In this document: piece after piece, positions 1 to 64,000 of the stretch
Numbering within the stretch: the stretch's first letter is position 1
How the letters are laid out: each line of letters starts with the position of its first letter
From: an uncultured Bacteroidaceae bacterium
GTDB taxonomy: Bacteria; Bacteroidota; Bacteroidia; Bacteroidales; Bacteroidaceae
DNA length: 64,000 bases
Direction of reading: 5' to 3'
Assembly (NCBI GenBank): GCA_905235575.1
Contig: CAJOLZ010000017.1
Coordinates: 43,730-107,729 of the forward strand
The notes under the pieces: generated by a model
What the model was told of the DNA's origin: nothing
What the model saw: only the letters and a program-made list of their open reading frames with translations
Databases searched by the model: none
Made by a program: the position numbers and the translations under genes

Positions 1-824
1 TCAATGCCATTCGCGAGGCCAAGGCCAAAGCCAACGACATCCTAATTGTCGACACCGCCGGCCGACAGGCTATCGACGAGGAACTGATGCAGCAGATACA
101 GAACATTCGCGACGCCGTAAACCCCGACGAGATTCTCTTCGTCGTGGATGCCATGACAGGTCAGGATGCTGTCAACACTGCCAAGGAATTCAACGAGCGT
201 CTCGACTATACAGGCGTCATCCTGACGAAGCTCGACGGCGATACGCGCGGAGGCGCTGCGCTGAGCATCCGCACCGTTGTCGACAAGCCCATCAAGTTTG
301 TCGGTACGGGCGAGAAGATGGAAGCCATCGACGTATTCCATCCCAGCCGCATGGCCGACCGCATTCTTGGCATGGGCGACATCGTTTCGCTTGTTGAGCG
401 CGCTCAGGAACAATATGATGAAGCTGAAGCTCGACGGTTGCAAAAGAAGATTCAGAAGAATCAGTTTGACTTCAATGACTTCTATTCCCAGATACAGCAA
501 ATTAAGAAGATGGGAAACTTGAAGGACCTTGCCAGTATGATTCCGGGTGTAGGAAAGGCGTTGAAGGATGTTGATATTGATGACAATGCCTTCAAAAATA
601 TCGAGGCCATCATCCAGAGCATGACTCCCAAGGAGCGTCAGCAGCCCGACCTTCTCAACACCAGTCGTCGTATGCGAATAGCCAAAGGTTCTGGTACGAA
701 CATTCAAGAAGTAAACCGCTTGATAAAGCAGTTCGACCAGACGCGCAAGATGATGAAGATGGTCACTGGCAACAAAGCTACGCAGATGGCAAACATGATG
801 AAGGGACGGATGCCGAAGATGTGA
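1..824 (+). CDS. ffh: Signal recognition particle protein Ffh, C-terminal part (5' truncated by window edge; frame open from base 3)
   Basis: NAIREAKAKANDILIVDTAGRQAIDEELM...VVDAMTGQDAVNTAKEFNE...GVILTKLDGDTRGGAALS (SRP54 GTPase), Met-rich M domain ending MMKGRMPKM. Confidence 0.95.
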   Translation, partial: NAIREAKAKANDILIVDTAGRQAIDEELMQQIQNIRDAVNPDEILFVVDAMTGQDAVNTAKEFNERLDYTGVILTKLDGDTRGGAALSIRTVVDKPIKFVGTGEKMEAIDVFHPSRMADRILGMGDIVSLVERAQEQYDEAEARRLQKKIQKNQFDFNDFYSQIQQIKKMGNLKDLASMIPGVGKALKDVDIDDNAFKNIEAIIQSMTPKERQQPDLLNTSRRMRIAKGSGTNIQEVNRLIKQFDQTRKMMKMVTGNKATQMANMMKGRMPKM

Positions 825-881
825 TTTTCATTTGAAGAGATAAAAAGTACTCCTATTACGAAATGATACAATAAATCAATT

Positions 882-1754
882 ATGACACTAATCGATGGAA
901 AGGCAACAGCCGCAGAAATAAAAGCTGAGATAAAGTCAAAGGTTGAGCAGATGGTGGCTCAGGGGCAGAAGCGTCCTCATTTGGCTGCAATACTTGTAGG
1001 ACACGATGGCGGAAGCGAGACCTACGTGAAGAATAAGGTAATTGCATGCGAGGCTTGTGGCTTTCAGAGCACCCTGCTCCGTTTTGAGGACGACATTACG
1101 GAAGAACAACTCCTTGCTGAGGTTGACAAGCTGAACAATGACGACAGTGTTGACGGCTTCATTGTACAGCTTCCCCTGCCGCGTCACATCAACGAACAGC
1201 ATGTAATAGAGGCCATTGATTATCGCAAGGACGTGGATGGCTTCCATCCCATCAACGTGGGTCGCATGGCCATTGGACTTCCCTGTTTCATCAGTGCTAC
1301 GCCCAAAGGTATTCTGGAACTGCTGAGACGTTATGACATTCCCACAAGCGGCAAACACTGCGTCATACTGGGTCGCAGCAACATCGTGGGTAAGCCTATG
1401 GCACAGCTGATGATGCAGAAACAATATGGCGACAGCACTGTTACTGTTTGTCACAGTCGCAGTAAGACGTTGAAAGAGGAGTGTCGACGCGCCGATATCA
1501 TTATCGCAGCCATCGGACAGCCGGGATTCGTTACGGCCGACATGGTGAAACCCGGTGCCGTCATTGTCGATGTCGGCACCACACGTGTGCCCGATGCCAG
1601 TCGCAAGAGTGGTTTCCGTCTCTCGGGCGATGTCGATTTCGATGCCGTAGCTCCGCTTTGCAGCTACATAACGCCTGTCCCCGGAGGTGTTGGACCCATG
1701 ACCATCTGTATGTTGATGCAGAATACGCTCGACGCCGCCCAAGGGTTGTATTAA
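882..1754 (+). CDS. folD: Bifunctional methylenetetrahydrofolate dehydrogenase/cyclohydrolase
   Basis: [74 protein letters not shown] motifs. Confidence 0.96.
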
Positions 1755-1827
1755 CCCGATATGGGATTATTCACGTCCCGAAGCGAAATTTTTTGGTCAT
1801 TTCCTTGGTCATGTCCGCGGAATGCTC

Positions 1828-1835
1828 TATCTTTG
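1828..1835 (+). promoter_or_regulatory. Bacteroidetes -7 box TATCTTTG upstream of tRNA-His
   Basis: TAnnTTTG match about 43 bp before the tRNA. Confidence 0.6.
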
Positions 1836-1877
1836 CACTCGCAAATCGGGATGGTGATTCCGATACCATATTTAGAT

Positions 1878-1952
1878 GGTGACTATAGTTCAGTTGGTTA
1901 GAGCGTCAGATTGTGGTTCTGAATGTCGTGGGTTCGAGTCCCACTAGTCACC
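1878..1952 (+). tRNA. tRNA-His (anticodon GTG)
   Basis: G-1 + GTGACTA acceptor pairing with TAGTCAC; anticodon arm TCAGATTGTGGTTCTGA; T-loop GTTCGAGTC. Confidence 0.93.
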
Positions 1953-1967
1953 CCCCTCCCTTCCCCA

Positions 1968-2012
1968 GAATCCCCGTATGGAACATTTGTCCCTGCGGGG
2001 ATTCGCTTTTTA
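1968..2012 (+). terminator. Rho-independent terminator
   Basis: GAATCCCCG ... CGGGGATTC stem then GCTTTTT. Confidence 0.8.
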
Positions 2013-2020
2013 TACGGCTT

Positions 2021-3031
2021 TTATCGATTCATCAATCGCTTGAGAGACACAACGATGCGTCTGACGAGCAGTGCGGTGTTCCATGTCATTTCGTTCGACA
2101 TGGCAAGGCGGACGATTTGCGTCCTGCAGTCGCATTCTGCATGCCAGTTGCGTTGCAGTTGCTTCGCTTGGTTTCTCAGGTCGGTAGAGTGCGCACGGAA
2201 AGCGTGCATGGAAAGTTCAAACAGACGTTGGGTGAAGTATTTGTCTACCTCGTGTCCCGTTATCTGATAGTTTGTGCTGAGATAATGGCTGAGGTCGGTT
2301 ACCTGTCTGACAAATTCGAACTGCTCCTTGTCGTTGTGGCGTTCCGAAACACTTTTTTTTCCAACGACGTAGTTCATCGTAATGTCGGGCAGGTAGGCGA
2401 TTTTTCCGCTGCGTGCCATGGCGAAGGCTATCTGTAGGTCCTCGCATCCAAATGCTTTGTTGCGAAACAGATAGGTGTCGGCTTCGTAGGCCCGAAGGAA
2501 TATCTCTTTGCGAAAGAGTGCCGTGCTGAGCTGTATTACGGGGTGACGTCTTTGTGTTACAATTCGCTGCAGCAGTTCTTCGCCTGGCGTGAAGGTCTGT
2601 ATGTGGTCGGAGTCTATCCCGTTGGGGCTTGCGACGTGCGTCTGGGCGTTGTAGTATTGCCATGCCGTGTGTACAAGTGTCACTTCGGGATGTTCTTCCA
2701 GCAGTCGCGATTCTTTTTCCAGCTTCAGTGGGTCGGTCCAGAAATCATCGCCGGCGCAGTCTGTGATATATTCGCCTCGGCTCGAAAGCAGGCAGTCGAA
2801 ATAATTGTCAACGAGGCCTTTGTTGGTTTCGTTGGCAATGATGCGTATGATGTTCGGGTGCTTCTCCGCGTAGCTCTTGCAGATGTCGAGCGTGTGGTCG
2901 GTGGAATGGTCCTCTCCGATGATGATTTCGAAGGGCAGATGGCATTGTTGCATGAGCACTGAGTCGAGTGCGCGACCGATGCTGTCCTCCTGATTGTAGG
3001 TGCAGACGATGACGGAGATGAGGTGTTCCAT
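2021..3031 (-). CDS. Glycosyltransferase family 2
   Basis: MEHLISVIVCTYNQEDSIGRALDSVLMQ...GEDHSTDHTLDIC...AGDDFWTDPLKL. Confidence 0.9.
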   Translation of the reverse strand: MEHLISVIVCTYNQEDSIGRALDSVLMQQCHLPFEIIIGEDHSTDHTLDICKSYAEKHPNIIRIIANETNKGLVDNYFDCLLSSRGEYITDCAGDDFWTDPLKLEKESRLLEEHPEVTLVHTAWQYYNAQTHVASPNGIDSDHIQTFTPGEELLQRIVTQRRHPVIQLSTALFRKEIFLRAYEADTYLFRNKAFGCEDLQIAFAMARSGKIAYLPDITMNYVVGKKSVSERHNDKEQFEFVRQVTDLSHYLSTNYQITGHEVDKYFTQRLFELSMHAFRAHSTDLRNQAKQLQRNWHAECDCRTQIVRLAMSNEMTWNTALLVRRIVVSLKRLMNR

Positions 3032-3074
3032 TTCTTTTGTTTCTTAGTTTCAGGCTTCCGTACTGGTGTTTCGC

Positions 3075-4046
3075 CTACCTTTCCCGTTTCATCCAGGGGA
3101 GTATGCGTAGCAGGATTGCGCGTCCCCAGGCGTGATTTGTCAGCCGTCTGAACCATTCGTATTTGGCTGTGTATCCGCGGTGGGGCAGTGGAAACAGCCC
3201 TTCGGTGCGCAGGGTTTCGATGCAGGTGTCGAGTTCCTGGGGGGAGCGTGTCTGGACGATGATTTGATAGATGTGGTCCATTGTCAGCTGCGCCACGCGT
3301 CGTTCCATGGCCGTACGTTTCTCCTGTGTCAGGTTTTCGGCCAGACGGTTCAGACGGAGCAGTACGCCGTGGTGGTCGTCAATCCGTTTGCGTGTCTTCT
3401 CGTCCGAGACGCTGGTGGTGATGGAGCCGCTGCGCCTGCGGTAGTGGTAGGCCTGTGCATGGGTGACGATGACATGCCCGGCGCGTATCAGCAGCTGAGG
3501 CGTGAATTCTTCGTCCTCGTGATAGATGTCGGGCGTGAAGCGAATATCGCCGAGAATCTCCCTTCTGAAGAGGTATCCGCAGGCCGATGCGTGCAGGTTT
3601 TGGCGGCTCATCAGTTCCGCACCGCTGAGCAGGCGTGTCTGTTCCATGCGTAGTCGTTGTGGCGATGTGCGGTCTGTGAGGTCGAACATCAGCATGTCGG
3701 CTTCCTCATGTTTGCGCAGGAGTCGGAGGCAATGGTCGTAAGGCGTCTTCAGAAGATAGTCGTCGGTGTCGGCAAACTGGATGTATAGGCCGCTTGCAGC
3801 TTCGATGCCCCTGTTGCGGGCGCGGCTGAGTCCGCCATGGTCCTGTCGGATATATTCCACCTCGTTTCCGTAGCGCAGGAGTGTATCGCTCGGGCTGTGC
3901 TCCGAACCGTCGTCCACGACGATTATCTCGCGCTCCTGTCGTGTGAGGGAGAGCGAACGGATGCTCTCGATGCATTCGTGCAACATCGGGAGGGGAATGT
4001 CGTAATACGTCAGGACAAAACTGACGAGTGGTTTCCGCGGTTCCAT
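3075..4046 (-). CDS. Glycosyltransferase family 2 (start corrected to MEPRKPLVSFVLTYYD)
   Basis: VSFVLTYYDIPLPMLHECIESI...IIVVDDGS...GLSRARNRGIEAASGLYIQFADTDDYL; TACCTTTG box at 4057-4064 (minus) excludes the longer ORF start. Confidence 0.88.
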   Translation of the reverse strand: MEPRKPLVSFVLTYYDIPLPMLHECIESIRSLSLTRQEREIIVVDDGSEHSPSDTLLRYGNEVEYIRQDHGGLSRARNRGIEAASGLYIQFADTDDYLLKTPYDHCLRLLRKHEEADMLMFDLTDRTSPQRLRMEQTRLLSGAELMSRQNLHASACGYLFRREILGDIRFTPDIYHEDEEFTPQLLIRAGHVIVTHAQAYHYRRRSGSITTSVSDEKTRKRIDDHHGVLLRLNRLAENLTQEKRTAMERRVAQLTMDHIYQIIVQTRSPQELDTCIETLRTEGLFPLPHRGYTAKYEWFRRLTNHAWGRAILLRILPWMKRER

Positions 4047-4133
4047 TGTCTGCATGCAAAGGTAGCGTAAAAATGCGAAACGTCCAAATTCCTCCCCTCG
4101 GTAATTGGATTTTGGGGGCAGCGGGCTGCGCGA

Positions 4134-4200
4134 AAAAACGCACCACGCTGCGTCGGGCGTCGCACCACGTTGCGCAGGCTGTCGCACCACGTTGCGTTTT
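4134..4200. repeat. 22-bp-period palindromic array #1 (3 cores)
   Basis: CGCACCACGCTGCG-8-CGCACCACGTTGCG-8-CGCACCACGTTGCGTTTT, cores at 4139, 4161, 4183. Confidence 0.95.
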
Positions 4201-4250
4201 CGCTCCCTCCACGGTACATCTTCAGAGCCTCTTTCTTCGTGTGGATACAA

Positions 4251-4284
4251 AAAAACTCCCTGCCGGTTGTGGCAGGGAGTTTTT
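4251..4284. terminator. Bidirectional-looking terminator downstream of the GGGtGRT gene
   Basis: AAAAACTCCCTGCC ggttgt GGCAGGGAGTTTTT perfect 14-bp stem. Confidence 0.88.
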
Positions 4285-4308
4285 CGTTTATTCAGAATGG
4301 GGATTCGC

Positions 4309-5328
4309 TTACTTGTGATTCAGTGCGAGGTCCACGTTTACGGCGCATGCTACGGAGCATCCAACCATGGGGTTGTTGCCGATTCCCAGGAAGCCCATCA
4401 TCTCCACGTGTGCGGGCACCGAGCTGGAGCCTGCAAACTGAGCGTCGGAGTGCATACGGCCCAGTGTGTCGGTCATACCGTACGAAGCAGGTCCGGCAGC
4501 CATGTTGTCGGGGTGCAGGGTACGGCCTGTGCCACCACCGCTGGCCACGCTGAAGTATGCCTTGCCGGCGCGGATGCGCTCTTTCTTATAGGTACCTGCC
4601 ACGGGGTGCTGGAAGCGTGTGGGGTTGGTGGAGTTTCCGGTGATGCTCACGTCAACATCTTCCTTCCACAGGATGGCAACGCCCTCGCGCACGTCATCGG
4701 CACCATAGCAGTTGACGGCTGCACGCGGTCCCTTCGAGTAGGGGATGGTCTTCACCACTTTCAGTTCGCCGGTGTAGTAGTCGAACTTCGTCTGTACGTA
4801 GGTGAAGCCGTTGATGCGGCTGATGATCATGGCAGCGTCCTTGCCGAGGCCGTTCAGGATGCAGCGCAGGGGCTTGTCGGCTGGTCTCGACTTGTTGGCC
4901 ATCTGAGCAATCTTGATGGCGCCTTCGGCAGCTGCGAACGACTCGTGTCCGGCCAGGAAGGCGAAGCACTTTGTCTCGGGGCTGAGCAGACGTGCGGCCA
5001 GTTCGCCGTGTCCGATACCCACCTTGCGGTCGTCGGCCACAGAACCGGGGATGCAGAAGCTCTGCAGACCCTCGCCGATGTATTCGGCAGCCTTCACAGC
5101 GTCGGGCGCCTTCTCCTTGAGAGCGATGGCGGTGCCCACCACGTAGGCCCACTTTGCGTTCTCGAAGCAAATCATCTGTGTCTCTTCACAGGTCAGGTAG
5201 GGGTCGAGCCCGGCGTCCTCGCAAATCTGGTTGGCTTCCTCAATGGAGGCTATGCCGTGTGCATTCAGGCAGGCAAGAATCTGCTTGATGCGACGGTCTT
5301 GTGATTCGAATTTTACTTCACGTATCAT
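4309..5328 (-). CDS. GGGtGRT family protein
   Basis: Contains FSVASGGGTGRTLHPDNMAAGPASYGMTD; 339 aa; next to an IscU/NifU-like gene. Confidence 0.85.
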   Translation of the reverse strand: MIREVKFESQDRRIKQILACLNAHGIASIEEANQICEDAGLDPYLTCEETQMICFENAKWAYVVGTAIALKEKAPDAVKAAEYIGEGLQSFCIPGSVADDRKVGIGHGELAARLLSPETKCFAFLAGHESFAAAEGAIKIAQMANKSRPADKPLRCILNGLGKDAAMIISRINGFTYVQTKFDYYTGELKVVKTIPYSKGPRAAVNCYGADDVREGVAILWKEDVDVSITGNSTNPTRFQHPVAGTYKKERIRAGKAYFSVASGGGTGRTLHPDNMAAGPASYGMTDTLGRMHSDAQFAGSSSVPAHVEMMGFLGIGNNPMVGCSVACAVNVDLALNHK

Positions 5329-5369
5329 ATTCTTTTACTTTATTCGGTTATTGGGGAAACTGTGGGATA

Positions 5370-6044
5370 TTATTCTTTGCGGGGGTCGATGGCCTTCACT
5401 GCGCCGTCCTCGGGCTTCGTGCGACCGTATGTGCCTGTAACGCTCTTGAGTGCCTCGTCGGCGGGAACGCCTTTCTTCACGGCATCCAGGAACTTACCCA
5501 TGTGTACGAACTCGTATCCGCAGGCCTGGTCGTCCTCGTCGAGGTACATCTTGGTGATGTATCCCTCGGTGAGCTGCAGGTAGCGTGTGCCCTTCACCTT
5601 GGTTCCGTAGAGAGTACCGGTCTGGCTGATGAGGCCCTTGCCCAGGTCTTCCAGTCCGGCGCCAATCATCAGACCGCCCTCCGAGAAGGCGCTCTGTGTG
5701 CGTCCGTAGACGATCTGCAGGAAGAGCTCGCGCATGGCGGTGTTGATGGCGTCGCACACCAGGTCGGTGTTCAGTGCCTCCAGGATGGTCTTGCCCGGCA
5801 GAATCTCACTTGCCATGGCAGCCGAGTGTGTCATACCCGAGCAGCCGATGGTCTCGATGAGGCATTCTTCGATGATGCCGTCTTTCACGTTGAGCGTCAG
5901 CTTGCAGGCACCCTGCTGGGGGGCACACCATCCCACACCGTGGGTCAGTCCGCTGATGTCCTTGATTTCCTTTGCCTGAATCCATTTTCCTTCCTCGGGA
6001 ATAGGAGCAGGGCCATGATTGGGGCCTTTGGCCACGCAACACAT
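5370..6044 (-). CDS. IscU/NifU-like iron-sulfur scaffold protein (apparent N-terminal frameshift; ancestral start probably 6072)
   Basis: GVGWCAPQQGACKLTLNVKDGIIEECLIETIGCSGMTHSAAMASEILPGKTILEALNTDLVCDAINTAMRELFLQIVYGRTQSAFSEGGL. Confidence 0.85.
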   Translation of the reverse strand: MCCVAKGPNHGPAPIPEEGKWIQAKEIKDISGLTHGVGWCAPQQGACKLTLNVKDGIIEECLIETIGCSGMTHSAAMASEILPGKTILEALNTDLVCDAINTAMRELFLQIVYGRTQSAFSEGGLMIGAGLEDLGKGLISQTGTLYGTKVKGTRYLQLTEGYITKMYLDEDDQACGYEFVHMGKFLDAVKKGVPADEALKSVTGTYGRTKPEDGAVKAIDPRKE

Positions 6045-6211
6045 GTTCTGTTACTTCTTTTGAATAGACCATAATGCTTTTAAGTTGTTTTTTGTATGTA
6101 TTTATATAAGGTATTTCAAAACCGATGCAAATATAACTAAAATTGGGTATATGACAAATCATTTTGCAAGGTTTTTTCGGCTGTGCAGGAAATTTCTGGC
6201 ATAGTGAGAGG

Positions 6212-6299
6212 AAAACACACCACGCTTTGTTGCCTGTCGCACCACGTTGCGACGCCCTGCGCACCACGTTGCGACGCCCTGCGCACCACGGTGCGTTTT
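6212..6299. repeat. 22-bp-period palindromic array #2 (3 cores + degenerate left core)
   Basis: AAAACACACCACGCTTTG, then CGCACCACGTTGCG x2, CGCACCACGGTGCGTTTT; cores at 6238, 6260, 6282. Confidence 0.95.
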
Positions 6300-6428
6300 C
6301 GGTCGCTCCACGGTGCATGTTGCAGCGCGCCCTCCGCAGCCTTGTCATTTTGCCTCTGTGTGCGGCTCTCAAACGGCTTCGGAACGTAAAAATATGTCTC
6401 CAGATTTGCACATCTCGCGAAATATCGC

Positions 6429-6436
6429 TATCTTTG
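6429..6436 (+). promoter_or_regulatory. -7 box TATCTTTG upstream of gyrA
   Basis: TAnnTTTG match 55 bp before ATG. Confidence 0.6.
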
Positions 6437-6491
6437 TACCAAAATAAGGCTCTGCGGAGCTCTGAGGAAAAGTAATACTAAACATTTAATA

Positions 6492-9014
6492 ATGGAAGAT
6501 CAGGAAAGAATTATTAAAGTCGACATCGAGGCCGAAATGAAGAAAAGCTACATCGACTACTCGATGAGCGTCATCGTGGCCCGCGCCTTGCCCGACGTCC
6601 GCGACGGTTTCAAACCCGTACACCGTCGCATACTCTTCGGAATGAAAGAGTTGGGCAACCTGCACAGCAAACCCTACAAGAAATGTGCACGTATCGTGGG
6701 CGAGGTGCTCGGAAAATATCATCCCCACGGCGACAGTTCGGTCTACGGCGCGCTGGTGCGTATGGCCCAGGAGTGGAACATGCGCTGCACGCTGGTGGAC
6801 GGACAAGGCAACTTCGGCTCACTCGACGGAGACAGTCCCGCAGCCATGCGATATACCGAGGCGCGCCTCTCGCTCATGGGCGAGGCCATGATGGACGACC
6901 TCGACAAGGATACCGTGGACATGACCACCAACTTCGACGACACACTGCTGGAGCCCACCGTGATGCCCACACGCATACCCAACCTGCTCGTGAACGGAGC
7001 CACAGGTATCGCAGTGGGTATGGCCACCAACATCCCCACGCACAACCTGGGCGAGGTGATTGATGCATGTGTTGCATACGTTGATAATCATGATATTACC
7101 ATAGACCAACTGATGCAATACGTCAAGGGCCCCGACTTTCCCACGGGAGCCTACATCATGGGTCTGCAGGGCATTCGTGACGCCTACGAGACCGGGCGCG
7201 GACGCATCGTGATGCGTGCCAAAGCCGACATCGAGGCCGGAGAGACACACGACAAAATCGTCATCTCGGAAATACCTTACGGAGTCAACAAGCAGCAGCT
7301 CATCGAATACATCGCACAGCTGGTGAACGAAAAGAAGCTGGACGGCATCAGCAACGCCAACGACGAGAGCGACCGCGAAGGTATGCGCATAGTCATTGAC
7401 GTGAAGCGCGACGCCAACGCACGCGTGGTGCTCAACAAACTCTTCAAGATGACGCCGCTGCAGACCAGCTTCAGCGTGAACAGCATAGCCCTCGTGAAAG
7501 GACGTCCGCGCCTGCTCACACTGAAAGACTGCATCAGCAACTTCGTAGAACACCGCCACGAAGTGGTGATACGCCGCACGAAGTTCGACCTCAAGAAAGC
7601 CGAAGAACGTGCACACATACTGGAGGGACTCATCATCGCCAGCGACAACATCGACGAGGTCGTGCACATCATCCGTGGCAGCAAGACACCTGTTGACGCT
7701 CAACGCAACCTGGAAGCACGCTTCGACCTGGACGAACTGCAGAGTAAGGCCATCGTCGACATGCGACTGGCACAGCTCACCGGACTTCGTCAGGAAGACC
7801 TCCACAATGAGTACAACGACCTGCAGGAACGCATCAAATACCTCAACCAAATCCTGACCGACGACGAACTCTGCCGCAAGGTAATCAAGGACGAACTCAT
7901 CGAAGTGAAGGAACAATACGGTGACGCACGCCGCACAGAAATAATGCCCAGCGCAGAGGAGTTCAATGCCGAAGATTTCTATGCCGACGACGAAGTGGTG
8001 GTGACACTGAGCAACATGGGATACATCAAGCGTACACCGCTGGCCGAATTCAAGGCTCAAGGCCGTGGCGGCATAGGCGTGAAAGCCTCCGCAACCCGCG
8101 ACAACGACTTCATTGAGAAGATATATCCGGCAACGATGCACAACACCATGCTCTTCTTCACCAACCGCGGACGCTGCTATTGGCTCAAGGTGTACGACAT
8201 TCCTGAGGGAAGCAAAACCAACAAAGGACGTGCCATCCAGAACATGTTGCAGATAGAACCGGGCGACAACATCAACGCTTGCCTCTGCATACGCAAGCTG
8301 CAAGACCCCGACTTCTGCCAGAACCACTACGTGATATTCTGCACCCGCCAGGGCATTATCAAGAAGACGCGCCTGACAGAGTACAGCCGTCCGCGCACCA
8401 ACGGTGTGATTGCAGTGAACATACGCGAGGACGACAGCGTGGTGACCGTGGGACTGACCAACGGACACAACGAAATCATCGTGGCCAACGCAGGTGGACG
8501 TGCCGTGCGCTTCAACGAAGACCACGTGCGTGCCATGGGACGTAACAGCACCGGAGTGCAGAGCATCATACTCGACGACGACCCGCGCGACGGCGTAGTG
8601 GGCATGTGTGTGATTAACGATGCAGAAAACGAATCCATCATGGTGCTCTCGGAACAAGGTTTCGGAAAACGCACAGACGTGGAGGAATATCGCAAGACGA
8701 GCCGACATGCCAAGGGCGTGAAGACACTCAACATCACCGAAAAGACCGGCTATCTGGTGGCCATACTGGTGGTGAAGGACGAAGACGACCTGATGATTAT
8801 CAACAAGAGCGGAACCACCATCCGCCTGCATGCCGATGCCATCAAGGAAACCAAGAACCGAGTGACGCAAGGTACAAAGGTCATCGAACTGAAAAAACGT
8901 AACGATGTGATAAGTCATCTGAGTGTCGTACCACGCGACGACGATGCTCCCGAAGGCGAGCAAGAAGCCGATGAAAGTGCTGCACCGGAGACCGAAACAC
9001 CCATTACAGAGTAA
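6492..9014 (+). CDS. gyrA: DNA gyrase subunit A
   Basis: [33 protein letters not shown] ... [24 protein letters not shown]-terminal beta-pinwheel repeats. Confidence 0.97.
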
Positions 9015-9049
9015 AAAAAGAGAAAAACAACCCTTAAAGCGATACGAAA

Positions 9050-10369
9050 ATGAAAAAGATTATTCTATCGATTGCCATGTGCATGCTCGCAGGTAGCATG
9101 ATGGCACAGAACGACAAGGCTGCCGCAAAGGCTGCAGCTGCCGCACAGAAAGCCGCTCAGAAGGAAGCAAAAAGCCAAATGGCGGAGGCTCAGAAGATCA
9201 GGGACGAACTCTATGCAAAGCTGGAGGATAAGGAACATCCTCTTGCCGAAGACGAGATTATCTCCTCAAGCCGCAAAGGACTGGACTTGATTTCGAAGGC
9301 CCTCAAGAGCGGATTGGTAGACCAGAAAAAGTTGGGTGAGGCATACAAGATAAACGCCGACTTGGCTATACTGCCACACAACACTTGTCTGCAGTCGGCT
9401 GTTGACAAAATGCCGTTCGACACTGTATTTTTCTATGACAACCTCTTCGCCCTTACCGATGCGCTCCATAACGAACTGAAGTACACCCCTGAGGTGAAAG
9501 GCGAACAAGGCAATCAGAACTATCTGAAAGGTAAACGCCTCAGTCTGCAGCAGAGTGCTGACTACTATATCTATGCAGCACAGTTTGAGAATGATTGCAA
9601 ACGTTTCGACCGCGCCATTGCTGCTTATGACTTTGCATTGCACTATGGCGAGAAGTATCCTGAGATAGCCTCTGATTTGAAGCTTCGTGTTACCCCTGAA
9701 CAGATTGCATATTATGCATATCATTCGGCTCACAATGGCAGCATCTACGATGCAATGGATAAGTATTATCCTCTTGCTGTGAAGTTTGAGGAAGGTGCCC
9801 TCGGCGTGCGTCAGGTACGTGCCCTGTCGTATCTCGAACGTGGCGATACTGCTTCATGGGCTGGGTACATTCACGACATCTGTATCGAGAATCCCAAAGA
9901 TAATGTCGACAACATTCAGGTTCTCCTCTCTTACTATCAGAATGAAGGAGTTGACAAAATGGAAAAGTTTGCCGATGAGGTGATTGCTGTCGATGAAGAG
10001 ATTCTTATTGCTCAATATGCCAAGGGATTCATCTATTTCCAGGCTGAGAAATACGATGAAGCATTGAAGTGGTACGAGAAGTGCAACAAGATTGACCCCA
10101 CGTACTACGACGCATGGTATCAGGCTGGCCTTTGCAAGTTCCGCGAGGCATTGGCACTGAATACCACCATCAGCAGCATCAAGAACCAGACTGAGGCTAA
10201 AAAGACACTTGAGCAGACCAAGAAACTCTTCGGTGAAGCAATCCCGTATTTCGAGAAAGCTCGTGAGTGTACACCCGATCAGCCGCAGAAGTGGGCCTAT
10301 GAGTTGAAGCAGTGTTATTCCGTAATCGGTGAGTCGGCAAAGGCTGCCGCTATGGACGCTCTGCTCTGA
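9050..10369 (+). CDS. Secreted TPR-containing protein
   Basis: Signal peptide MKKIILSIAMCMLAGSMMAQ, Ala/Lys-rich helix, TPR-like AKGFIYFQAEKYDEALKWYEKCNKIDPTYYDAWYQAG. Confidence 0.8.
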   Translation: MKKIILSIAMCMLAGSMMAQNDKAAAKAAAAAQKAAQKEAKSQMAEAQKIRDELYAKLEDKEHPLAEDEIISSSRKGLDLISKALKSGLVDQKKLGEAYKINADLAILPHNTCLQSAVDKMPFDTVFFYDNLFALTDALHNELKYTPEVKGEQGNQNYLKGKRLSLQQSADYYIYAAQFENDCKRFDRAIAAYDFALHYGEKYPEIASDLKLRVTPEQIAYYAYHSAHNGSIYDAMDKYYPLAVKFEEGALGVRQVRALSYLERGDTASWAGYIHDICIENPKDNVDNIQVLLSYYQNEGVDKMEKFADEVIAVDEEILIAQYAKGFIYFQAEKYDEALKWYEKCNKIDPTYYDAWYQAGLCKFREALALNTTISSIKNQTEAKKTLEQTKKLFGEAIPYFEKARECTPDQPQKWAYELKQCYSVIGESAKAAAMDALL

Positions 10370-10382
10370 TACAAACAATACG

Positions 10383-10424
10383 AATTAAGGTAGGGCGCAT
10401 TGTGCAGCCCTACCTTAATTTTAT
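10383..10424. terminator. Strong hairpin terminator between tandem TPR genes
   Basis: AATTAAGGTAGGGC ... GCCCTACCTTAATT + TTAT. Confidence 0.85.
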
Positions 10425-10450
10425 ATAAACAGACAAAATTATCTATTGAG

Positions 10451-11704
10451 ATGAAACGATTTGCATTCCTCTTCATACTCCTCATTTCTGTTTGCTGTCT
10501 TCCGGCTGCCGAAAAGGAAAAGAAGCCTGCGTTGCCGAAGGTGAAGACGCTGGTAAAGAACGCAAATACGGCCATGAAGAATCGGTCGAGGCAAGGCGAT
10601 GCCGAAAGAGAATTGTTGGGCGCATTGGGGCGAGAAGACCTCTCCGACAAGTCACGTGCTGAGATTTGTTACGTCTGTGCCGAACTCGAAGAAAACTTGA
10701 ACGGAGTGATAAACCGCCAGTTTTATCTCAAACAGAAGTATGACACAGCTGCTTTCTTCAACTATCTTCAGAACATGTATTCCTATCTCGAACGCTGCGA
10801 CAGTTTCGATGCTGTGCCCGATGAAGACGGAGACATACATCTGAAGTACAAGAAGCGTACACGTTCGTTGCGTTTGAAGCATCGGAACAACATGTATAAC
10901 GGCGGCGTATTCTACTTGTCCAAGAACGATTATGCCAATGCATACAAGTTCTTTGACTACTTTTACACGGCATCAAACGATGTCGAGGATGAGCGTCTTC
11001 CCAAAGTCGCATATTGGGCTGCGCTCTGTGGCTATGCTACGGAACAGCACGACCATACCTTGAAGTATATCGACCAGGCCATTCTCTCTGCCGAACCCGA
11101 TCAGCAGCCCATCTTGCAGGAGTATAAGGCACGTACTTATCTAGCAAACAAAAATGAGCAGGCATGGGTGGCTGCGCTCGACACGGGACTCATTCATTAT
11201 CCTCGTTACGATTATTTCTTTGTAAACAAAGAGGATTGGTTCCATTCGCGACGTCTCTTCGACGATGGCATTCACTTGGCTGATTCCATGCTAACTCATG
11301 TGGACAACTATGCTCTTTACTGGTATGCAAAATGCCGCATGGAACTTGCAAAGAACGATTTCGAGGCTTGCATCGCTTATGCCGACAGTACCATCAGTCA
11401 CGACAACAAGTACACCAATGCCTATTACAACAAAGGCATATCGTATCTCAACCTGGCAGTCATTGCACAGGAGTCTGCTTCGCAGGACATGAACAATTCG
11501 CAGTGGCAGGAGGACAGAAAAAAAGTGCAGGATTTGTACGCTAAGGCCAAACCCTGCATGGAGATGGTACGTAAGTTGGAGCCCGAGAACACCGAGCGGT
11601 GGGGGACTCCCCTTTATCGTATCTACCTACACCTGAATATGGGAACGGAGTTTGACGAAATCGACAAACTCCTGAAAGCTTCTCAGAAGGAGAACAAGGG
11701 GTAG
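10451..11704 (+). CDS. Secreted TPR-like protein (start corrected to [11 protein letters not shown])
   Basis: Signal peptide; TPR-like helices; distant resemblance to the preceding gene. Confidence 0.75.
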
Positions 11705-12963
11705 GTAGTCATTATTTCATTCACTTCTTTGCGGACGTCGCTTATCACCTGCTGGTCGGTGGGCGCATTCAGCACGCGTTCAATGAAGTCTGCAATCTTT
11801 GGCATCATGTCTTCCTTCAGTCCGCGTGTGGTGATGGCAGGTGTGCCCAGGCGTATTCCACTTGTCTTGAATGCGCTGCGGGTGTCGAAGGGAACCATAT
11901 TCTTGTTCACCGTTATGTCGGCAGCCACCAGTGCAGCCTCTGCTTCCTTACCAGTCAGTTCGGGGTATTTTGTGCGCAGGTCGACGAGCATCGAGTGATT
12001 GTCGGTGCCGCCGCTCACCACGTGGAAACCTCGTTTCACCAGTTCGTCGGCCAGCACGCGTGCGTTGGTCTGCACCTGCTTTGCCCACTGGCGGAATTCG
12101 GGTGTCAGTGCTTCGCCGAATGCCACGGCCTTGGCTGCTATGACGTGTTCGAGCGGTCCACCCTGTATGCCGGGGAAGACGGCGCTGTTCAGCAGAGCTG
12201 ACATCATCTTCACCTCGCCCTTCGGTGTGGTGAGACCCCACGGGTTGGGGAAGTCCTTGCCCATCAGGATGATACCTCCGCGCGGTCCGCGCAGTGTCTT
12301 GTGGGTGGTGCTGGTAACGATGTCTGCGTATTTCACGGGGTTTTCGAGCAGTCCGGCTGCGATGAGTCCGGCGGGGTGAGCCATGTCAATCATCAGCAGT
12401 GCGCCCACTTTGTCGGCGATCTTGCGCATTCTTGCGTAGTCCCATTCGCGGCTGTATGCCGATGCGCCGCCGATAATCAGTCGGGGCTTATGTTCGATGG
12501 CCAGTCGTTCCATCTCGTCATAGTCCACGCGTCCTGTCTCCTTGTTCAGACCGTATGCAACGGGGTGATACATGATACCGCTGGTGTTGATGGCCATGCC
12601 GTGCGAGAGGTGTCCGCCCTGGTCGAGGCTGAGTCCCATGAAGGTGTCGCCCGGGTTGAGCACTGCCAGCAGCACTGCAGCGTTGGCCTGTGCGCCAGAG
12701 TGGGGCTGTACGTTGGCATATTCGGCATTGTAGAGCTTCTTCAGTCGGTCGATGGCCAATTGTTCCACCTTGTCCACCACTTCGCATCCGCCGTAGTATC
12801 GTTTGCCCGGGTAGCCCTCGGCATATTTGTTAGTCAGGCAGGTGCCCATGGCTTCCATCACCTGGTCGCTCACATAGTTTTCCGAGGCTATCAGTTCGAT
12901 GCCGTTGATTTGTCGTTGACGTTCTTCCTCGATGAGGTTGAAAATCTGGTTGTCTCTGTTCAT
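11683..12963 (-). CDS. glyA: Serine hydroxymethyltransferase
   Basis: [55 protein letters not shown]. Confidence 0.97.
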
Positions 12964-13022
12964 TTCTCTTCTTACCTATTTTATCTTGATGATTAGTTTT
13001 ATGCGTTATCTCTGGTGCGGTG

Positions 13023-13478
13023 TCAGACGAGTTTCACCTGCTCGAGTGTCACCTCGCGGTTGCAGTAGTGGCATTGCAGCAGTCCGCGTGTCTTGTCGAG
13101 CACGTGGAAGCGTGTCGACATGGGCTCATTGTTCGTGATGCACTTGGGGTTGGGGCAGCGGACGATGGCTGTCAGTTCCTGCGGCATGTTCACCTCTTTC
13201 TTCTCCACGACTTCGTAATCGCGTATGATGCTGAGCGTTACGTTTGGCGCGATTACCGAGAGCTGGTTGAGTTCCTCGTCGGTGAAGAACTTGTCGGCCA
13301 CTTTGATGATTCCTTTCGTGCCCATTTTCTTGCTCTTCAGGTTGAAGCCAATGGTCACGGGTGTGCCCACGCTGTCGAGGTTCAGGAGGTTCACCACTTG
13401 GAAGAGTTTTTCCGAGGGGATATGGTCTATGACGGTGCCGTTCTCGAGTGCGGCCACTTGCATTTCCTGGCGTTTCAT
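13023..13478 (-). CDS. pyrI: Aspartate carbamoyltransferase regulatory subunit
   Basis: [16 protein letters not shown], zinc Cys4 [12 protein letters not shown]...CHYC. Confidence 0.95.
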
Positions 13479-14422
13479 GCTATGATTGTTTTGTCGTTTC
13501 TGACGTCGTCGAGGGTGATGCCCAGCGCGTCGCAGATGAGTGCCTGACGTGCGTATAGGCCGTTGCGTGCCTGTTGGAAGTAGTAGGCGTAGGGTGTCTC
13601 GTCGATGCTGTATTCTATCTCGTTCACGCGGGGCAGCGGGTGTAGAATCTTCATGTTGGGGCGAGCCTTCGAGAGCATGTCGCGTTTCAGCAGGTAGAGG
13701 TCCTTCACGCGTTCATATTCCATCAGGTCGGTGAAGCGTTCGCGCTGTACGCGTGTCATGTAGAGAATGTCGGCATCCGAGATGGTGTCGGCGTCGAAGT
13801 CCTTGTGCTCCACATATTTAATTCCGTGCTCCCTGCAGTACATTTTGTAATACTTGGGCATGGCCAGTTCGTCGGGCGCAATGAAGTGGAACGTGGGGCT
13901 GAAGTGGCGCATGGCGGTGAGCAGGCTATGCACGGTGCGGCCATACTTGAGGTCGCCCACCAGATAGATGTTCAGGCCGTCGAGCTTGCCCTGTGTCTGG
14001 TAGATGGTAAACAGGTCGAGCATCGTCTGGCTGGGGTGCTGATTGGCTCCGTCGCCGGCGTTCAGTATAGGGATGGGAGACACCTCGCTGGCATACTGTG
14101 CTGCACCCTCCAGAAAGTGGCGCATGACGATTACGTCGGCATAGTTCGAGACCATCATGATGGTGTCTTTCAGCGTCTCGCCCTTGGTATTGCTTGTCAC
14201 CTTGGGGTCGGCAAATCCAATCACGCGTGCGCCCAGTCGGTTGGCAGCTGTTTCAAAACTCAGTCGGGTGCGTGTGCTGGGCTCAAAGAAGAGTGTTGCA
14301 ACCACGCGTCCTTCCAGCAACTTGCGGTTGGGCGATTTCTCGAATTCACGGGCCATGTCGATGAGATACAGAATCTTTTCCCGCGAGAATTTCGCAATCG
14401 TCACCAAACTATTGTTCTCCAT
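13475..14422 (-). CDS. pyrB: Aspartate carbamoyltransferase catalytic subunit
   Basis: [36 protein letters not shown]; 4-bp overlap with pyrI. Confidence 0.96.
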
Positions 14423-14619
14423 ACGAGGGACGTCTTTATTTGTGCATTTATTTTTCCGCCCACAAAGTTACAAACAATTCTGCATAAATGCAAAGAGCAC
14501 GGCATGAAAAATTATTTTCCATCTTGGAAATTCGTTTCACTGAACGCGCGATTTATATTTACATATTTCTCATCTCATTTCTTCTCGAAATGCTTTTTCG
14601 TCAGTTTCTCAGCGGTCCG

Positions 14620-14668
14620 TCGCATGTCGCACCGTGCTGCGATGGCTGTCGCACCACGGTGCGTTTCT
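14620..14668. repeat. Palindromic array #3 (2 cores)
   Basis: CGCACCGTGCTGCG-8-CGCACCACGGTGCGTTT, cores at 14628, 14650. Confidence 0.9.
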
Positions 14669-14970
14669 CCGAAAAACGTGTTCCGTCGTGAAAATTGGGG
14701 CGGAGGAGTGGATTTTGCAGAAAAACGAATCGTTGGAAATCAGACGGTTATATTTCGCTCATTTCCCACTTCTCTGCCGTGCGCAGCGTGGTTCATCCGT
14801 TCTCACACTTTCTCATCGCCTCCGTCGGCATCCCTCTGCATCGTGTGTGTGACGACGTCTTCCGATTCCTTTACGCGAAATTGCTTCGCATGTGTTGTGC
14901 GGGCTCTTTTGACGAACATCTGGCAGTGCACTTTTCCGCGCGAAAGCGCGCGTATGTGAATAATTATTTG

Positions 14971-14978
14971 TACCTTTG
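14971..14978 (+). promoter_or_regulatory. -7 box TACCTTTG upstream of PBP1A
   Basis: TAnnTTTG 27 bp before ATG 15006. Confidence 0.6.
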
Positions 14979-15005
14979 CAAACTGAAACAATCGTAGACG
15001 TTGCT

Positions 15006-17342
15006 ATGCTGAAAAAGTTCTTGATAACCCTTTGGGTCCTCCTCATATTATCCATGCTTGCCGTGGCAGGTATCTTCTATGCGATTTTCAAGGGATACGT
15101 GGGCTATATGCCCGAGATTCAGATGCTTGAGAATCCGGTAAACAAGTTCGCGTCGCAGGTAATCTCGTCCGATGGCAAGTTGCTCGGCACGTGGAGTTAC
15201 AGCAAGGAGAACCGTATCTTTGTCTCTTACGACGAACTCTCGCCCAATCTGGTACATGCGCTGATTGCCACCGAAGATGCCCGTTTCTATGAACACAGCG
15301 GCATCGACTACATCGCCCTCTTCCGCGCCGTTGTGAAACGCGGCCTCATGCAGCAGAAAAGTGCCGGTGGAGGAAGCACCATCACGCAGCAGCTTGCCAA
15401 GCAGCTATATTCTGAGAAAGCCGCTTCCACCATGGAACGTGTCTTTCAGAAACCCATCGAGTGGGTCATTGCCATCAAGCTTGAACGCTTCTATACGAAG
15501 GAGGAAATCATCACACTCTATCTGAACAAATTCGACTTCCTGCACAATGCCGTGGGAATCAAGACGGCTGCCACCACCTATTTCAGCAAGGAGCCGCGCG
15601 AACTTACGCTCCTGGAGAGCGCAACACTCGTGGGTATGTGCAAGAATCCCAGCTACTTCAACCCCGTACGTTTCCCCGACCGCTGCATTGAACGTCGCAA
15701 CATCGTGCTCCGACAGATGGAGAAGGCCGGATACATCGACAAGGCTACTGCACAGCAGGAATCGCTCCAGCCCCTCACACTCAACTTCCACCGCGTGGAC
15801 CACAAGGAGGGTATGGCCGCCTATCTGCGCGAATATCTGCGTCAGGTGCTCATGGCCAAGGAACCCAAGCGCAGCAACTACGCCAGTTGGCAGTCGCAGA
15901 AATACTACGAAGACTCGCTCGCCTGGCGCGAAGACCCGCTCTACGGATGGTGTAACAAAAACCTGAACCACGATGGCAAGCCCTACAACATCTACATGGA
16001 CGGTCTGAAAATATACACCACCATCGATACCCGCATGCAGACCTACGCCGAAGATGCAGTGCTCACACACGTGCTGGGCGAGCTGCAACCTGCCTTCGAG
16101 AAAGAACTGAAGAGCAACAAGAACGCTCCCTATGCCGCCGCCGTTTCGGCTGCCGATGCCGAGAAGAACCTGCGCCGCGCCGTGCGTCAGAGCGAGCGCT
16201 ACACGCAAATGAAGAAGCAGGGATTCAGCGAGGGCGAAATAGAAGACGCTTTCAATACCCCCATCGAAATGGCCGTCTTTACGCCCGAAGGCGAGAAAGA
16301 TACAACGATGACCCCCCTCGACAGTCTGAAGTATTACAAATCGTTCCTCCGCACCGGCTTCATGTGCGTCGAGAACGAGACGGGCTATGTGAAGGCTTAC
16401 GTGGGTGGCATCAACTACAGCCACTTCCAGTATGACATGTGTACGCAAGGCCGTCGCCAGGTGGGCTCCACCATCAAGCCCTATCTCTACACCCTGGCCA
16501 TGGAAAACGGCTGGACACCTTGTGACCTGGCACCTAACGTGGCGCAGACCTACTACACCGAAGACGGACGTCCCTGGACACCGCGCAACGGCAGCCGTTC
16601 GCGCTACGGCGAGATGGTGACGCTCAGCTGGGGTCTGGCACAGAGTAACAACTGGGTCTCGGCATGGCTCATGAACCAGCTCTCGCCCTCGGCCTTGGTG
16701 CGACTGATTCATAACTTCGGCATCCAGAACCGCGAAATATATCCCGCACTCTCGCTCTGTCTGGGTACGTGCGACATATCGGTGGCCGAGATGGTGGGCG
16801 CCTACACAGCCTTCTCGCAGAAGGGCGTGCGCCGCAGTCCACTCTTCGTGACACGCATCGAGGACAACGACGGCAATGTGGTGGCCGAGTTCTCGCCACG
16901 CATGTTCGACACCATCTCGGAAGACGCAGCCTATAAGATGGTCTCCATGATGCGCGGAGTGATAGACGGCGGAACAGGTAGCCGTATGCGATTCCGCTAT
17001 GGCATCAAGGCGCCCATGGCTGGAAAAACTGGCACCACCAACGACAACTCCGACGGTTGGTTCATAGGCTACACACCCAGCCTGAGCTTCGGCGCATGGG
17101 TGGGAGGCGAAGAACGTGACATACACTTCAACAGCATGGCCCTCGGACAAGGAGCCAACGCATCGCTCCCCATCGCTGCCCTCTTCCTGCAAAAAGTGCT
17201 TGCCGACACACAACTCGGCTACAACCCCGAGGAAACATTCAACATTCCCGCAGGATACAATCCCTGCAAGGACCTCTTTGACTCGTCTGAGGAAACCGAA
17301 CCCGAAGATGCAGCCGTGGGCCTGGACGAAATGGCGAACTGA
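15006..17342 (+). CDS. Penicillin-binding protein 1A (transglycosylase/transpeptidase)
   Basis: TEDARFYEHSGID, GGSTITQQLAKQLYSE (GT51); GRRQVGSTIKPYLY and GKTGTTND (transpeptidase). Confidence 0.94.
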   Translation: MLKKFLITLWVLLILSMLAVAGIFYAIFKGYVGYMPEIQMLENPVNKFASQVISSDGKLLGTWSYSKENRIFVSYDELSPNLVHALIATEDARFYEHSGIDYIALFRAVVKRGLMQQKSAGGGSTITQQLAKQLYSEKAASTMERVFQKPIEWVIAIKLERFYTKEEIITLYLNKFDFLHNAVGIKTAATTYFSKEPRELTLLESATLVGMCKNPSYFNPVRFPDRCIERRNIVLRQMEKAGYIDKATAQQESLQPLTLNFHRVDHKEGMAAYLREYLRQVLMAKEPKRSNYASWQSQKYYEDSLAWREDPLYGWCNKNLNHDGKPYNIYMDGLKIYTTIDTRMQTYAEDAVLTHVLGELQPAFEKELKSNKNAPYAAAVSAADAEKNLRRAVRQSERYTQMKKQGFSEGEIEDAFNTPIEMAVFTPEGEKDTTMTPLDSLKYYKSFLRTGFMCVENETGYVKAYVGGINYSHFQYDMCTQGRRQVGSTIKPYLYTLAMENGWTPCDLAPNVAQTYYTEDGRPWTPRNGSRSRYGEMVTLSWGLAQSNNWVSAWLMNQLSPSALVRLIHNFGIQNREIYPALSLCLGTCDISVAEMVGAYTAFSQKGVRRSPLFVTRIEDNDGNVVAEFSPRMFDTISEDAAYKMVSMMRGVIDGGTGSRMRFRYGIKAPMAGKTGTTNDNSDGWFIGYTPSLSFGAWVGGEERDIHFNSMALGQGANASLPIAALFLQKVLADTQLGYNPEETFNIPAGYNPCKDLFDSSEETEPEDAAVGLDEMAN

Positions 17343-17373
17343 TTCCTATAACATTCAAAAAGACAAGACACAG

Positions 17374-18135
17374 ATGAAATTCATCGGACTCATACCGGCA
17401 CGCTATGCCAGCACACGCTTCCCCGCCAAACCCTTGGCCGACCTCTGCGGACGTCCCGTCGTACAGTGGGTCTACGAGACCGTGGCGCAGTGTCTCGACG
17501 AGGCATACGTATGTACCGACGACGAACGCATACTCCGCGCCGTGGAAAACTTCGGCGGAAAGGCTGTGATGACCAGCACGGCACACCGCAGCGGCACCGA
17601 CCGCTGCTACGAGGTATACTGCAACGTGGGGAGCAACGCCGACGTGATAGTGAACATACAGGGTGACGAACCCTTCATACATCCTTCGCAGTTAGATGCC
17701 ATCCGTGCATGTTTCGACGACGAAGGTACACAGATTGCCACGCTGGTGAAACCCTTTACACCGGCCGACGGACTGGCAGCACTTCAGAATCCCAACAGTC
17801 CGAAAGTGGTAGTGGACCGCCAGATGCGTGCGCTCTATTTCAGCCGCAGTGTGATACCTTACCTGCGTGGCGTAGAGAGCGACGAGTGGCTCAGCCGCCA
17901 TACCTACTACAAGCACATCGGGCTCTATGCCTATCGTGCCGAGGTGCTTCGACAGATAACATCGCTGCCACAGGGCATCCTCGAACAGGCCGAATCGCTC
18001 GAACAACTGCGATGGATTGAGAATGGATATACCATCCGCGTGGCCACTACAGAGATAGAAACCATTGGCATCGACACGCCTGCCGACCTGCAGCGAGCCG
18101 AGGAATTCCTCAGAAACCAACGCAATACGCCATGA
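17374..18135 (+). CDS. kdsB: 3-deoxy-manno-octulosonate cytidylyltransferase (start corrected)
   Basis: MKFIGLIPARYASTRFPAKPLADLCGRPVVQWVYE, VNIQGDEPFI, KHIGLYAYR. Confidence 0.95.
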   Translation: MKFIGLIPARYASTRFPAKPLADLCGRPVVQWVYETVAQCLDEAYVCTDDERILRAVENFGGKAVMTSTAHRSGTDRCYEVYCNVGSNADVIVNIQGDEPFIHPSQLDAIRACFDDEGTQIATLVKPFTPADGLAALQNPNSPKVVVDRQMRALYFSRSVIPYLRGVESDEWLSRHTYYKHIGLYAYRAEVLRQITSLPQGILEQAESLEQLRWIENGYTIRVATTEIETIGIDTPADLQRAEEFLRNQRNTP

Positions 18136-19283
18136 CAGGAAGACACCTCTGTACACTCGTCATGCTCGCAGCTTCGCTCCTGCAGACACAGGCACAGCAG
18201 CTGAAGATCGGGAACTACAAGTTTCCCGACGGAGGTGCATATCAGGGCGAGATATACAAAGGAAAACCATACGGACACGGCATCACCACTTATCCCAACG
18301 GAGACATCTACGAAGGTGACTATGTGAAAGGTGTCCGTCAGGGAAAAGGCACTTACACCTTTGCCGACGGCGAGAAATACGAGGGCGATTGGAACCAGAA
18401 CTACCAGAACGGACAGGGTACCTATTACTTCGCGAACAACAACCGATACGTGGGAACATGGTATCGCGACATGCAACAAGGACGCGGAGTGATGTACTAC
18501 TACAACGGTGACGTTTACGAAGGTAATTGGATGGCAGACAAACGCGAAGGCTCAGGGACATACACCTATGCAAATGGAGCGTCGTATGCAGGAGAATGGA
18601 AGGCCGACATGAAGGAAGGTCGCGGACGCTTTGATTGGAACGACGGAAACGTATATGACGGCAACTGGACCAACAACAAAATGAACGGACGCGGCACATT
18701 TACCTATGCTACCGGCGATGTTTACGTGGGTGAATGGCGCAACGACGTTCAGCATGGACGTGGCATCTATACCTTTGCCGACGGAAATAAATACGAAGGA
18801 CAGTACCTGAACGGTGAACGTACTGGCGAGGGCATCTGTAATTTTGCCAACGGGGACAAATACGTGGGCCATTTCCTCAACGGGAAACAGGAAGGACAAG
18901 GCACGTTCACATGGCACAACGGCGCCTCATACGAAGGCCAGTGGCATGAGAATAAGCAGCATGGTCGCGGCAAATACGTGTGGGCTAACGGAGACATCTA
19001 CGAGGGTAACTGGCAAGACGGGGTGATGCACGGCGAAGGTGTCATGCGTCAGGTGGACGGTATCCGCTTCAAAGGTACGTATGAGAATGGCTTGAAAGAA
19101 GGTCCTGGCGTGATGGTAGACGCCGACGGCATCCGGCACGAAGGAAACTTTCATCGTGATGAGAAGCACGGCGAGTTTGTGGAGAAAGACCGCAACGGAA
19201 ACGTAATACAGAAGGTAACCTACGTGAACGGCATGGTGCAAAACCCGTCGGCGTCGGTTGCCAATGGCGCAAATAAGAGATAA
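18132..19283 (+). CDS. Secreted MORN-repeat protein
   Basis: Many YEGxWxxxxxxGxGxxxxANGxxY repeats; ATGA overlap with kdsB. Confidence 0.92.
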   Translation: MTGRHLCTLVMLAASLLQTQAQQLKIGNYKFPDGGAYQGEIYKGKPYGHGITTYPNGDIYEGDYVKGVRQGKGTYTFADGEKYEGDWNQNYQNGQGTYYFANNNRYVGTWYRDMQQGRGVMYYYNGDVYEGNWMADKREGSGTYTYANGASYAGEWKADMKEGRGRFDWNDGNVYDGNWTNNKMNGRGTFTYATGDVYVGEWRNDVQHGRGIYTFADGNKYEGQYLNGERTGEGICNFANGDKYVGHFLNGKQEGQGTFTWHNGASYEGQWHENKQHGRGKYVWANGDIYEGNWQDGVMHGEGVMRQVDGIRFKGTYENGLKEGPGVMVDADGIRHEGNFHRDEKHGEFVEKDRNGNVIQKVTYVNGMVQNPSASVANGANKR

Positions 19284-19306
19284 GTATCAATAAAAATCAT
19301 AATTGT

Positions 19307-21442
19307 ATGGCTACTACAACCAAAGTTGCAAAGAGCACGTCCCCAAAGAAAGAGGCAAGCAAGAAGAAAACTGCAACGAGTAAGAAAGCTGAAAGTGGAA
19401 AGACAGTGGCAACTGCAGAGACCGCAATGCCAGCCCTGAAGCTAATCAAGAATGACCCTCTGCTGGCTGAGTTCGCACCTGCCATCGAAGGACGCCATCA
19501 GGCTGCACTCGACAAGATGGCAGTTTTGACCAATGGTGGCAAGATGACGCTGTCGGATTTTGCCAGTGGATATCTCTATTTCGGTCTGCACAAGGCCGAG
19601 AACGGGTGGGTCTTGCGCGAATGGGCACCTCACGCTAAAGCCATTTTCGTGGTGGGCGACTTCAACAAGTGGAAAGAAACCACCACCTATGCAATGAAGC
19701 GTATAAAGGGTACCGACAACTGGGAATTGAAGATTAACAATAAATCGTTCAAGCATGGTTCCCACTTCAAGCTTCATGTCTATTGGGACGGCGGCATGGG
19801 AGAGCGTATCCCGGCATGGGCAACACGAGTGGTGCAGGACCCTGAAACTCATCTCTTCAGTGCACAGGTATGGGATCCTAAGGAACCCTATAAGTGGAAA
19901 TCTCCGAAGGTGAAACCCGAGACGAATCCGTTGCTCATCTATGAGTGCCACATCGGTATGTCGCAGGACAAGGAAGGTGTCGGTACATACGAGGAGTTCC
20001 GCAAGAATGTGTTGCCGCGCATTGTGCGTTCGGGTTACAACTGCATACAGGTGATGGCCATACAGGAACATCCATACTATGGCAGTGCAGGCTATCATGT
20101 GAGCAATTTCTTCGCTCCGAGCAGTCGTTTTGGTACGCCCGAGGAACTGAAAGCACTCATCGACGAGGCTCATTCACAAGGTTTGGCTGTCATTATGGAC
20201 ATCGTGCACAGTCATTCGGTGAAGAACGAAAACGAAGGTTTGGGTAATTTTGCCGGTGACCCCAGCCAATACTTCTACAGCGGTCCCCGTCGCGAACATC
20301 CCGCATGGGACAGCCTTTGCTTCGACTATGGCAAGAACGAGGTGCTCCATTTCCTTCTCTCCAACTGCAAGTATTGGCTTGAAGAGTTCCACTTTGACGG
20401 CTTCCGCTTCGACGGTGTCACCTCGATGCTCTATCTCAGCCATGGCCTTGGCGAGGTCTTCACCCAGTATTCCGACTATTACAATGGTCATCAGGACGAC
20501 AACGCCATCTGCTATCTCACACTGGCCAACGAACTGATTCATCAGGTGAACAAGAACGCCATCACCATTGCCGAGGAAGTGAGCGGCATGCCCGGTCTGG
20601 CTTTGCCGGTGCGCGACGGAGGGTATGGCTTCGACTATCGCATGGCAATGAATATCCCCGACTACTGGATAAAGTGCATCAAGGAACTGCGTGATGAGAA
20701 CTGGAAACCCAGCTCGCTTTTCTGGGAAATGACAAATCGCAGGCAGGACGAGAAAACCATTTCGTATGCTGAAAGCCACGATCAGGCACTGGTGGGTGAC
20801 AAGACCATCATCTTCCGTCTGATTGATTCCGACATGTATTGGCATTTCAAGAAGGGCGACGAGACTTCCACTGTGGTTCGCGGAATAGCGTTGCACAAGA
20901 TGATTCGTCTGCTGACTGCCAGCACGATAAACGGTGGTTACCTTAACTTTATGGGCAACGAGTTCGGCCATCCAGAATGGATAGACTTCCCACACGAATC
21001 GAATGGTTGGAGTTACAAGTATGCTCGCCGTCAGTGGAATTTGGTGGACGACAAGACGCTCTGTTATCATTACCTGAATGATTTTGACATAGCGATGCTG
21101 AAGGTACTCAAGAAACAGAAGCAGATTCAGAAGCGTCCTGTGATTGAAATATGGCATAACGATGCCGACCAGGTTCTGGCTTTCCAGCGCGGCGACCTTC
21201 TCTTCTTCTTTAATTTCAGTCCCTACCGTTCCTATACTGGCTACGGCTTCATGGTACATCAGGGGGCCTACGAGTATTTGCTGAATACCGATGACGTGGC
21301 TTTCGGCGGGCAAGGTATCAACGACGACCGCATGCAGCATTTCACACTCTACGACCCCTTGTTGGCCAAGGACAACAAAGGTTGGCTGAAACTATATCTG
21401 CCAGCCCGTACGGCTTGTGTACTGCGTCAGGTGAGAGAGTAA
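19307..21442 (+). CDS. glgB: 1,4-alpha-glucan branching enzyme (GH13) with Lys/Ala-rich N-terminal extension
   Basis: WVLREWAPHAKAIFVVGDFNKW, GFRFDGVTSMLYL, ANELIHQVN, EVSGMPGL, YAESHDQALVGDKT. Confidence 0.93.
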   Translation: MATTTKVAKSTSPKKEASKKKTATSKKAESGKTVATAETAMPALKLIKNDPLLAEFAPAIEGRHQAALDKMAVLTNGGKMTLSDFASGYLYFGLHKAENGWVLREWAPHAKAIFVVGDFNKWKETTTYAMKRIKGTDNWELKINNKSFKHGSHFKLHVYWDGGMGERIPAWATRVVQDPETHLFSAQVWDPKEPYKWKSPKVKPETNPLLIYECHIGMSQDKEGVGTYEEFRKNVLPRIVRSGYNCIQVMAIQEHPYYGSAGYHVSNFFAPSSRFGTPEELKALIDEAHSQGLAVIMDIVHSHSVKNENEGLGNFAGDPSQYFYSGPRREHPAWDSLCFDYGKNEVLHFLLSNCKYWLEEFHFDGFRFDGVTSMLYLSHGLGEVFTQYSDYYNGHQDDNAICYLTLANELIHQVNKNAITIAEEVSGMPGLALPVRDGGYGFDYRMAMNIPDYWIKCIKELRDENWKPSSLFWEMTNRRQDEKTISYAESHDQALVGDKTIIFRLIDSDMYWHFKKGDETSTVVRGIALHKMIRLLTASTINGGYLNFMGNEFGHPEWIDFPHESNGWSYKYARRQWNLVDDKTLCYHYLNDFDIAMLKVLKKQKQIQKRPVIEIWHNDADQVLAFQRGDLLFFFNFSPYRSYTGYGFMVHQGAYEYLLNTDDVAFGGQGINDDRMQHFTLYDPLLAKDNKGWLKLYLPARTACVLRQVRE

Positions 21443-21460
21443 ACCGATGTTTGGGCTGAT

Positions 21461-22606
21461 ATGAGAAACACCAGTTCGAGAACCCAAAAGGCTGCACGGA
21501 CGATTACAATCGTCTGTGGCAGCCTTTTTATGTTCTTCTCGTTTCTCTATCTTTATGTGCTTCAGCCCTCGTTCCTTTGCCAACTTCAGTTTCAGCTTTC
21601 AGCCGGGCAGACGCATTATGTTCCTCTTGTGGGTGCGTTGCTCATCACCCTGCTGCTCACGTTGTTGGGGATGCTCATGCATCGCATACTGCCGCTCCCC
21701 GTACGAATGCAGTCGCTTGCATGGTTCCCCTCCTGTTGTCTGTTGATGCTGCTCACCTGCTGGCCACTGACATCGACGGGCAGCAATACGCGGCCTCTTC
21801 TGTGGATTGCTCTTCTGGCTGTAATTTTCGTCCTGTCGCTTTTTGTGGGGCATGCCTATCCTGATACGAGCAGCGACCGCGCCCCGTTTATTGCCTATCT
21901 CTCGCCAAACCTCATTGTTCTCTCATTGCTTTTCCTGCTGATAGGTCGCATGGGAAATACAGCCACGCCGCTGCAGTACGAGTTGCGAATGGCGCGTCTC
22001 ATTGATGAAGGTCGATACGAGGACGCACTCCGAGTGGGGGAGCACAGCCAGCAGATGTCGCGCCGTCTCACTTCGATGCGATGCTATGCGTTATGCGAGA
22101 CCGGGCAGATGGGCGACCGTCTCTTTCATTACACCCTGCAGGGAGGCAGTCAGCAGATGTTGCCACTCGTTTCCGACACGCTTCTGTTCGTCGACCTGCC
22201 TTCGCGTGTCTACCATCGCATGGGGTATGTGCCACGCGAGGCCGACAGCTTCTCCGTCGTGCAGTTTCTGGAGAAGGCATCTCAGGTCGACACCCTCGGT
22301 TCCCCAGTCCTGCGCACCTATCTGCTCTGTGCCCATCTTCTGGACCACCGTTTGCCGCGCTTTGTCCAGCTCTTGGCCGAGGATTCCATTCCTGCTGCAT
22401 CACTTCCCGAGCACTATCGCGAGGCACTTGTACTCTATGCTTCTCAGGATTCCACCTTCGAGTCACCTGTCGCAGACACTCGTCTGCAGGCCGACTTCGA
22501 CCGATTCCTGCAGACCATGAATGCCGATGCCGACCCCTTGTTGCCCGAGGACCGTTGCCGTCGCGACTTTGCCAACACCTATTGGTATTACTATTTCTTT
22601 CGCTGA
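21461..22606 (+). CDS. Multi-TM hypothetical membrane protein (start 21461 or 21530)
   Basis: Several TM helices then a soluble helical domain; no family recognised with confidence. Confidence 0.7.
   Translation: MRNTSSRTQKAARTITIVCGSLFMFFSFLYLYVLQPSFLCQLQFQLSAGQTHYVPLVGALLITLLLTLLGMLMHRILPLPVRMQSLAWFPSCCLLMLLTCWPLTSTGSNTRPLLWIALLAVIFVLSLFVGHAYPDTSSDRAPFIAYLSPNLIVLSLLFLLIGRMGNTATPLQYELRMARLIDEGRYEDALRVGEHSQQMSRRLTSMRCYALCETGQMGDRLFHYTLQGGSQQMLPLVSDTLLFVDLPSRVYHRMGYVPREADSFSVVQFLEKASQVDTLGSPVLRTYLLCAHLLDHRLPRFVQLLAEDSIPAASLPEHYREALVLYASQDSTFESPVADTRLQADFDRFLQTMNADADPLLPEDRCRRDFANTYWYYYFFR
21486..21529 (+). terminator. Terminator-like hairpin inside the 5' end of ORF 21461..22606
   Basis: AAAAGGCTGC ... 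GCAGCCTTTTT plus inner CGGACGAT/ATCGTCTG; follows the glgB stop. Confidence 0.8.
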
Positions 22607-22631
22607 TCAACCGATTAAACACTACATGTAA

Positions 22632-23045
22632 ATGAGGTTTCTCCTGCGTCTGCTGCTATTCATCGCGTTGCTTTGCAACTTCTCGGGCATCCGTTTGGGT
22701 GTCGGAGAGCATGGCGATGCACATGTCTCTTGCGACGGATGCGGGCAGATAAGCCGTCCGTCCGACCATCTCCGCGATGTGGCCGATGAGACGCAGGCTC
22801 CGCTGAGCAACATCTTCCGTCTCTCGCGGACTTCCCATCGTGTCCTCTCGTTCCGTCCGGTACGTTTGATACCCTCTCACGGAGGCAACCCCGGTCATTC
22901 GCAGGGGCGCTGGGCCGCATCTGCTGACGGCAAGACATCCCGAAATTACTTTCTTCCTCTGTGTCACAGCCAAGCCGGGCTGTGCGCAGCATTCACGTCT
23001 CCGCGTTTCTACTATGTCATTGCGCTGAGGCGTATTCTTTGTTAG
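22632..23045 (+). CDS. Short putative secreted hypothetical protein
   Basis: Signal-like MRFLLRLLLFIALLCNFSG; otherwise unrecognised. Confidence 0.45.
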   Translation: MRFLLRLLLFIALLCNFSGIRLGVGEHGDAHVSCDGCGQISRPSDHLRDVADETQAPLSNIFRLSRTSHRVLSFRPVRLIPSHGGNPGHSQGRWAASADGKTSRNYFLPLCHSQAGLCAAFTSPRFYYVIALRRILC

Positions 23046-23113
23046 CCGTTCGCTCCGTCCACTTTCGGGAAGGAGGGCTTAACGGAATACTAACAAAGTT
23101 TGAATAAAAGAAA

Positions 23114-23503
23114 ATGGCAAACATAAAAAACCTGCAGATGTGGAAAACCATCTGCGCTGATGCTCGTGTAAGCGTCAGCACCTCGTTCTTTGGCCTGAAG
23201 ACATCGGCCGTATATCGTCCCACCAACAGCCCCATCGAGGCAAATATATTTGAGTTCGCTCAAGCCGACGGGCTGCAACTGCAACACATCCTCACATCGC
23301 GCAAGCCGCTCTCCGAGGCCCTCGGAAACTTCGTTCCAACGCCTACGACCAACGGCAACTACATGGCCGAGGTGTGCACTTCGCAAGACGGAGCCTTCGC
23401 AGCCGTACAGCTTTTGCAGTTCGAGCAGTTGGGCTACGAGCCTGTCACCGATGTCCTCATTTTCGAGGGCGACGATGCGCTCAGGCTTCAGCATATATTC
23501 TGA
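23114..23503 (+). CDS. Conserved hypothetical protein (129 aa)
   Basis: Complete ORF in an otherwise empty gap, followed by a terminator. Confidence 0.65.
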   Translation: MANIKNLQMWKTICADARVSVSTSFFGLKTSAVYRPTNSPIEANIFEFAQADGLQLQHILTSRKPLSEALGNFVPTPTTNGNYMAEVCTSQDGAFAAVQLLQFEQLGYEPVTDVLIFEGDDALRLQHIF

Positions 23504-23507
23504 GAAA

Positions 23508-23548
23508 GTCCCCCTCGCTCCTTTCTACGGAAGGGGGCGAGGGCTTTT
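23508..23548 (+). terminator. Terminator after 129-aa ORF
   Basis: CCCTCGCTCCTTTC tacg GAAGGGGGCGAGGG CTTTT. Confidence 0.75.
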
Positions 23549-23628
23549 CATCCCGATGCGGTATAATCCCAAACAGGTCATCAGGAGAATGACCCGTGGG
23601 GCAAATTGTGTATTATAAAAACTGAATT

Positions 23629-25083
23629 ATGACATTTACAGCCGAGAATATCTTCTTTCTGGGAGCCCTGCTCGTTTTTGCCAGCATAGTCATCAGCAAG
23701 TGGGGCTATCGTTTCGGAGTCCCCACGCTCCTGCTCTTCCTCTTCACCGGCATGCTCTTCGGCAGCGAAGGGCTTGGGCTCGAGTTTCACAACCACGAGG
23801 ACGCGCAGCTCATTGGCATGCTCTCGCTCAGTGTCATCCTGTTTTCGGGCGGTATGGACACCAAGTGGCGCGACATCGCTCCCGTGGCCGCGCAGGGACT
23901 GATGCTTTCCACCGTCGGCGTCATGCTCACCACCGTCATCACCGGCCTGCTCATCTACTACCTCTCGCAGTGGACTCGTCTCGACATCGGCCTCTCGCTA
24001 CCCCTCTCCATGTTGCTTGCCGCCACTGTCTCGTCCACCGATTCGGCATCGGTCTTCAATCTGTTGCGCTCCCAAGGCATCGGTCTCAAACATCGTCTGC
24101 GTCCAACGCTCGAATTTGAGAGCGGTTCCAACGACCCCATGGCCTATGTCCTCACCATCGCCATGGTGGAGATGATTGTCTCGGCCGATCATTTCACGGC
24201 CATGGACCTTGCATCGAAGATTGTCGGGCAGCTCGCAGTGGGCGGTCTGATGGGCTATCTGGGAGGTAGGGTGCTCATGTGGACGGTGAATCATATCAAC
24301 CTGCCCAACCCCTCGCTCTATCCTGTGCTCGTCCTCAGCATGGTGCTCATCATTTTCACGCTCACCGACATGTTGCAAGGCAACGGATATCTCACCGTCT
24401 ATATTGTAGGACTGGTGGCCGGAAACAGCCGCCTGTCCTATCGGCGCGAGACCACTACCTTTATGCAGGGCGCCACCTGGCTGCTCCAGATAGTCATGTT
24501 CCTGACGCTCGGACTGCTGGTCAACCCCAGCGAAATGTTGCGCGTATGGCTCGTGGCGCTGGCCATCGGGCTGTTCATGATGTTCGTTTCGCGTCCGGTG
24601 GCTGTCTTCCTGTGCCTGCAGCCATTCCACGTGCCCACACGCGCCAAGCTTTTCCTCTCGTGGGTGGGGTTGCGCGGTGCCGTCCCCCTCATTTTCGCCA
24701 CCTATCCCGTCATCGCGGGCATCGAGGACGCCGATTTCCTCTTCAACGTGGTCTTCGTTATCACGATTCTCTCCCTCTCGGTGCAGGGAACCACCATCAC
24801 GTCCGTTGCACGGCGTCTCGACCTGGCCACCGACGAGCCCGAGACAGCAGACGGCTTCGGCATCGAACTGCCCGACGAACTGGAATCGCGACTGAGCGAG
24901 AAAACCCTCTCGGAGGCTGACCTTGAGGGTGGAAACCACCTTGCCGACATGAAGTTCTCCGAGGGCGAGCTGGTGATGATGATAAAGCGAAACGGAAGTT
25001 ACATCGTGCCAAACGGGCGGCTCGAACTGCAGGCCGGCGACATTCTGCTCACCATTTCCCACACCCGTCAGCCCTCCGTTTGA
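23629..25083 (+). CDS. Potassium/proton antiporter (CPA1/NhaP2-like with TrkA-C-like C-terminus)
   Basis: GTPTLLLFLFTGMLFGSEGLG-type motif, ATVSSTDSASVFNLLR, WVGLRGAVPLIFATYP; C-terminal VMMIKRNGSYIVPNGRLELQAGDILL. Confidence 0.9.
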   Translation: MTFTAENIFFLGALLVFASIVISKWGYRFGVPTLLLFLFTGMLFGSEGLGLEFHNHEDAQLIGMLSLSVILFSGGMDTKWRDIAPVAAQGLMLSTVGVMLTTVITGLLIYYLSQWTRLDIGLSLPLSMLLAATVSSTDSASVFNLLRSQGIGLKHRLRPTLEFESGSNDPMAYVLTIAMVEMIVSADHFTAMDLASKIVGQLAVGGLMGYLGGRVLMWTVNHINLPNPSLYPVLVLSMVLIIFTLTDMLQGNGYLTVYIVGLVAGNSRLSYRRETTTFMQGATWLLQIVMFLTLGLLVNPSEMLRVWLVALAIGLFMMFVSRPVAVFLCLQPFHVPTRAKLFLSWVGLRGAVPLIFATYPVIAGIEDADFLFNVVFVITILSLSVQGTTITSVARRLDLATDEPETADGFGIELPDELESRLSEKTLSEADLEGGNHLADMKFSEGELVMMIKRNGSYIVPNGRLELQAGDILLTISHTRQPSV

Positions 25084-25097
25084 GACCATAGTCGCAG

Positions 25098-25184
25098 AAC
25101 GCACCGCGGTCCTCGCTCCGACGCACCGTGCTGCGACAGCCAACGCACCACGTTGCGACAGCCGTCGCAGCGTGGTGCGTTTTT
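25098..25184. repeat. Palindromic array #4 (3 cores + degenerate left core)
   Basis: CGCACCGTGCTGCG, CGCACCACGTTGCG, CGCAGCGTGGTGCGTTTTT at 25122, 25144, 25166. Confidence 0.93.
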
Positions 25185-25234
25185 AACCCGAATAGGTCAG
25201 GATCCTTTATCCTTCCCTCGGTCCTTATATATAT

Positions 25235-25444
25235 TTATAAGGTATTGCGGTGGTGCAGTGGGTCTCCCTGCAGGCAGGTGCCCTGGGCGTGCTCTCCGTC
25301 AGGGACGAGGTTGATAATCTGCCCGTCGCGTTCCACCACGAGTGTCTGCCCATATTGTCGTGCCCGCTCCAGAAGCCGCTCCTGGGCAATGCGTATGCCT
25401 TCGTCGATGCGTTGCTGCATCTCCTTGATTTCTTGCTCGTTCAT
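25235..25444 (-). CDS. Small protein (69 aa) overlapping the zeta-toxin-like gene; possible antitoxin/regulator
   Basis: MNEQEIKEMQQRIDEGIRIAQERLLERARQYGQTLVVERDGQIINLVPDG; 4-bp overlap. Confidence 0.7.
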   Translation of the reverse strand: MNEQEIKEMQQRIDEGIRIAQERLLERARQYGQTLVVERDGQIINLVPDGEHAQGTCLQGDPLHHRNTL

Positions 25445-26052
25445 GCTTCTTGCCCCTCCTGCGGCTGGGAGTATATTGTGCGCATGGCCTCGAAGATTTC
25501 GGGCTCGAATGCAGTGATGTTTTCGGTGCCGTTGCCGGATGCTATCTTCACGGCAGGGCAGTTGCTGTTGTCGTAGAGTGTCCAGTAGTCAACCGCTGGG
25601 ATGTAGAGCTGGAAGAGGTTGTGCAGTCCGGCATCGTAGCGTCGCAGGATGACGTCGGTGGGGATGTTGTGCCCGCCCATGCTCACTCGCTGCTCCACGC
25701 GCCGTATGGCTTGCTCGGGGGTGCTGAGCGAGAAGAAGAGTAGGGTGACGAAGTATCCGCGGCGCTGGGCCTGCTGGATGAGCTTCACGTAGGAGCGCGT
25801 GGCGAGTGTGGTCTCGAAGGCGAATGTCTCGCCCTCCTTGAGCAGATGGATGATGCGGTCTATCATCAGTCGTCCGGCTTGCAGGGCCACGCCTTCGGGG
25901 TTGAAGGGTGAGAGCCCGGCGGCTATCTCGTCGGCATTGACAAACTCGCGGCAGTTGAGCTGCTCGGGCAGGAAGGTGAACGAGGCGGTGGTCTTTCCCG
26001 CACCGTTGCATCCTGCTATGATGTATAGGTTCATTTTCTTCTGTGCTGCCAT
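25441..26052 (-). CDS. Zeta-toxin family P-loop kinase
   Basis: YIIAGCNGAGKTTASFTFLPEQLNCREFVNADEIAAGLSPFNPE (Walker A + zeta-type ADEIA). Confidence 0.88.
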   Translation of the reverse strand: MAAQKKMNLYIIAGCNGAGKTTASFTFLPEQLNCREFVNADEIAAGLSPFNPEGVALQAGRLMIDRIIHLLKEGETFAFETTLATRSYVKLIQQAQRRGYFVTLLFFSLSTPEQAIRRVEQRVSMGGHNIPTDVILRRYDAGLHNLFQLYIPAVDYWTLYDNSNCPAVKIASGNGTENITAFEPEIFEAMRTIYSQPQEGQEA

Positions 26053-26085
26053 AATGGTGTATGGGGTTCAAATGATGAATTATGC

Positions 26086-26763
26086 TTATGAATCAAGCAG
26101 GTCGGGGCGGAGGCGTCGGGTGCGTTCGAGGCTCTGGGTGAGTTCCCATTCCTTGATTTTCGCATCGTGGCCCGAGAGAAGTACGTCGGGCACGCGCCAT
26201 CCCTTGTATTCGGCCGGCCGTGTATAAATGGGGGCGGACAGGAGGTTGTCCTGGAACGAGTCGGAGAGGGCGCTCTGTTCGTCGCCGATGGCTCCGGGCA
26301 GAATGCGCACGATGGCGTCTGTCATCACTGCTGCGGCAAGTTCGCCTCCCGTCAGTACATAGTCGCCGATGGACACTTCTTTCGTGATGAGGTGTTCGCG
26401 GATGCGATAGTCTATGCCTTTGTAGTGCCCACACAGTATGATGAGGTTCTTGGCCAGCGAGAGGGTGTTGGCCATGGGCTGTGTGAAGCGCTCGCCATCG
26501 GGGCTGGTGAAGATGATCTCGTCGTATTCGCGCTCACTTTTCAACTGACTGATGCAGCGGTCGATTGGCTCGCACTGCATGACCATGCCAGGGAAACCAC
26601 CGAAGGGATAGTCGTCGACGCGGCGCCAGCGGTTGGTGCTGTAGTCGCGCAGGTTGTGGACATGGATTTCCACAAGGCCTTTCTTCTGTGCACGACCTAC
26701 GATGGACTCCTGCGTGAAGTTCTGAAGCAGTTCCGGGAGTACGGTGATTATGTCTATTCGCAT
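26086..26763 (-). CDS. trmD: tRNA (guanine-N1)-methyltransferase
   Basis: [50 protein letters not shown]. Confidence 0.96.
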
Positions 26764-27662
26764 AGGCCGATGATGTCTGTTACGTGCTGGAATCCGTGAC
26801 GTTCCAGATAGTCGTTGATGCCCTGCGCCACGCGGATGGTGGTCGTGGGGTCTATGAAGTTGGCTGTCCCAATCTCAACGGCGCTTGCTCCTGCCAGCAG
26901 GAACTCGATGGCATCGGTGGCTGTCATGATGCCTCCCAGACCTATCACGGGAATCTGCACAGCGTGTGCCACTTGCCATACCATGCGCAGTGCTACGGGT
27001 TTCACGGCTGGTCCGCTGAGCCCACCTGTACCGATGCTGAGCACGCGGCGACGCCGTTCGGCATCGATGGCCATGCCCATGAGTGTATTGATGAGGCTTA
27101 CAGCGTCGGCTCCGGCATCCTGAACAGCCAGGGCGATGTCGGTGATGCTGGTCACGTTGGGACTGAGCTTCACGATGAGTGTCTTATCGTAAGCTTTTCT
27201 CACGGCGCGCACTACGCTGGCTGCACCATCTGTGGTGGTGCCGAATGCCATTCCGCCATGCTTTACGTTGGGGCACGAAATGTTCAGCTCAATGGCCGGA
27301 ATGCCTTCCAGTTCATTGATGCGTGCTGCACATTCGGCATAGTCCTCGGGCGAATTGCCAGAGACGTTCACGATGAAGTTCGCTGGGATATCTTTCAGCG
27401 AAGGGTATATATTTCGGCAGAAATAATCGACGCCCTTGTTCTGCAGACCTACGCAGTTGAGCATGCCTTGTGCTGTCTCGGCCATGCGCGGATAGGGATT
27501 GCCTTGGCGAGGTGCCAGTGTGGTGCCTTTGACGATGATGGCTCCGATGCCGTCAAGCGGTACGAAGTCCTGAAACTCCAGCCCGTAGCCGAACGTGCCG
27601 CTGGCTGTCATCACCGGATTCTTCAGTTGCAGTCCTGCTATGTTGATGCTTAAATCTGCCAT
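26754..27662 (-). CDS. pyrD: Dihydroorotate dehydrogenase catalytic subunit
   Basis: [66 protein letters not shown]. Confidence 0.95.
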
Positions 27663-28429
27663 TTCAGTCTATTGATGTTTAAGACGGGACCCTCGGTGCA
27701 GACGCAGACATGCCCTTCTTGTGTGTCTTCCACACAACAGAGACATGCTCCGAGCCCGCAGGCCATCATGTTCTCCAAACTAACTTCGCAGGGGATGTCC
27801 TGCGCTTTTGCGTATCGTGCCACGGCTATCATCATGGGTTTCGGACCGCAGACGTGAATGCTGTCGAAGCGTTCTTCCTGCAACAGGCTGTGCTGGGTGA
27901 CGAATCCTTTTTCGCCTCGACTTCCGTCTTCCGTAGTGACGTAAACTCGGCCCAGCGCTTCGAAACGCTCCATCTGCAACAGGTCAGCTTGGCTGCGCGC
28001 ACCCAACAGGAAGGTCGGTTCGCATCCTGTTTCGTGCATCTGTTTTCCCAAGAAGAGCAGGGGAGCCACACCTACGCCTCCGCCGACGAGCAGTGGACGA
28101 TGTGTTTTTTCTGTGGGAAGCGTAAAACCTCGGCCCAGGGGAAGTACGGCGTTCAGCACGTCTCCTTCATGCAGACGAGCCAGCGCCTGAGTGCCGGCAC
28201 CCACAGTCTGTACCAGAAACCACACCTCATTGTGTGCTGTATCTACGTAATGAATGCTGATGGGGCGACGCAGAAATGTCTTGTCGCTGCCGTCCACTCG
28301 AAGCTGGGCAAACTGTCCTGCTTGCATCGATGGAAGTGGAGCCGACGGATTTGTTGCTCGCAATAAGACGTATCGCTCGTGTAGCCGTTCTACCGACGTC
28401 AGTGTTAAATCCAGAATTTGTTTACTCAT
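27650..28429 (-). CDS. pyrK: Dihydroorotate dehydrogenase electron transfer subunit (start corrected)
   Basis: [42 protein letters not shown] (2Fe-2S). Confidence 0.93.
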
Positions 28430-28549
28430 CTTGCAATGATGATTGCTGTTTCGGCTGTAAAGGTACAACATTTCAACGAAATAGCGGCATGTTTGCTGCA
28501 GTTTATCGTTTCGGTGTGTCCTTACTTCTTTATATGTTCTTTACCTATT

Positions 28550-29890
28550 TCACGATGCCTCTCTGCGATTGTTGACGAAGCAGAGCGCCTGTCCGAGCAC
28601 GTTTGTGTCGATGTCCGAGCCGTTCCACACTTCTTGACCGTTCACCCACGTACGCTCTACGCACCAGCCCAGTTCGCTGCCTTCCAGCGGGCTCCATTGG
28701 CAGAGGCTTTGGATGCAGCTCTTGTCCACGACCCATCGATGTGGTCTCACCAGTGTCAGGTCGGCCTGATATCCCTCGCGGATGTAACCGCGTCCCTTGA
28801 TTCCGAAGAGGCGTGCCGGTGCGTGGCACATCAGTTCCACCACGCGTTCGTGTGTGAGTACGCCTTGGTCGGCCAGCGTGAGCATGGCTGGCAGGCTGAA
28901 CTGCACCATGGGCATGCCGCTGGCGGCGCGTCGGCATCCGCCCTCTTTCTCCGCAAGCAGATGCGGCGCATGATCGGTGCCCACCAGTGTGATGCGTCCG
29001 TCGCAGAGTGCGTCGCGCAGTGCCTGGCGGTCAGACTCCTCCTTTATTGCAGGGTTGCATTTGATGCGAGTTCCCAGCCGTGCATAGTCGATGCGCGAGA
29101 AGAGCAGGTGGGCCAGACACGCCTCGGCAGTGATACGTTTCTCTTGAGGGGAGAAAAGCGACAGCTCGTGGGCGGTGGTGATATGAGCTACATGCAGTCG
29201 TGCGCCCGTTTCTTGGGCCAGTCGGACGGCCAGTGCCGTGCTGTCGTAGCATGCTTGGCTGTCGCGAATGTCGGGATGGAAGCGCACGTCGGGGTCGTCG
29301 CCTTCGGTGGCTTGCAGCTGTTTCATTCGTAGGTCGATGCGTGCCGAGTCCTCGCAGTGAGTCATCAGCAGGGTGGGGCAGAGGTCGAAGATGCGGCGCA
29401 GGCTTTCCTCGTCGTCCACCAGCATGTTGCCTGTGCTGCTGCCCATGAAAAGTTTTACGCCGGGCACTTCGCACGGGTTCACGTTGCGTATTTCATCTAT
29501 GTTGTCGTGCGTAGCGCCCAGGTAGAATGCATAGTTCACGTGGCAGTGGCGTGCTCCCATTGCCATCTTCTCGCGCCAACGGTCGAGGGTGGTCGTCTGC
29601 GGCACCACGTTGGGCATGTCCATCACCGTGGTCACACCTCCTGCGGCAGCCGCACGTGTCTCGCTTTCCATGGTGGCTTTGTGGGTGAGCCCCGGTTCGC
29701 GCATGTGAACGTGGTCGTCTATCACGCCCGGCAGCAGCAGTGCGCCCTCGGCTTCCACCACGCGCGCTCCCTCCGTGGGGATGTCTCCACGGGTTTCGAT
29801 GCGCGAAATGATGTCGTTGTCTATGAGCACCGAGGCTTGGATTCGCTGTCCGGCATCGATGATGGTTGCACCCAGGATGGCGGTTTTCAT
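28550..29890 (-). CDS. pyrC: Dihydroorotase
   Basis: LPGVIDDHVHMREPGLTHKATMESETRAAAAGGVTTVMDMPN, VGTDHAPHLLAEK. Confidence 0.93.
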   Translation of the reverse strand: MKTAILGATIIDAGQRIQASVLIDNDIISRIETRGDIPTEGARVVEAEGALLLPGVIDDHVHMREPGLTHKATMESETRAAAAGGVTTVMDMPNVVPQTTTLDRWREKMAMGARHCHVNYAFYLGATHDNIDEIRNVNPCEVPGVKLFMGSSTGNMLVDDEESLRRIFDLCPTLLMTHCEDSARIDLRMKQLQATEGDDPDVRFHPDIRDSQACYDSTALAVRLAQETGARLHVAHITTAHELSLFSPQEKRITAEACLAHLLFSRIDYARLGTRIKCNPAIKEESDRQALRDALCDGRITLVGTDHAPHLLAEKEGGCRRAASGMPMVQFSLPAMLTLADQGVLTHERVVELMCHAPARLFGIKGRGYIREGYQADLTLVRPHRWVVDKSCIQSLCQWSPLEGSELGWCVERTWVNGQEVWNGSDIDTNVLGQALCFVNNRREAS

Positions 29891-30627
29891 CGGCCTTTAA
29901 TTTTTGTGAAGCGCAGGCGGATGACACCGAAGAGAGCTTCGCTGAAGATGCCGCCGCTCATCTTGCTGGTGCCCAGTTCGCGGTTGACGAATATCACGGG
30001 GACCTCTTTCACCTTGAATCCCAGGCACAGCGCGCTGTATTTCATTTCTATCTGGAAAGCGTAGCCCTTGAAGCGTATGTTGTCCAGGTCGATGGTTTCC
30101 AGTACCTTGCGCTTGTAGCACACGAAGCCCGCCGTGGTGTCGTGCAGGCCGATGTTCAGCATGGTGCGCACATATTTGCTGGCATAATAGGACATGAGCA
30201 CGCGCCCGATGGGCCAGTTCACCACGTTGACGCCCGTCACGTATCGGCTGCCTACCGAAACATCGAAACCCTCGTCGTGGCAGGCGGCATAAAGGCGCGG
30301 CAGGTCGGCAGGATTGTGGCTGAAATCCGCGTCCATCTCGAAGATGTAGTCGTAGCCCTCGGCTATCGCCCACTGGAAGCCGCGAATGTAGGCTGTTCCC
30401 AGTCCCAGCTTGCCTTCGCGCTCAATCAGGAAGAGCCTTTCCGAGAGCTCCTCCGCCATCATGCGCTTCACTATCGATGCTGTCCCGTCAGGACTTCCGT
30501 CGTCCACAATCAGCACGTCGAAGCCTTTCTCCAGCTCGACTACGGCGTGCACAATGGCTTCGATATTCTCCTTCTCGTTGTAGGTCGGAATGATGACAAT
30601 GCTGTCGTTCAGATGTCTCTGTGCCAT
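29887..30627 (-). CDS. Polyprenol monophosphomannose synthase-like glycosyltransferase family 2
   Basis: IVIIPTYNEKENIEAIV, IVDDGSPDGTA, GLGTAYIRGFQWAIAEGYDYIFEMDADFSH, VGSRYVTG; 4-bp overlap with pyrC. Confidence 0.9.
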   Translation of the reverse strand: MAQRHLNDSIVIIPTYNEKENIEAIVHAVVELEKGFDVLIVDDGSPDGTASIVKRMMAEELSERLFLIEREGKLGLGTAYIRGFQWAIAEGYDYIFEMDADFSHNPADLPRLYAACHDEGFDVSVGSRYVTGVNVVNWPIGRVLMSYYASKYVRTMLNIGLHDTTAGFVCYKRKVLETIDLDNIRFKGYAFQIEMKYSALCLGFKVKEVPVIFVNRELGTSKMSGGIFSEALFGVIRLRFTKIKGR

Positions 30628-30984
30628 GGTTTCATGTCTTTACGATGCAGCAAATTTACGAAGAAACGACCAAAGGACAAAAGAAAAATCCCTCCAATTC
30701 TGTATGTGCACGAGGCTTTTTCCGCTCCGATGCCCGACAGTGGCTGGCTTCGACATCTGTCTGAAGATGGAGTATGATAAGCAGATTGTCTTGAAATCGG
30801 AAGATTGGTGCTCGTCAGGCGAACTATGAGGCATCGAAAAGTGATGTGAGAAAGTGTGAGAATCTGTGACCTTGGCTGCGACGGCATGAACTGCGGCTTG
30901 TGACAAAAATATAAGTCCTTGATTATCAGTGTTTGCGAATTCTGCGTCTTCTTCGCCATCCCCTTGAAATTTGCTCCGAAATAC

Positions 30985-31058
30985 GCTTCGTGCGAAAACG
31001 CACTGTGGTGCGACAGCCGTCGCAACGTGGTGCGTCATTCATCGCAACCCGATGCAAC
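30985..31058. repeat. Palindromic array #5 (2 cores + degenerate right core)
   Basis: AAAACGCACTGTGGTGCG-8-CGCAACGTGGTGCG-8-CGCAACCCGATGCA, cores at 30999, 31021, 31043. Confidence 0.88.
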
Positions 31059-31224
31059 GAGCAAAAAATCGTTTTGAAAAGAATTGCGATGAGAAATGTG
31101 TAAATAAATCATCAAGCTATGAGCGGGCTAAATAGTGAATCAGTCAAACTCTCCGTTTGTGGACCCGTGATGTCCGCTCCCGAAAAAAGACAGGGTAAAA
31201 CTTTTCTTTTTACGCGTTTATTCG

Positions 31225-31232
31225 TATCTTTG
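31225..31232 (+). promoter_or_regulatory. -7 box TATCTTTG immediately upstream of guaA
   Basis: TAnnTTTG ends 9 nt before ATG 31242. Confidence 0.6.
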
Positions 31233-31241
31233 AACTCCGAA

Positions 31242-32870
31242 ATGAAGCAATCCATTATGCAGCAACAGAAAATCATTATCCTCGACTTCGGTTCGCAAAC
31301 CACGCAGCTCATCGCTCGCCGTTTGCGCGAACTCGACACCTTTTGCGAGATTCTGCCTTTCAACAAGTTCCCTGCAGACGACCCCGATGTCATCGGTGTC
31401 ATACTGTCCGGCAGTCCCTACAGCGTCTACGACCCCGAGGCTTTCCGCGTGGACCTCAGTCAGTTCCGCGGCCGTCTCCCCATCCTGGGCATCTGCTACG
31501 GCGCTCAATATATGAGCCATACGCTGGGCGGACGTGTGGAGCCCGCCGGAAGTCGCGAGTATGGGCGCGCACGTCTCTCGACCATCGACTTCTCCGACCC
31601 GCTCTTCCGCCAGTTTGAGCCTCAGAGCCAGGTGTGGATGAGTCACGGCGACACCATCACCGCTCTGCCCCAAGGCTTCCATACCATCGCCAGCACCGAC
31701 CACGTGTTGCATGCGGCCTATGCCTCGGACAGCGAGCCCATCTGGGGCGTGCAGTTCCATCCCGAAGTGTTCCACTCCGTGCAGGGCACCCAGCTGCTGC
31801 GCAATTTCGTAGTTGACATTTGCGGCGGACGACAAGACTGGAGCGCGGCCAACTTCGTGGAGACCACCGTAAAGGAACTGCGCGAGCAGATAGGCTCCGA
31901 CCGCGTCATCCTCGGACTCTCGGGCGGCGTGGACAGCTCTGTAGCCGCAGTACTACTGAACAGGGCCATCGGACGCCAGCTCACCTGTATCTTCGTGGAC
32001 CACGGCATGTTACGCAAAAACGAGTTTGCCGACGTGATGCGTGACTACGAGGGACTGGGCTTGAACGTAGTCGGCGTGGATGCCAGCGACAAGTTCCTGG
32101 GCGACCTCGAAGGGGTGACCGAGCCTGAGAAGAAACGCAAAATCATAGGCAGAGACTTTGTGGAAGTGTTCAATGCCGAGGCGCGCAAAATCACCGACGC
32201 GCGATGGCTGGCACAGGGTACCATCTACCCCGACCGCATCGAAAGCCTCAACATCACCGGGAAAGTCATCAAAAGCCACCACAATGTGGGCGGACTGCCC
32301 GAAGAGATGCACCTGCAGCTGTGCGAGCCTCTGAAATGGCTCTTCAAAGATGAGGTACGCCGCGTGGGACGCAGCCTCGGAATGCCCGAACACCTCATCA
32401 CACGTCATCCCTTCCCCGGTCCCGGACTGGCTGTGCGCATCCTGGGTGCCATCACACGCGAGAAGGTGAGGGTGCTGCAAGATGCCGACGACATCTACAT
32501 ACGCGGACTACGCAACTACAAAGTGAAACTCAGCGGCGAGGAAGCACGACGCGTCTTGGCCGCCGGAGTGCCCGCTGACATGCAGAACGGCGAGATAGAA
32601 GTCTCGCTCTACGACCAGATATGGCAAGCCGGAGCTATCCTGCTGAGCGATGTGCGCAGCGTGGGCGTGATGGGCGACGAGCGGACCTACGAAAATCCCG
32701 TAGCACTGCGCGCCGTCACCAGCACCGACGCCATGACCGCTGACTGGGCGCACTTGCCATACGACTTCATGGCAAAGGTCTCGAACGACATCATAAATAA
32801 GGTGAAGGGCGTGAACCGCGTCTGCTACGACATCTCGTCAAAGCCACCTTCGACAATTGAGTGGGAGTAG
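31242..32870 (+). CDS. guaA: GMP synthase (glutamine-hydrolysing), start corrected
   Basis: [62 protein letters not shown]. Confidence 0.97.
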
Positions 32871-32896
32871 AATCACCACGCAGTAGGCAAAAAAAG

Positions 32897-32936
32897 AAGC
32901 GTCTGCCACACCATCATGTGTAGCAGACGCTTTCGT
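32897..32936. terminator. Bidirectional terminator between convergent guaA and nadE
   Basis: AAGCGTCTGC(CACAC..GTGTA)GCAGACGCTT with flanking A/T tracts. Confidence 0.85.
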
Positions 32937-32952
32937 TTTCTCGGAGAATATC

Positions 32953-34884
32953 CTATTCCGGCAGACTGTTGCACTCGTCGAGCCATGCCTGTGCCGAAGC
33001 ATCGCTGGGCATGCGCCAATCGCCGCGCGGCGAGAGTGAGCAGCTGCCCACTTTGGGTCCGTCGGGCAGGCAGGAACGCTTGAACTGCTGTGCAAAGAAT
33101 CGTCGGCAGAACGTGGTGAGCCACTTTTTGATGGTGGCATTGTCGTAGGTGCCGAGGAAGGCTTGCTGAGCCATCATATATACCTTGGCGGGACGGAAAC
33201 CCCAGCGCAGAATATGATAGAGGAAAAAGTCGTGGAGCTCGTATGGTCCCACCAAATCTTCGGTCTTCTGTGTGATATTTCCTTCGTCGTCGGCCGGTAT
33301 GAGCTCGGGACTGATGGGCGTATTGACAATGTCGAGTAAGGTGCGACGCTGTTCTTCGTCGGCCAGCGACGTAGCAACCCATGTCACCAGATGGCGCACC
33401 AACGTCTTCGGCACACCTGCATTCACACCATACATGCTCATGTGGTCGCCGTTGTAAGTGGCCCAACCCAGAGCCAGCTCACTCAGATCGCCCGTACCAA
33501 CGACAATGGCATTGCACTGGTTGGCAACGTCCATGAGAATCTGTGTACGCTCGCGTGCCTGGCTGTTTTCGTAGGTCACGTTGTGCTGCTCGGCAGGGTG
33601 GTTGATGTCACGGAAATGCTGTGTGCATGCATCGCGGATGGGAATCTCTCGAATGGTTACACCCATCTGTTCCATCAGGCTTACTGCATTGGTATGCGTG
33701 CGGTCGGTGGTGCCGAATCCGGGCATGGTGATGCCTACGATGCCTTTGCGCGGCAACGACAGCATGTCGAACGTGCGGGCACAGACAAGCAGGGCAAGCG
33801 TGCTGTCAAGTCCACCGCTGATGCCCACAACAACCGACTTAGCTCCAATGTGTTGCAATCGTTTTGCTAAACCTTCGGTTTGAATGCTGAATATCTCGTC
33901 GCAACGCTCGTCGAGCAAGTTGCCGGTGGGTACAAACGGACGTGGGTTGATGGGGCGTGTTAGGGTGAGTTCCTTGGGCACGGTGAGCGGACACTCGACA
34001 GTCTCAATGGGGGCATCCTTGAGTTGTGCTGCACAGGCTGCAAAGGTTGTGACAGTGCGCCGTTCGCTTTGCAGTCGTTCCACGTCTATCTCTGTGGTGA
34101 GCAGTTGTGACGTGATGCTGTGTCGGCGTGCTTCGGCCAGTTGAATGCCATTTTCATAAATGAGGGCCTTCCCACCGAATACCGTGTCCTGAGTGCTTTC
34201 GCCGAATCCACATCCGCAGAGAATGTATCCGCAGATACAACGTGCACTCTGTTGTGCTACAAGCGACTGCAGATAGGGATACTTGCCCACCAGATCGTTG
34301 TCGGCACTGAGGTTAAAGATGATGTCGGCGCCTTGAAGTGCAAGACGGCTCGAGGGCGGAATGGGTGCCCAGAGGTCTTCGCAAAGCTCTACGGCAAACG
34401 TGAAGCCCGAAGTCCGGAAAAGCGAACGGCGACGCAGTGGCACTTGCTGTCCGCATATCCATACGTTTCCTTCGGGCACATCGTTTCCGCTTGTGAACCA
34501 TCGGCGTTCGTAGAATTCGCGGTAGTTGGGCAGGTAGGTCTTGGGTACAAGTCCCAAAATGCGCCCATGCTGCACCACAGCGGCACAATTGAGCAGCACG
34601 CCGGAGTAGGGCACCGGCAGCCCGACGATGGAGATGATGTCGAGCGAGCGGGTGGTGTTCATCAGTTGCAGGAGGGCTATCTCAGCGCTGTTCAGCAGAA
34701 GCTGTTGCTGAAAGAGGTCCTGACAGGTGTAGGCTGTGAGCGAGAGTTCGGGGAAGCAGATGATTTCTGCTCCCTGTTGCTCGGCTTGCACGACGAGGTT
34801 CTCAATCTGTGTGGCGTTGTAGTGACAGTCGGCCACCCGCACTTGCGGTATGGCAGCTGCAACCTTTGCGAATCCGTGGTTCAT
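32953..34884 (-). CDS. nadE: Glutamine-dependent NAD+ synthetase
   Basis: N-terminal nitrilase domain (FPELSLTAYTCQDLF, VELCEDLWAP); SVVVGISGGLDSTLALLVCAR. Confidence 0.95.
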   Translation of the reverse strand: MNHGFAKVAAAIPQVRVADCHYNATQIENLVVQAEQQGAEIICFPELSLTAYTCQDLFQQQLLLNSAEIALLQLMNTTRSLDIISIVGLPVPYSGVLLNCAAVVQHGRILGLVPKTYLPNYREFYERRWFTSGNDVPEGNVWICGQQVPLRRRSLFRTSGFTFAVELCEDLWAPIPPSSRLALQGADIIFNLSADNDLVGKYPYLQSLVAQQSARCICGYILCGCGFGESTQDTVFGGKALIYENGIQLAEARRHSITSQLLTTEIDVERLQSERRTVTTFAACAAQLKDAPIETVECPLTVPKELTLTRPINPRPFVPTGNLLDERCDEIFSIQTEGLAKRLQHIGAKSVVVGISGGLDSTLALLVCARTFDMLSLPRKGIVGITMPGFGTTDRTHTNAVSLMEQMGVTIREIPIRDACTQHFRDINHPAEQHNVTYENSQARERTQILMDVANQCNAIVVGTGDLSELALGWATYNGDHMSMYGVNAGVPKTLVRHLVTWVATSLADEEQRRTLLDIVNTPISPELIPADDEGNITQKTEDLVGPYELHDFFLYHILRWGFRPAKVYMMAQQAFLGTYDNATIKKWLTTFCRRFFAQQFKRSCLPDGPKVGSCSLSPRGDWRMPSDASAQAWLDECNSLPE

Positions 34885-34910
34885 CTTTGTTCGTTTTTAT
34901 TCGGTGTCTG

Positions 34911-36962
34911 TTACTTTATCAGGCTGACGCTGCGTTTTACGAAGCGTGTGAGTGCCTCGCCCTTGAGCATGCCGTTCTGCAGGAGTGCCAGGTCGATGAG
35001 TTGGTGAACGCGGTCGTTGTCCTTGGCATAGTTGGCCAACACCTCGTTCTTCTTCTTCGTCTCGGCCTGTATGTCTTCGCCGCATTTCTTCAGGTCGTCT
35101 TTCTCTTCCTGCGTGATTTCCTCGGGCTTCTTCTTGTCCTGTTCCTGACGAAGAACAGCCTGGCGTGCATTGAGCCCGCGAAGCTCTGCCTCGATGGGTT
35201 TCAGGGCTTCGGCAGTCTGCTGTTCGCTGTCGCTGAGCACTTCCTTGATGAGCGGCGCATCGCTGTTCAGGACGAGTGTATACATGTCGGGCATTTCACC
35301 GTAGAAGCTCATTCCGGACTGAATGCGTGACATCTCTTTCATGCGTCGCATGTATTCGCTTTGCACAATCATCACAGGTAGTTGCTCCTCGCCCAGGGCC
35401 TGCACTTCAACGTGATAGTCGCTCTTGTCGGTTCGTGGCAGCAGGCTCTTGAAGATGCTGCTCAGGCGGTCGCTGCGTTCGGCCTCGAGAAGGTCACGCT
35501 TCGTTTCTTCTTTTTGGATGAGACGGTCGATGACGTCGGCATCAACTCTTGTGAAGGTCGTATTCTCCAGTTTGCGCTCCAGCAGACTCACGAGCGGCGT
35601 GTCCAGCTGACCGTCCATCAACAGTACGCTGTAGCCTTTCTCCTTTGCCGCGTCAATGAAAGTATATTGTGCATCGACGTCGTTGGCATAGAGATAGACT
35701 GTCTGTCCGTCTTTGTTTTTCTGATTTTCCTTGATAAGCGTCTCGTATTCTTCGAGTGTGAAGTACTTGCCTTCCGTGTCTTTCAGCAGGAAATATGCCT
35801 TGGCCTTGTCGTAGTAGTCATCCTGCGAGAGCATTCCATAGTGGATGAATATCTTGATGTCGTCCCATTTCTTCTCAAAGTCGGGGCGATCGTTCTTAAA
35901 GATACTTGCCAGACGGTCGCTTACCTTCTTTGTGATATATGTGCTTATCTTCTTCACGTTGGCGTCGCTCTGCAGATAGCTGCGGCTCACGTTCAGCGGA
36001 ATGTCGGGGCTGTCAATGACACCGTGGAGCAGCATGAGGAATTCGGGTACGATACCATCCACAGCATCGGTCACGAATACCTGATTGCAGTAGAGCTGAA
36101 TTTTGTTGCGCTGCATCTCGATGTTGTCCTTAATCTTCGGGAAGTAGAGGATACCTGTGAGGTTGAAGGGATAGTCCACATTCAGGTGAATCCAGAAGAG
36201 CGGCTCGTCGCTCATCGGGAAGAGGTGGCGATAGAACGCTTTGTAGTCCTCGTCCTTGAGGTCGGCAGGTTTCTTTGTCCACAGCGGTTCTGTGTCGTTG
36301 ATGATGTTGTCCTCGTCGGTGTCCACCTGCTTGCCGTCTTTCCATTCAGTCTTCTTGCCGAAGGCTACGGGCACGGGCAGGAAGTGGCAGTACTTGCGGA
36401 GCAGGTCTTCTATTTTGTTCTTTTCGAGAAACTCCTGACTGTCATCATCGATATGCATTATGATGTCGGTGCGGTCGGCCTTCTCCACTTCTTCCAGCGT
36501 ATATGAAGGACTTCCGTCGCATGACCACTTCATGGCCTTGGCATCCTCCTGATAGCTTCGGGTGATGATGTCTACGCGGTTGCTCACCATGAACGACGAG
36601 TAGAAGCCCAGTCCGAAGTGTCCGATGATGGCGTTGGCATCGTCCTTATACTTGTCCAGGAAGTCGTTGGCTCCCGAGAACGCAATTTGGTTGATGTATC
36701 TCTCAATTTCATCGGCCGTCATGCCAATGCCGCGGTCGCTCACGGTGATGGTCTTCTCTTCCTTGTCGATGGCTACACTCACTTTCAGTTCGCCCATTTC
36801 GCCTTGGAAGTCACCTTTGCCTGCCAGCGTCTTCAGTTTCTGCGTGGCATCGACTGCGTTGCTCACTATCTCGCGAATAAAAATTTCGTGGTCGCTGTAG
36901 AGAAACTTTTTGATGACGGGGAAGATGTTCTCTGTCGTAACCCCGATGTTTCCTTGTTTCAT
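34911..36962 (-). CDS. htpG: Molecular chaperone HtpG (Hsp90)
   Basis: FIREIVSNAVDATQKLK, VSDRGIGMTADEI, IGHFGLGFYSSFMV. Confidence 0.97.
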   Translation of the reverse strand: MKQGNIGVTTENIFPVIKKFLYSDHEIFIREIVSNAVDATQKLKTLAGKGDFQGEMGELKVSVAIDKEEKTITVSDRGIGMTADEIERYINQIAFSGANDFLDKYKDDANAIIGHFGLGFYSSFMVSNRVDIITRSYQEDAKAMKWSCDGSPSYTLEEVEKADRTDIIMHIDDDSQEFLEKNKIEDLLRKYCHFLPVPVAFGKKTEWKDGKQVDTDEDNIINDTEPLWTKKPADLKDEDYKAFYRHLFPMSDEPLFWIHLNVDYPFNLTGILYFPKIKDNIEMQRNKIQLYCNQVFVTDAVDGIVPEFLMLLHGVIDSPDIPLNVSRSYLQSDANVKKISTYITKKVSDRLASIFKNDRPDFEKKWDDIKIFIHYGMLSQDDYYDKAKAYFLLKDTEGKYFTLEEYETLIKENQKNKDGQTVYLYANDVDAQYTFIDAAKEKGYSVLLMDGQLDTPLVSLLERKLENTTFTRVDADVIDRLIQKEETKRDLLEAERSDRLSSIFKSLLPRTDKSDYHVEVQALGEEQLPVMIVQSEYMRRMKEMSRIQSGMSFYGEMPDMYTLVLNSDAPLIKEVLSDSEQQTAEALKPIEAELRGLNARQAVLRQEQDKKKPEEITQEEKDDLKKCGEDIQAETKKKNEVLANYAKDNDRVHQLIDLALLQNGMLKGEALTRFVKRSVSLIK

Positions 36963-39490
36963 TTTATTTTGATTTCAATTTTCTTTTCTTTCTCTTCTTC
37001 TGTGATGTCTGCCAGCAGTGTGGCACCTTGTGGAATCTCGTCCATGAGCACCTCGCAGAGTGGATCTTCGAGCAGGTTCTGCATGGCGCGTTTCAGTGGG
37101 CGGGCACCGAACTGCACGTCGTATCCCTTTTCGCCCAGCAACTTCCGTGCTGCTTCTGTCACTTCCAGGTGCAGTCCCATTTCGTTGATGCGTTGCTCAA
37201 GCGGTTTCAGTTCAATATCCACAATTTTGCGGATTGACTCCTCGCTCAGCTGATCGAAGTATATGATGTTATCCACACGGTTCAGGAATTCGGGCGCAAA
37301 CTGTTTCTTCAGTGCCTTGCGCACAATTTCGCGGCTCAGTTCGTTGTTCTTCGCGATGTCGTCGTTGTGGTCAAAGCCGATACCGCGTCCGAACTCGCGA
37401 ATTTGTCGGGTGCCGCTGTTGCTCGTCATGATGATGAGCGTATTCTTGAAGTCGACGCTCACGCCGTTTCCGTCCGTCAGACGACCCTCGTCCATCACCT
37501 GCAGCAGGATGTTGAACACGTCGGGGTGAGCTTTCTCTATTTCGTCCAGCAAGACGATGGAGTAGGGTTTCCGTCTCACCTTCTCCGTCAGCTGTCCACC
37601 TTCTTCATATCCCACGTAGCCTGGAGGTGCGCCCACCATGCGGCTCACGGTGTGCTTCTCCATATATTCGCTCATGTCTATGCGTATGATGGCATCTGCC
37701 GTGCCGAACATTTCTTCGGCCAGACGTTTTGTCAGGTAAGTCTTTCCCACACCGGTGGGGCCTACGAACATGAAGGTGCCGATGGGTCTGCGAGGATCTT
37801 TCAGTCCGACGCGGCTGCGCTGTATGGCCCTCACCAGTTTTCCTATGGCATCGTCCTGTCCCACCACGCTCTTGCGAAGTGCGTCGCCCAGACCTTTCAG
37901 ACGCTGGTTTTCTTCCTGGCCGATGCGCTCCACGGGGATGCCCGTCATCAGGCTCACCACATGAGCCACCATGGATTCGTCCACCACGGCACGTTCGTCG
38001 CCCAGGCTGGCTTCCCATTCCTGCTGAGCTTGTTCCAGTTCCTCCGATGCGCGCTTAATCTGGTCGCGATAGTCAGCAGCCAGTTCGAAGTTCTGTCGGT
38101 TGGCAGCTTCGTTCTTCTTCTCCGTCAGGTCGCTTATCAGGCTTTCCAGTCTCTCTACGTCGGCAGGCACCGGAACGTCTTGTATATGAATGCGGCTTCC
38201 CGCCTCGTCCATCGCGTCGATTGCCTTGTCCGGGAAACTGCGGTCGCTCACGTATCGGTCGGTCAGACGGACACATGCCTCCAGTGCTTCCTGTGTGTAA
38301 GTCACGTGGTGATGGTCTTCGTATCGTCCTTTCAGGTTTTCCAGAATTTTCAGCGTCTCTTCCGCCGTAGTGGGTTCTACCAGCACTTTCTGGAAACGGC
38401 GTTCCAGCGCACCGTCTTTTTCGATACTCTTGCGGTATTCGTCGGTCGTGGTGGCGCCGATGCACTGGAACTCGCCCCTCGACAGAGCCGGTTTCAGCAT
38501 GTTTGCTGCGTCCATGGTACCTGCGGCGCTTCCGGCACCCACAATGGTGTGTATCTCATCGATGAAGACAATCACCTCGGGATTCTTCTGCAGTTCGGTG
38601 ATGATGGAACGCAGACGCTCCTCGAACTGGCCGCGATATTTCGTACCAGCCACCACGCTTGCCATGTCGAGCACCACTACGCGTTTGTCCCACAGGGCGC
38701 GGCTGATGCGGTGCTGCACGATGCGTGTTGCCAGTCCTTCCACAATGGCACTCTTGCCCACGCCCGGCAGTCCAATCAGTACTGGGTTGTTCTTCTTTCT
38801 GCGACACAGAATCTGCGCCACACGCTCAATTTCACGTTCGCGTCCCACCACGGGGTCCAGCAGCCCCTCGGCGGCAGCGTTCGTCAGGTCGAGGCCGAAG
38901 TTGTCCAGTGCCGGAGTCTTTCCGGTCGGTTTCCGGGTGCGGGTACTCTGGGTCGAGCCGTTCGCACTGGCGGCAGCCGTAGTCCCGTAGTCTTCCTCCT
39001 CATCGTCGTCACCGTCGTAGGTGGCGTTGTCATCTTCGCTTGCATCGTCCGTCACGCTCTGCGGCCGTGTGGCACGTTCCAGGTCCTTGTACGTGATGTT
39101 CATGCGTTCCAGGATGTTGCTGGCCTCGTTGTTGCTGGCTTTCATGATGGCCAGCAGAATGTGCTCGGTGTCAATCACTTCGGAGTGCATCAGCCGTGCC
39201 TCCAGCACACACAGGCGCATGATGCGGCTGGCCTCCACGTCGAAGTTCATATCGTTCTGATTGGGGGTGATGAGCACTTGGTGCTGTCTGGCCTGCTGTT
39301 CCAGTTCCTGTTTGAGCCGAGGCAGGTCGGGTTGAAGGTCCTGCAGAATCTGGCGCGCTTTGTTGCCGCCGTGGCGCAGGATGCCCAGCAGCAGGTGGAC
39401 GGGCGTCACGCTGTCGTTGTGCAGGCGCTCTGCCTCCTCCTTGCTGAAGCTCAGCACGTAAGTCATATCGGGAGAGAATTTTGTCGTCAT
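36959..39490 (-). CDS. clpC: ATP-dependent Clp protease ATP-binding subunit ClpC (start corrected from ORF 36959..39886)
   Basis: Clp-N repeat (ALSFSKEEAERL/HLLLGILRH), GLPGVGKSAIVEGLA, GPTGVGKTYLTKRLAEEMF, UVR motif; true start MTTKFSPDMTYV. Confidence 0.95.
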   Translation of the reverse strand: MTTKFSPDMTYVLSFSKEEAERLHNDSVTPVHLLLGILRHGGNKARQILQDLQPDLPRLKQELEQQARQHQVLITPNQNDMNFDVEASRIMRLCVLEARLMHSEVIDTEHILLAIMKASNNEASNILERMNITYKDLERATRPQSVTDDASEDDNATYDGDDDEEEDYGTTAAASANGSTQSTRTRKPTGKTPALDNFGLDLTNAAAEGLLDPVVGREREIERVAQILCRRKKNNPVLIGLPGVGKSAIVEGLATRIVQHRISRALWDKRVVVLDMASVVAGTKYRGQFEERLRSIITELQKNPEVIVFIDEIHTIVGAGSAAGTMDAANMLKPALSRGEFQCIGATTTDEYRKSIEKDGALERRFQKVLVEPTTAEETLKILENLKGRYEDHHHVTYTQEALEACVRLTDRYVSDRSFPDKAIDAMDEAGSRIHIQDVPVPADVERLESLISDLTEKKNEAANRQNFELAADYRDQIKRASEELEQAQQEWEASLGDERAVVDESMVAHVVSLMTGIPVERIGQEENQRLKGLGDALRKSVVGQDDAIGKLVRAIQRSRVGLKDPRRPIGTFMFVGPTGVGKTYLTKRLAEEMFGTADAIIRIDMSEYMEKHTVSRMVGAPPGYVGYEEGGQLTEKVRRKPYSIVLLDEIEKAHPDVFNILLQVMDEGRLTDGNGVSVDFKNTLIIMTSNSGTRQIREFGRGIGFDHNDDIAKNNELSREIVRKALKKQFAPEFLNRVDNIIYFDQLSEESIRKIVDIELKPLEQRINEMGLHLEVTEAARKLLGEKGYDVQFGARPLKRAMQNLLEDPLCEVLMDEIPQGATLLADITEEEKEKKIEIKIK

Positions 39491-39700
39491 TCGTCTTTCT
39501 TCTTTATATCTATATATAATAGGTGTCTCATTGGTATGAGAAACAAATTCCGTGCCAAATGATGCGACGTGCTTTTTCGTCACTATTTCTGCTTGCAAAT
39601 TTATATATTCCTGCCGATTCTTCCAAACGGACGTGCACTTTTGTCGGCTCGATGAACGATTCGGGGGATACGACGGAAAGACTGCGACTGCGGAGGGCGG

Positions 39701-39790
39701 AAAAACGCACCACGGTGCGACGCCCGTCGCAGCGTGGTGCGTTGGCTGTCGCAGCGTGGTGCGACATGCGACGCACTGCAGTGCGTTTTG
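39701..39790. repeat. Palindromic array #6 (4 cores)
   Basis: AAAAACGCACCACGGTGCG, CGCAGCGTGGTGCG x2, CGCACTGCAGTGCGTTTT at 39706, 39728, 39750, 39772. Confidence 0.97.
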
Positions 39791-39825
39791 CATCGTGCCG
39801 ACGGGCGAGCCCCAACCAGCGTTGG

Positions 39826-42150
39826 TCAGGCACACTGCGAGAGGAAGCCTATGCGGCGTGTCTCTGGCTCGCGAGGTGCCACACATTGGATGTACTGCGC
39901 CTCGGCCATGCGTACGTCGGCCTCGGAAATCTCCGTCAGTGTGCCGGCACGGGTGAGCGTGGCGAAGAGTGCTCGCTCGTCCTGAACGCTTTTAAGGTTA
40001 CTCATGACACGATTTGCCATGGCGGTGACGATGCCATTCTCGAAAAGGTTGGTGGCCCACCGTGCATTGCTGAAGTGCGGATCGTGCTTCTGCAGCGTCT
40101 CTGAGATGATGCACCGCAGGCGTTCCTCAGCCGCCGGGGCGAGGGTGAATTGCTTGCGGATGGCCAAGCCGCGGACGATGCCGAGGAGCTCGTCGGCCGT
40201 GTAGTTGTCGAAGTGGAACGTGAGGGGAAAACGGTCGCGCAGACCCGGATTGGCGCGGAAGAGGCCGGTGAATTTGTCTTCGTATCCGGCAAAGATGACA
40301 ATCATGTCGGGGTTCGGCTCGGCCAGTACGGGCAGCATGCACTCGAGCACCTTGTGTCCGAAGTCGCGCTCGTCGTCGTTGGCACAGAGGGTATAGGCTT
40401 CGTCCACGAAGAGAACGCCTCCGTGTGCTTTCTCGATAATCTCCCTGACGTTGTTCTCCGACTCTCCGATGTATCGCCCGACAAGTGTGGAACGGTCGCA
40501 GACGACGGAATGTCCGCGCGAAAGCATGCCCATATTGTGGTAAATCTCACCGATGAGTTTGGCAACGGTGGTCTTTCCTGTTCCGGGATTTCCCATGAAG
40601 AGCATGTGGTGACGCCCCTTGCCCTCTTCCTCGAGACGGAAGTGCTTTCGCAGCGCAGTGAAGCGTGCGAGGGTGATGGCTTGGTCCACTTCGTCCTTGA
40701 CACGCTGTAGTCCTGTCATGTCGCGCAACGTTTGGAGCGCCTCGCAATGCTCCATGTTGACGAGTTCCTCCAGCTGGGGCAGATTAGATTCCTTGCATTG
40801 CTCAGCATGACAGTTGCCGGGTTCTTCATTTATCAAATAGTCCAAATCGATGGATTTCGGCAGTTGTTTGAGCAGGACAGCCTCGAAGTCTTCGTAGCAG
40901 AGCCTGCGGGCATTGCTCATCTGGTCTGCATCTTTTTCCGACGTCTCTTGCATGAGGCGGCAGGCATGTTGCTGCATGACGTCGTCCACAAGTGCGTCAA
41001 TCTTAGAGATGTCCAGGTGTTTTCTCTGACTCCATACGGTGTAGAGGATGTTGGTGATGTCGTTCTTCACATCAAGTGTAAGTTCGAAATGTCGGAAGTT
41101 AAGCTCGCTGAACAGCCGCTTGCTATAGGCGGTGAGCGTTGGCTCGTTGTTGATGGTGAGATGATTCCTTTCGGGGAAGTCTATCAGAAAGCCCGGATAG
41201 CGCGAGAAGAGCTGGTCGATGACAGTTTGTTGTGCGCAGAGAATGAAACGGTTGTCGGCATATTTGCGATTCTCAAGCGCGACGAGCAGCCGCTGTGCTA
41301 TTTCAGTTCCGTCAGGTCCACCTTCGTAGAAATACTTCGCGTTGCGAATAATCACCGTTGCCCCCTCGGCGACATCGGGAAGTTCTCTTTCCGGATGTTC
41401 CAACATATCCCTGATGTTCCACACTTCGCGCACTCCGCTTGCCTTTAGGGGATATCCGAAACTGGGCATGGCACAGGTGATGGCATACATTGCGGCAATT
41501 TCGCGGTCGTCCATCACTCGTATTGTCAGGTTGCGGCTGCGTTGGCTTCTTTCCTCCTCGCTGAGGGTGATGCCGAAGATTTTGCGCACTTCGACACCGA
41601 GTTCGTCTTTGCCCAGTCCGACCTCAGCAAGGCTGGCATCGGCACACTCACGGGCGTAGATTGCGGCGAGTTGTTGCTTGAAGTGCGACCGGCTGCAGTC
41701 GTGAGGCAGATGACAGAAGACCTCGCTCTGATAGAGGTCGCGTGCCGCCAGATAGTCCTCGGTACCTTTTTTATAGCATTCCAGAGAGGCGCAGGCGACT
41801 TCGTCGGACTTTTCGGAGAGTTCGAACTGACAGTGACACTGGGGGACGGCACCTTGATAAAGCACGGCTATGTACTGGCCTGGGAACCAACAGTATTCAC
41901 TCTCCACTTCGAAGGTGAGATGTGTGACAGGATTTCCCTCGTCGTCTTTGCTTTTCCCGCTCGTTTTCCGGCTTTCGCAGTAGGCTTGGCCCAGAGGGAA
42001 GAGGTCGTGATTGAAGATACACACTTTGAATGTGGCGAGTGCGCGGCGCGTGGGGTTGATATTTAACTGAACGGATAGCGGGGTGTTCGTATAGCCCTTG
42101 GTATTGCATGCCTTCTGCATGCGAACGGCACAAAATTGATAATTTTTCAT
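39826..42150 (-). CDS. CbbX/CfxQ-like AAA ATPase with large uncharacterised N-terminal region (start corrected to MKNYQFCAV)
   Basis: LFMGNPGTGKTTVAKLIGEIYHNMGMLSRGHSV..DRSTLVGRYIGESENNVREIIEKAHGGVLFVDEAYTL..DFGHKVLECMLPVLAEPNPDMIVIFAGYEDKF..NPGLRDRFPLTFHF. Confidence 0.88.
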   Translation of the reverse strand: MKNYQFCAVRMQKACNTKGYTNTPLSVQLNINPTRRALATFKVCIFNHDLFPLGQAYCESRKTSGKSKDDEGNPVTHLTFEVESEYCWFPGQYIAVLYQGAVPQCHCQFELSEKSDEVACASLECYKKGTEDYLAARDLYQSEVFCHLPHDCSRSHFKQQLAAIYARECADASLAEVGLGKDELGVEVRKIFGITLSEEERSQRSRNLTIRVMDDREIAAMYAITCAMPSFGYPLKASGVREVWNIRDMLEHPERELPDVAEGATVIIRNAKYFYEGGPDGTEIAQRLLVALENRKYADNRFILCAQQTVIDQLFSRYPGFLIDFPERNHLTINNEPTLTAYSKRLFSELNFRHFELTLDVKNDITNILYTVWSQRKHLDISKIDALVDDVMQQHACRLMQETSEKDADQMSNARRLCYEDFEAVLLKQLPKSIDLDYLINEEPGNCHAEQCKESNLPQLEELVNMEHCEALQTLRDMTGLQRVKDEVDQAITLARFTALRKHFRLEEEGKGRHHMLFMGNPGTGKTTVAKLIGEIYHNMGMLSRGHSVVCDRSTLVGRYIGESENNVREIIEKAHGGVLFVDEAYTLCANDDERDFGHKVLECMLPVLAEPNPDMIVIFAGYEDKFTGLFRANPGLRDRFPLTFHFDNYTADELLGIVRGLAIRKQFTLAPAAEERLRCIISETLQKHDPHFSNARWATNLFENGIVTAMANRVMSNLKSVQDERALFATLTRAGTLTEISEADVRMAEAQYIQCVAPREPETRRIGFLSQCA

Positions 42151-42562
42151 AGGTAAAAAAGCTTTATGGTTTGATACAAAATGAAAATAGATGATAGAAT
42201 TTTCCTGACACTCGAAAACGTCGGGCTGACGTTGCGGAGTGTCGTACAGCGATTGCCTCGCAGTGACAGGCGAAAAAGCAGTCAGACAGTCTAAGCCGAT
42301 GGTGATTTTGTTACAATAAGTCAAAGAAACGCTTCGCAGGTTCACCGTCGCTCCCGTTCGGTACAAAGGGCATATCTCATGCGCCTTGCACGCGCGGAAT
42401 GCGGTGCTGCATTTTCATTCAATTGTAGCGTGTGACGGCAAATGACGTCACGAGACAAGCCTGCATCCCACGTCGGTGGGGACGCTCGCTACTTGCATGA
42501 AAACACATTTCTTTGATAAATACATAAAGCTTTTTGACGAGTATTTTCTCGATTGCGGCTGC

Positions 42563-42570
42563 AAAAGTAC
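42563..42570 (-). promoter_or_regulatory. Candidate -7 box TACTTTTG far upstream of the AAA ATPase
   Basis: TAnnTTTG on minus strand, implying a leader of roughly 400 nt. Confidence 0.4.
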
Positions 42571-42635
42571 GTAAAAGGTTTCGTCCGTGCAAGTGTTTTT
42601 CGTAATTTATTTTATTGCGTGACAGAATCCCTCCG

Positions 42636-42724
42636 AAAACGCATCGTGGTGCGACGCCTGTCGCAGCGTGGTGCGTTGCCTGTCGCAACGTGGTGCGTTG
42701 CCCGTCGCAGCGTGGTGCGTTTTT
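42636..42724. repeat. Palindromic array #7 (4 cores)
   Basis: AAAACGCATCGTGGTGCG, CGCAGCGTGGTGCG, CGCAACGTGGTGCG, CGCAGCGTGGTGCGTTTTT at 42640, 42662, 42684, 42706. Confidence 0.97.
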
Positions 42725-42796
42725 CGCCACGCTCCAATGTGATGCCGAAATGGGCGAAAGGCGGCCGTTTCTTTTCCTTATCTGCGCGTTTATTTG

Positions 42797-42804
42797 TATA
42801 TTTG
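42797..42804 (+). promoter_or_regulatory. -7 box TATATTTG upstream of the RlmD-like gene
   Basis: TAnnTTTG 18 bp before ATG 42823. Confidence 0.6.
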
Positions 42805-42822
42805 CAGGCTGAAAGAAGTATT

Positions 42823-44241
42823 ATGTCACGGAAAAGAAAAGAATTGCCGCTCATCGAGGCGGTCGAGATAACCGACGTCGCTGCCGAGGGCAAGGCGCTG
42901 GCGCGTATTGACGACATGGTGGTTTTCGTCCCCTACGTGGTGCCGGGCGATGTGGTTGACCTGCAGCTGACACGCAAGAAGCACCACTATGCCGAGGCTG
43001 TGGCAGTGCGTTTCCATCATCGCAGCGAACTGCGTGCCCAGCCTTTCTGTCCCCACTTCGGAGTGTGCGGCGGTTGCAAGTGGCAATGCCTGCCCTACAC
43101 GGAGCAGCTGCGGTGGAAGCAGCGTCAGGTGGAGGACAACTTGCAGCGCATCGGCAAGGTGGAACTTCCCGAATGCCGCCCCATATTGGGCTCGCAGAAG
43201 ACGCGCGAATATCGTAATAAGTTGGAATTCGGTTTCTCCAATAAGCGTTGGCTCACGAAGGAGGAGATTGAGAGTGGCGTGACGTTCGACCATCCCGAGG
43301 CTGTCGGCTTCCACACGTCGGGCTCGTTCGACAAGATACTGCCCATCGACGAATGTCACCTGATGGACGATGTGAACAATCGCCTGCGCAACGGCATCCG
43401 CGACTACGCCTATGCCCATGGCCTCTCGTTCTTTGACGCCCGCGATCATGTCGGGCTATTGCGCGGCATGATGATACGTCTGAGCAACACGGGCGAGCTG
43501 ATGCTCCTCATACAGTTCTGCATTGCCGACGAGGAACAGCGCGCTCAGGCGATGGCACTGATGGCGTGGCTCAAGGAGAACTTCCCCGAAGTGAGCAGTC
43601 TGCTGTGGGTGGACAATCAGAAATATAACGACACTTTCGGTGACCTCGAGGTGAACCTCTTCAGCGGAACGGACCACATCTTCCTGGAGATGGAGGGACT
43701 GCGTTTCAAGGTGGGGCCCAAGAGTTTCTATCAGACCAATACGGAGCAGGCCTATATATTATATAAGGTAGTGAGAGAATTTGCGTCGCTGAGCGGTTCG
43801 GAACTCGTCTACGACCTCTACACGGGTACGGGCACCATTGCCAACTTTGTGGCACGTCAGGCTCGCAGCGTAGTGGGCATTGAGTACGTGCCCGAGGCCA
43901 TCGACGATGCGCGCGTGAACTCGCAGCTGAACGGCATCGACAATACCCTCTTCTATGCCGGCGACATGAAGGACATCCTCAACGCCGCATTCATTGCCCA
44001 GCACGGCAGGCCCGACGTGATTATCACCGACCCGCCACGTGCCGGAATGCATGCTGACGTGGTGGAGGCCATCCGATATGCCGCCCCGCAGCGCATTGTC
44101 TATGTGAGCTGCAACCCAGCCACACAGGCCCGCGACCTGCAGTTGCTGGATGCCGACTACCGTGTGGCAGCCGTGCAGCCCGTGGACATGTTCCCCCACA
44201 CGCAGCACGTAGAGAATGTGGTGCTGCTCATCAGGCGCTGA
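42823..44241 (+). CDS. rlmD: 23S rRNA (uracil-C5)-methyltransferase RlmD/RumA-like (start corrected)
   Basis: TRAM-like N-term; CPHFGVCGGCKWQCLPYTEQLRWKQ; DLYTGTGTIANFVA; DPPRAGMHADVVEAI; VSCNPATQARDL. Confidence 0.92.
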   Translation: MSRKRKELPLIEAVEITDVAAEGKALARIDDMVVFVPYVVPGDVVDLQLTRKKHHYAEAVAVRFHHRSELRAQPFCPHFGVCGGCKWQCLPYTEQLRWKQRQVEDNLQRIGKVELPECRPILGSQKTREYRNKLEFGFSNKRWLTKEEIESGVTFDHPEAVGFHTSGSFDKILPIDECHLMDDVNNRLRNGIRDYAYAHGLSFFDARDHVGLLRGMMIRLSNTGELMLLIQFCIADEEQRAQAMALMAWLKENFPEVSSLLWVDNQKYNDTFGDLEVNLFSGTDHIFLEMEGLRFKVGPKSFYQTNTEQAYILYKVVREFASLSGSELVYDLYTGTGTIANFVARQARSVVGIEYVPEAIDDARVNSQLNGIDNTLFYAGDMKDILNAAFIAQHGRPDVIITDPPRAGMHADVVEAIRYAAPQRIVYVSCNPATQARDLQLLDADYRVAAVQPVDMFPHTQHVENVVLLIRR

Positions 44242-44289
44242 AACAATCCTTTTGCGCCTCGGCATGAAAGGGGCGATTGAGAACGTCGG

Positions 44290-44378
44290 AAAACGCACCA
44301 CGCTGCGTTGCTTGTCGCACCACGTTGCGTAGGCTGTCGCACCACGCTGCGATGCCCGTCGCACCACGTTGCGTTTTT
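44290..44378. repeat. Palindromic array #8 (4 cores)
   Basis: CGCACCACGCTGCG, CGCACCACGTTGCG, CGCACCACGCTGCG, CGCACCACGTTGCGTTTTT at 44294, 44316, 44338, 44360. Confidence 0.97.
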
Positions 44379-44412
44379 AGACCGAATCTTTTGCCGACTG
44401 AAGAAATTTTGC

Positions 44413-44420
44413 TACATTTG
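44413..44420 (+). promoter_or_regulatory. -7 box TACATTTG upstream of the GT4 gene
   Basis: TAnnTTTG 24 bp before ATG 44445. Confidence 0.55.
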
Positions 44421-44444
44421 CATTCAGAAATACCGTCGAAGGCA

Positions 44445-45659
44445 ATGCATATCCTAATCATCAGTACAACAGAACGCACGGGCGGAGCCGCCATTGCGGC
44501 CAGCCGACTTTGTACTGCGCTCAACAACCACGGGGCGCACGCCATGATGCTGGTGCGCGACAAACAGACAGACAGCATGAGCGTGGCTCGCGTAAACGTG
44601 GGGAAGTGGGCCTTCATCTGGGAACGGATACGCATCTGGGTGGCCAACGGCTTCCGTATGCGTGGCCTGTGGCAGACCGACCTGGCGTGTGCCGGCGGTG
44701 ACATCACGGGTACGCCGGAGTTTCAACAGGCCGACGTGATACACCTCCACTGGATTAACCAGGGGTTCCTCTCGATGGACGAGCTGAAGCACATCCTGCA
44801 CAGCGGCAAGCGTGTGGTGTGGACATTGCACGACCAGTGGCCCGTGACCGGCGTGTGCCACTACAGCGCCACCTGCGAGGGCTATCTGACGGGTTGCACC
44901 AAGTGTCCGCAACTGGCGGGAGGGCTGGCGCGACGTATCTTCGAACGAAAACGGCGCATCTATTCGTCGTCGCACATCACATTCGTGGGTTGCAGCCAGT
45001 GGATAGCACGTCTGGCAGCGCAGAGTCCTCTCACTACGGGACATCGCGTGACATCAATCGCCAACGCGCTTCCGCAGGGAGTCTTTGCTCCCACGAACCA
45101 ACAGTCGGCCCGTCTCGAGCACGGACTGCCGCTGGACGTGTCGCTGGTGCTCTTCAGTGCCTTCAAGGTGACGGACGAACGCAAGGGCTTCCGCTTTTTG
45201 GCCGAGGCGCTGCGCAAGTTGCACGACACACCTGTGGCGATGGCATTGGTGGTGGTGGGAAGGCAAGCAGAGGCTGTGATAAAGCAACTTTCGACTTCCG
45301 ATTTCCCCTTTACCATCTATCCCGTCTCCTATGTCTCGGACGAACATCGCATGGCCTCGCTCTATGCTGCTGCTGATGTCTTCGTAAGTCCCAGCCTGCA
45401 GGACAATCTGCCGAACACGATTGCCGAGGCGATGAGCGTGGGTACGCCCTGTGTGGGCTTCGACGTGGGAGGCGTTCCCGAGATGATAGACCACGAGGTG
45501 AACGGTTATGTAGCAAGATATTGCGACGCTGACGACTTGGCTGCGGGCATCGAGTATTGCCTGACGAACGACCTGCGCTCCGAGGCTGCGGCAAAGGCGG
45601 CACACATGTTCAACGAGGGTCGTGTGGCCCGTCAATACATGGAGATTTATGAATCTTGA
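44445..45659 (+). CDS. Glycosyltransferase family 4 (start corrected)
   Basis: MHILIISTTERTGGAAIAASRL...FVSPSLQDNLPNTIAEAMSVGTPCVGFDVGGVPEMI. Confidence 0.9.
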   Translation: MHILIISTTERTGGAAIAASRLCTALNNHGAHAMMLVRDKQTDSMSVARVNVGKWAFIWERIRIWVANGFRMRGLWQTDLACAGGDITGTPEFQQADVIHLHWINQGFLSMDELKHILHSGKRVVWTLHDQWPVTGVCHYSATCEGYLTGCTKCPQLAGGLARRIFERKRRIYSSSHITFVGCSQWIARLAAQSPLTTGHRVTSIANALPQGVFAPTNQQSARLEHGLPLDVSLVLFSAFKVTDERKGFRFLAEALRKLHDTPVAMALVVVGRQAEAVIKQLSTSDFPFTIYPVSYVSDEHRMASLYAAADVFVSPSLQDNLPNTIAEAMSVGTPCVGFDVGGVPEMIDHEVNGYVARYCDADDLAAGIEYCLTNDLRSEAAAKAAHMFNEGRVARQYMEIYES

Positions 45660-46452
45660 AGGCATGCCCTTAATCACGATAGCCACCGTGACGTATAACG
45701 CGGCGGCAACACTGGAGCGTACGCTGCAGAGTGTGGCGGCGCAGGACTATCCGCGCATCGAACATCTGATTGTGGACGGGAGGTCGACCGACGGCACATT
45801 GAGCCTCATACGGCAAGCTGTCTCGGAGTTACGTTCTCCCTTGGGCGCGGCTTATCAGATTCGTCTTTTCAGCGAGTACGATGACGGTCTCTACGACGCC
45901 ATGAACAAGGCGCTGCGGCTGGCGGCTGGCGACTATATCGTTTTCCTGAACGCCGGCGACAAGTTGCATTCGCCATCCACCATCTCGCAGGTGGTGGAGG
46001 CCTTGGCGTGGAAAAAGAACGACGGACGCAATGCGGCGGTGGCCTACGGAGAGACAGACCTGGTGGACGACGAGGGACGCTTTGTACGCCATCGCAGGCT
46101 GCAGACACCCGAGGTGCTCTCGTGGCAGTCGTTCCGCAGCGGTATGCTGGTGTGCCATCAGAGTTTTTATGTGCGAATCGACTTGGCGCGTGCCGAGCAA
46201 TATAACATGGACTACCGCTTCTCGGCCGATTACGACTGGTGTATCCGCGTGATGAAGCGTGCCGAGCGACGCCGACTGGCCTTGGTGAACACGCATCAGG
46301 TGCTCACCGATTATCTGAACGAGGGCATAACGACTAAGAATCATCGGCGCTCGCTCATGGAGCGTCTGCGGCTGATGGCCCATCACTACGGCTGGCCGAC
46401 AGCCATCAGACAGCACCTGTGGTTTGTGGTGCGTACCGTAGTGAAGCGCTAA
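45649..46452 (+). CDS. Glycosyltransferase family 2 (start 45649 or 45664)
   Basis: PLITIATVTYNAAATLERTLQSVAAQDYPRIEHLIVDGRSTDGTLSLI...YDAMNKALRLAAGDYIVFLNAGDKL. Confidence 0.9.
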   Translation: MNLEGMPLITIATVTYNAAATLERTLQSVAAQDYPRIEHLIVDGRSTDGTLSLIRQAVSELRSPLGAAYQIRLFSEYDDGLYDAMNKALRLAAGDYIVFLNAGDKLHSPSTISQVVEALAWKKNDGRNAAVAYGETDLVDDEGRFVRHRRLQTPEVLSWQSFRSGMLVCHQSFYVRIDLARAEQYNMDYRFSADYDWCIRVMKRAERRRLALVNTHQVLTDYLNEGITTKNHRRSLMERLRLMAHHYGWPTAIRQHLWFVVRTVVKR

Positions 46453-46475
46453 GACATTTATCTTCCCGATAACAC

Positions 46476-46564
46476 GAAAAACGCAACGTGCTGCGATGGC
46501 TGTCGCACCACGTTGCGAAGCCCGTCGCACCGTGGTGCGTTTTGTGCAGCACCGTGGTGCGTCA
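46476..46564. repeat. Palindromic array #9 (4 cores)
   Basis: CGCAACGTGCTGCG, CGCACCACGTTGCG, CGCACCGTGGTGCG + AGCACCGTGGTGCG at 46482, 46504, 46526, 46548. Confidence 0.92.
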
Positions 46565-46597
46565 TCGCACGTGTAAGTTCTGTCGTTTCTTTTCGCC

Positions 46598-47560
46598 TTA
46601 GGATTTCTTCAGCCAAAGCAGTGGACCGAGGAAGAGCACGTAGCCCAGGAAAATGACTCCCACCGTGGGCCACGGAGCCAGGGTGGAGTAGTGCAGCACG
46701 GGCATGTAGACGAGGGCGTGGGCCACCAGAAGGGTCATGGTGCGCGCACCGAGGTACGTGAAGGGACGCACTCCTATACGGCGGCGGTTCAAAAAGGCAT
46801 CCAGCCAGCGGCACAGGTTGTTGAAACTGACGATGCCGCAGTAGGCGAAGACTGGCCACAGGAGATAATGTCCCGTGAGAAGTATGTTCCGGTGGTGTCC
46901 CACGATGGAACATCCCAGTAAGAGAAACACGATGTATCCGGCCATGCAGGCGGCACAGACATAACGGTTTTGCTCGAAACGGCCAAGGCTTCGGCCCAAC
47001 ATGAAAAACGCAATTCCCATAGCTATGTTCGGGACATAGAAAGGTATCGAGGGGTTGTTCAGCAGATGGGCAAGAAATCCGATGGCAATGCCCACGACAG
47101 CACTCACGAGGGGCGGGACAGACCAACGGAGCAGGGCGTTGGAAAAGATGCGAACGAAGAACAGCGTGAGCACAAACCAGACGGGAACATTCGAGGGGAT
47201 GTAACCGTAGATACTGAATGTGCGCAGCGGCTCAACCACGCAATTCTGCCATGTGAAAGTGCCATCGATGGCCTGCATCGTCAGATGAACCAAATAACCG
47301 ATGGCAGTCCATAAGATGAAGGGTATGAGTAACTTCCGCGTGTCCTTTGCAAGACGTTCGCGAGGCGAAAGGACCTCGAAGAACTGCCCCGAACGATAGA
47401 AAAACCATGGCATCGAGAACGTCAGAAACGGCAATGCAACACGTGCATCGACCTCGCCGAAAACCTTGCTCCCGTTCATGGCATGGAACGACATAATCCA
47501 CAGAATCAGAATGCCGGCAGCCATGTCGACAGACGAGATTCTCACTTGCTGGTTACTCAT
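46598..47560 (-). CDS. Acyltransferase family 3-like membrane protein
   Basis: ISSVDMAAGILILWIMSFHAMNG, ~10 TM helices, RKLLIPFILWTAIGYLVH. Confidence 0.8.
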   Translation of the reverse strand: MSNQQVRISSVDMAAGILILWIMSFHAMNGSKVFGEVDARVALPFLTFSMPWFFYRSGQFFEVLSPRERLAKDTRKLLIPFILWTAIGYLVHLTMQAIDGTFTWQNCVVEPLRTFSIYGYIPSNVPVWFVLTLFFVRIFSNALLRWSVPPLVSAVVGIAIGFLAHLLNNPSIPFYVPNIAMGIAFFMLGRSLGRFEQNRYVCAACMAGYIVFLLLGCSIVGHHRNILLTGHYLLWPVFAYCGIVSFNNLCRWLDAFLNRRRIGVRPFTYLGARTMTLLVAHALVYMPVLHYSTLAPWPTVGVIFLGYVLFLGPLLWLKKS

Positions 47561-47617
47561 GTCGTTTCGCTGGATTTATTGTTGTTTTATGCATCTATGC
47601 TTCCGACGTAGCGCAGG

Positions 47618-50161
47618 CTATTTCCTGCGTTTCCGTATTTCGCTCACGACGAGCCACAGCAGGAACAGTGCCAGGATGGCCAGTGCGGTGTAGGCCACAG
47701 CCTCGGTGGTGTGTACCGTCTGCGGGTCGAATGTCATGACGATTTCGTGTTTTCCGGCCGGCACACGAATGGCTCGCAGTACGTAGTTGGCACGGGCGAT
47801 GGGCGTCTCTTCGCCGTCAATGGTGCATCGCCACCCGGGATAATATATTTCGCTGAAGACCACTATGCCTCCCTGTTGGCTCTCCACTTGATATGCGAGG
47901 CTGTTGGCTTCGTATGCGGTGAGTGTCACGTTGGCTGTGCTGTCTGTGGTGGCGTTGGCTTCGCCGAGCACATCGCTGAAGCGTTTGTCAGCCACGGCAG
48001 TGTGGCGCGGCGCAATGTTGTGCAGCTCGGCAATCTCGGCATCGGCATCGTCCACATATTTCACCTCGTTCACAAACCAGGCGTTGCCATAGGCGTAAGG
48101 GTTCTGTACGGCCACATGTTTGCCCTCCTTTTGTTTCAGGATTACGTATCGGGTGTTGAGCATGTTGAGTGCGGCGAAGAGACTGTCACCGTTGACTTGT
48201 GCGAAATTCCCGCCTGTCAGTGATGCGGCCTGCATGACGTTCTGCATCTCACCGTGCAGGTGTTCCTCGATGAGCTCCTGATAGCGGCGCAGTTTGGCTG
48301 CATGATAGCCTCCGATACTCTTGTGGTAGAACGAAGTTGTATTGTCGTTGAAAGTATTCAGCGAGAGGTTCAGCACACGATAATACATCGTGGGGTCGGT
48401 CAGAATCATATCATCGGCGATGGTCTTCACGTAGGTCTGCTCGTTGCTGCGTGGTCTGGTGAAGAGTCCGTCGTTCAGATAGCGCTTGTTCACACCCCAC
48501 ATGTCCACCAGGCAGAGCAGTGTGACGGCTGCCACCATAGCCTTGGCTTGTATCTTGTGCCAGCGGAAAAGCAGCAACAGGACGGTGCCGATGCCGATGA
48601 TGATGAAGCTGCGGAGTGCGTCGGACGTGAGCATGGCGCGGTGCATCTCGTTGATGTTGGTTATGATGCCGCTCATCATCTCCTGCGGAATATAGCCTGC
48701 TTCGACATATTGCTTCATGCTGCTCATGTCGAACGACGAAAGGTAAGTGCCGAAGAATATGTCGGGTGTGAGCCAGAAGAGTAGTGCCACGCCACCGGTG
48801 AGTGCAAAGGCCACAGCAATGTAACGTCCGCTTAGCAGACTGTCTTTCTTCCTGTTGAGGCATTCGGGTTCGTCCACCATCTTCTTCAGTGCCATCATGG
48901 CCAGCAAGGGGATGGTGAATTCGGCGATGACCAGAATGGATGCCACGGTGCGGAACTTGTCGTACATCGGCACGTAGTCGAGGAAGAAATCGGTGAAGCC
49001 CATGAAGTTCTTACCCCATGACAGCAGTATGCTGAGCACCGTGGCAGCCAGCATACACCACTTCATGGGGCCTTTCACGATGAAGAGGCCAAGCACGAAA
49101 AGCATCAGCACAAAGGCACCCACATAGACGGGGCCGCTCGTGCCGGGCTGTTCGCCGAAGTATTGCGTGAAGGCACCATAGATGGGCGTGTACATCTGGT
49201 TGGCGTGTTTCATGGCCGTCTTGCTGCTGGACAGCGCCTGCGAGGCTCCGCCTTTCGTGTTGGGCACCAGCAGTGTCCATGTCTCGCCTATGCCGTAGCT
49301 CCAGGCCGTGATGTAGCTGCGTTCCAATCCGCTGTTCGTCTGGTCGGCCGGGTCTTTGGTCTTCTGCGTCAGTTCGCTCTTTCCGCGCATGCTCTCCTTG
49401 CTATATTCCCACGTGTGATAGAGGTTGCTCAGGTTGATGCATACGCCCAGTGTGCCGCCGACGGCAAAGGCTGCCATTGCCTTCACCCACCTCATGAGAG
49501 CCTTTGTGCGCACCGCTTCGATGAGCCATGCCAGTGCCATGAAGCCGATGACGAACAGGAAATAGTAGGTCATCTGGACATGGTTCGACACAATCTGCAG
49601 CGCGGTGAAGATGCCCGACACCACGATGCCCCACAGATAGCGTCCGCGCCAGCACAGCACCATGCCGGCTATCGTGGGCGGAATGAAGCAGAGCGTGAGC
49701 AGTTTCCAGATATGTCCGGCAGCGATGATGATGAAGTAGTAGCTGGAGAAGGCCCACAGGACGGCGCCCAGGGCTGCCATCCACGTGCGGAAGTCGAAGG
49801 CGCGCAGTAGGATGTAGAAGCCCAGCAGCATCATGAAGACGTATGATGCCATCGTGGGCAGGCCCAGCTGATATACCTTTTCGAGGCGACCTAGCGTGTC
49901 GGTACTCGGATAGGAGGGGCTCATCTGATAGGTGGGCATTCCGGAGAAGAGCGTGTTGGTCCATCGTGTGCGTTCGCCGTTATGTGTGGCGCGATAGCGC
50001 TCCATTTCCACGTTGCTGCCCACAGCCGCACTGTGGTCGTTGCCCGTGAGCACCAGCCCTTCGGTTATAGGCTGCCAGAAGTAGACCACGCTGATGGCCA
50101 CAAAAAAGAGAATGGCTGCCACGTCGGGCAGAGCTTTCTGCAGATAGGTTTTCATGTTCAT
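47618..50161 (-). CDS. YfhO-like multi-TM membrane protein
   Basis: FWQPITEGLVLTGNDHSA...LFSGMPTYQM; ~12 TM; C-terminal FSEIYYPGWRCTIDGEETPIARANYVLRAIRVPAGKHEIVMTFDP. Confidence 0.85.
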   Translation of the reverse strand: MNMKTYLQKALPDVAAILFFVAISVVYFWQPITEGLVLTGNDHSAAVGSNVEMERYRATHNGERTRWTNTLFSGMPTYQMSPSYPSTDTLGRLEKVYQLGLPTMASYVFMMLLGFYILLRAFDFRTWMAALGAVLWAFSSYYFIIIAAGHIWKLLTLCFIPPTIAGMVLCWRGRYLWGIVVSGIFTALQIVSNHVQMTYYFLFVIGFMALAWLIEAVRTKALMRWVKAMAAFAVGGTLGVCINLSNLYHTWEYSKESMRGKSELTQKTKDPADQTNSGLERSYITAWSYGIGETWTLLVPNTKGGASQALSSSKTAMKHANQMYTPIYGAFTQYFGEQPGTSGPVYVGAFVLMLFVLGLFIVKGPMKWCMLAATVLSILLSWGKNFMGFTDFFLDYVPMYDKFRTVASILVIAEFTIPLLAMMALKKMVDEPECLNRKKDSLLSGRYIAVAFALTGGVALLFWLTPDIFFGTYLSSFDMSSMKQYVEAGYIPQEMMSGIITNINEMHRAMLTSDALRSFIIIGIGTVLLLLFRWHKIQAKAMVAAVTLLCLVDMWGVNKRYLNDGLFTRPRSNEQTYVKTIADDMILTDPTMYYRVLNLSLNTFNDNTTSFYHKSIGGYHAAKLRRYQELIEEHLHGEMQNVMQAASLTGGNFAQVNGDSLFAALNMLNTRYVILKQKEGKHVAVQNPYAYGNAWFVNEVKYVDDADAEIAELHNIAPRHTAVADKRFSDVLGEANATTDSTANVTLTAYEANSLAYQVESQQGGIVVFSEIYYPGWRCTIDGEETPIARANYVLRAIRVPAGKHEIVMTFDPQTVHTTEAVAYTALAILALFLLWLVVSEIRKRRK

Positions 50162-50189
50162 AATTCAGAAAGGGTGTGAGGTTCGGCTT

Positions 50190-50218
50190 AAAAAAGCAAC
50201 TCCCCGCCTTTGCGGGGC
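50190..50218 (-). terminator. Terminator downstream of rpsO
   Basis: CCCCGC AAAG GCGGGG AGTTGC TTTTTT on minus strand. Confidence 0.7.
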
Positions 50219-50293
50219 GGGGCGAGGAGTTCGGATTGCTTGTACATGTTTCGCTTCGTAGCGGAAGGGCGTAGCAAGCGCAGTGTCTTTCGA

Positions 50294-50563
50294 TTACTTG
50301 CGCAGGCCGAGCGCCTTCACGATGGCACGGTAGCGGTTGATGTCGCGAGACTTCAGGTAGTTGAGCAGGCTGCGGCGCTTTCCAACCAGACCCGTCAGCG
50401 CGCGCTCCGTGCTGTGGTCCTTGCGGTTCTGCTTCATGTGCTCGGTCAGATGCTTGATGCGGTGTGTGAACAGCGCAATCTGGCTCTCGGCGCTACCGGT
50501 GTCGGTGGCACCCTGACCATACTGTGCGAAAATCTCGGCTTTCTTAGCTGAATCCAAATACAT
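50294..50563 (-). CDS. rpsO: 30S ribosomal protein S15
   Basis: GSAESQIALFTHRIKHLTEHMKQNRKDHSTERALTGLVGKRRSLLNYLKSRDINRYRAIV. Confidence 0.97.
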   Translation of the reverse strand: MYLDSAKKAEIFAQYGQGATDTGSAESQIALFTHRIKHLTEHMKQNRKDHSTERALTGLVGKRRSLLNYLKSRDINRYRAIVKALGLRK

Positions 50564-50725
50564 AATTTTGTATTGATTTTAGTGAAACTTGTTTGTCGGA
50601 CAGCAACCTCTCTCTCGGCACTGTTTCGCAAATGCGCCGCAAAGATACAAACTTTTTCTGAATCTGCAAGTCTTTCAGGCTGAAAAAATGGGTCTACGGA
50701 TGTTACGAGTCGTTCTGCGTTCTGA

Positions 50726-50810
50726 TGCACCACGTTTTTACGCTTGTCGCACCACGCTGCGAAGGCCGTCGCACCACGTTGCGTTGCCTGTCGCACCACG
50801 GTGCGTTTTT
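50726..50810. repeat. Palindromic array #10 (3 cores + degenerate left core)
   Basis: TGCACCACGTTTTT, then cores at 50748, 50770, 50792 ending GGTGCGTTTTT. Confidence 0.95.
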
Positions 50811-50847
50811 CCGAGGTGCTTTCGGTCGGGACGGTTGGGCCTTGTGC

Positions 50848-51288
50848 CTACTCCTCCAAGCGCCCCTCGTAGCCGATGGCATCGGCGTTGCTCGGTGTCA
50901 TCCGTATGTCGGTTATCCCGTTGGGATAGACCGTCAGGCGGAAGAAATATGCGACGATGCCTTTGCGGCAGGCGAAGGTCAGTACGGGCCGTCCGCGGCG
51001 GTCACGCGATGTGTGCAGTTGCTCGATGGGTTTCTCGAAATTCAGGCCGTTCGTGTCTGGGTCGGGGATATAGGCCACGCCCAGATAGGGCAGATGGGCG
51101 CGCACCGTGTCATTCGATATGGCGAGCGAGTATCCGCTGGACACCGGACGCGGACTCCAGCGCAGCGGAATCATGTGTTCCACTTCCACCTTGAAGTCGG
51201 TGGGGTCGAACGGAGTGGATGTCGGGCTTTTCTCCTGCGAAATGGCTGCGAGGCTCCATGCGGCAAGCAGCAGTGCGATGTATCTCAT
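50848..51288 (-). CDS. DUF4251-like secreted protein
   Basis: Signal peptide; ...VEHMIPLRWSPRPVSSGYSLAISNDTVRAHLPYLGVAYIPD; typical Bacteroidales family. Confidence 0.75.
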   Translation of the reverse strand: MRYIALLLAAWSLAAISQEKSPTSTPFDPTDFKVEVEHMIPLRWSPRPVSSGYSLAISNDTVRAHLPYLGVAYIPDPDTNGLNFEKPIEQLHTSRDRRGRPVLTFACRKGIVAYFFRLTVYPNGITDIRMTPSNADAIGYEGRLEE

Positions 51289-51450
51289 GTGTATGTTCCT
51301 TTTATGAGATTAACGTTCGGCGAGCCTGTTTTAGTATATCAGCATGTCCGCGAGCGTGTTTTTTATTTCTACGACCGATTCGGACTGTTACTTTTCAGCG
51401 TGTCTGGCAAATTCTCGTTCAAAGGCTTGGCTATATTCGCGCTTTTTGTG

Positions 51451-51458
51451 TATTTTTG
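51451..51458 (+). promoter_or_regulatory. -7 box TATTTTTG
   Basis: TAnnTTTG with TTG at about 21 bp upstream; 32 bp before ATG 51491. Confidence 0.55.
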
Positions 51459-51490
51459 TAACGCAAATCATAATTTTAATGACCTGTAAA

Positions 51491-52300
51491 ATGAAAAAAA
51501 TCCTTTGTCTCGTGTTGCTGGCAGGTCTGACGCTCACAGCCTCAGCACAACTGAAGAACAACAAGTATCACGCCCCCATCAAGTTGGAGAAGAAATGGAA
51601 AAAGTACAATCCTGGTGAGGTTGTCTTCCGCGACCGCTCGCCGGAATCGGAGGGCTCGAAGATCTATCACGACATCATTTCCGACCCTACGCCCTACATT
51701 CAGGAGAACGCGCGCCGTGTGCTCCAGACACTCTATTTCGGTCCCAAGGACAAGAACATTCCCAAGCTGTCGCGCATCTTCTACACCATCGAGGATTATA
51801 ACGGCATCAGTGAGAAATCGGGTGGTGGCGACCGAGTGGCCATCCGATACAGCACTAGATGGGTTGAGCAATGTTTCGCCAATCGCGACACCATGCGCGT
51901 CGACTACGAAACGCGCGGTGTGCTCTACCACGAACTGACGCATGCCTATCAGCTTGAACCCAAGAACTGCGGCTCGTATGGCGACGGCGGCGAGTTCTGG
52001 TGTTTCATCGAGGGCATGGCCGATGCAGTACGTCTGGCCTGCGGATGCTTCGAGCAGGACTTCCACTCGAAAGACCGTCCACGTGGCGATTCTTGGCGTC
52101 AGGGTTATCGTGTCGCAGGCTACTTCCTCTACTGGCTGCAGCTCAATAAGGACAAGAACTTCCTGCGCAAGTTCAACCGTTCGGCTGCCGAGCTGGAGAC
52201 ATGGTCGTGGGATGCTGCCATGAAGCATGTGCTGGGTGACAAGCCCGAAAACGGCGTGGAAGAGCTCTGGAAGGAATATCGTGCAGCGATAGGAGACTAA
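51491..52300 (+). CDS. Basic secretory protein (BSP)-family putative metallopeptidase
   Basis: Signal peptide; GGGDRVAIRYSTRWVE; GVLYHELTHAYQ (HExxH); GGEFWCFIEGMADAVR. Confidence 0.85.
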   Translation: MKKILCLVLLAGLTLTASAQLKNNKYHAPIKLEKKWKKYNPGEVVFRDRSPESEGSKIYHDIISDPTPYIQENARRVLQTLYFGPKDKNIPKLSRIFYTIEDYNGISEKSGGGDRVAIRYSTRWVEQCFANRDTMRVDYETRGVLYHELTHAYQLEPKNCGSYGDGGEFWCFIEGMADAVRLACGCFEQDFHSKDRPRGDSWRQGYRVAGYFLYWLQLNKDKNFLRKFNRSAAELETWSWDAAMKHVLGDKPENGVEELWKEYRAAIGD

Positions 52301-52313
52301 TACAACGTCACGC

Positions 52314-52363
52314 AAAAGGCTCCTGAAATACCCCGGTATTGGGTGTATCTCAGGAGCCTTTTT
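52314..52363. terminator. Bidirectional terminator between convergent genes
   Basis: AAAAGGCTCCTGA ... TCAGGAGCCTTTTT. Confidence 0.88.
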
Positions 52364-52393
52364 GTATGTCTTCGGCAGTGTAACGAAGGCGAA

Positions 52394-53101
52394 TCAGATG
52401 CCCAGAAGCCCTTTGAAGAGGAAAAACACCACGGGCACAAAAAGCGCGGGCAGCAGGTTGAGCGTCTTGCAATCCTTTATCTCCAGAATGGCCAGTCCTG
52501 AGGCAGCGATAAGCGTACCGCCCACGATGCTCATCTCGCAGAGCAGCTCGTCGGAAATGATGTTGCCGCAAAGTCGTGCAATCAAGTAGATGCTGCCTTG
52601 CCAGCAAAACAAGATGGGAGCTGCCAGCGCCATGCCGATGCCATAGGTGGCGGCCAGCACAGTGGAGGTGACGAAGTCGAGCGTGGCGTTGGTGAAGAGA
52701 AATGTATTGTCGCCCAGCAACGCACTGTTGATGGGACCCACGATGCTCAGTGTGCCGATGCAGAAGAGCAGCACCCCCGTAGATAGGCCCTGAGCCAGCG
52801 ACGGAGCCTTGTCGGCAGTGGAGTTTTCGGACGGATGTCGGTCGACCAACGCCTTGAACCGCCCGTCGAGATTCAGTATCGTGCCGATGAGACCTCCGAT
52901 GGCAAGGCTCAGTACGAAGAGCACCGGATAGTGGCTCTGCGGCATGTTGCGGCAGACGGCATTGAAGCCCAGAGCGAGCGAGGCCAGGCCCATGGCTGTG
53001 AACATCACTTTCTGGTACTGCGGCTTGATGCCGCGTTTCAGTACACTACCGATGCAACTGCCCAGCAGAATCGTTATCGTATTGGCTATGGTTCCTATCA
53101 T
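52394..53101 (-). CDS. DUF554-type membrane protein
   Basis: MIGTIANTITILLGSCIGSVLKRGI..., LSLAIGGLIGTILNLD, ~7 TM. Confidence 0.88.
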   Translation of the reverse strand: MIGTIANTITILLGSCIGSVLKRGIKPQYQKVMFTAMGLASLALGFNAVCRNMPQSHYPVLFVLSLAIGGLIGTILNLDGRFKALVDRHPSENSTADKAPSLAQGLSTGVLLFCIGTLSIVGPINSALLGDNTFLFTNATLDFVTSTVLAATYGIGMALAAPILFCWQGSIYLIARLCGNIISDELLCEMSIVGGTLIAASGLAILEIKDCKTLNLLPALFVPVVFFLFKGLLGI

Positions 53102-53186
53102 GTCGAGGTTTTGATGAAGTTCAATTATGCATTATCCAAGAGGTTGACTTCGTCTTCCTCTGTTATGACTCGGCCATCCAAACAAT

Positions 53187-53235
53187 TTCTTCAACACCCA
53201 CTAACGTGGGCAGAAGCGGCAGAGCCGAGCGGATG
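53187..53235. repeat. Hairpin repeat copy A
   Basis: TTCTTCAACACCCAC taac GTGGGCAGAAGCGGCAGAGCCGAGCG. Confidence 0.85.
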
Positions 53236-53348
53236 GCGCTCGCTGTTCCATCGGTTGAGGCTCCGTGGAATTGCTCGCAAAATTACAACAAATAGTCCGT
53301 CTGTCAGCAAAAAAGGATAGATTTCTTTTGTCAGACATTTGTTTTTTC

Positions 53349-53356
53349 GTAATTTT
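53349..53356 (+). promoter_or_regulatory. -7 box TAATTTTG
   Basis: TAnnTTTG; implies ~230 nt leader before ATG 53587. Confidence 0.5.
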
Positions 53357-53426
53357 GTGGCAACAAATAGCCGTTCAGGCCTAAAAACTTCATCAATGAA
53401 AAGTTGCTCATTTTCCCATTTTGTCA

Positions 53427-53476
53427 TTCTTCAACACCCGACATTGTCGGGCAGAAGCGGCAAAGCCGAGCGCAGA
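53427..53476. repeat. Hairpin repeat copy B
   Basis: TTCTTCAACACCCGAC att GTCGGGCAGAAGCGGCAAAGCCGAGCG. Confidence 0.85.
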
Positions 53477-53586
53477 GCGAAGCAAAAAGTCTCTCGCAGT
53501 CAGGAACGGAAAGAGTTATCGGTCTCCACGACTATCGAGTATGCCTGAGAATTTATAACCCATTAACCCCAATAACAAACAAATCG

Positions 53587-54456
53587 ATGAAAAAAACATT
53601 CCTAATGGCAGCAGTTGTAGCCCTGATGGCATCCTGCTGCGGACAGAAAAAATGCAACTGCGGTTGTACAGAATGTAGCTGTTGCTCTGCAGAGGGCACC
53701 GAAGCTGTAGCTCAGGCTGCCGAGGCTCAGATTGTAGAGAACGAGCAGTACGACCTGGCTCAGCTCAAGCAAGACGACGAGGGATATTACATCCTCTTCG
53801 ACGGAACCAGCCTCGACGGATGGCGTGGCTATGGTCAGGACGGCGTTCCCACAAGCTGGGAGAACGACGGTGAGAGCATCCACCTCAAAGGCTCCGGCAC
53901 CGGTGAGGCACAGGCTGAAGGCGGCGGCGACCTTCTCTTCGCACACAAGTTCACCAACTTCACCCTCGAACTCGAGTACAAGATTAGCAAGGGTGGCAAC
54001 TCAGGTATCTTCTACCTGGCCCAGGAAGCCAAGGACGCCAACGGCGAATACCTCCCCATCTGGCAGAGCTGCTCCGAGTATCAGGTGCTCGACAACGCCA
54101 ACCACATCGATGCACAGCTGGGTGTAGACGGCAACCGTCAGGCTGCATCGCTCTACGACATGGTACCTGCCGTACCCCAGAACGCCAACCCCTTTGGCGA
54201 GTGGAACAAGGCTAAGATAGTAGTCTTCAAGGGCACAGTCATCCACTACCAGAACGACGAGAAGGTGCTCGAATATCACCTGTGGACTCCCAAGTGGAAA
54301 GAGATGCTCGACAATAGCAAGTTCTGCGAGGGCGGCGAGTTCCCCTATGCCTATGGCATGATGATTGACGAGGGTAAGGAAGGCGGATACTTCGCACTGC
54401 AGGACCACGGCGACGACGTGTGGTATCGCAACGTGCGCATCAAGGTGATGGAATAA
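53587..54456 (+). CDS. DUF1080 (3-keto-disaccharide hydrolase-like) lipoprotein with Cys-rich N-terminus
   Basis: MKKTFLMAAVVALMASCCGQKKCNCGCTECSCCS; FDGTSLDGWRGYG; KISKGGNSGIFYLAQE; WNKAKIVVFKGTVIHYQN. Confidence 0.92.
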   Translation: MKKTFLMAAVVALMASCCGQKKCNCGCTECSCCSAEGTEAVAQAAEAQIVENEQYDLAQLKQDDEGYYILFDGTSLDGWRGYGQDGVPTSWENDGESIHLKGSGTGEAQAEGGGDLLFAHKFTNFTLELEYKISKGGNSGIFYLAQEAKDANGEYLPIWQSCSEYQVLDNANHIDAQLGVDGNRQAASLYDMVPAVPQNANPFGEWNKAKIVVFKGTVIHYQNDEKVLEYHLWTPKWKEMLDNSKFCEGGEFPYAYGMMIDEGKEGGYFALQDHGDDVWYRNVRIKVME

Positions 54457-54484
54457 GCCCCCACCTCGGTTTTACGAATTAAGC

Positions 54485-54519
54485 AAGGCGCAGTTCCCAG
54501 TCGGGGGCTGCGCCTTTTT
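54485..54519 (+). terminator. Terminator after the DUF1080 gene
   Basis: AAGGCGCAG ... CTGCGCCTTTTT. Confidence 0.8.
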
Positions 54520-54541
54520 CGTGAAGATTCGCGAAGGAGAG

Positions 54542-54632
54542 AAAAACGCAACGTGGTGCGTCGCTTGTCGCACCACGTTGCGTTGCTTGTCGCACCACGT
54601 TGCGTTGTCTGTCGCACTGCAGTGCGTTTTTC
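54542..54632. repeat. Palindromic array #11 (4 cores)
   Basis: CGCAACGTGGTGCG, CGCACCACGTTGCG x2, CGCACTGCAGTGCGTTTTT at 54547, 54569, 54591, 54613. Confidence 0.97.
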
Positions 54633-54646
54633 GTCACTCCCTCAGC

Positions 54647-55420
54647 CTATCGGATGTTCTTCCTGATTTTGGTGAGGTAGGCATCGAGCTTCTCCTCGCT
54701 GCGGTCGTCGATTATCTGGATGAGTTCCTTGAGCTCGGCCCGAATCTGCTCGACATGGTGCTTGGTGCGCGGGTTGAAGAGAATTTCGCGCAGCAGGGTG
54801 TCGTCCTCGGAGAGCACGCCGCGGGCTATGCCGAGGTGCCGCTTGAAGGTGGTTCCGGGCGCGTCTTGGTGCTTCATGACGGCGGAGAAGACGAAGGTGC
54901 TTACGAAGGGCACTGAGAGGCTGTAGGCCATGGCTTCGTCGTGCTCGTCGAAGGTGTATTCGTGCACATTGAGCCCGAGACGACGGTAGAGGTCGAGGAA
55001 GAAGACGCGGCCCAGATAGTCGCCTTCGCTGATGACGATGGCGTTCTCGTTGGAGAGGGCGCCCAGGTTGGCAAAGGTGGGACCGAACATCGGGTGGGTG
55101 CTCACATAGTGCATTCCCGTGGATTCGTAGAACTCCTTGAACCCGGTCTTGACGCTGCTGATGTCGCTGATGATGCAGTCTTGGTGGAGGTGGGGGATGA
55201 CCTGTTGGAAGACCTCGATGGTGTACTTGAGCGTGACAGCGTTGATGACGAGGTCAGGGCGGAACTGGTCAATCTCGTCGAGGGTGGTGAAGCGCTGGGT
55301 GTTGTAGAGGAAGCGCATGCGGCGCGGGTCTATTTCGTAGACGGCGCACTCGTGGTCGAACGAGAGTACGTCGGCAAAGAAACTGCCCATCTTGCCTGCA
55401 CCGAGTATGAGAATCTTCAT
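54647..55420 (-). CDS. tyrA: Prephenate dehydrogenase
   Basis: MKILILGAGKMGSFFADVLSFDHECAVYEIDP; DISSVKTGFKEF; THPMFGPTFANL. Confidence 0.9.
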   Translation of the reverse strand: MKILILGAGKMGSFFADVLSFDHECAVYEIDPRRMRFLYNTQRFTTLDEIDQFRPDLVINAVTLKYTIEVFQQVIPHLHQDCIISDISSVKTGFKEFYESTGMHYVSTHPMFGPTFANLGALSNENAIVISEGDYLGRVFFLDLYRRLGLNVHEYTFDEHDEAMAYSLSVPFVSTFVFSAVMKHQDAPGTTFKRHLGIARGVLSEDDTLLREILFNPRTKHHVEQIRAELKELIQIIDDRSEEKLDAYLTKIRKNIR

Positions 55421-55432
55421 AGCTCCTGCCAC

Positions 55433-56497
55433 TTACTTGTTGATGATTTCCATCTGCTGACGCACACTCTCGGCGTGTATCTCTTCGTAGACGCGGCGTA
55501 TGAAGGCGGGGTCCATTCCGCAGAGACTTCCCTGGGCGGCTCGTTTGGCGAGTATCTCGGAGTAGCGCTCGCGCTGTACGACGCTCATGTTGTGGTCTTT
55601 CTTGTAGAGGGCTATCTCGCGTGAGACGCGCATTCGCTTGGTGAGGAGATCCATGAGCTGGCTGTCCATCTCGTCGATTTGTTTGCGGAGTGAGACGAGG
55701 GATTCGGTCATCTCGACATTGTCACGGACGACGAGGTGCTCGAGGATAAAGTCGAGTACGTCGGGAGTTACCTGCTGCTTGGCGTCGCTCCATGCCTCGT
55801 CGGGGTTGCAGTGGCTTTCGATGATGAGCCCTTCGAAGCCCATGTCCATGGCTTGCTGGCAGAGGGGTGCGATGAGGTCGCGCCGTCCTCCGATATGGCT
55901 GGGGTCGCAGGCGATGGGCAGGTTGGTGATGCGTCGGTGCAGTTCGATGGGGAGGTGCCAGAGTGGTACGTTGCGGTAGAGTTTCTGGTCGACGCTGCTG
56001 AAGCCTCGGTGGATGGCTCCGATGCGTTTGACACCTGCACCGTTGAGTCGCAGGAGGGCACCTATCCAGAGCTCGAGGTCAGGGTTGACGGGGTTCTTGA
56101 CGAAGACAGGGATGTCAGTGCCTTTCAGACTGTCGGCAAGTTCCTGGATGGCGAAGGGGTTGGCGGTGGTGCGGGCTCCTATCCAGAGGATATCGATACC
56201 AGCCTGCAGCGCGGCCTCCACGTGGCGTGGCGTGGCTACTTCGGTGGCTATGAGCATGCCCGTTTCTTCTTTCACCCGCTGGAGCCAGGGGAGTGCTTTC
56301 TCGCCTTGTCCTTCGAAGCCTCCGGGCTTGGTGCGTGGTTTCCACACTCCGGCGCGGAAGATGTGACAGCCTTTGTGGGCGAGTTCGTGGGCGGTGGTCA
56401 TTACTTGTTCCTCGGTCTCGGCCGAGCAAGGTCCTGCGATGACGAAGGGGCGACGGTTGTCGCTGGGCAGGTTGAGGGGTTGAAGGTCTAAGATCAT
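55433..56497 (-). CDS. DAHP synthase (KDO8P-synthase-like type) fused to C-terminal chorismate mutase
   Basis: FVIAGPCSAETEEQVM, FRAGVWKPRTKPGGFEG, CDPSHIGGRR; C-term LVSLRKQIDEMDSQLMDLLTKRMRVSREIALYKKDHNM. Confidence 0.94.
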   Translation of the reverse strand: MILDLQPLNLPSDNRRPFVIAGPCSAETEEQVMTTAHELAHKGCHIFRAGVWKPRTKPGGFEGQGEKALPWLQRVKEETGMLIATEVATPRHVEAALQAGIDILWIGARTTANPFAIQELADSLKGTDIPVFVKNPVNPDLELWIGALLRLNGAGVKRIGAIHRGFSSVDQKLYRNVPLWHLPIELHRRITNLPIACDPSHIGGRRDLIAPLCQQAMDMGFEGLIIESHCNPDEAWSDAKQQVTPDVLDFILEHLVVRDNVEMTESLVSLRKQIDEMDSQLMDLLTKRMRVSREIALYKKDHNMSVVQRERYSEILAKRAAQGSLCGMDPAFIRRVYEEIHAESVRQQMEIINK

Positions 56498-56522
56498 AAT
56501 ACTTTTATGCTTAATTCATTAT

Positions 56523-57707
56523 TTATTTTTCTGTTTCTTTGATGCGTTGCAGCGCTTCTGCCATTTTCTGGTCTTTGGCGCAGAGGCTGATGCGGATGTA
56601 TCGGGCTCCGTTGGTTCCGAAGATGAAGCCGGGTGTGATGAAGACGCGGGCTTCGTGGAGGACGCGCTCTGTGAGTTGCTCTACGTCGTCGTAGCTGTCG
56701 GGAATGCGTCCCCAGAGGAACATGCCGACTTGCTGTGGGTCGTAGGTGCAGCCGAGGGCGCGCATGATTTCCTCAGCGATGGCGCGACGGCTGGCGTATG
56801 TCTCGATGTTGGCCTGTGCGTGCCACTCGTCGGTGTTGTCGTAGGCTTTGGCTGCTGCCAGCTGCATGGGACGGAAGGTTCCGGAGTCGATGTTGGACTT
56901 GACCTTCAGTATCCATTGTATGAATGTGGCGTTGGTTGCGAGCAGACCTACTCGCCAGCCTGGCATGTTGTGGCTCTTGCTCATGGAGTTGAACTCGATG
57001 CAGCATTCCTTGGCGCGGGGCACTTGCAGGATGGAGAGCTTCTCGTCGCGGTTGAGGATGAAGGAGTAGGGATTGTCGTTGACGATGACGATGTTGTGGC
57101 GCAGTGCGAAGTCTACGAGCCGTTCGTAGGTCTCGCGGCGTGCCTTGGAACCTGTCGGCATGTGGGGATAGTTGGTCCACATGAGTTTGACGCGGCTGAG
57201 GTCGGCCTTTTCGAGGGCTTCGAAGTCGGGTTGCCAGTCGTTGTCTTGCTTCAGGTCGTAGTTTACGACTTTTGCTCCGAGCAGGGTGCTCAGGCTGGTG
57301 TAGGTGGGGTATCCGGGGTTGGGCACGAGGACTTCGTCGCCTGGATTTACGAAGGTGAGGGTCACGTGGAGGATGCCTTCCTTGCTGCCGATGAGGGGCT
57401 GAATTTCGCTGGCAGGGTCGAGGTCCACTCCGTACCATCTCTGATAGAATCGTGCCATGGCCTGACGCAGTTCGGGTGTGCCTATGGTGGGCTGATATCC
57501 GTGTGTGTCGGGTCGCTGTGCCTGTTGGCAGAGTTCGCGTATGGTTTCGTCGGAGGGTGGCATGTCGGGGCTGCCGATAGCCAGGCTGATGATGTCTTTT
57601 CCTTCGGCGTTGAGGCGGGCTACTTCTTTCAGTTTACGGCTGAAGTAGTATTCGCTCACTGTGGCCAGCCTTTGTGCGGGCTGGATTTCAAATGCTCTGT
57701 TTCCCAT
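56523..57707 (-). CDS. PLP-dependent class I aminotransferase (aromatic/aspartate type)
   Basis: KDIISLAIGSPDMPPS, NYPHMPTG, VNDNPYSFI, EFNSMSKSHNMPGWRVG (PLP Lys). Confidence 0.93.
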   Translation of the reverse strand: MGNRAFEIQPAQRLATVSEYYFSRKLKEVARLNAEGKDIISLAIGSPDMPPSDETIRELCQQAQRPDTHGYQPTIGTPELRQAMARFYQRWYGVDLDPASEIQPLIGSKEGILHVTLTFVNPGDEVLVPNPGYPTYTSLSTLLGAKVVNYDLKQDNDWQPDFEALEKADLSRVKLMWTNYPHMPTGSKARRETYERLVDFALRHNIVIVNDNPYSFILNRDEKLSILQVPRAKECCIEFNSMSKSHNMPGWRVGLLATNATFIQWILKVKSNIDSGTFRPMQLAAAKAYDNTDEWHAQANIETYASRRAIAEEIMRALGCTYDPQQVGMFLWGRIPDSYDDVEQLTERVLHEARVFITPGFIFGTNGARYIRISLCAKDQKMAEALQRIKETEK

Positions 57708-58530
57708 TTCTGTATTCGCCTAAAATTTGAAGCTCGTTCACCAGGGGTGAGATGGCGCCAACGGACTGGCGGTAGCGCTTGTAGTCGGTGAATGAGAGGT
57801 CGATGTAAAACATGTATTGCCATTCCTTTCCGATGATGGGAAGGGACTGTATCTTGGTGAGATTGATTTTGTAGAACGAGAAGATGCTGAGTATGGCGCT
57901 GAGGCTTCCTTCCTCGTGGGGGAGTGTGAAGACGAGGCTGGCCTTGTCGGTCTCCTCTGCGTGTCGCAGGTTGTCGGCCTGTTCGGGATTGCTGAGCACC
58001 AGAAAGCGTGTGAAGTTGTGTTTGTTTGTTTCGATGCCTTCCTCCAGCACCTTCATCCCGTATATTTTTGCAGCGTCTTTGTGGCAGATGGCGGCGTGTC
58101 CGTGAAGGTTTTCGCGGCTTATGTCGGCTGCGGCTCCGGCGGTGTCGGCAGTCTCCACCACCTTGAGTCCGGCGTGTCGGGACAGGAAGTCGCGGCATTG
58201 CATCAGCGCCACGGGATGAGAGTTTACCTCGGTAATGTCGGCCCAATAGTCGTCGGGCAGGCACATGATGCTGTGGCAGATGTGGAGTTTATGTTCGCCA
58301 ACGATGGTAGTGCCGCTGTCGCGTAGGAGTTCGTAGTTGTGGAGCAGACTTCCGGCGATGGTGTTCTCGATGGCCACCAGCGACAGCAGGTCGCGCTCGC
58401 TCTTCATCGCTTCGAAGACATCCTCGAAAGTGTCGCAGCAGCACAGTTCTATCTCCTCCCCGGGAAAGTAGCGGTGGGCGGCGATGTCGTGGAAACTGCC
58501 TTTGATTCCTTGTATTGCTATTCGTTTCAT
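57688..58530 (-). CDS. pheA: Prephenate dehydratase
   Basis: IAIQGIKGSFHDIAAHRYF, VAIENTIAGSLLHNYELL, NFTRFLVLS, ACT-like ESLPIIGKEWQYMFYIDL region. Confidence 0.94.
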   Translation of the reverse strand: MKRIAIQGIKGSFHDIAAHRYFPGEEIELCCCDTFEDVFEAMKSERDLLSLVAIENTIAGSLLHNYELLRDSGTTIVGEHKLHICHSIMCLPDDYWADITEVNSHPVALMQCRDFLSRHAGLKVVETADTAGAAADISRENLHGHAAICHKDAAKIYGMKVLEEGIETNKHNFTRFLVLSNPEQADNLRHAEETDKASLVFTLPHEEGSLSAILSIFSFYKINLTKIQSLPIIGKEWQYMFYIDLSFTDYKRYRQSVGAISPLVNELQILGEYRNGKQSI

Positions 58531-58535
58531 ACTCT

Positions 58536-58573
58536 AAAAAAAGAAGTCCCGCTTCATGGTTGAAACGGGACTT
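58536..58573 (-). terminator. Attenuator terminator directly upstream of the pheA start
   Basis: Minus strand AAGTCCCGTTTCA acca TGAAGCGGGACTT c TTTTTTT; 13 bp with one G-U, then 5 nt to ATG. Confidence 0.92.
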
Positions 58574-58623
58574 TATCGTAAAATTTTTGTTTTTTCTTTG
58601 TTTTTCTCTTACACCTATAACGA

Positions 58624-58632
58624 CCCGTTTCA
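58624..58632 (-). promoter_or_regulatory. Antiterminator segment TGAAACGGG, complementary to the terminator 5' arm CCCGTTTCA (58561-58569)
   Basis: Perfect 9-nt complementarity, starting 2 nt after the leader-peptide stop codon. Confidence 0.85.
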
Positions 58633-58634
58633 CT

Positions 58635-58694
58635 TTATCTGCTAAAGGAAAAGTAATAATAAAAGCCGCTAAAAGAGGTGCCTCGTGTGAACAT
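58635..58694 (-). CDS. Attenuation leader peptide MFTRGTSFSGFYYYFSFSR (unannotated)
   Basis: ATG TTC ACA CGA GGC ACC TCT TTT AGC GGC TTT TAT TAT TAC TTT TCC TTT AGC AGA TAA; 5 Phe + 3 Tyr in 19 codons. Confidence 0.9.
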   Translation of the reverse strand: MFTRGTSFSGFYYYFSFSR

Positions 58695-58720
58695 TTTTCT
58701 GTCGTTTTTTTATTTCGGCG

Positions 58721-58728
58721 CAAAGGTA
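58721..58728 (-). promoter_or_regulatory. -7 box TACCTTTG of the pheA operon leader
   Basis: TAnnTTTG with upstream TTTG about 20 nt away, before the leader peptide. Confidence 0.7.
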
Positions 58729-58820
58729 TGGAAAATTTGGCGTTCGGCAAAGAATTCTGTCGATTTTCTTATGTTTTCGACAGAAAATTGTCGTGGTCAC
58801 CGGCTTTCGGGTTGTAGGTT

Positions 58821-58911
58821 AAAAGACGTACCACGCTTTTTGTCATGTCGCACCACGTTGCGCAGGCTGTCGCACCACGGTGCGTTGCCCGTCGCAGCAC
58901 GCTGCGTTTTC
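58821..58911. repeat. Palindromic array #12 (3 cores + degenerate left core)
   Basis: CGTACCACGCTTTT, then cores at 58849, 58871, 58893 (CGCAGCACGCTGCGTTTT). Confidence 0.95.
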
Positions 58912-58933
58912 CGACGGAACTACGTGCAGGAAT

Positions 58934-60226
58934 TTACTCCTTGCAGAGGCGGTATCCGAGGTCTTCCACAGCGCGGCGTGCCTCATCCTCGTCGAAATGT
59001 CCGCGCAGACGTGCCTCGCCTTTTTCCAACGACACGCTGACATCCTCGACCCCCTCTACCGAGAGGAGCGCTCTGCGGGCGTTCTCGGCGCAGTGGTTGC
59101 AGCGCATTCCCTCTACCTTATATATAATATACTCGTCGGCGGCGCAGGCATCATCGCAACAGTGGCACGATTGATTTTGAAACCTCGGCAGATGCAGAGG
59201 CGTGAGGGCGTTCAGCAACAGGAGAATCATCAGGCAGGTGCAGACGATGTTGAACCATTCGGGACCCTCGTTGCAACATGCGGCTTTCATCACCAATCGC
59301 TGCGTGAACCATTCGGTGGGCAGCAGGTAGTCGATGCCCAGACCGAAGATGATGGCACCCGAGACGATGGAGAGCAGGTATAGCACCATGGAGCGGTTGC
59401 CGAGCACCTTGCGGATGACCAGAATGGAGGCGATGTTGCTGGCGGGACCGGCCATCAGCAGCACCAGAGCGGCGCCGGGCGTCAGACCTTTCATCATCAG
59501 TGCCACGGCGATGGGGATGCTTCCGGTGGCGCACAGATACATGGGTATGGCGAAAATCAGCACGAAGAGGATGCTGTAGAACGAGTTGCCCTGGAAGATG
59601 GCAAACCAGCTGTCGGGCACTGCGGCCGTGATGATGCCGGCCACCACCAGGCCTATCACCAGCCACTTGCCGATGTCTTCCATCATTTCCACAAAGGCGT
59701 AGGTGAAGACGCTGCATATGCTCTCCCACGTCCCCTCCGGCCTCTGCGTGCGCTTCGTGTAGTCTTCGTCCGAATCTTCCAACGCGCTCCTGCGGGCTAC
59801 GATTACTTCGTCGTTGCTGTCGAAGACGTTCACCAGTGTCCCGCCAAAGAGAGCCGTCACCAGTGCAACTACGGGGCGCAGCAGGGCAAAAGGCAGTCCC
59901 ATCAGGCTGTATGTGGCGATGATGCTGTCCACTCCCGTCTGCGGAGTGGCGATGAGAAACGATACCGTGGCACCACGGCTGGCTCCCTCGCGGCGCAGAC
60001 CCATGGCTGTGGGCAGTACGCCGCACGAACACAAGGGCAGAGGCACCCCGAAGAGTGCAGCAAGCAGCACGGAGCGGAAGTTGCGTCTGCCCAGATATTT
60101 GATGTATAGTGTGCCGGGTACATAAACGTGCATCAGTCCCGCAAGCAGAAAACCAAGCAAGAGATAGGGCGACATCTCGTTCAACAGCCGCCAGCTTTCA
60201 CGAAGTATGTTCAAAAGAAATTCCAT
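58934..60226 (-). CDS. SO_0444/UPF0718-like permease (Cu/Zn efflux type) with C-terminal HMA domain
   Basis: FGVPLPLCSCGVLPTAMGLRREGASRGATVSFLIATPQTGVDSI; linker CHCCDDACAADEY; HMA YKVEGMRCNHCAENARRALLSVEGV. Confidence 0.9.
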   Translation of the reverse strand: MEFLLNILRESWRLLNEMSPYLLLGFLLAGLMHVYVPGTLYIKYLGRRNFRSVLLAALFGVPLPLCSCGVLPTAMGLRREGASRGATVSFLIATPQTGVDSIIATYSLMGLPFALLRPVVALVTALFGGTLVNVFDSNDEVIVARRSALEDSDEDYTKRTQRPEGTWESICSVFTYAFVEMMEDIGKWLVIGLVVAGIITAAVPDSWFAIFQGNSFYSILFVLIFAIPMYLCATGSIPIAVALMMKGLTPGAALVLLMAGPASNIASILVIRKVLGNRSMVLYLLSIVSGAIIFGLGIDYLLPTEWFTQRLVMKAACCNEGPEWFNIVCTCLMILLLLNALTPLHLPRFQNQSCHCCDDACAADEYIIYKVEGMRCNHCAENARRALLSVEGVEDVSVSLEKGEARLRGHFDEDEARRAVEDLGYRLCKE

Positions 60227-60311
60227 AGTCTTTTTCTCTTTTCAGAAGCAAAGGTCGGGCTTTGCGTGTGCAACTCAGTTGCAAAGAACCTTCCCCGTAC
60301 AGGGCTGGAAA

Positions 60312-61187
60312 CTAATTCTTATGCAATTTTCGTTCCGTTGCCAGCCAAACGCCGACGGTTGTAAGTATCATTCCCACCACCGACATCCACGTGATGGGCT
60401 CGCCGAGCACGATGTGGGCTGTGATGAGCGTAACGAGCGGACTGAAGTATATCAGGTTGTTCACGCCCACTGTGCCAATCTTGCTTACAGCCAGATTCCA
60501 TGCGAAGAAACAGAAGAGCCCAGCAACCAGACTCAGGAACAAGAGGTTGCCAATCACGACAGGCTCGCTCAGGATGGCCAGATAGTTTTTCGGCTGACTG
60601 TGCAGAAACATTGCCGGCAGACAGGTGACGAAGCCCCAAAAGAAGATTTTTCGTGTGATGAGAAGCGGCGAATAGCGTTGCCCCACACGGTTATAGATGA
60701 GCGAATAGAACGACCAACTCAGTCCGCAGAGGAGTGCGAGGAAATCGCCTATCGGGTTCAACTTCAGAAGAATGTGGCCGTTCATCACCACACAGAACAC
60801 TCCCACCACAGCCATGACCACTCCCAGTATGAGACGGTACGTCAGCCGTGTGGTGGACTTGTAGAAGAAGGCCATCAGCAGAAGCGTAAAAAGCGGATTG
60901 ATGCAGACTATCAGGCAGACGTTGGTGGAAAGGGTATAGTCGAGCGCGGTATTCTCCGTCATGAAGTAGAAACTTCCACCGGTGATGCCCAGAAGCAACA
61001 TCCACAGTTCCTCACGCCAGGGGAGATGTTTCTGGCGGTGGTAGAACGCAATCAGGCACAGATAGGTCAAGGCAAAGCGGAGCAGGATGATATCCTTCGG
61101 ATCAAGCCCGTGAAGCAGAAGCACCTTCGTTGATATGAAAGTGATGCCCCAGACCACAACACAGAAAAACGCCAGCAACCAGTACAT
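60312..61187 (-). CDS. EamA/DMT-family transporter
   Basis: 10-TM pattern; WGITFISTKVLLLHGLDP; ...ITAHIVLGEPITWMSVVGMILTTVGVWLA. Confidence 0.9.
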   Translation of the reverse strand: MYWLLAFFCVVVWGITFISTKVLLLHGLDPKDIILLRFALTYLCLIAFYHRQKHLPWREELWMLLLGITGGSFYFMTENTALDYTLSTNVCLIVCINPLFTLLLMAFFYKSTTRLTYRLILGVVMAVVGVFCVVMNGHILLKLNPIGDFLALLCGLSWSFYSLIYNRVGQRYSPLLITRKIFFWGFVTCLPAMFLHSQPKNYLAILSEPVVIGNLLFLSLVAGLFCFFAWNLAVSKIGTVGVNNLIYFSPLVTLITAHIVLGEPITWMSVVGMILTTVGVWLATERKLHKN

Positions 61188-61205
61188 CGTCAGAGCGCAG
61201 TGCGT

Positions 61206-62189
61206 TTATTTCGAGGAGAGTGTGGTGAGTGTAATCTCGGGCGTGGCACCGATGCGCATCGGGAGAGTTCCGCCCAGTCCGATGTTCACGTAGAGCGTCT
61301 GTTCTCCCTCGTCGTAGCGTCCGTCGCATTCGGGATAGATCCAGCGACACGGCGTGAAGCCCAGCACGCGCATTTGCAGCGCATGGGTGTGGCCGCAGAG
61401 TGTGAGTGGGATGTCGGTCCCGCCCACCACCTCATCGCGCCAGTGTGTGGGGTCGTGGGTGAGCAGGATGCGGAACATGCCCTCGGTGCCCTCCATCGCC
61501 TCCTTCAGCTTTGCACGCTGTATGGCCCGGAACGAGGCTCGGCTCTGGTTCTCCACGCCCAGGATGGCCAGACTGTCGGTGCCGCGGTGCACCACGTAAT
61601 GCTCGTTCAGCAGCAGACGCCATCCCAGCGTGTCGCGTTCGTAATCGATGAGATTCTCCAACATCTCCACCCGTTCCTTGTCGGAAAGACCGCGCGCATA
61701 GGGGTCGTAGTCGTGATTTCCGAGGATGCTCACCACGCCGTCGGTGGCACGGAGCGAGGAGAGAATGTCGGTGTAGGGGAGTGCTTCGCGATAGTCGAAC
61801 GAGACCAGATCGCCCGTGAAGACCACCAGGTCGGGTTGCAGCTCATTGATGCAGTCCACCACACGCTTCAGTTTCTTGGTGTGACCGTCCCAACCGCCCA
61901 GATGCAGGTCGCTGATGTGCACGATGCGATAGCCCTCGAAAGCCTTCGGAACCTGTGGCGTCGCATATTCGAAAGGCTTCACTTCGTAGAGAAAACGACC
62001 CACGAAGTGCCCGTAGCAGTACGCGGCCAGCCACAGACACATCAGCACCACGCCGGTCCAGACGAACGGGCTCCAGGGCAGGTGGACATGGAAGAGGCGC
62101 ATGACGAGACGAAGCACCACATATACCAGCTGCGGAAGCACGAACAGGAGGATGGAAACGATGATGGTAAAAATGAAATATGCTTTCAT
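61206..62189 (-). CDS. Membrane-anchored metallophosphoesterase (start corrected)
   Basis: RIVHISDLHLGG, VFTGDLVSFD, ILGNHDYD, LLTHDPTHW, LCGHTHALQM. Confidence 0.93.
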   Translation of the reverse strand: MKAYFIFTIIVSILLFVLPQLVYVVLRLVMRLFHVHLPWSPFVWTGVVLMCLWLAAYCYGHFVGRFLYEVKPFEYATPQVPKAFEGYRIVHISDLHLGGWDGHTKKLKRVVDCINELQPDLVVFTGDLVSFDYREALPYTDILSSLRATDGVVSILGNHDYDPYARGLSDKERVEMLENLIDYERDTLGWRLLLNEHYVVHRGTDSLAILGVENQSRASFRAIQRAKLKEAMEGTEGMFRILLTHDPTHWRDEVVGGTDIPLTLCGHTHALQMRVLGFTPCRWIYPECDGRYDEGEQTLYVNIGLGGTLPMRIGATPEITLTTLSSK

Positions 62190-62331
62190 AAATGAGATTT
62201 TTCGGTGTCGGAGCGAGGCCTCGCCCCGCTTTCGGGATGCAAATTTATGAATATTCCGCCGCAAAGACAAAATTTTCGGCGAAATAAAGCCGAATCAGTC
62301 CTCTGTATTCGGCATGTGACCGATTCGGTTT

Positions 62332-62421
62332 GAAAACACACCACGCTTTTCGGCTTGTCGCACCACGTTGCGCAGGCCGTCGCACCACGCTGCGTTGCCT
62401 GTCGCAGCACGGTGCGTTTTT
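62332..62421. repeat. Palindromic array #13 (3 cores + degenerate left core)
   Basis: CACACCACGCTTTT, then cores at 62359, 62381, 62403 (CGCAGCACGGTGCGTTTTT). Confidence 0.95.
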
Positions 62422-62473
62422 CTGCGCGCTTCAGAACCGTCTCGGACCGATGGCGCAGACCCGCATCGGGATG

Positions 62474-63022
62474 TTATGCCTGTGCGATTTCCTCCAGCGC
62501 CCCCGTCTCCGAATCGATGATGAAACCACGCACCACGATGTCGGCCGGGACGAGCGGATGAGTCTTGATGGTCTCCACGGTGCGGCGCACAGACTCGGGC
62601 GTGTCCTTGAAACCCTCCAGCCAGTGGTGCAGGTCGATGCCACACTTGCGTATCGTCTCCAGCGTCTCATCCGTAACCCCCCGCGCAATCATTTCGTGGT
62701 GGAAATGGTCGAAACTCATGTGGCAGGCGCCGCAGTTCGAGTGGGCCACCACCATGATTTCCTCCACGCCCAGTTCATAAATCGCCACGATGAGGCTGCG
62801 CATGGCCGAGTCGAAGGCCGAGATGACCAGACCTCCCGCGTTCTTGATAATTTTGGCATCGCCGTTACGCAGTCCCAGTGCAGCAGGGAGCAGCTCCGTC
62901 AGTCGGGTGTCCATGCACGAAAGCACCGCCAGCCGCTTGTCGGGGTACTTGCTCGTCAGATACTTCTCGTAGCCCTTCTGCGCCACGAAACTCTTGTTGT
63001 AGCTGATAATCTCGTCTATCAT
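62474..63022 (-). CDS. Beta-type carbonic anhydrase (start corrected to MIDEIISYNK)
   Basis: LAVLSCMDTRLTELLP, IIKNAGGLV, VVAHSNCGACHM. Confidence 0.92.
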   Translation of the reverse strand: MIDEIISYNKSFVAQKGYEKYLTSKYPDKRLAVLSCMDTRLTELLPAALGLRNGDAKIIKNAGGLVISAFDSAMRSLIVAIYELGVEEIMVVAHSNCGACHMSFDHFHHEMIARGVTDETLETIRKCGIDLHHWLEGFKDTPESVRRTVETIKTHPLVPADIVVRGFIIDSETGALEEIAQA

Positions 63023-63128
63023 AAGCCAATTCTCCTTAACACAGTTGTTGTCGCATGCAAAGTTAGCAATTTTTGTCGAAACAAGCATCGCCCGAGTCCC
63101 GGGAAGATTGTCGCGAAACGCCATTTTG

Positions 63129-63214
63129 AACGCACCACGCTGCGACACGTGTCGCACTACGTTGCGACAGCCTGCGCACTACGCTGCGACGCCCGTCGCA
63201 CCACGGTGCGTTTT
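63129..63214. repeat. Palindromic array #14 (4 cores)
   Basis: CGCACCACGCTGCG, CGCACTACGTTGCG, CGCACTACGCTGCG, CGCACCACGGTGCGTTTT at 63131, 63153, 63175, 63197. Confidence 0.97.
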
Positions 63215-63233
63215 CGGCAGGTCTGTTGAGGGT

Positions 63234-63275
63234 AAAAAAGAGAGAGGGGGGAACGATGTTGTTCCTCCTCTCTCG
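63234..63275 (-). terminator. Terminator hairpin on minus strand
   Basis: GAGAGAGGAGGAAC ... GTTCCCCCCTCTCTC TTTTTT, directly after the tRNA-like fragment. Confidence 0.75.
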
Positions 63276-63286
63276 CATGTCTGTCT

Positions 63287-63313
63287 GCTGGCGGAGAGAC
63301 TGGACTCTCAAAC
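63287..63313 (-). other. tRNA-Ser-like 3' end fragment (candidate attachment-site remnant)
   Basis: GTTTGAGAGTCCAGTCTCTCCGCCA: T-loop/T-stem-like then TCTCTCC acceptor strand, discriminator G and CCA; no matching 5' half upstream. Confidence 0.5.
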
Positions 63314-63463
63314 TTATGTTTTCATAGAATATCACAAAATTTGTAAATACTTGTATGTTAATCATTTACAAAATCATCTAAAAATCAGAATATCACATGT
63401 AATTCTTTCCACATCACTATTTTGGGGTGTAAAATTGGGCGTAGATTTTGAATTTACACTCAG

Positions 63464-63646
63464 ATGAATAGAGTCTTATTAATCTCAAATTCTGGTATTT
63501 GGGCTTGTTCATATGCAGTCATCTATTTTGACTGCAAAGATTCAAAAATTACCTATAACAAATCGAAAAAAATTGAGCTAAAAGATGAAAGTTTAAGAAA
63601 AAGTATTAACTTTACCGCCGATACTGAAAAATTACCAACAAAATGA
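63464..63646 (+). CDS. Possible small hypothetical ORF (60 aa) in AT-rich DNA
   Basis: MNRVLLISNSGIWACSYAVIYFDCKDSKI...; no other support. Confidence 0.3.
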   Translation: MNRVLLISNSGIWACSYAVIYFDCKDSKITYNKSKKIELKDESLRKSINFTADTEKLPTK

Positions 63647-63709
63647 ACGGATATCGCCGGAATACGCATTGTAATAGAATTACTAAAGTGCCAAAATAAA
63701 AGCTATTAG

Positions 63710-64000
63710 ATGATGAAGAAACTGATCATCTTGTTAGTGATATTTGTAGCCTGCACCAAAGACGGTGATGTCGTCTATGAATTTGACCCTGCAGATCAGG
63801 CCTCGACTCAGCCGCTCGTTACCGTCATCTACGATCCCGGCGCATTGGGCGATTTGGCCTATAATGACCTGATCTGTGAAGGCGTGGAGCGTGCGGCCAG
63901 CCGTAATGGCCTTCGTGTACGCCAGTTTTCGCCTCGCAATAGGGACGATGGGCTTACCATCCTCTCTGGTGTCATCAATCAGATGAGCAACGCCACGGAC
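63710..64000 (+). CDS. Lipoprotein, possibly BMP/substrate-binding-like (3' truncated by window edge)
   Basis: MMKKLIILLVIFVACTKDGDVVYEFDPADQ...TVIYDPGALGDLAYNDLICEGVERAASRNGLRVRQFSP; open to window end. Confidence 0.75.
   Translation, partial: MMKKLIILLVIFVACTKDGDVVYEFDPADQASTQPLVTVIYDPGALGDLAYNDLICEGVERAASRNGLRVRQFSPRNRDDGLTILSGVINQMSNATD

Follow-up and report, generated by a model that had tools for sequence, protein, structure and literature searches.

A putative phenylalanine- and tyrosine-sensing leader-peptide attenuator of the pheA operon in Bacteroidota

How is an operon that makes both phenylalanine and tyrosine controlled, and can one short leader peptide report on both end products? 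This question is raised by the window, i.e., the whole 64,000-nt stretch of DNA analysed here, from an uncultured Bacteroidaceae bacterium. An initial annotation had described a promoter, a leader ORF, an antiterminator arm and a terminator ahead of the pheA start codon, and had read them as classical attenuation by the translating ribosome; every element was found on the minus strand as described. Attenuation has so far been studied mostly in Proteobacteria. The E. coli pheA leader attenuator consists of a short Phe-rich leader ORF and mutually exclusive antiterminator and terminator structures upstream of pheA. The window element shares with it the short leader ORF, the exclusive structures and the downstream pheA, and most probably (at a probability of about 0.93, judged from sequence comparison) regulates the pheA-aminotransferase-DAHPS/CM-tyrA operon as a ribosome-mediated transcription attenuator of the trp/pheA type.

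Arrangement of the leader region and its predicted mode of action

The following features, given in window coordinates, make up the locus.

58721 to 58751, minus strand: Bacteroidota-type promoter (TTTG at 58751-58748, 19-nt spacer, TACCTTTG at 58728-58721)
58635 to 58694, minus strand: leader peptide ORF, encoding MFTRGTSFSGFYYYFSFSR (5 Phe codons, 3 Tyr codons; stop codon TAA)
58615 to 58682 (approximate bounds), minus strand: predicted 1:2 protector hairpin, from the RNA fold
58624 to 58632, minus strand: region 2, the 5' arm of the antiterminator (TGAAACGGG), exact complement of the terminator 5' arm
58544 to 58573, minus strand: terminator hairpin, regions 3 and 4 (13 bp, -19.3 kcal/mol), with a U-run at 58542-58536
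57688 to 58530, minus strand: pheA, prephenate dehydratase (PF00800, E=2e-54)
56523 to 57707, minus strand: class I/II aminotransferase, presumed aromatic (PF00155, E=4.1e-63)
55433 to 56497, minus strand: DAHP synthase-chorismate mutase fusion (DAHPS/CM; PF00793 and PF01817)
54647 to 55432, minus strand: tyrA, prephenate dehydrogenase (PF02153, E=5.2e-11)

The leader ORF, which is absent from the annotation of the window, runs over 19 codons from the ATG at 58694 to the TAA at 58637-58635, and its three Tyr codons are consecutive. The TTTG, 19-nt spacer and TACCTTTG upstream of it fit the Bacteroidota -33/-7 promoter consensus; a generic sigma-70 promoter scan was uninformative for Bacteroidota, and no Shine-Dalgarno-like sequence is evident 5' of the window leader ATG. 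TGAAACGGG is the exact reverse complement, over 9 nt, of CCCGTTTCA within the terminator 5' arm. The terminator loop is ACCA. The stem ends 13 nt short of the pheA start codon (ATG, 58530) and is followed by a C and seven T residues, the last of which lies 5 nt before that codon. The Pfam matches agree with all four gene identities assigned earlier. Beyond the initial annotation, a 1:2 hairpin appears in the predicted fold, where two stretches within the leader ORF, GCACCU and AGCGGCUUU, are paired to bases that extend from region 2 into the adjoining GGGUCGUUAUAGGUGU, so that all four classical segments are present.

Within the window, this combination stands out from its background. Among the ATG-started ORFs of 8-46 codons, 3 of 698 contain at least six Phe/Tyr in 10 codons, and the leader ranks top; the other two lie at 22517 (plus strand) and 23151, and the former was rejected as a leader, being the C-terminus of a 381-aa ORF. 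The pairing between linker and terminator arm was equalled by 1 of 100 dinucleotide shuffles, and none of 200 shuffles was as stable as the fold of the 177-nt leader RNA (z = -3.45).

From these parts, the following course of events in the cell is predicted, from leader translation and ribosome stalling to termination or read-through. With ample Phe-tRNA and Tyr-tRNA, the ribosome would reach the stop codon at 58637-58635 and cover region 2 (58632-58624), leaving region 3 to pair with region 4, so that the terminator would form and transcription would end before pheA. With either charged tRNA scarce, the ribosome would stall within codons 11-17 (FYYYFSF), and region 2 would be free to pair with region 3, allowing transcription to enter the operon. 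The attenuator would thus very probably switch the operon on only under Phe/Tyr shortage. Were the leader left untranslated, the 1:2 hairpin might hold region 2 and favour termination; this is tentative, since the hairpin is only partly conserved (at p<=0.05 in 42% of loci).

The upstream neighbour, at 58934-60226 on the minus strand, is a Cu/Zn efflux permease (SO_0444 type) whose C-terminal domain is heavy-metal-associated. After tyrA, a strong 16-bp hairpin with a T-rich tail (54584-54545, minus strand), probably the terminator at the operon end, overlaps the 10-mer GTGGTGCGAC, a dispersed short repeat with 21 copies in the window versus 0.3 expected, often as 2-3 copies at a 22-nt period. 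Sites of this repeat, which include 4159-4190, 44314-44367, 50746-50799, 54567-54598, 58847-58878 and 62357-62388, flank the pheA operon on both sides.

Relation to known leader systems

In an Rfam search of the window region, no riboswitch, T-box or other leader family reached its cut-off; the best match, PyrG_leader (29.1 bits against a cut-off of 65), aligns to the terminator. Compared with the E. coli pheA attenuator, the window element has no Rfam match above cut-off and no evident Shine-Dalgarno-like sequence, and it mixes Phe with Tyr codons ahead of an operon that makes both amino acids. Bacteroid-trp RNA (RF01692) encodes Trp-rich ORFs and serves Trp genes, unlike the Phe/Tyr operon of the window; it had no match in the window region or elsewhere in the draft genome, whereas a control Bacteroides genome was matched.

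ilvGMEDA-type leaders are a precedent for a single leader that senses more than one end product of the same pathway, but for branched-chain rather than aromatic amino acids. Leaders with Tyr codons were not found in a literature search. Among comparative attenuator surveys, one by Vitreschak in 2004 is said to mention attenuators in Bacteroidetes/Chlorobi, and another was reportedly published by Lopatovskaya in 2010. Because of the former, an earlier prediction of a Bacteroidota pheA leader is possible.

Bacteroid-trp RNA was itself predicted as a cis-regulatory RNA of amino acid genes in Bacteroidetes (Weinberg 2010, PMC2864571). For Flavobacterium psychrophilum, the available passages of one study describe a structured pheA 5' region conserved in Flavobacteriaceae, and clues to leader-peptide attenuation in amino acid operons (PMC9723704). 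This 5' element, from a sister lineage, probably corresponds to the window device; its codon content, a covariation test and spread beyond Flavobacteriaceae are absent from those passages. Candidate uORFs rich in Phe/Tyr near shikimate genes are given for five genomes of other phyla in a figure legend (PMC6429828, Fig. 6b legend), and, as far as that legend goes, they resemble the window leader in their notable Phe and Tyr content and in adjoining aromatic pathway genes. The kind of attenuator is therefore already known, and older surveys may predict this element; what is added here is its phylum-wide spread, the covariation of its arms and the codon split described below. Nearly every Bacteroidota pheA operon in the sampled genomes carries the attenuator, for which there is no Rfam model.

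Conservation and covariation across Bacteroidota

Homologues of pheA were gathered from the genus, family, order, class and phylum of the window, and their upstream DNA (151 distinct upstreams) was compared, a leader being defined as a frame with at least six Phe/Tyr in 12 codons. Such a leader precedes pheA in 142/151 upstreams, and in 139/151 it is also followed by a terminator, i.e., in 84/92 close relatives, 21/22 from other genera of the family, 11/11 at the order level, 19/20 at the class level and 4/4 at the phylum level; two divergent pheA-like genes lack a leader. A TAnnTTTG promoter motif lies no more than 90 nt ahead of the leader ATG at 117 of 135 loci, versus 7 expected from shuffles. 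At four order- or class-level loci, two complete, tandem leader and terminator units were observed about 330-90 nt before pheA, which could possibly act as a stacked attenuator with a wider dynamic range.

The two arms change together. At 126/137 loci, the pairing between linker and terminator arm surpasses that of at least 95% of dinucleotide shuffles. At 53 distant loci, the mean pairing energy of region 2 is -16.8 kcal/mol with arm 3 of the same locus and -11.7 kcal/mol with arms of other species; none of 2000 permutations equalled the own-arm pairing. Arms as unlike as CCCGCTC, CCTCG and CCCGGT are each matched by their own complement. The mutual exclusivity of antiterminator and terminator, proposed from the 9-nt complement in the window, is thereby borne out across species.

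The spacing is constrained as well. In 97% of 137 loci, region 2 starts 5-16 nt past the final Phe/Tyr codon (median 10 nt), versus 22% of shuffled linkers; given the general size of a ribosome footprint, a ribosome halted at the final control codon would have the arm immediately in front of it. The leader stop codon is at most 12 nt before region 2 in every locus and beyond its end in 61/137, so that region 2 itself is inside the translated frame there; in the window, the predicted footprint of a ribosome sitting at the stop codon covers region 2. Codon runs, terminators, spacing and covariation in relatives thus uphold the classical attenuation reading.

Codon content after operon division and alternative readings

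Both Phe and Tyr codons are present in 141 of the 142 leaders. In the exception, G054 (MTRFFTHFFFFFTQQ), pheA is apart from tyrA, which has its own attenuator with MNNTFGYYAFYYYFFYNN. In G016, pheA alone carries a leader with SFFSNFFFVF, and an aat-DAHPS/CM-tyrA operon about 7 kb away carries one with NAYVYSYYYF; the same pair of Phe-rich and Tyr-rich leaders was found in G397 and G443. In eight further genomes, a leader is missing before the separated pheA and retained before the tyrosine unit; in most of them the retained leader is Tyr-rich (that of G415 is MISQQNAYYYSYYYFTQKR). Neither pheA nor tyrA has a leader in two other genomes, and another has none at tyrA. Since most separated pheA genes are without a leader, the device can evidently be lost. 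The Tyr share is 0-0.29 in leaders before pheA alone (n=4) and 0.40-0.86 in those before separated tyrosine units (n=12; p=0.004), split cases that are few, partly related by descent, in many instances from one genus and mostly from draft assemblies; in pheA-first leaders of undivided operons it averages 0.49 (n=133 distinct). Three class-level genomes run counter to this pattern: pheA-DAHPS/CM has no tyrA linked to it, yet the leader is still mixed, which is explicable because DAHPS/CM feeds both products.

These genomes serve as natural tests, in which codon identity, and not peptide sequence, tends to evolve with the controlled genes. They support the proposal, already made in the initial annotation, that one peptide may sense both Phe and Tyr. 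It is fairly likely that the ancestral state was a Bacteroidota-wide joint Phe and Tyr sensor with codons following operon content, and that after a split the duplicated attenuators specialised (Phe for pheA, Tyr for aat-DAHPS/CM-tyrA) or one copy was lost. The separate Phe-rich and Tyr-rich leaders of G016, G397 and G443 may show how the sensing of several products is assembled and partitioned.

The same codon data bear on whether the nascent leader peptide, rather than codon starvation, stalls the ribosome, possibly by binding free Phe or Tyr, as the arrest peptide TnaC does with Trp. A strongly conserved C-terminal part, YFYFS[KN], in close relatives would suit such an arrest peptide, but most positions accept either Phe or Tyr, leaders differ in length and flanks, composition turns Phe-rich or Tyr-rich upon an operon split, and across the phylum the aromatic content alone is kept while peptide order is free; arrest is therefore very improbable. 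Still less probable is that the hairpin mainly controls translation of pheA, whose start codon it adjoins closely in the window (13 nt): in relatives, the stem lies 9-281 nt (median 27) from the start codon, and the U-run is retained. It is the freedom in peptide order and the variable spacing between hairpin and gene that make both alternatives fit less well than transcription attenuation. A chance origin, in which A/T-rich intergenic DNA readily encodes Phe and Tyr before an ordinary terminator (reverse strands reach at least six Phe/Tyr in 50/151), is already refuted by the comparative data, as at least eight in 12 codons occur in 132/151 forward, 2 reverse and 0 shuffled sequences, along with phylum-wide conservation, covarying arms and fixed spacing.

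Codon usage also differs between leader and gene: across 87 loci from close relatives, Phe is encoded mostly by TTT in the leader (305/378) and mostly by TTC in the downstream pheA (797/1022), the TTT share being higher in the leader at 85 of the 87 loci. This bias might adjust the speed of the ribosome or help the region stay free of structure.
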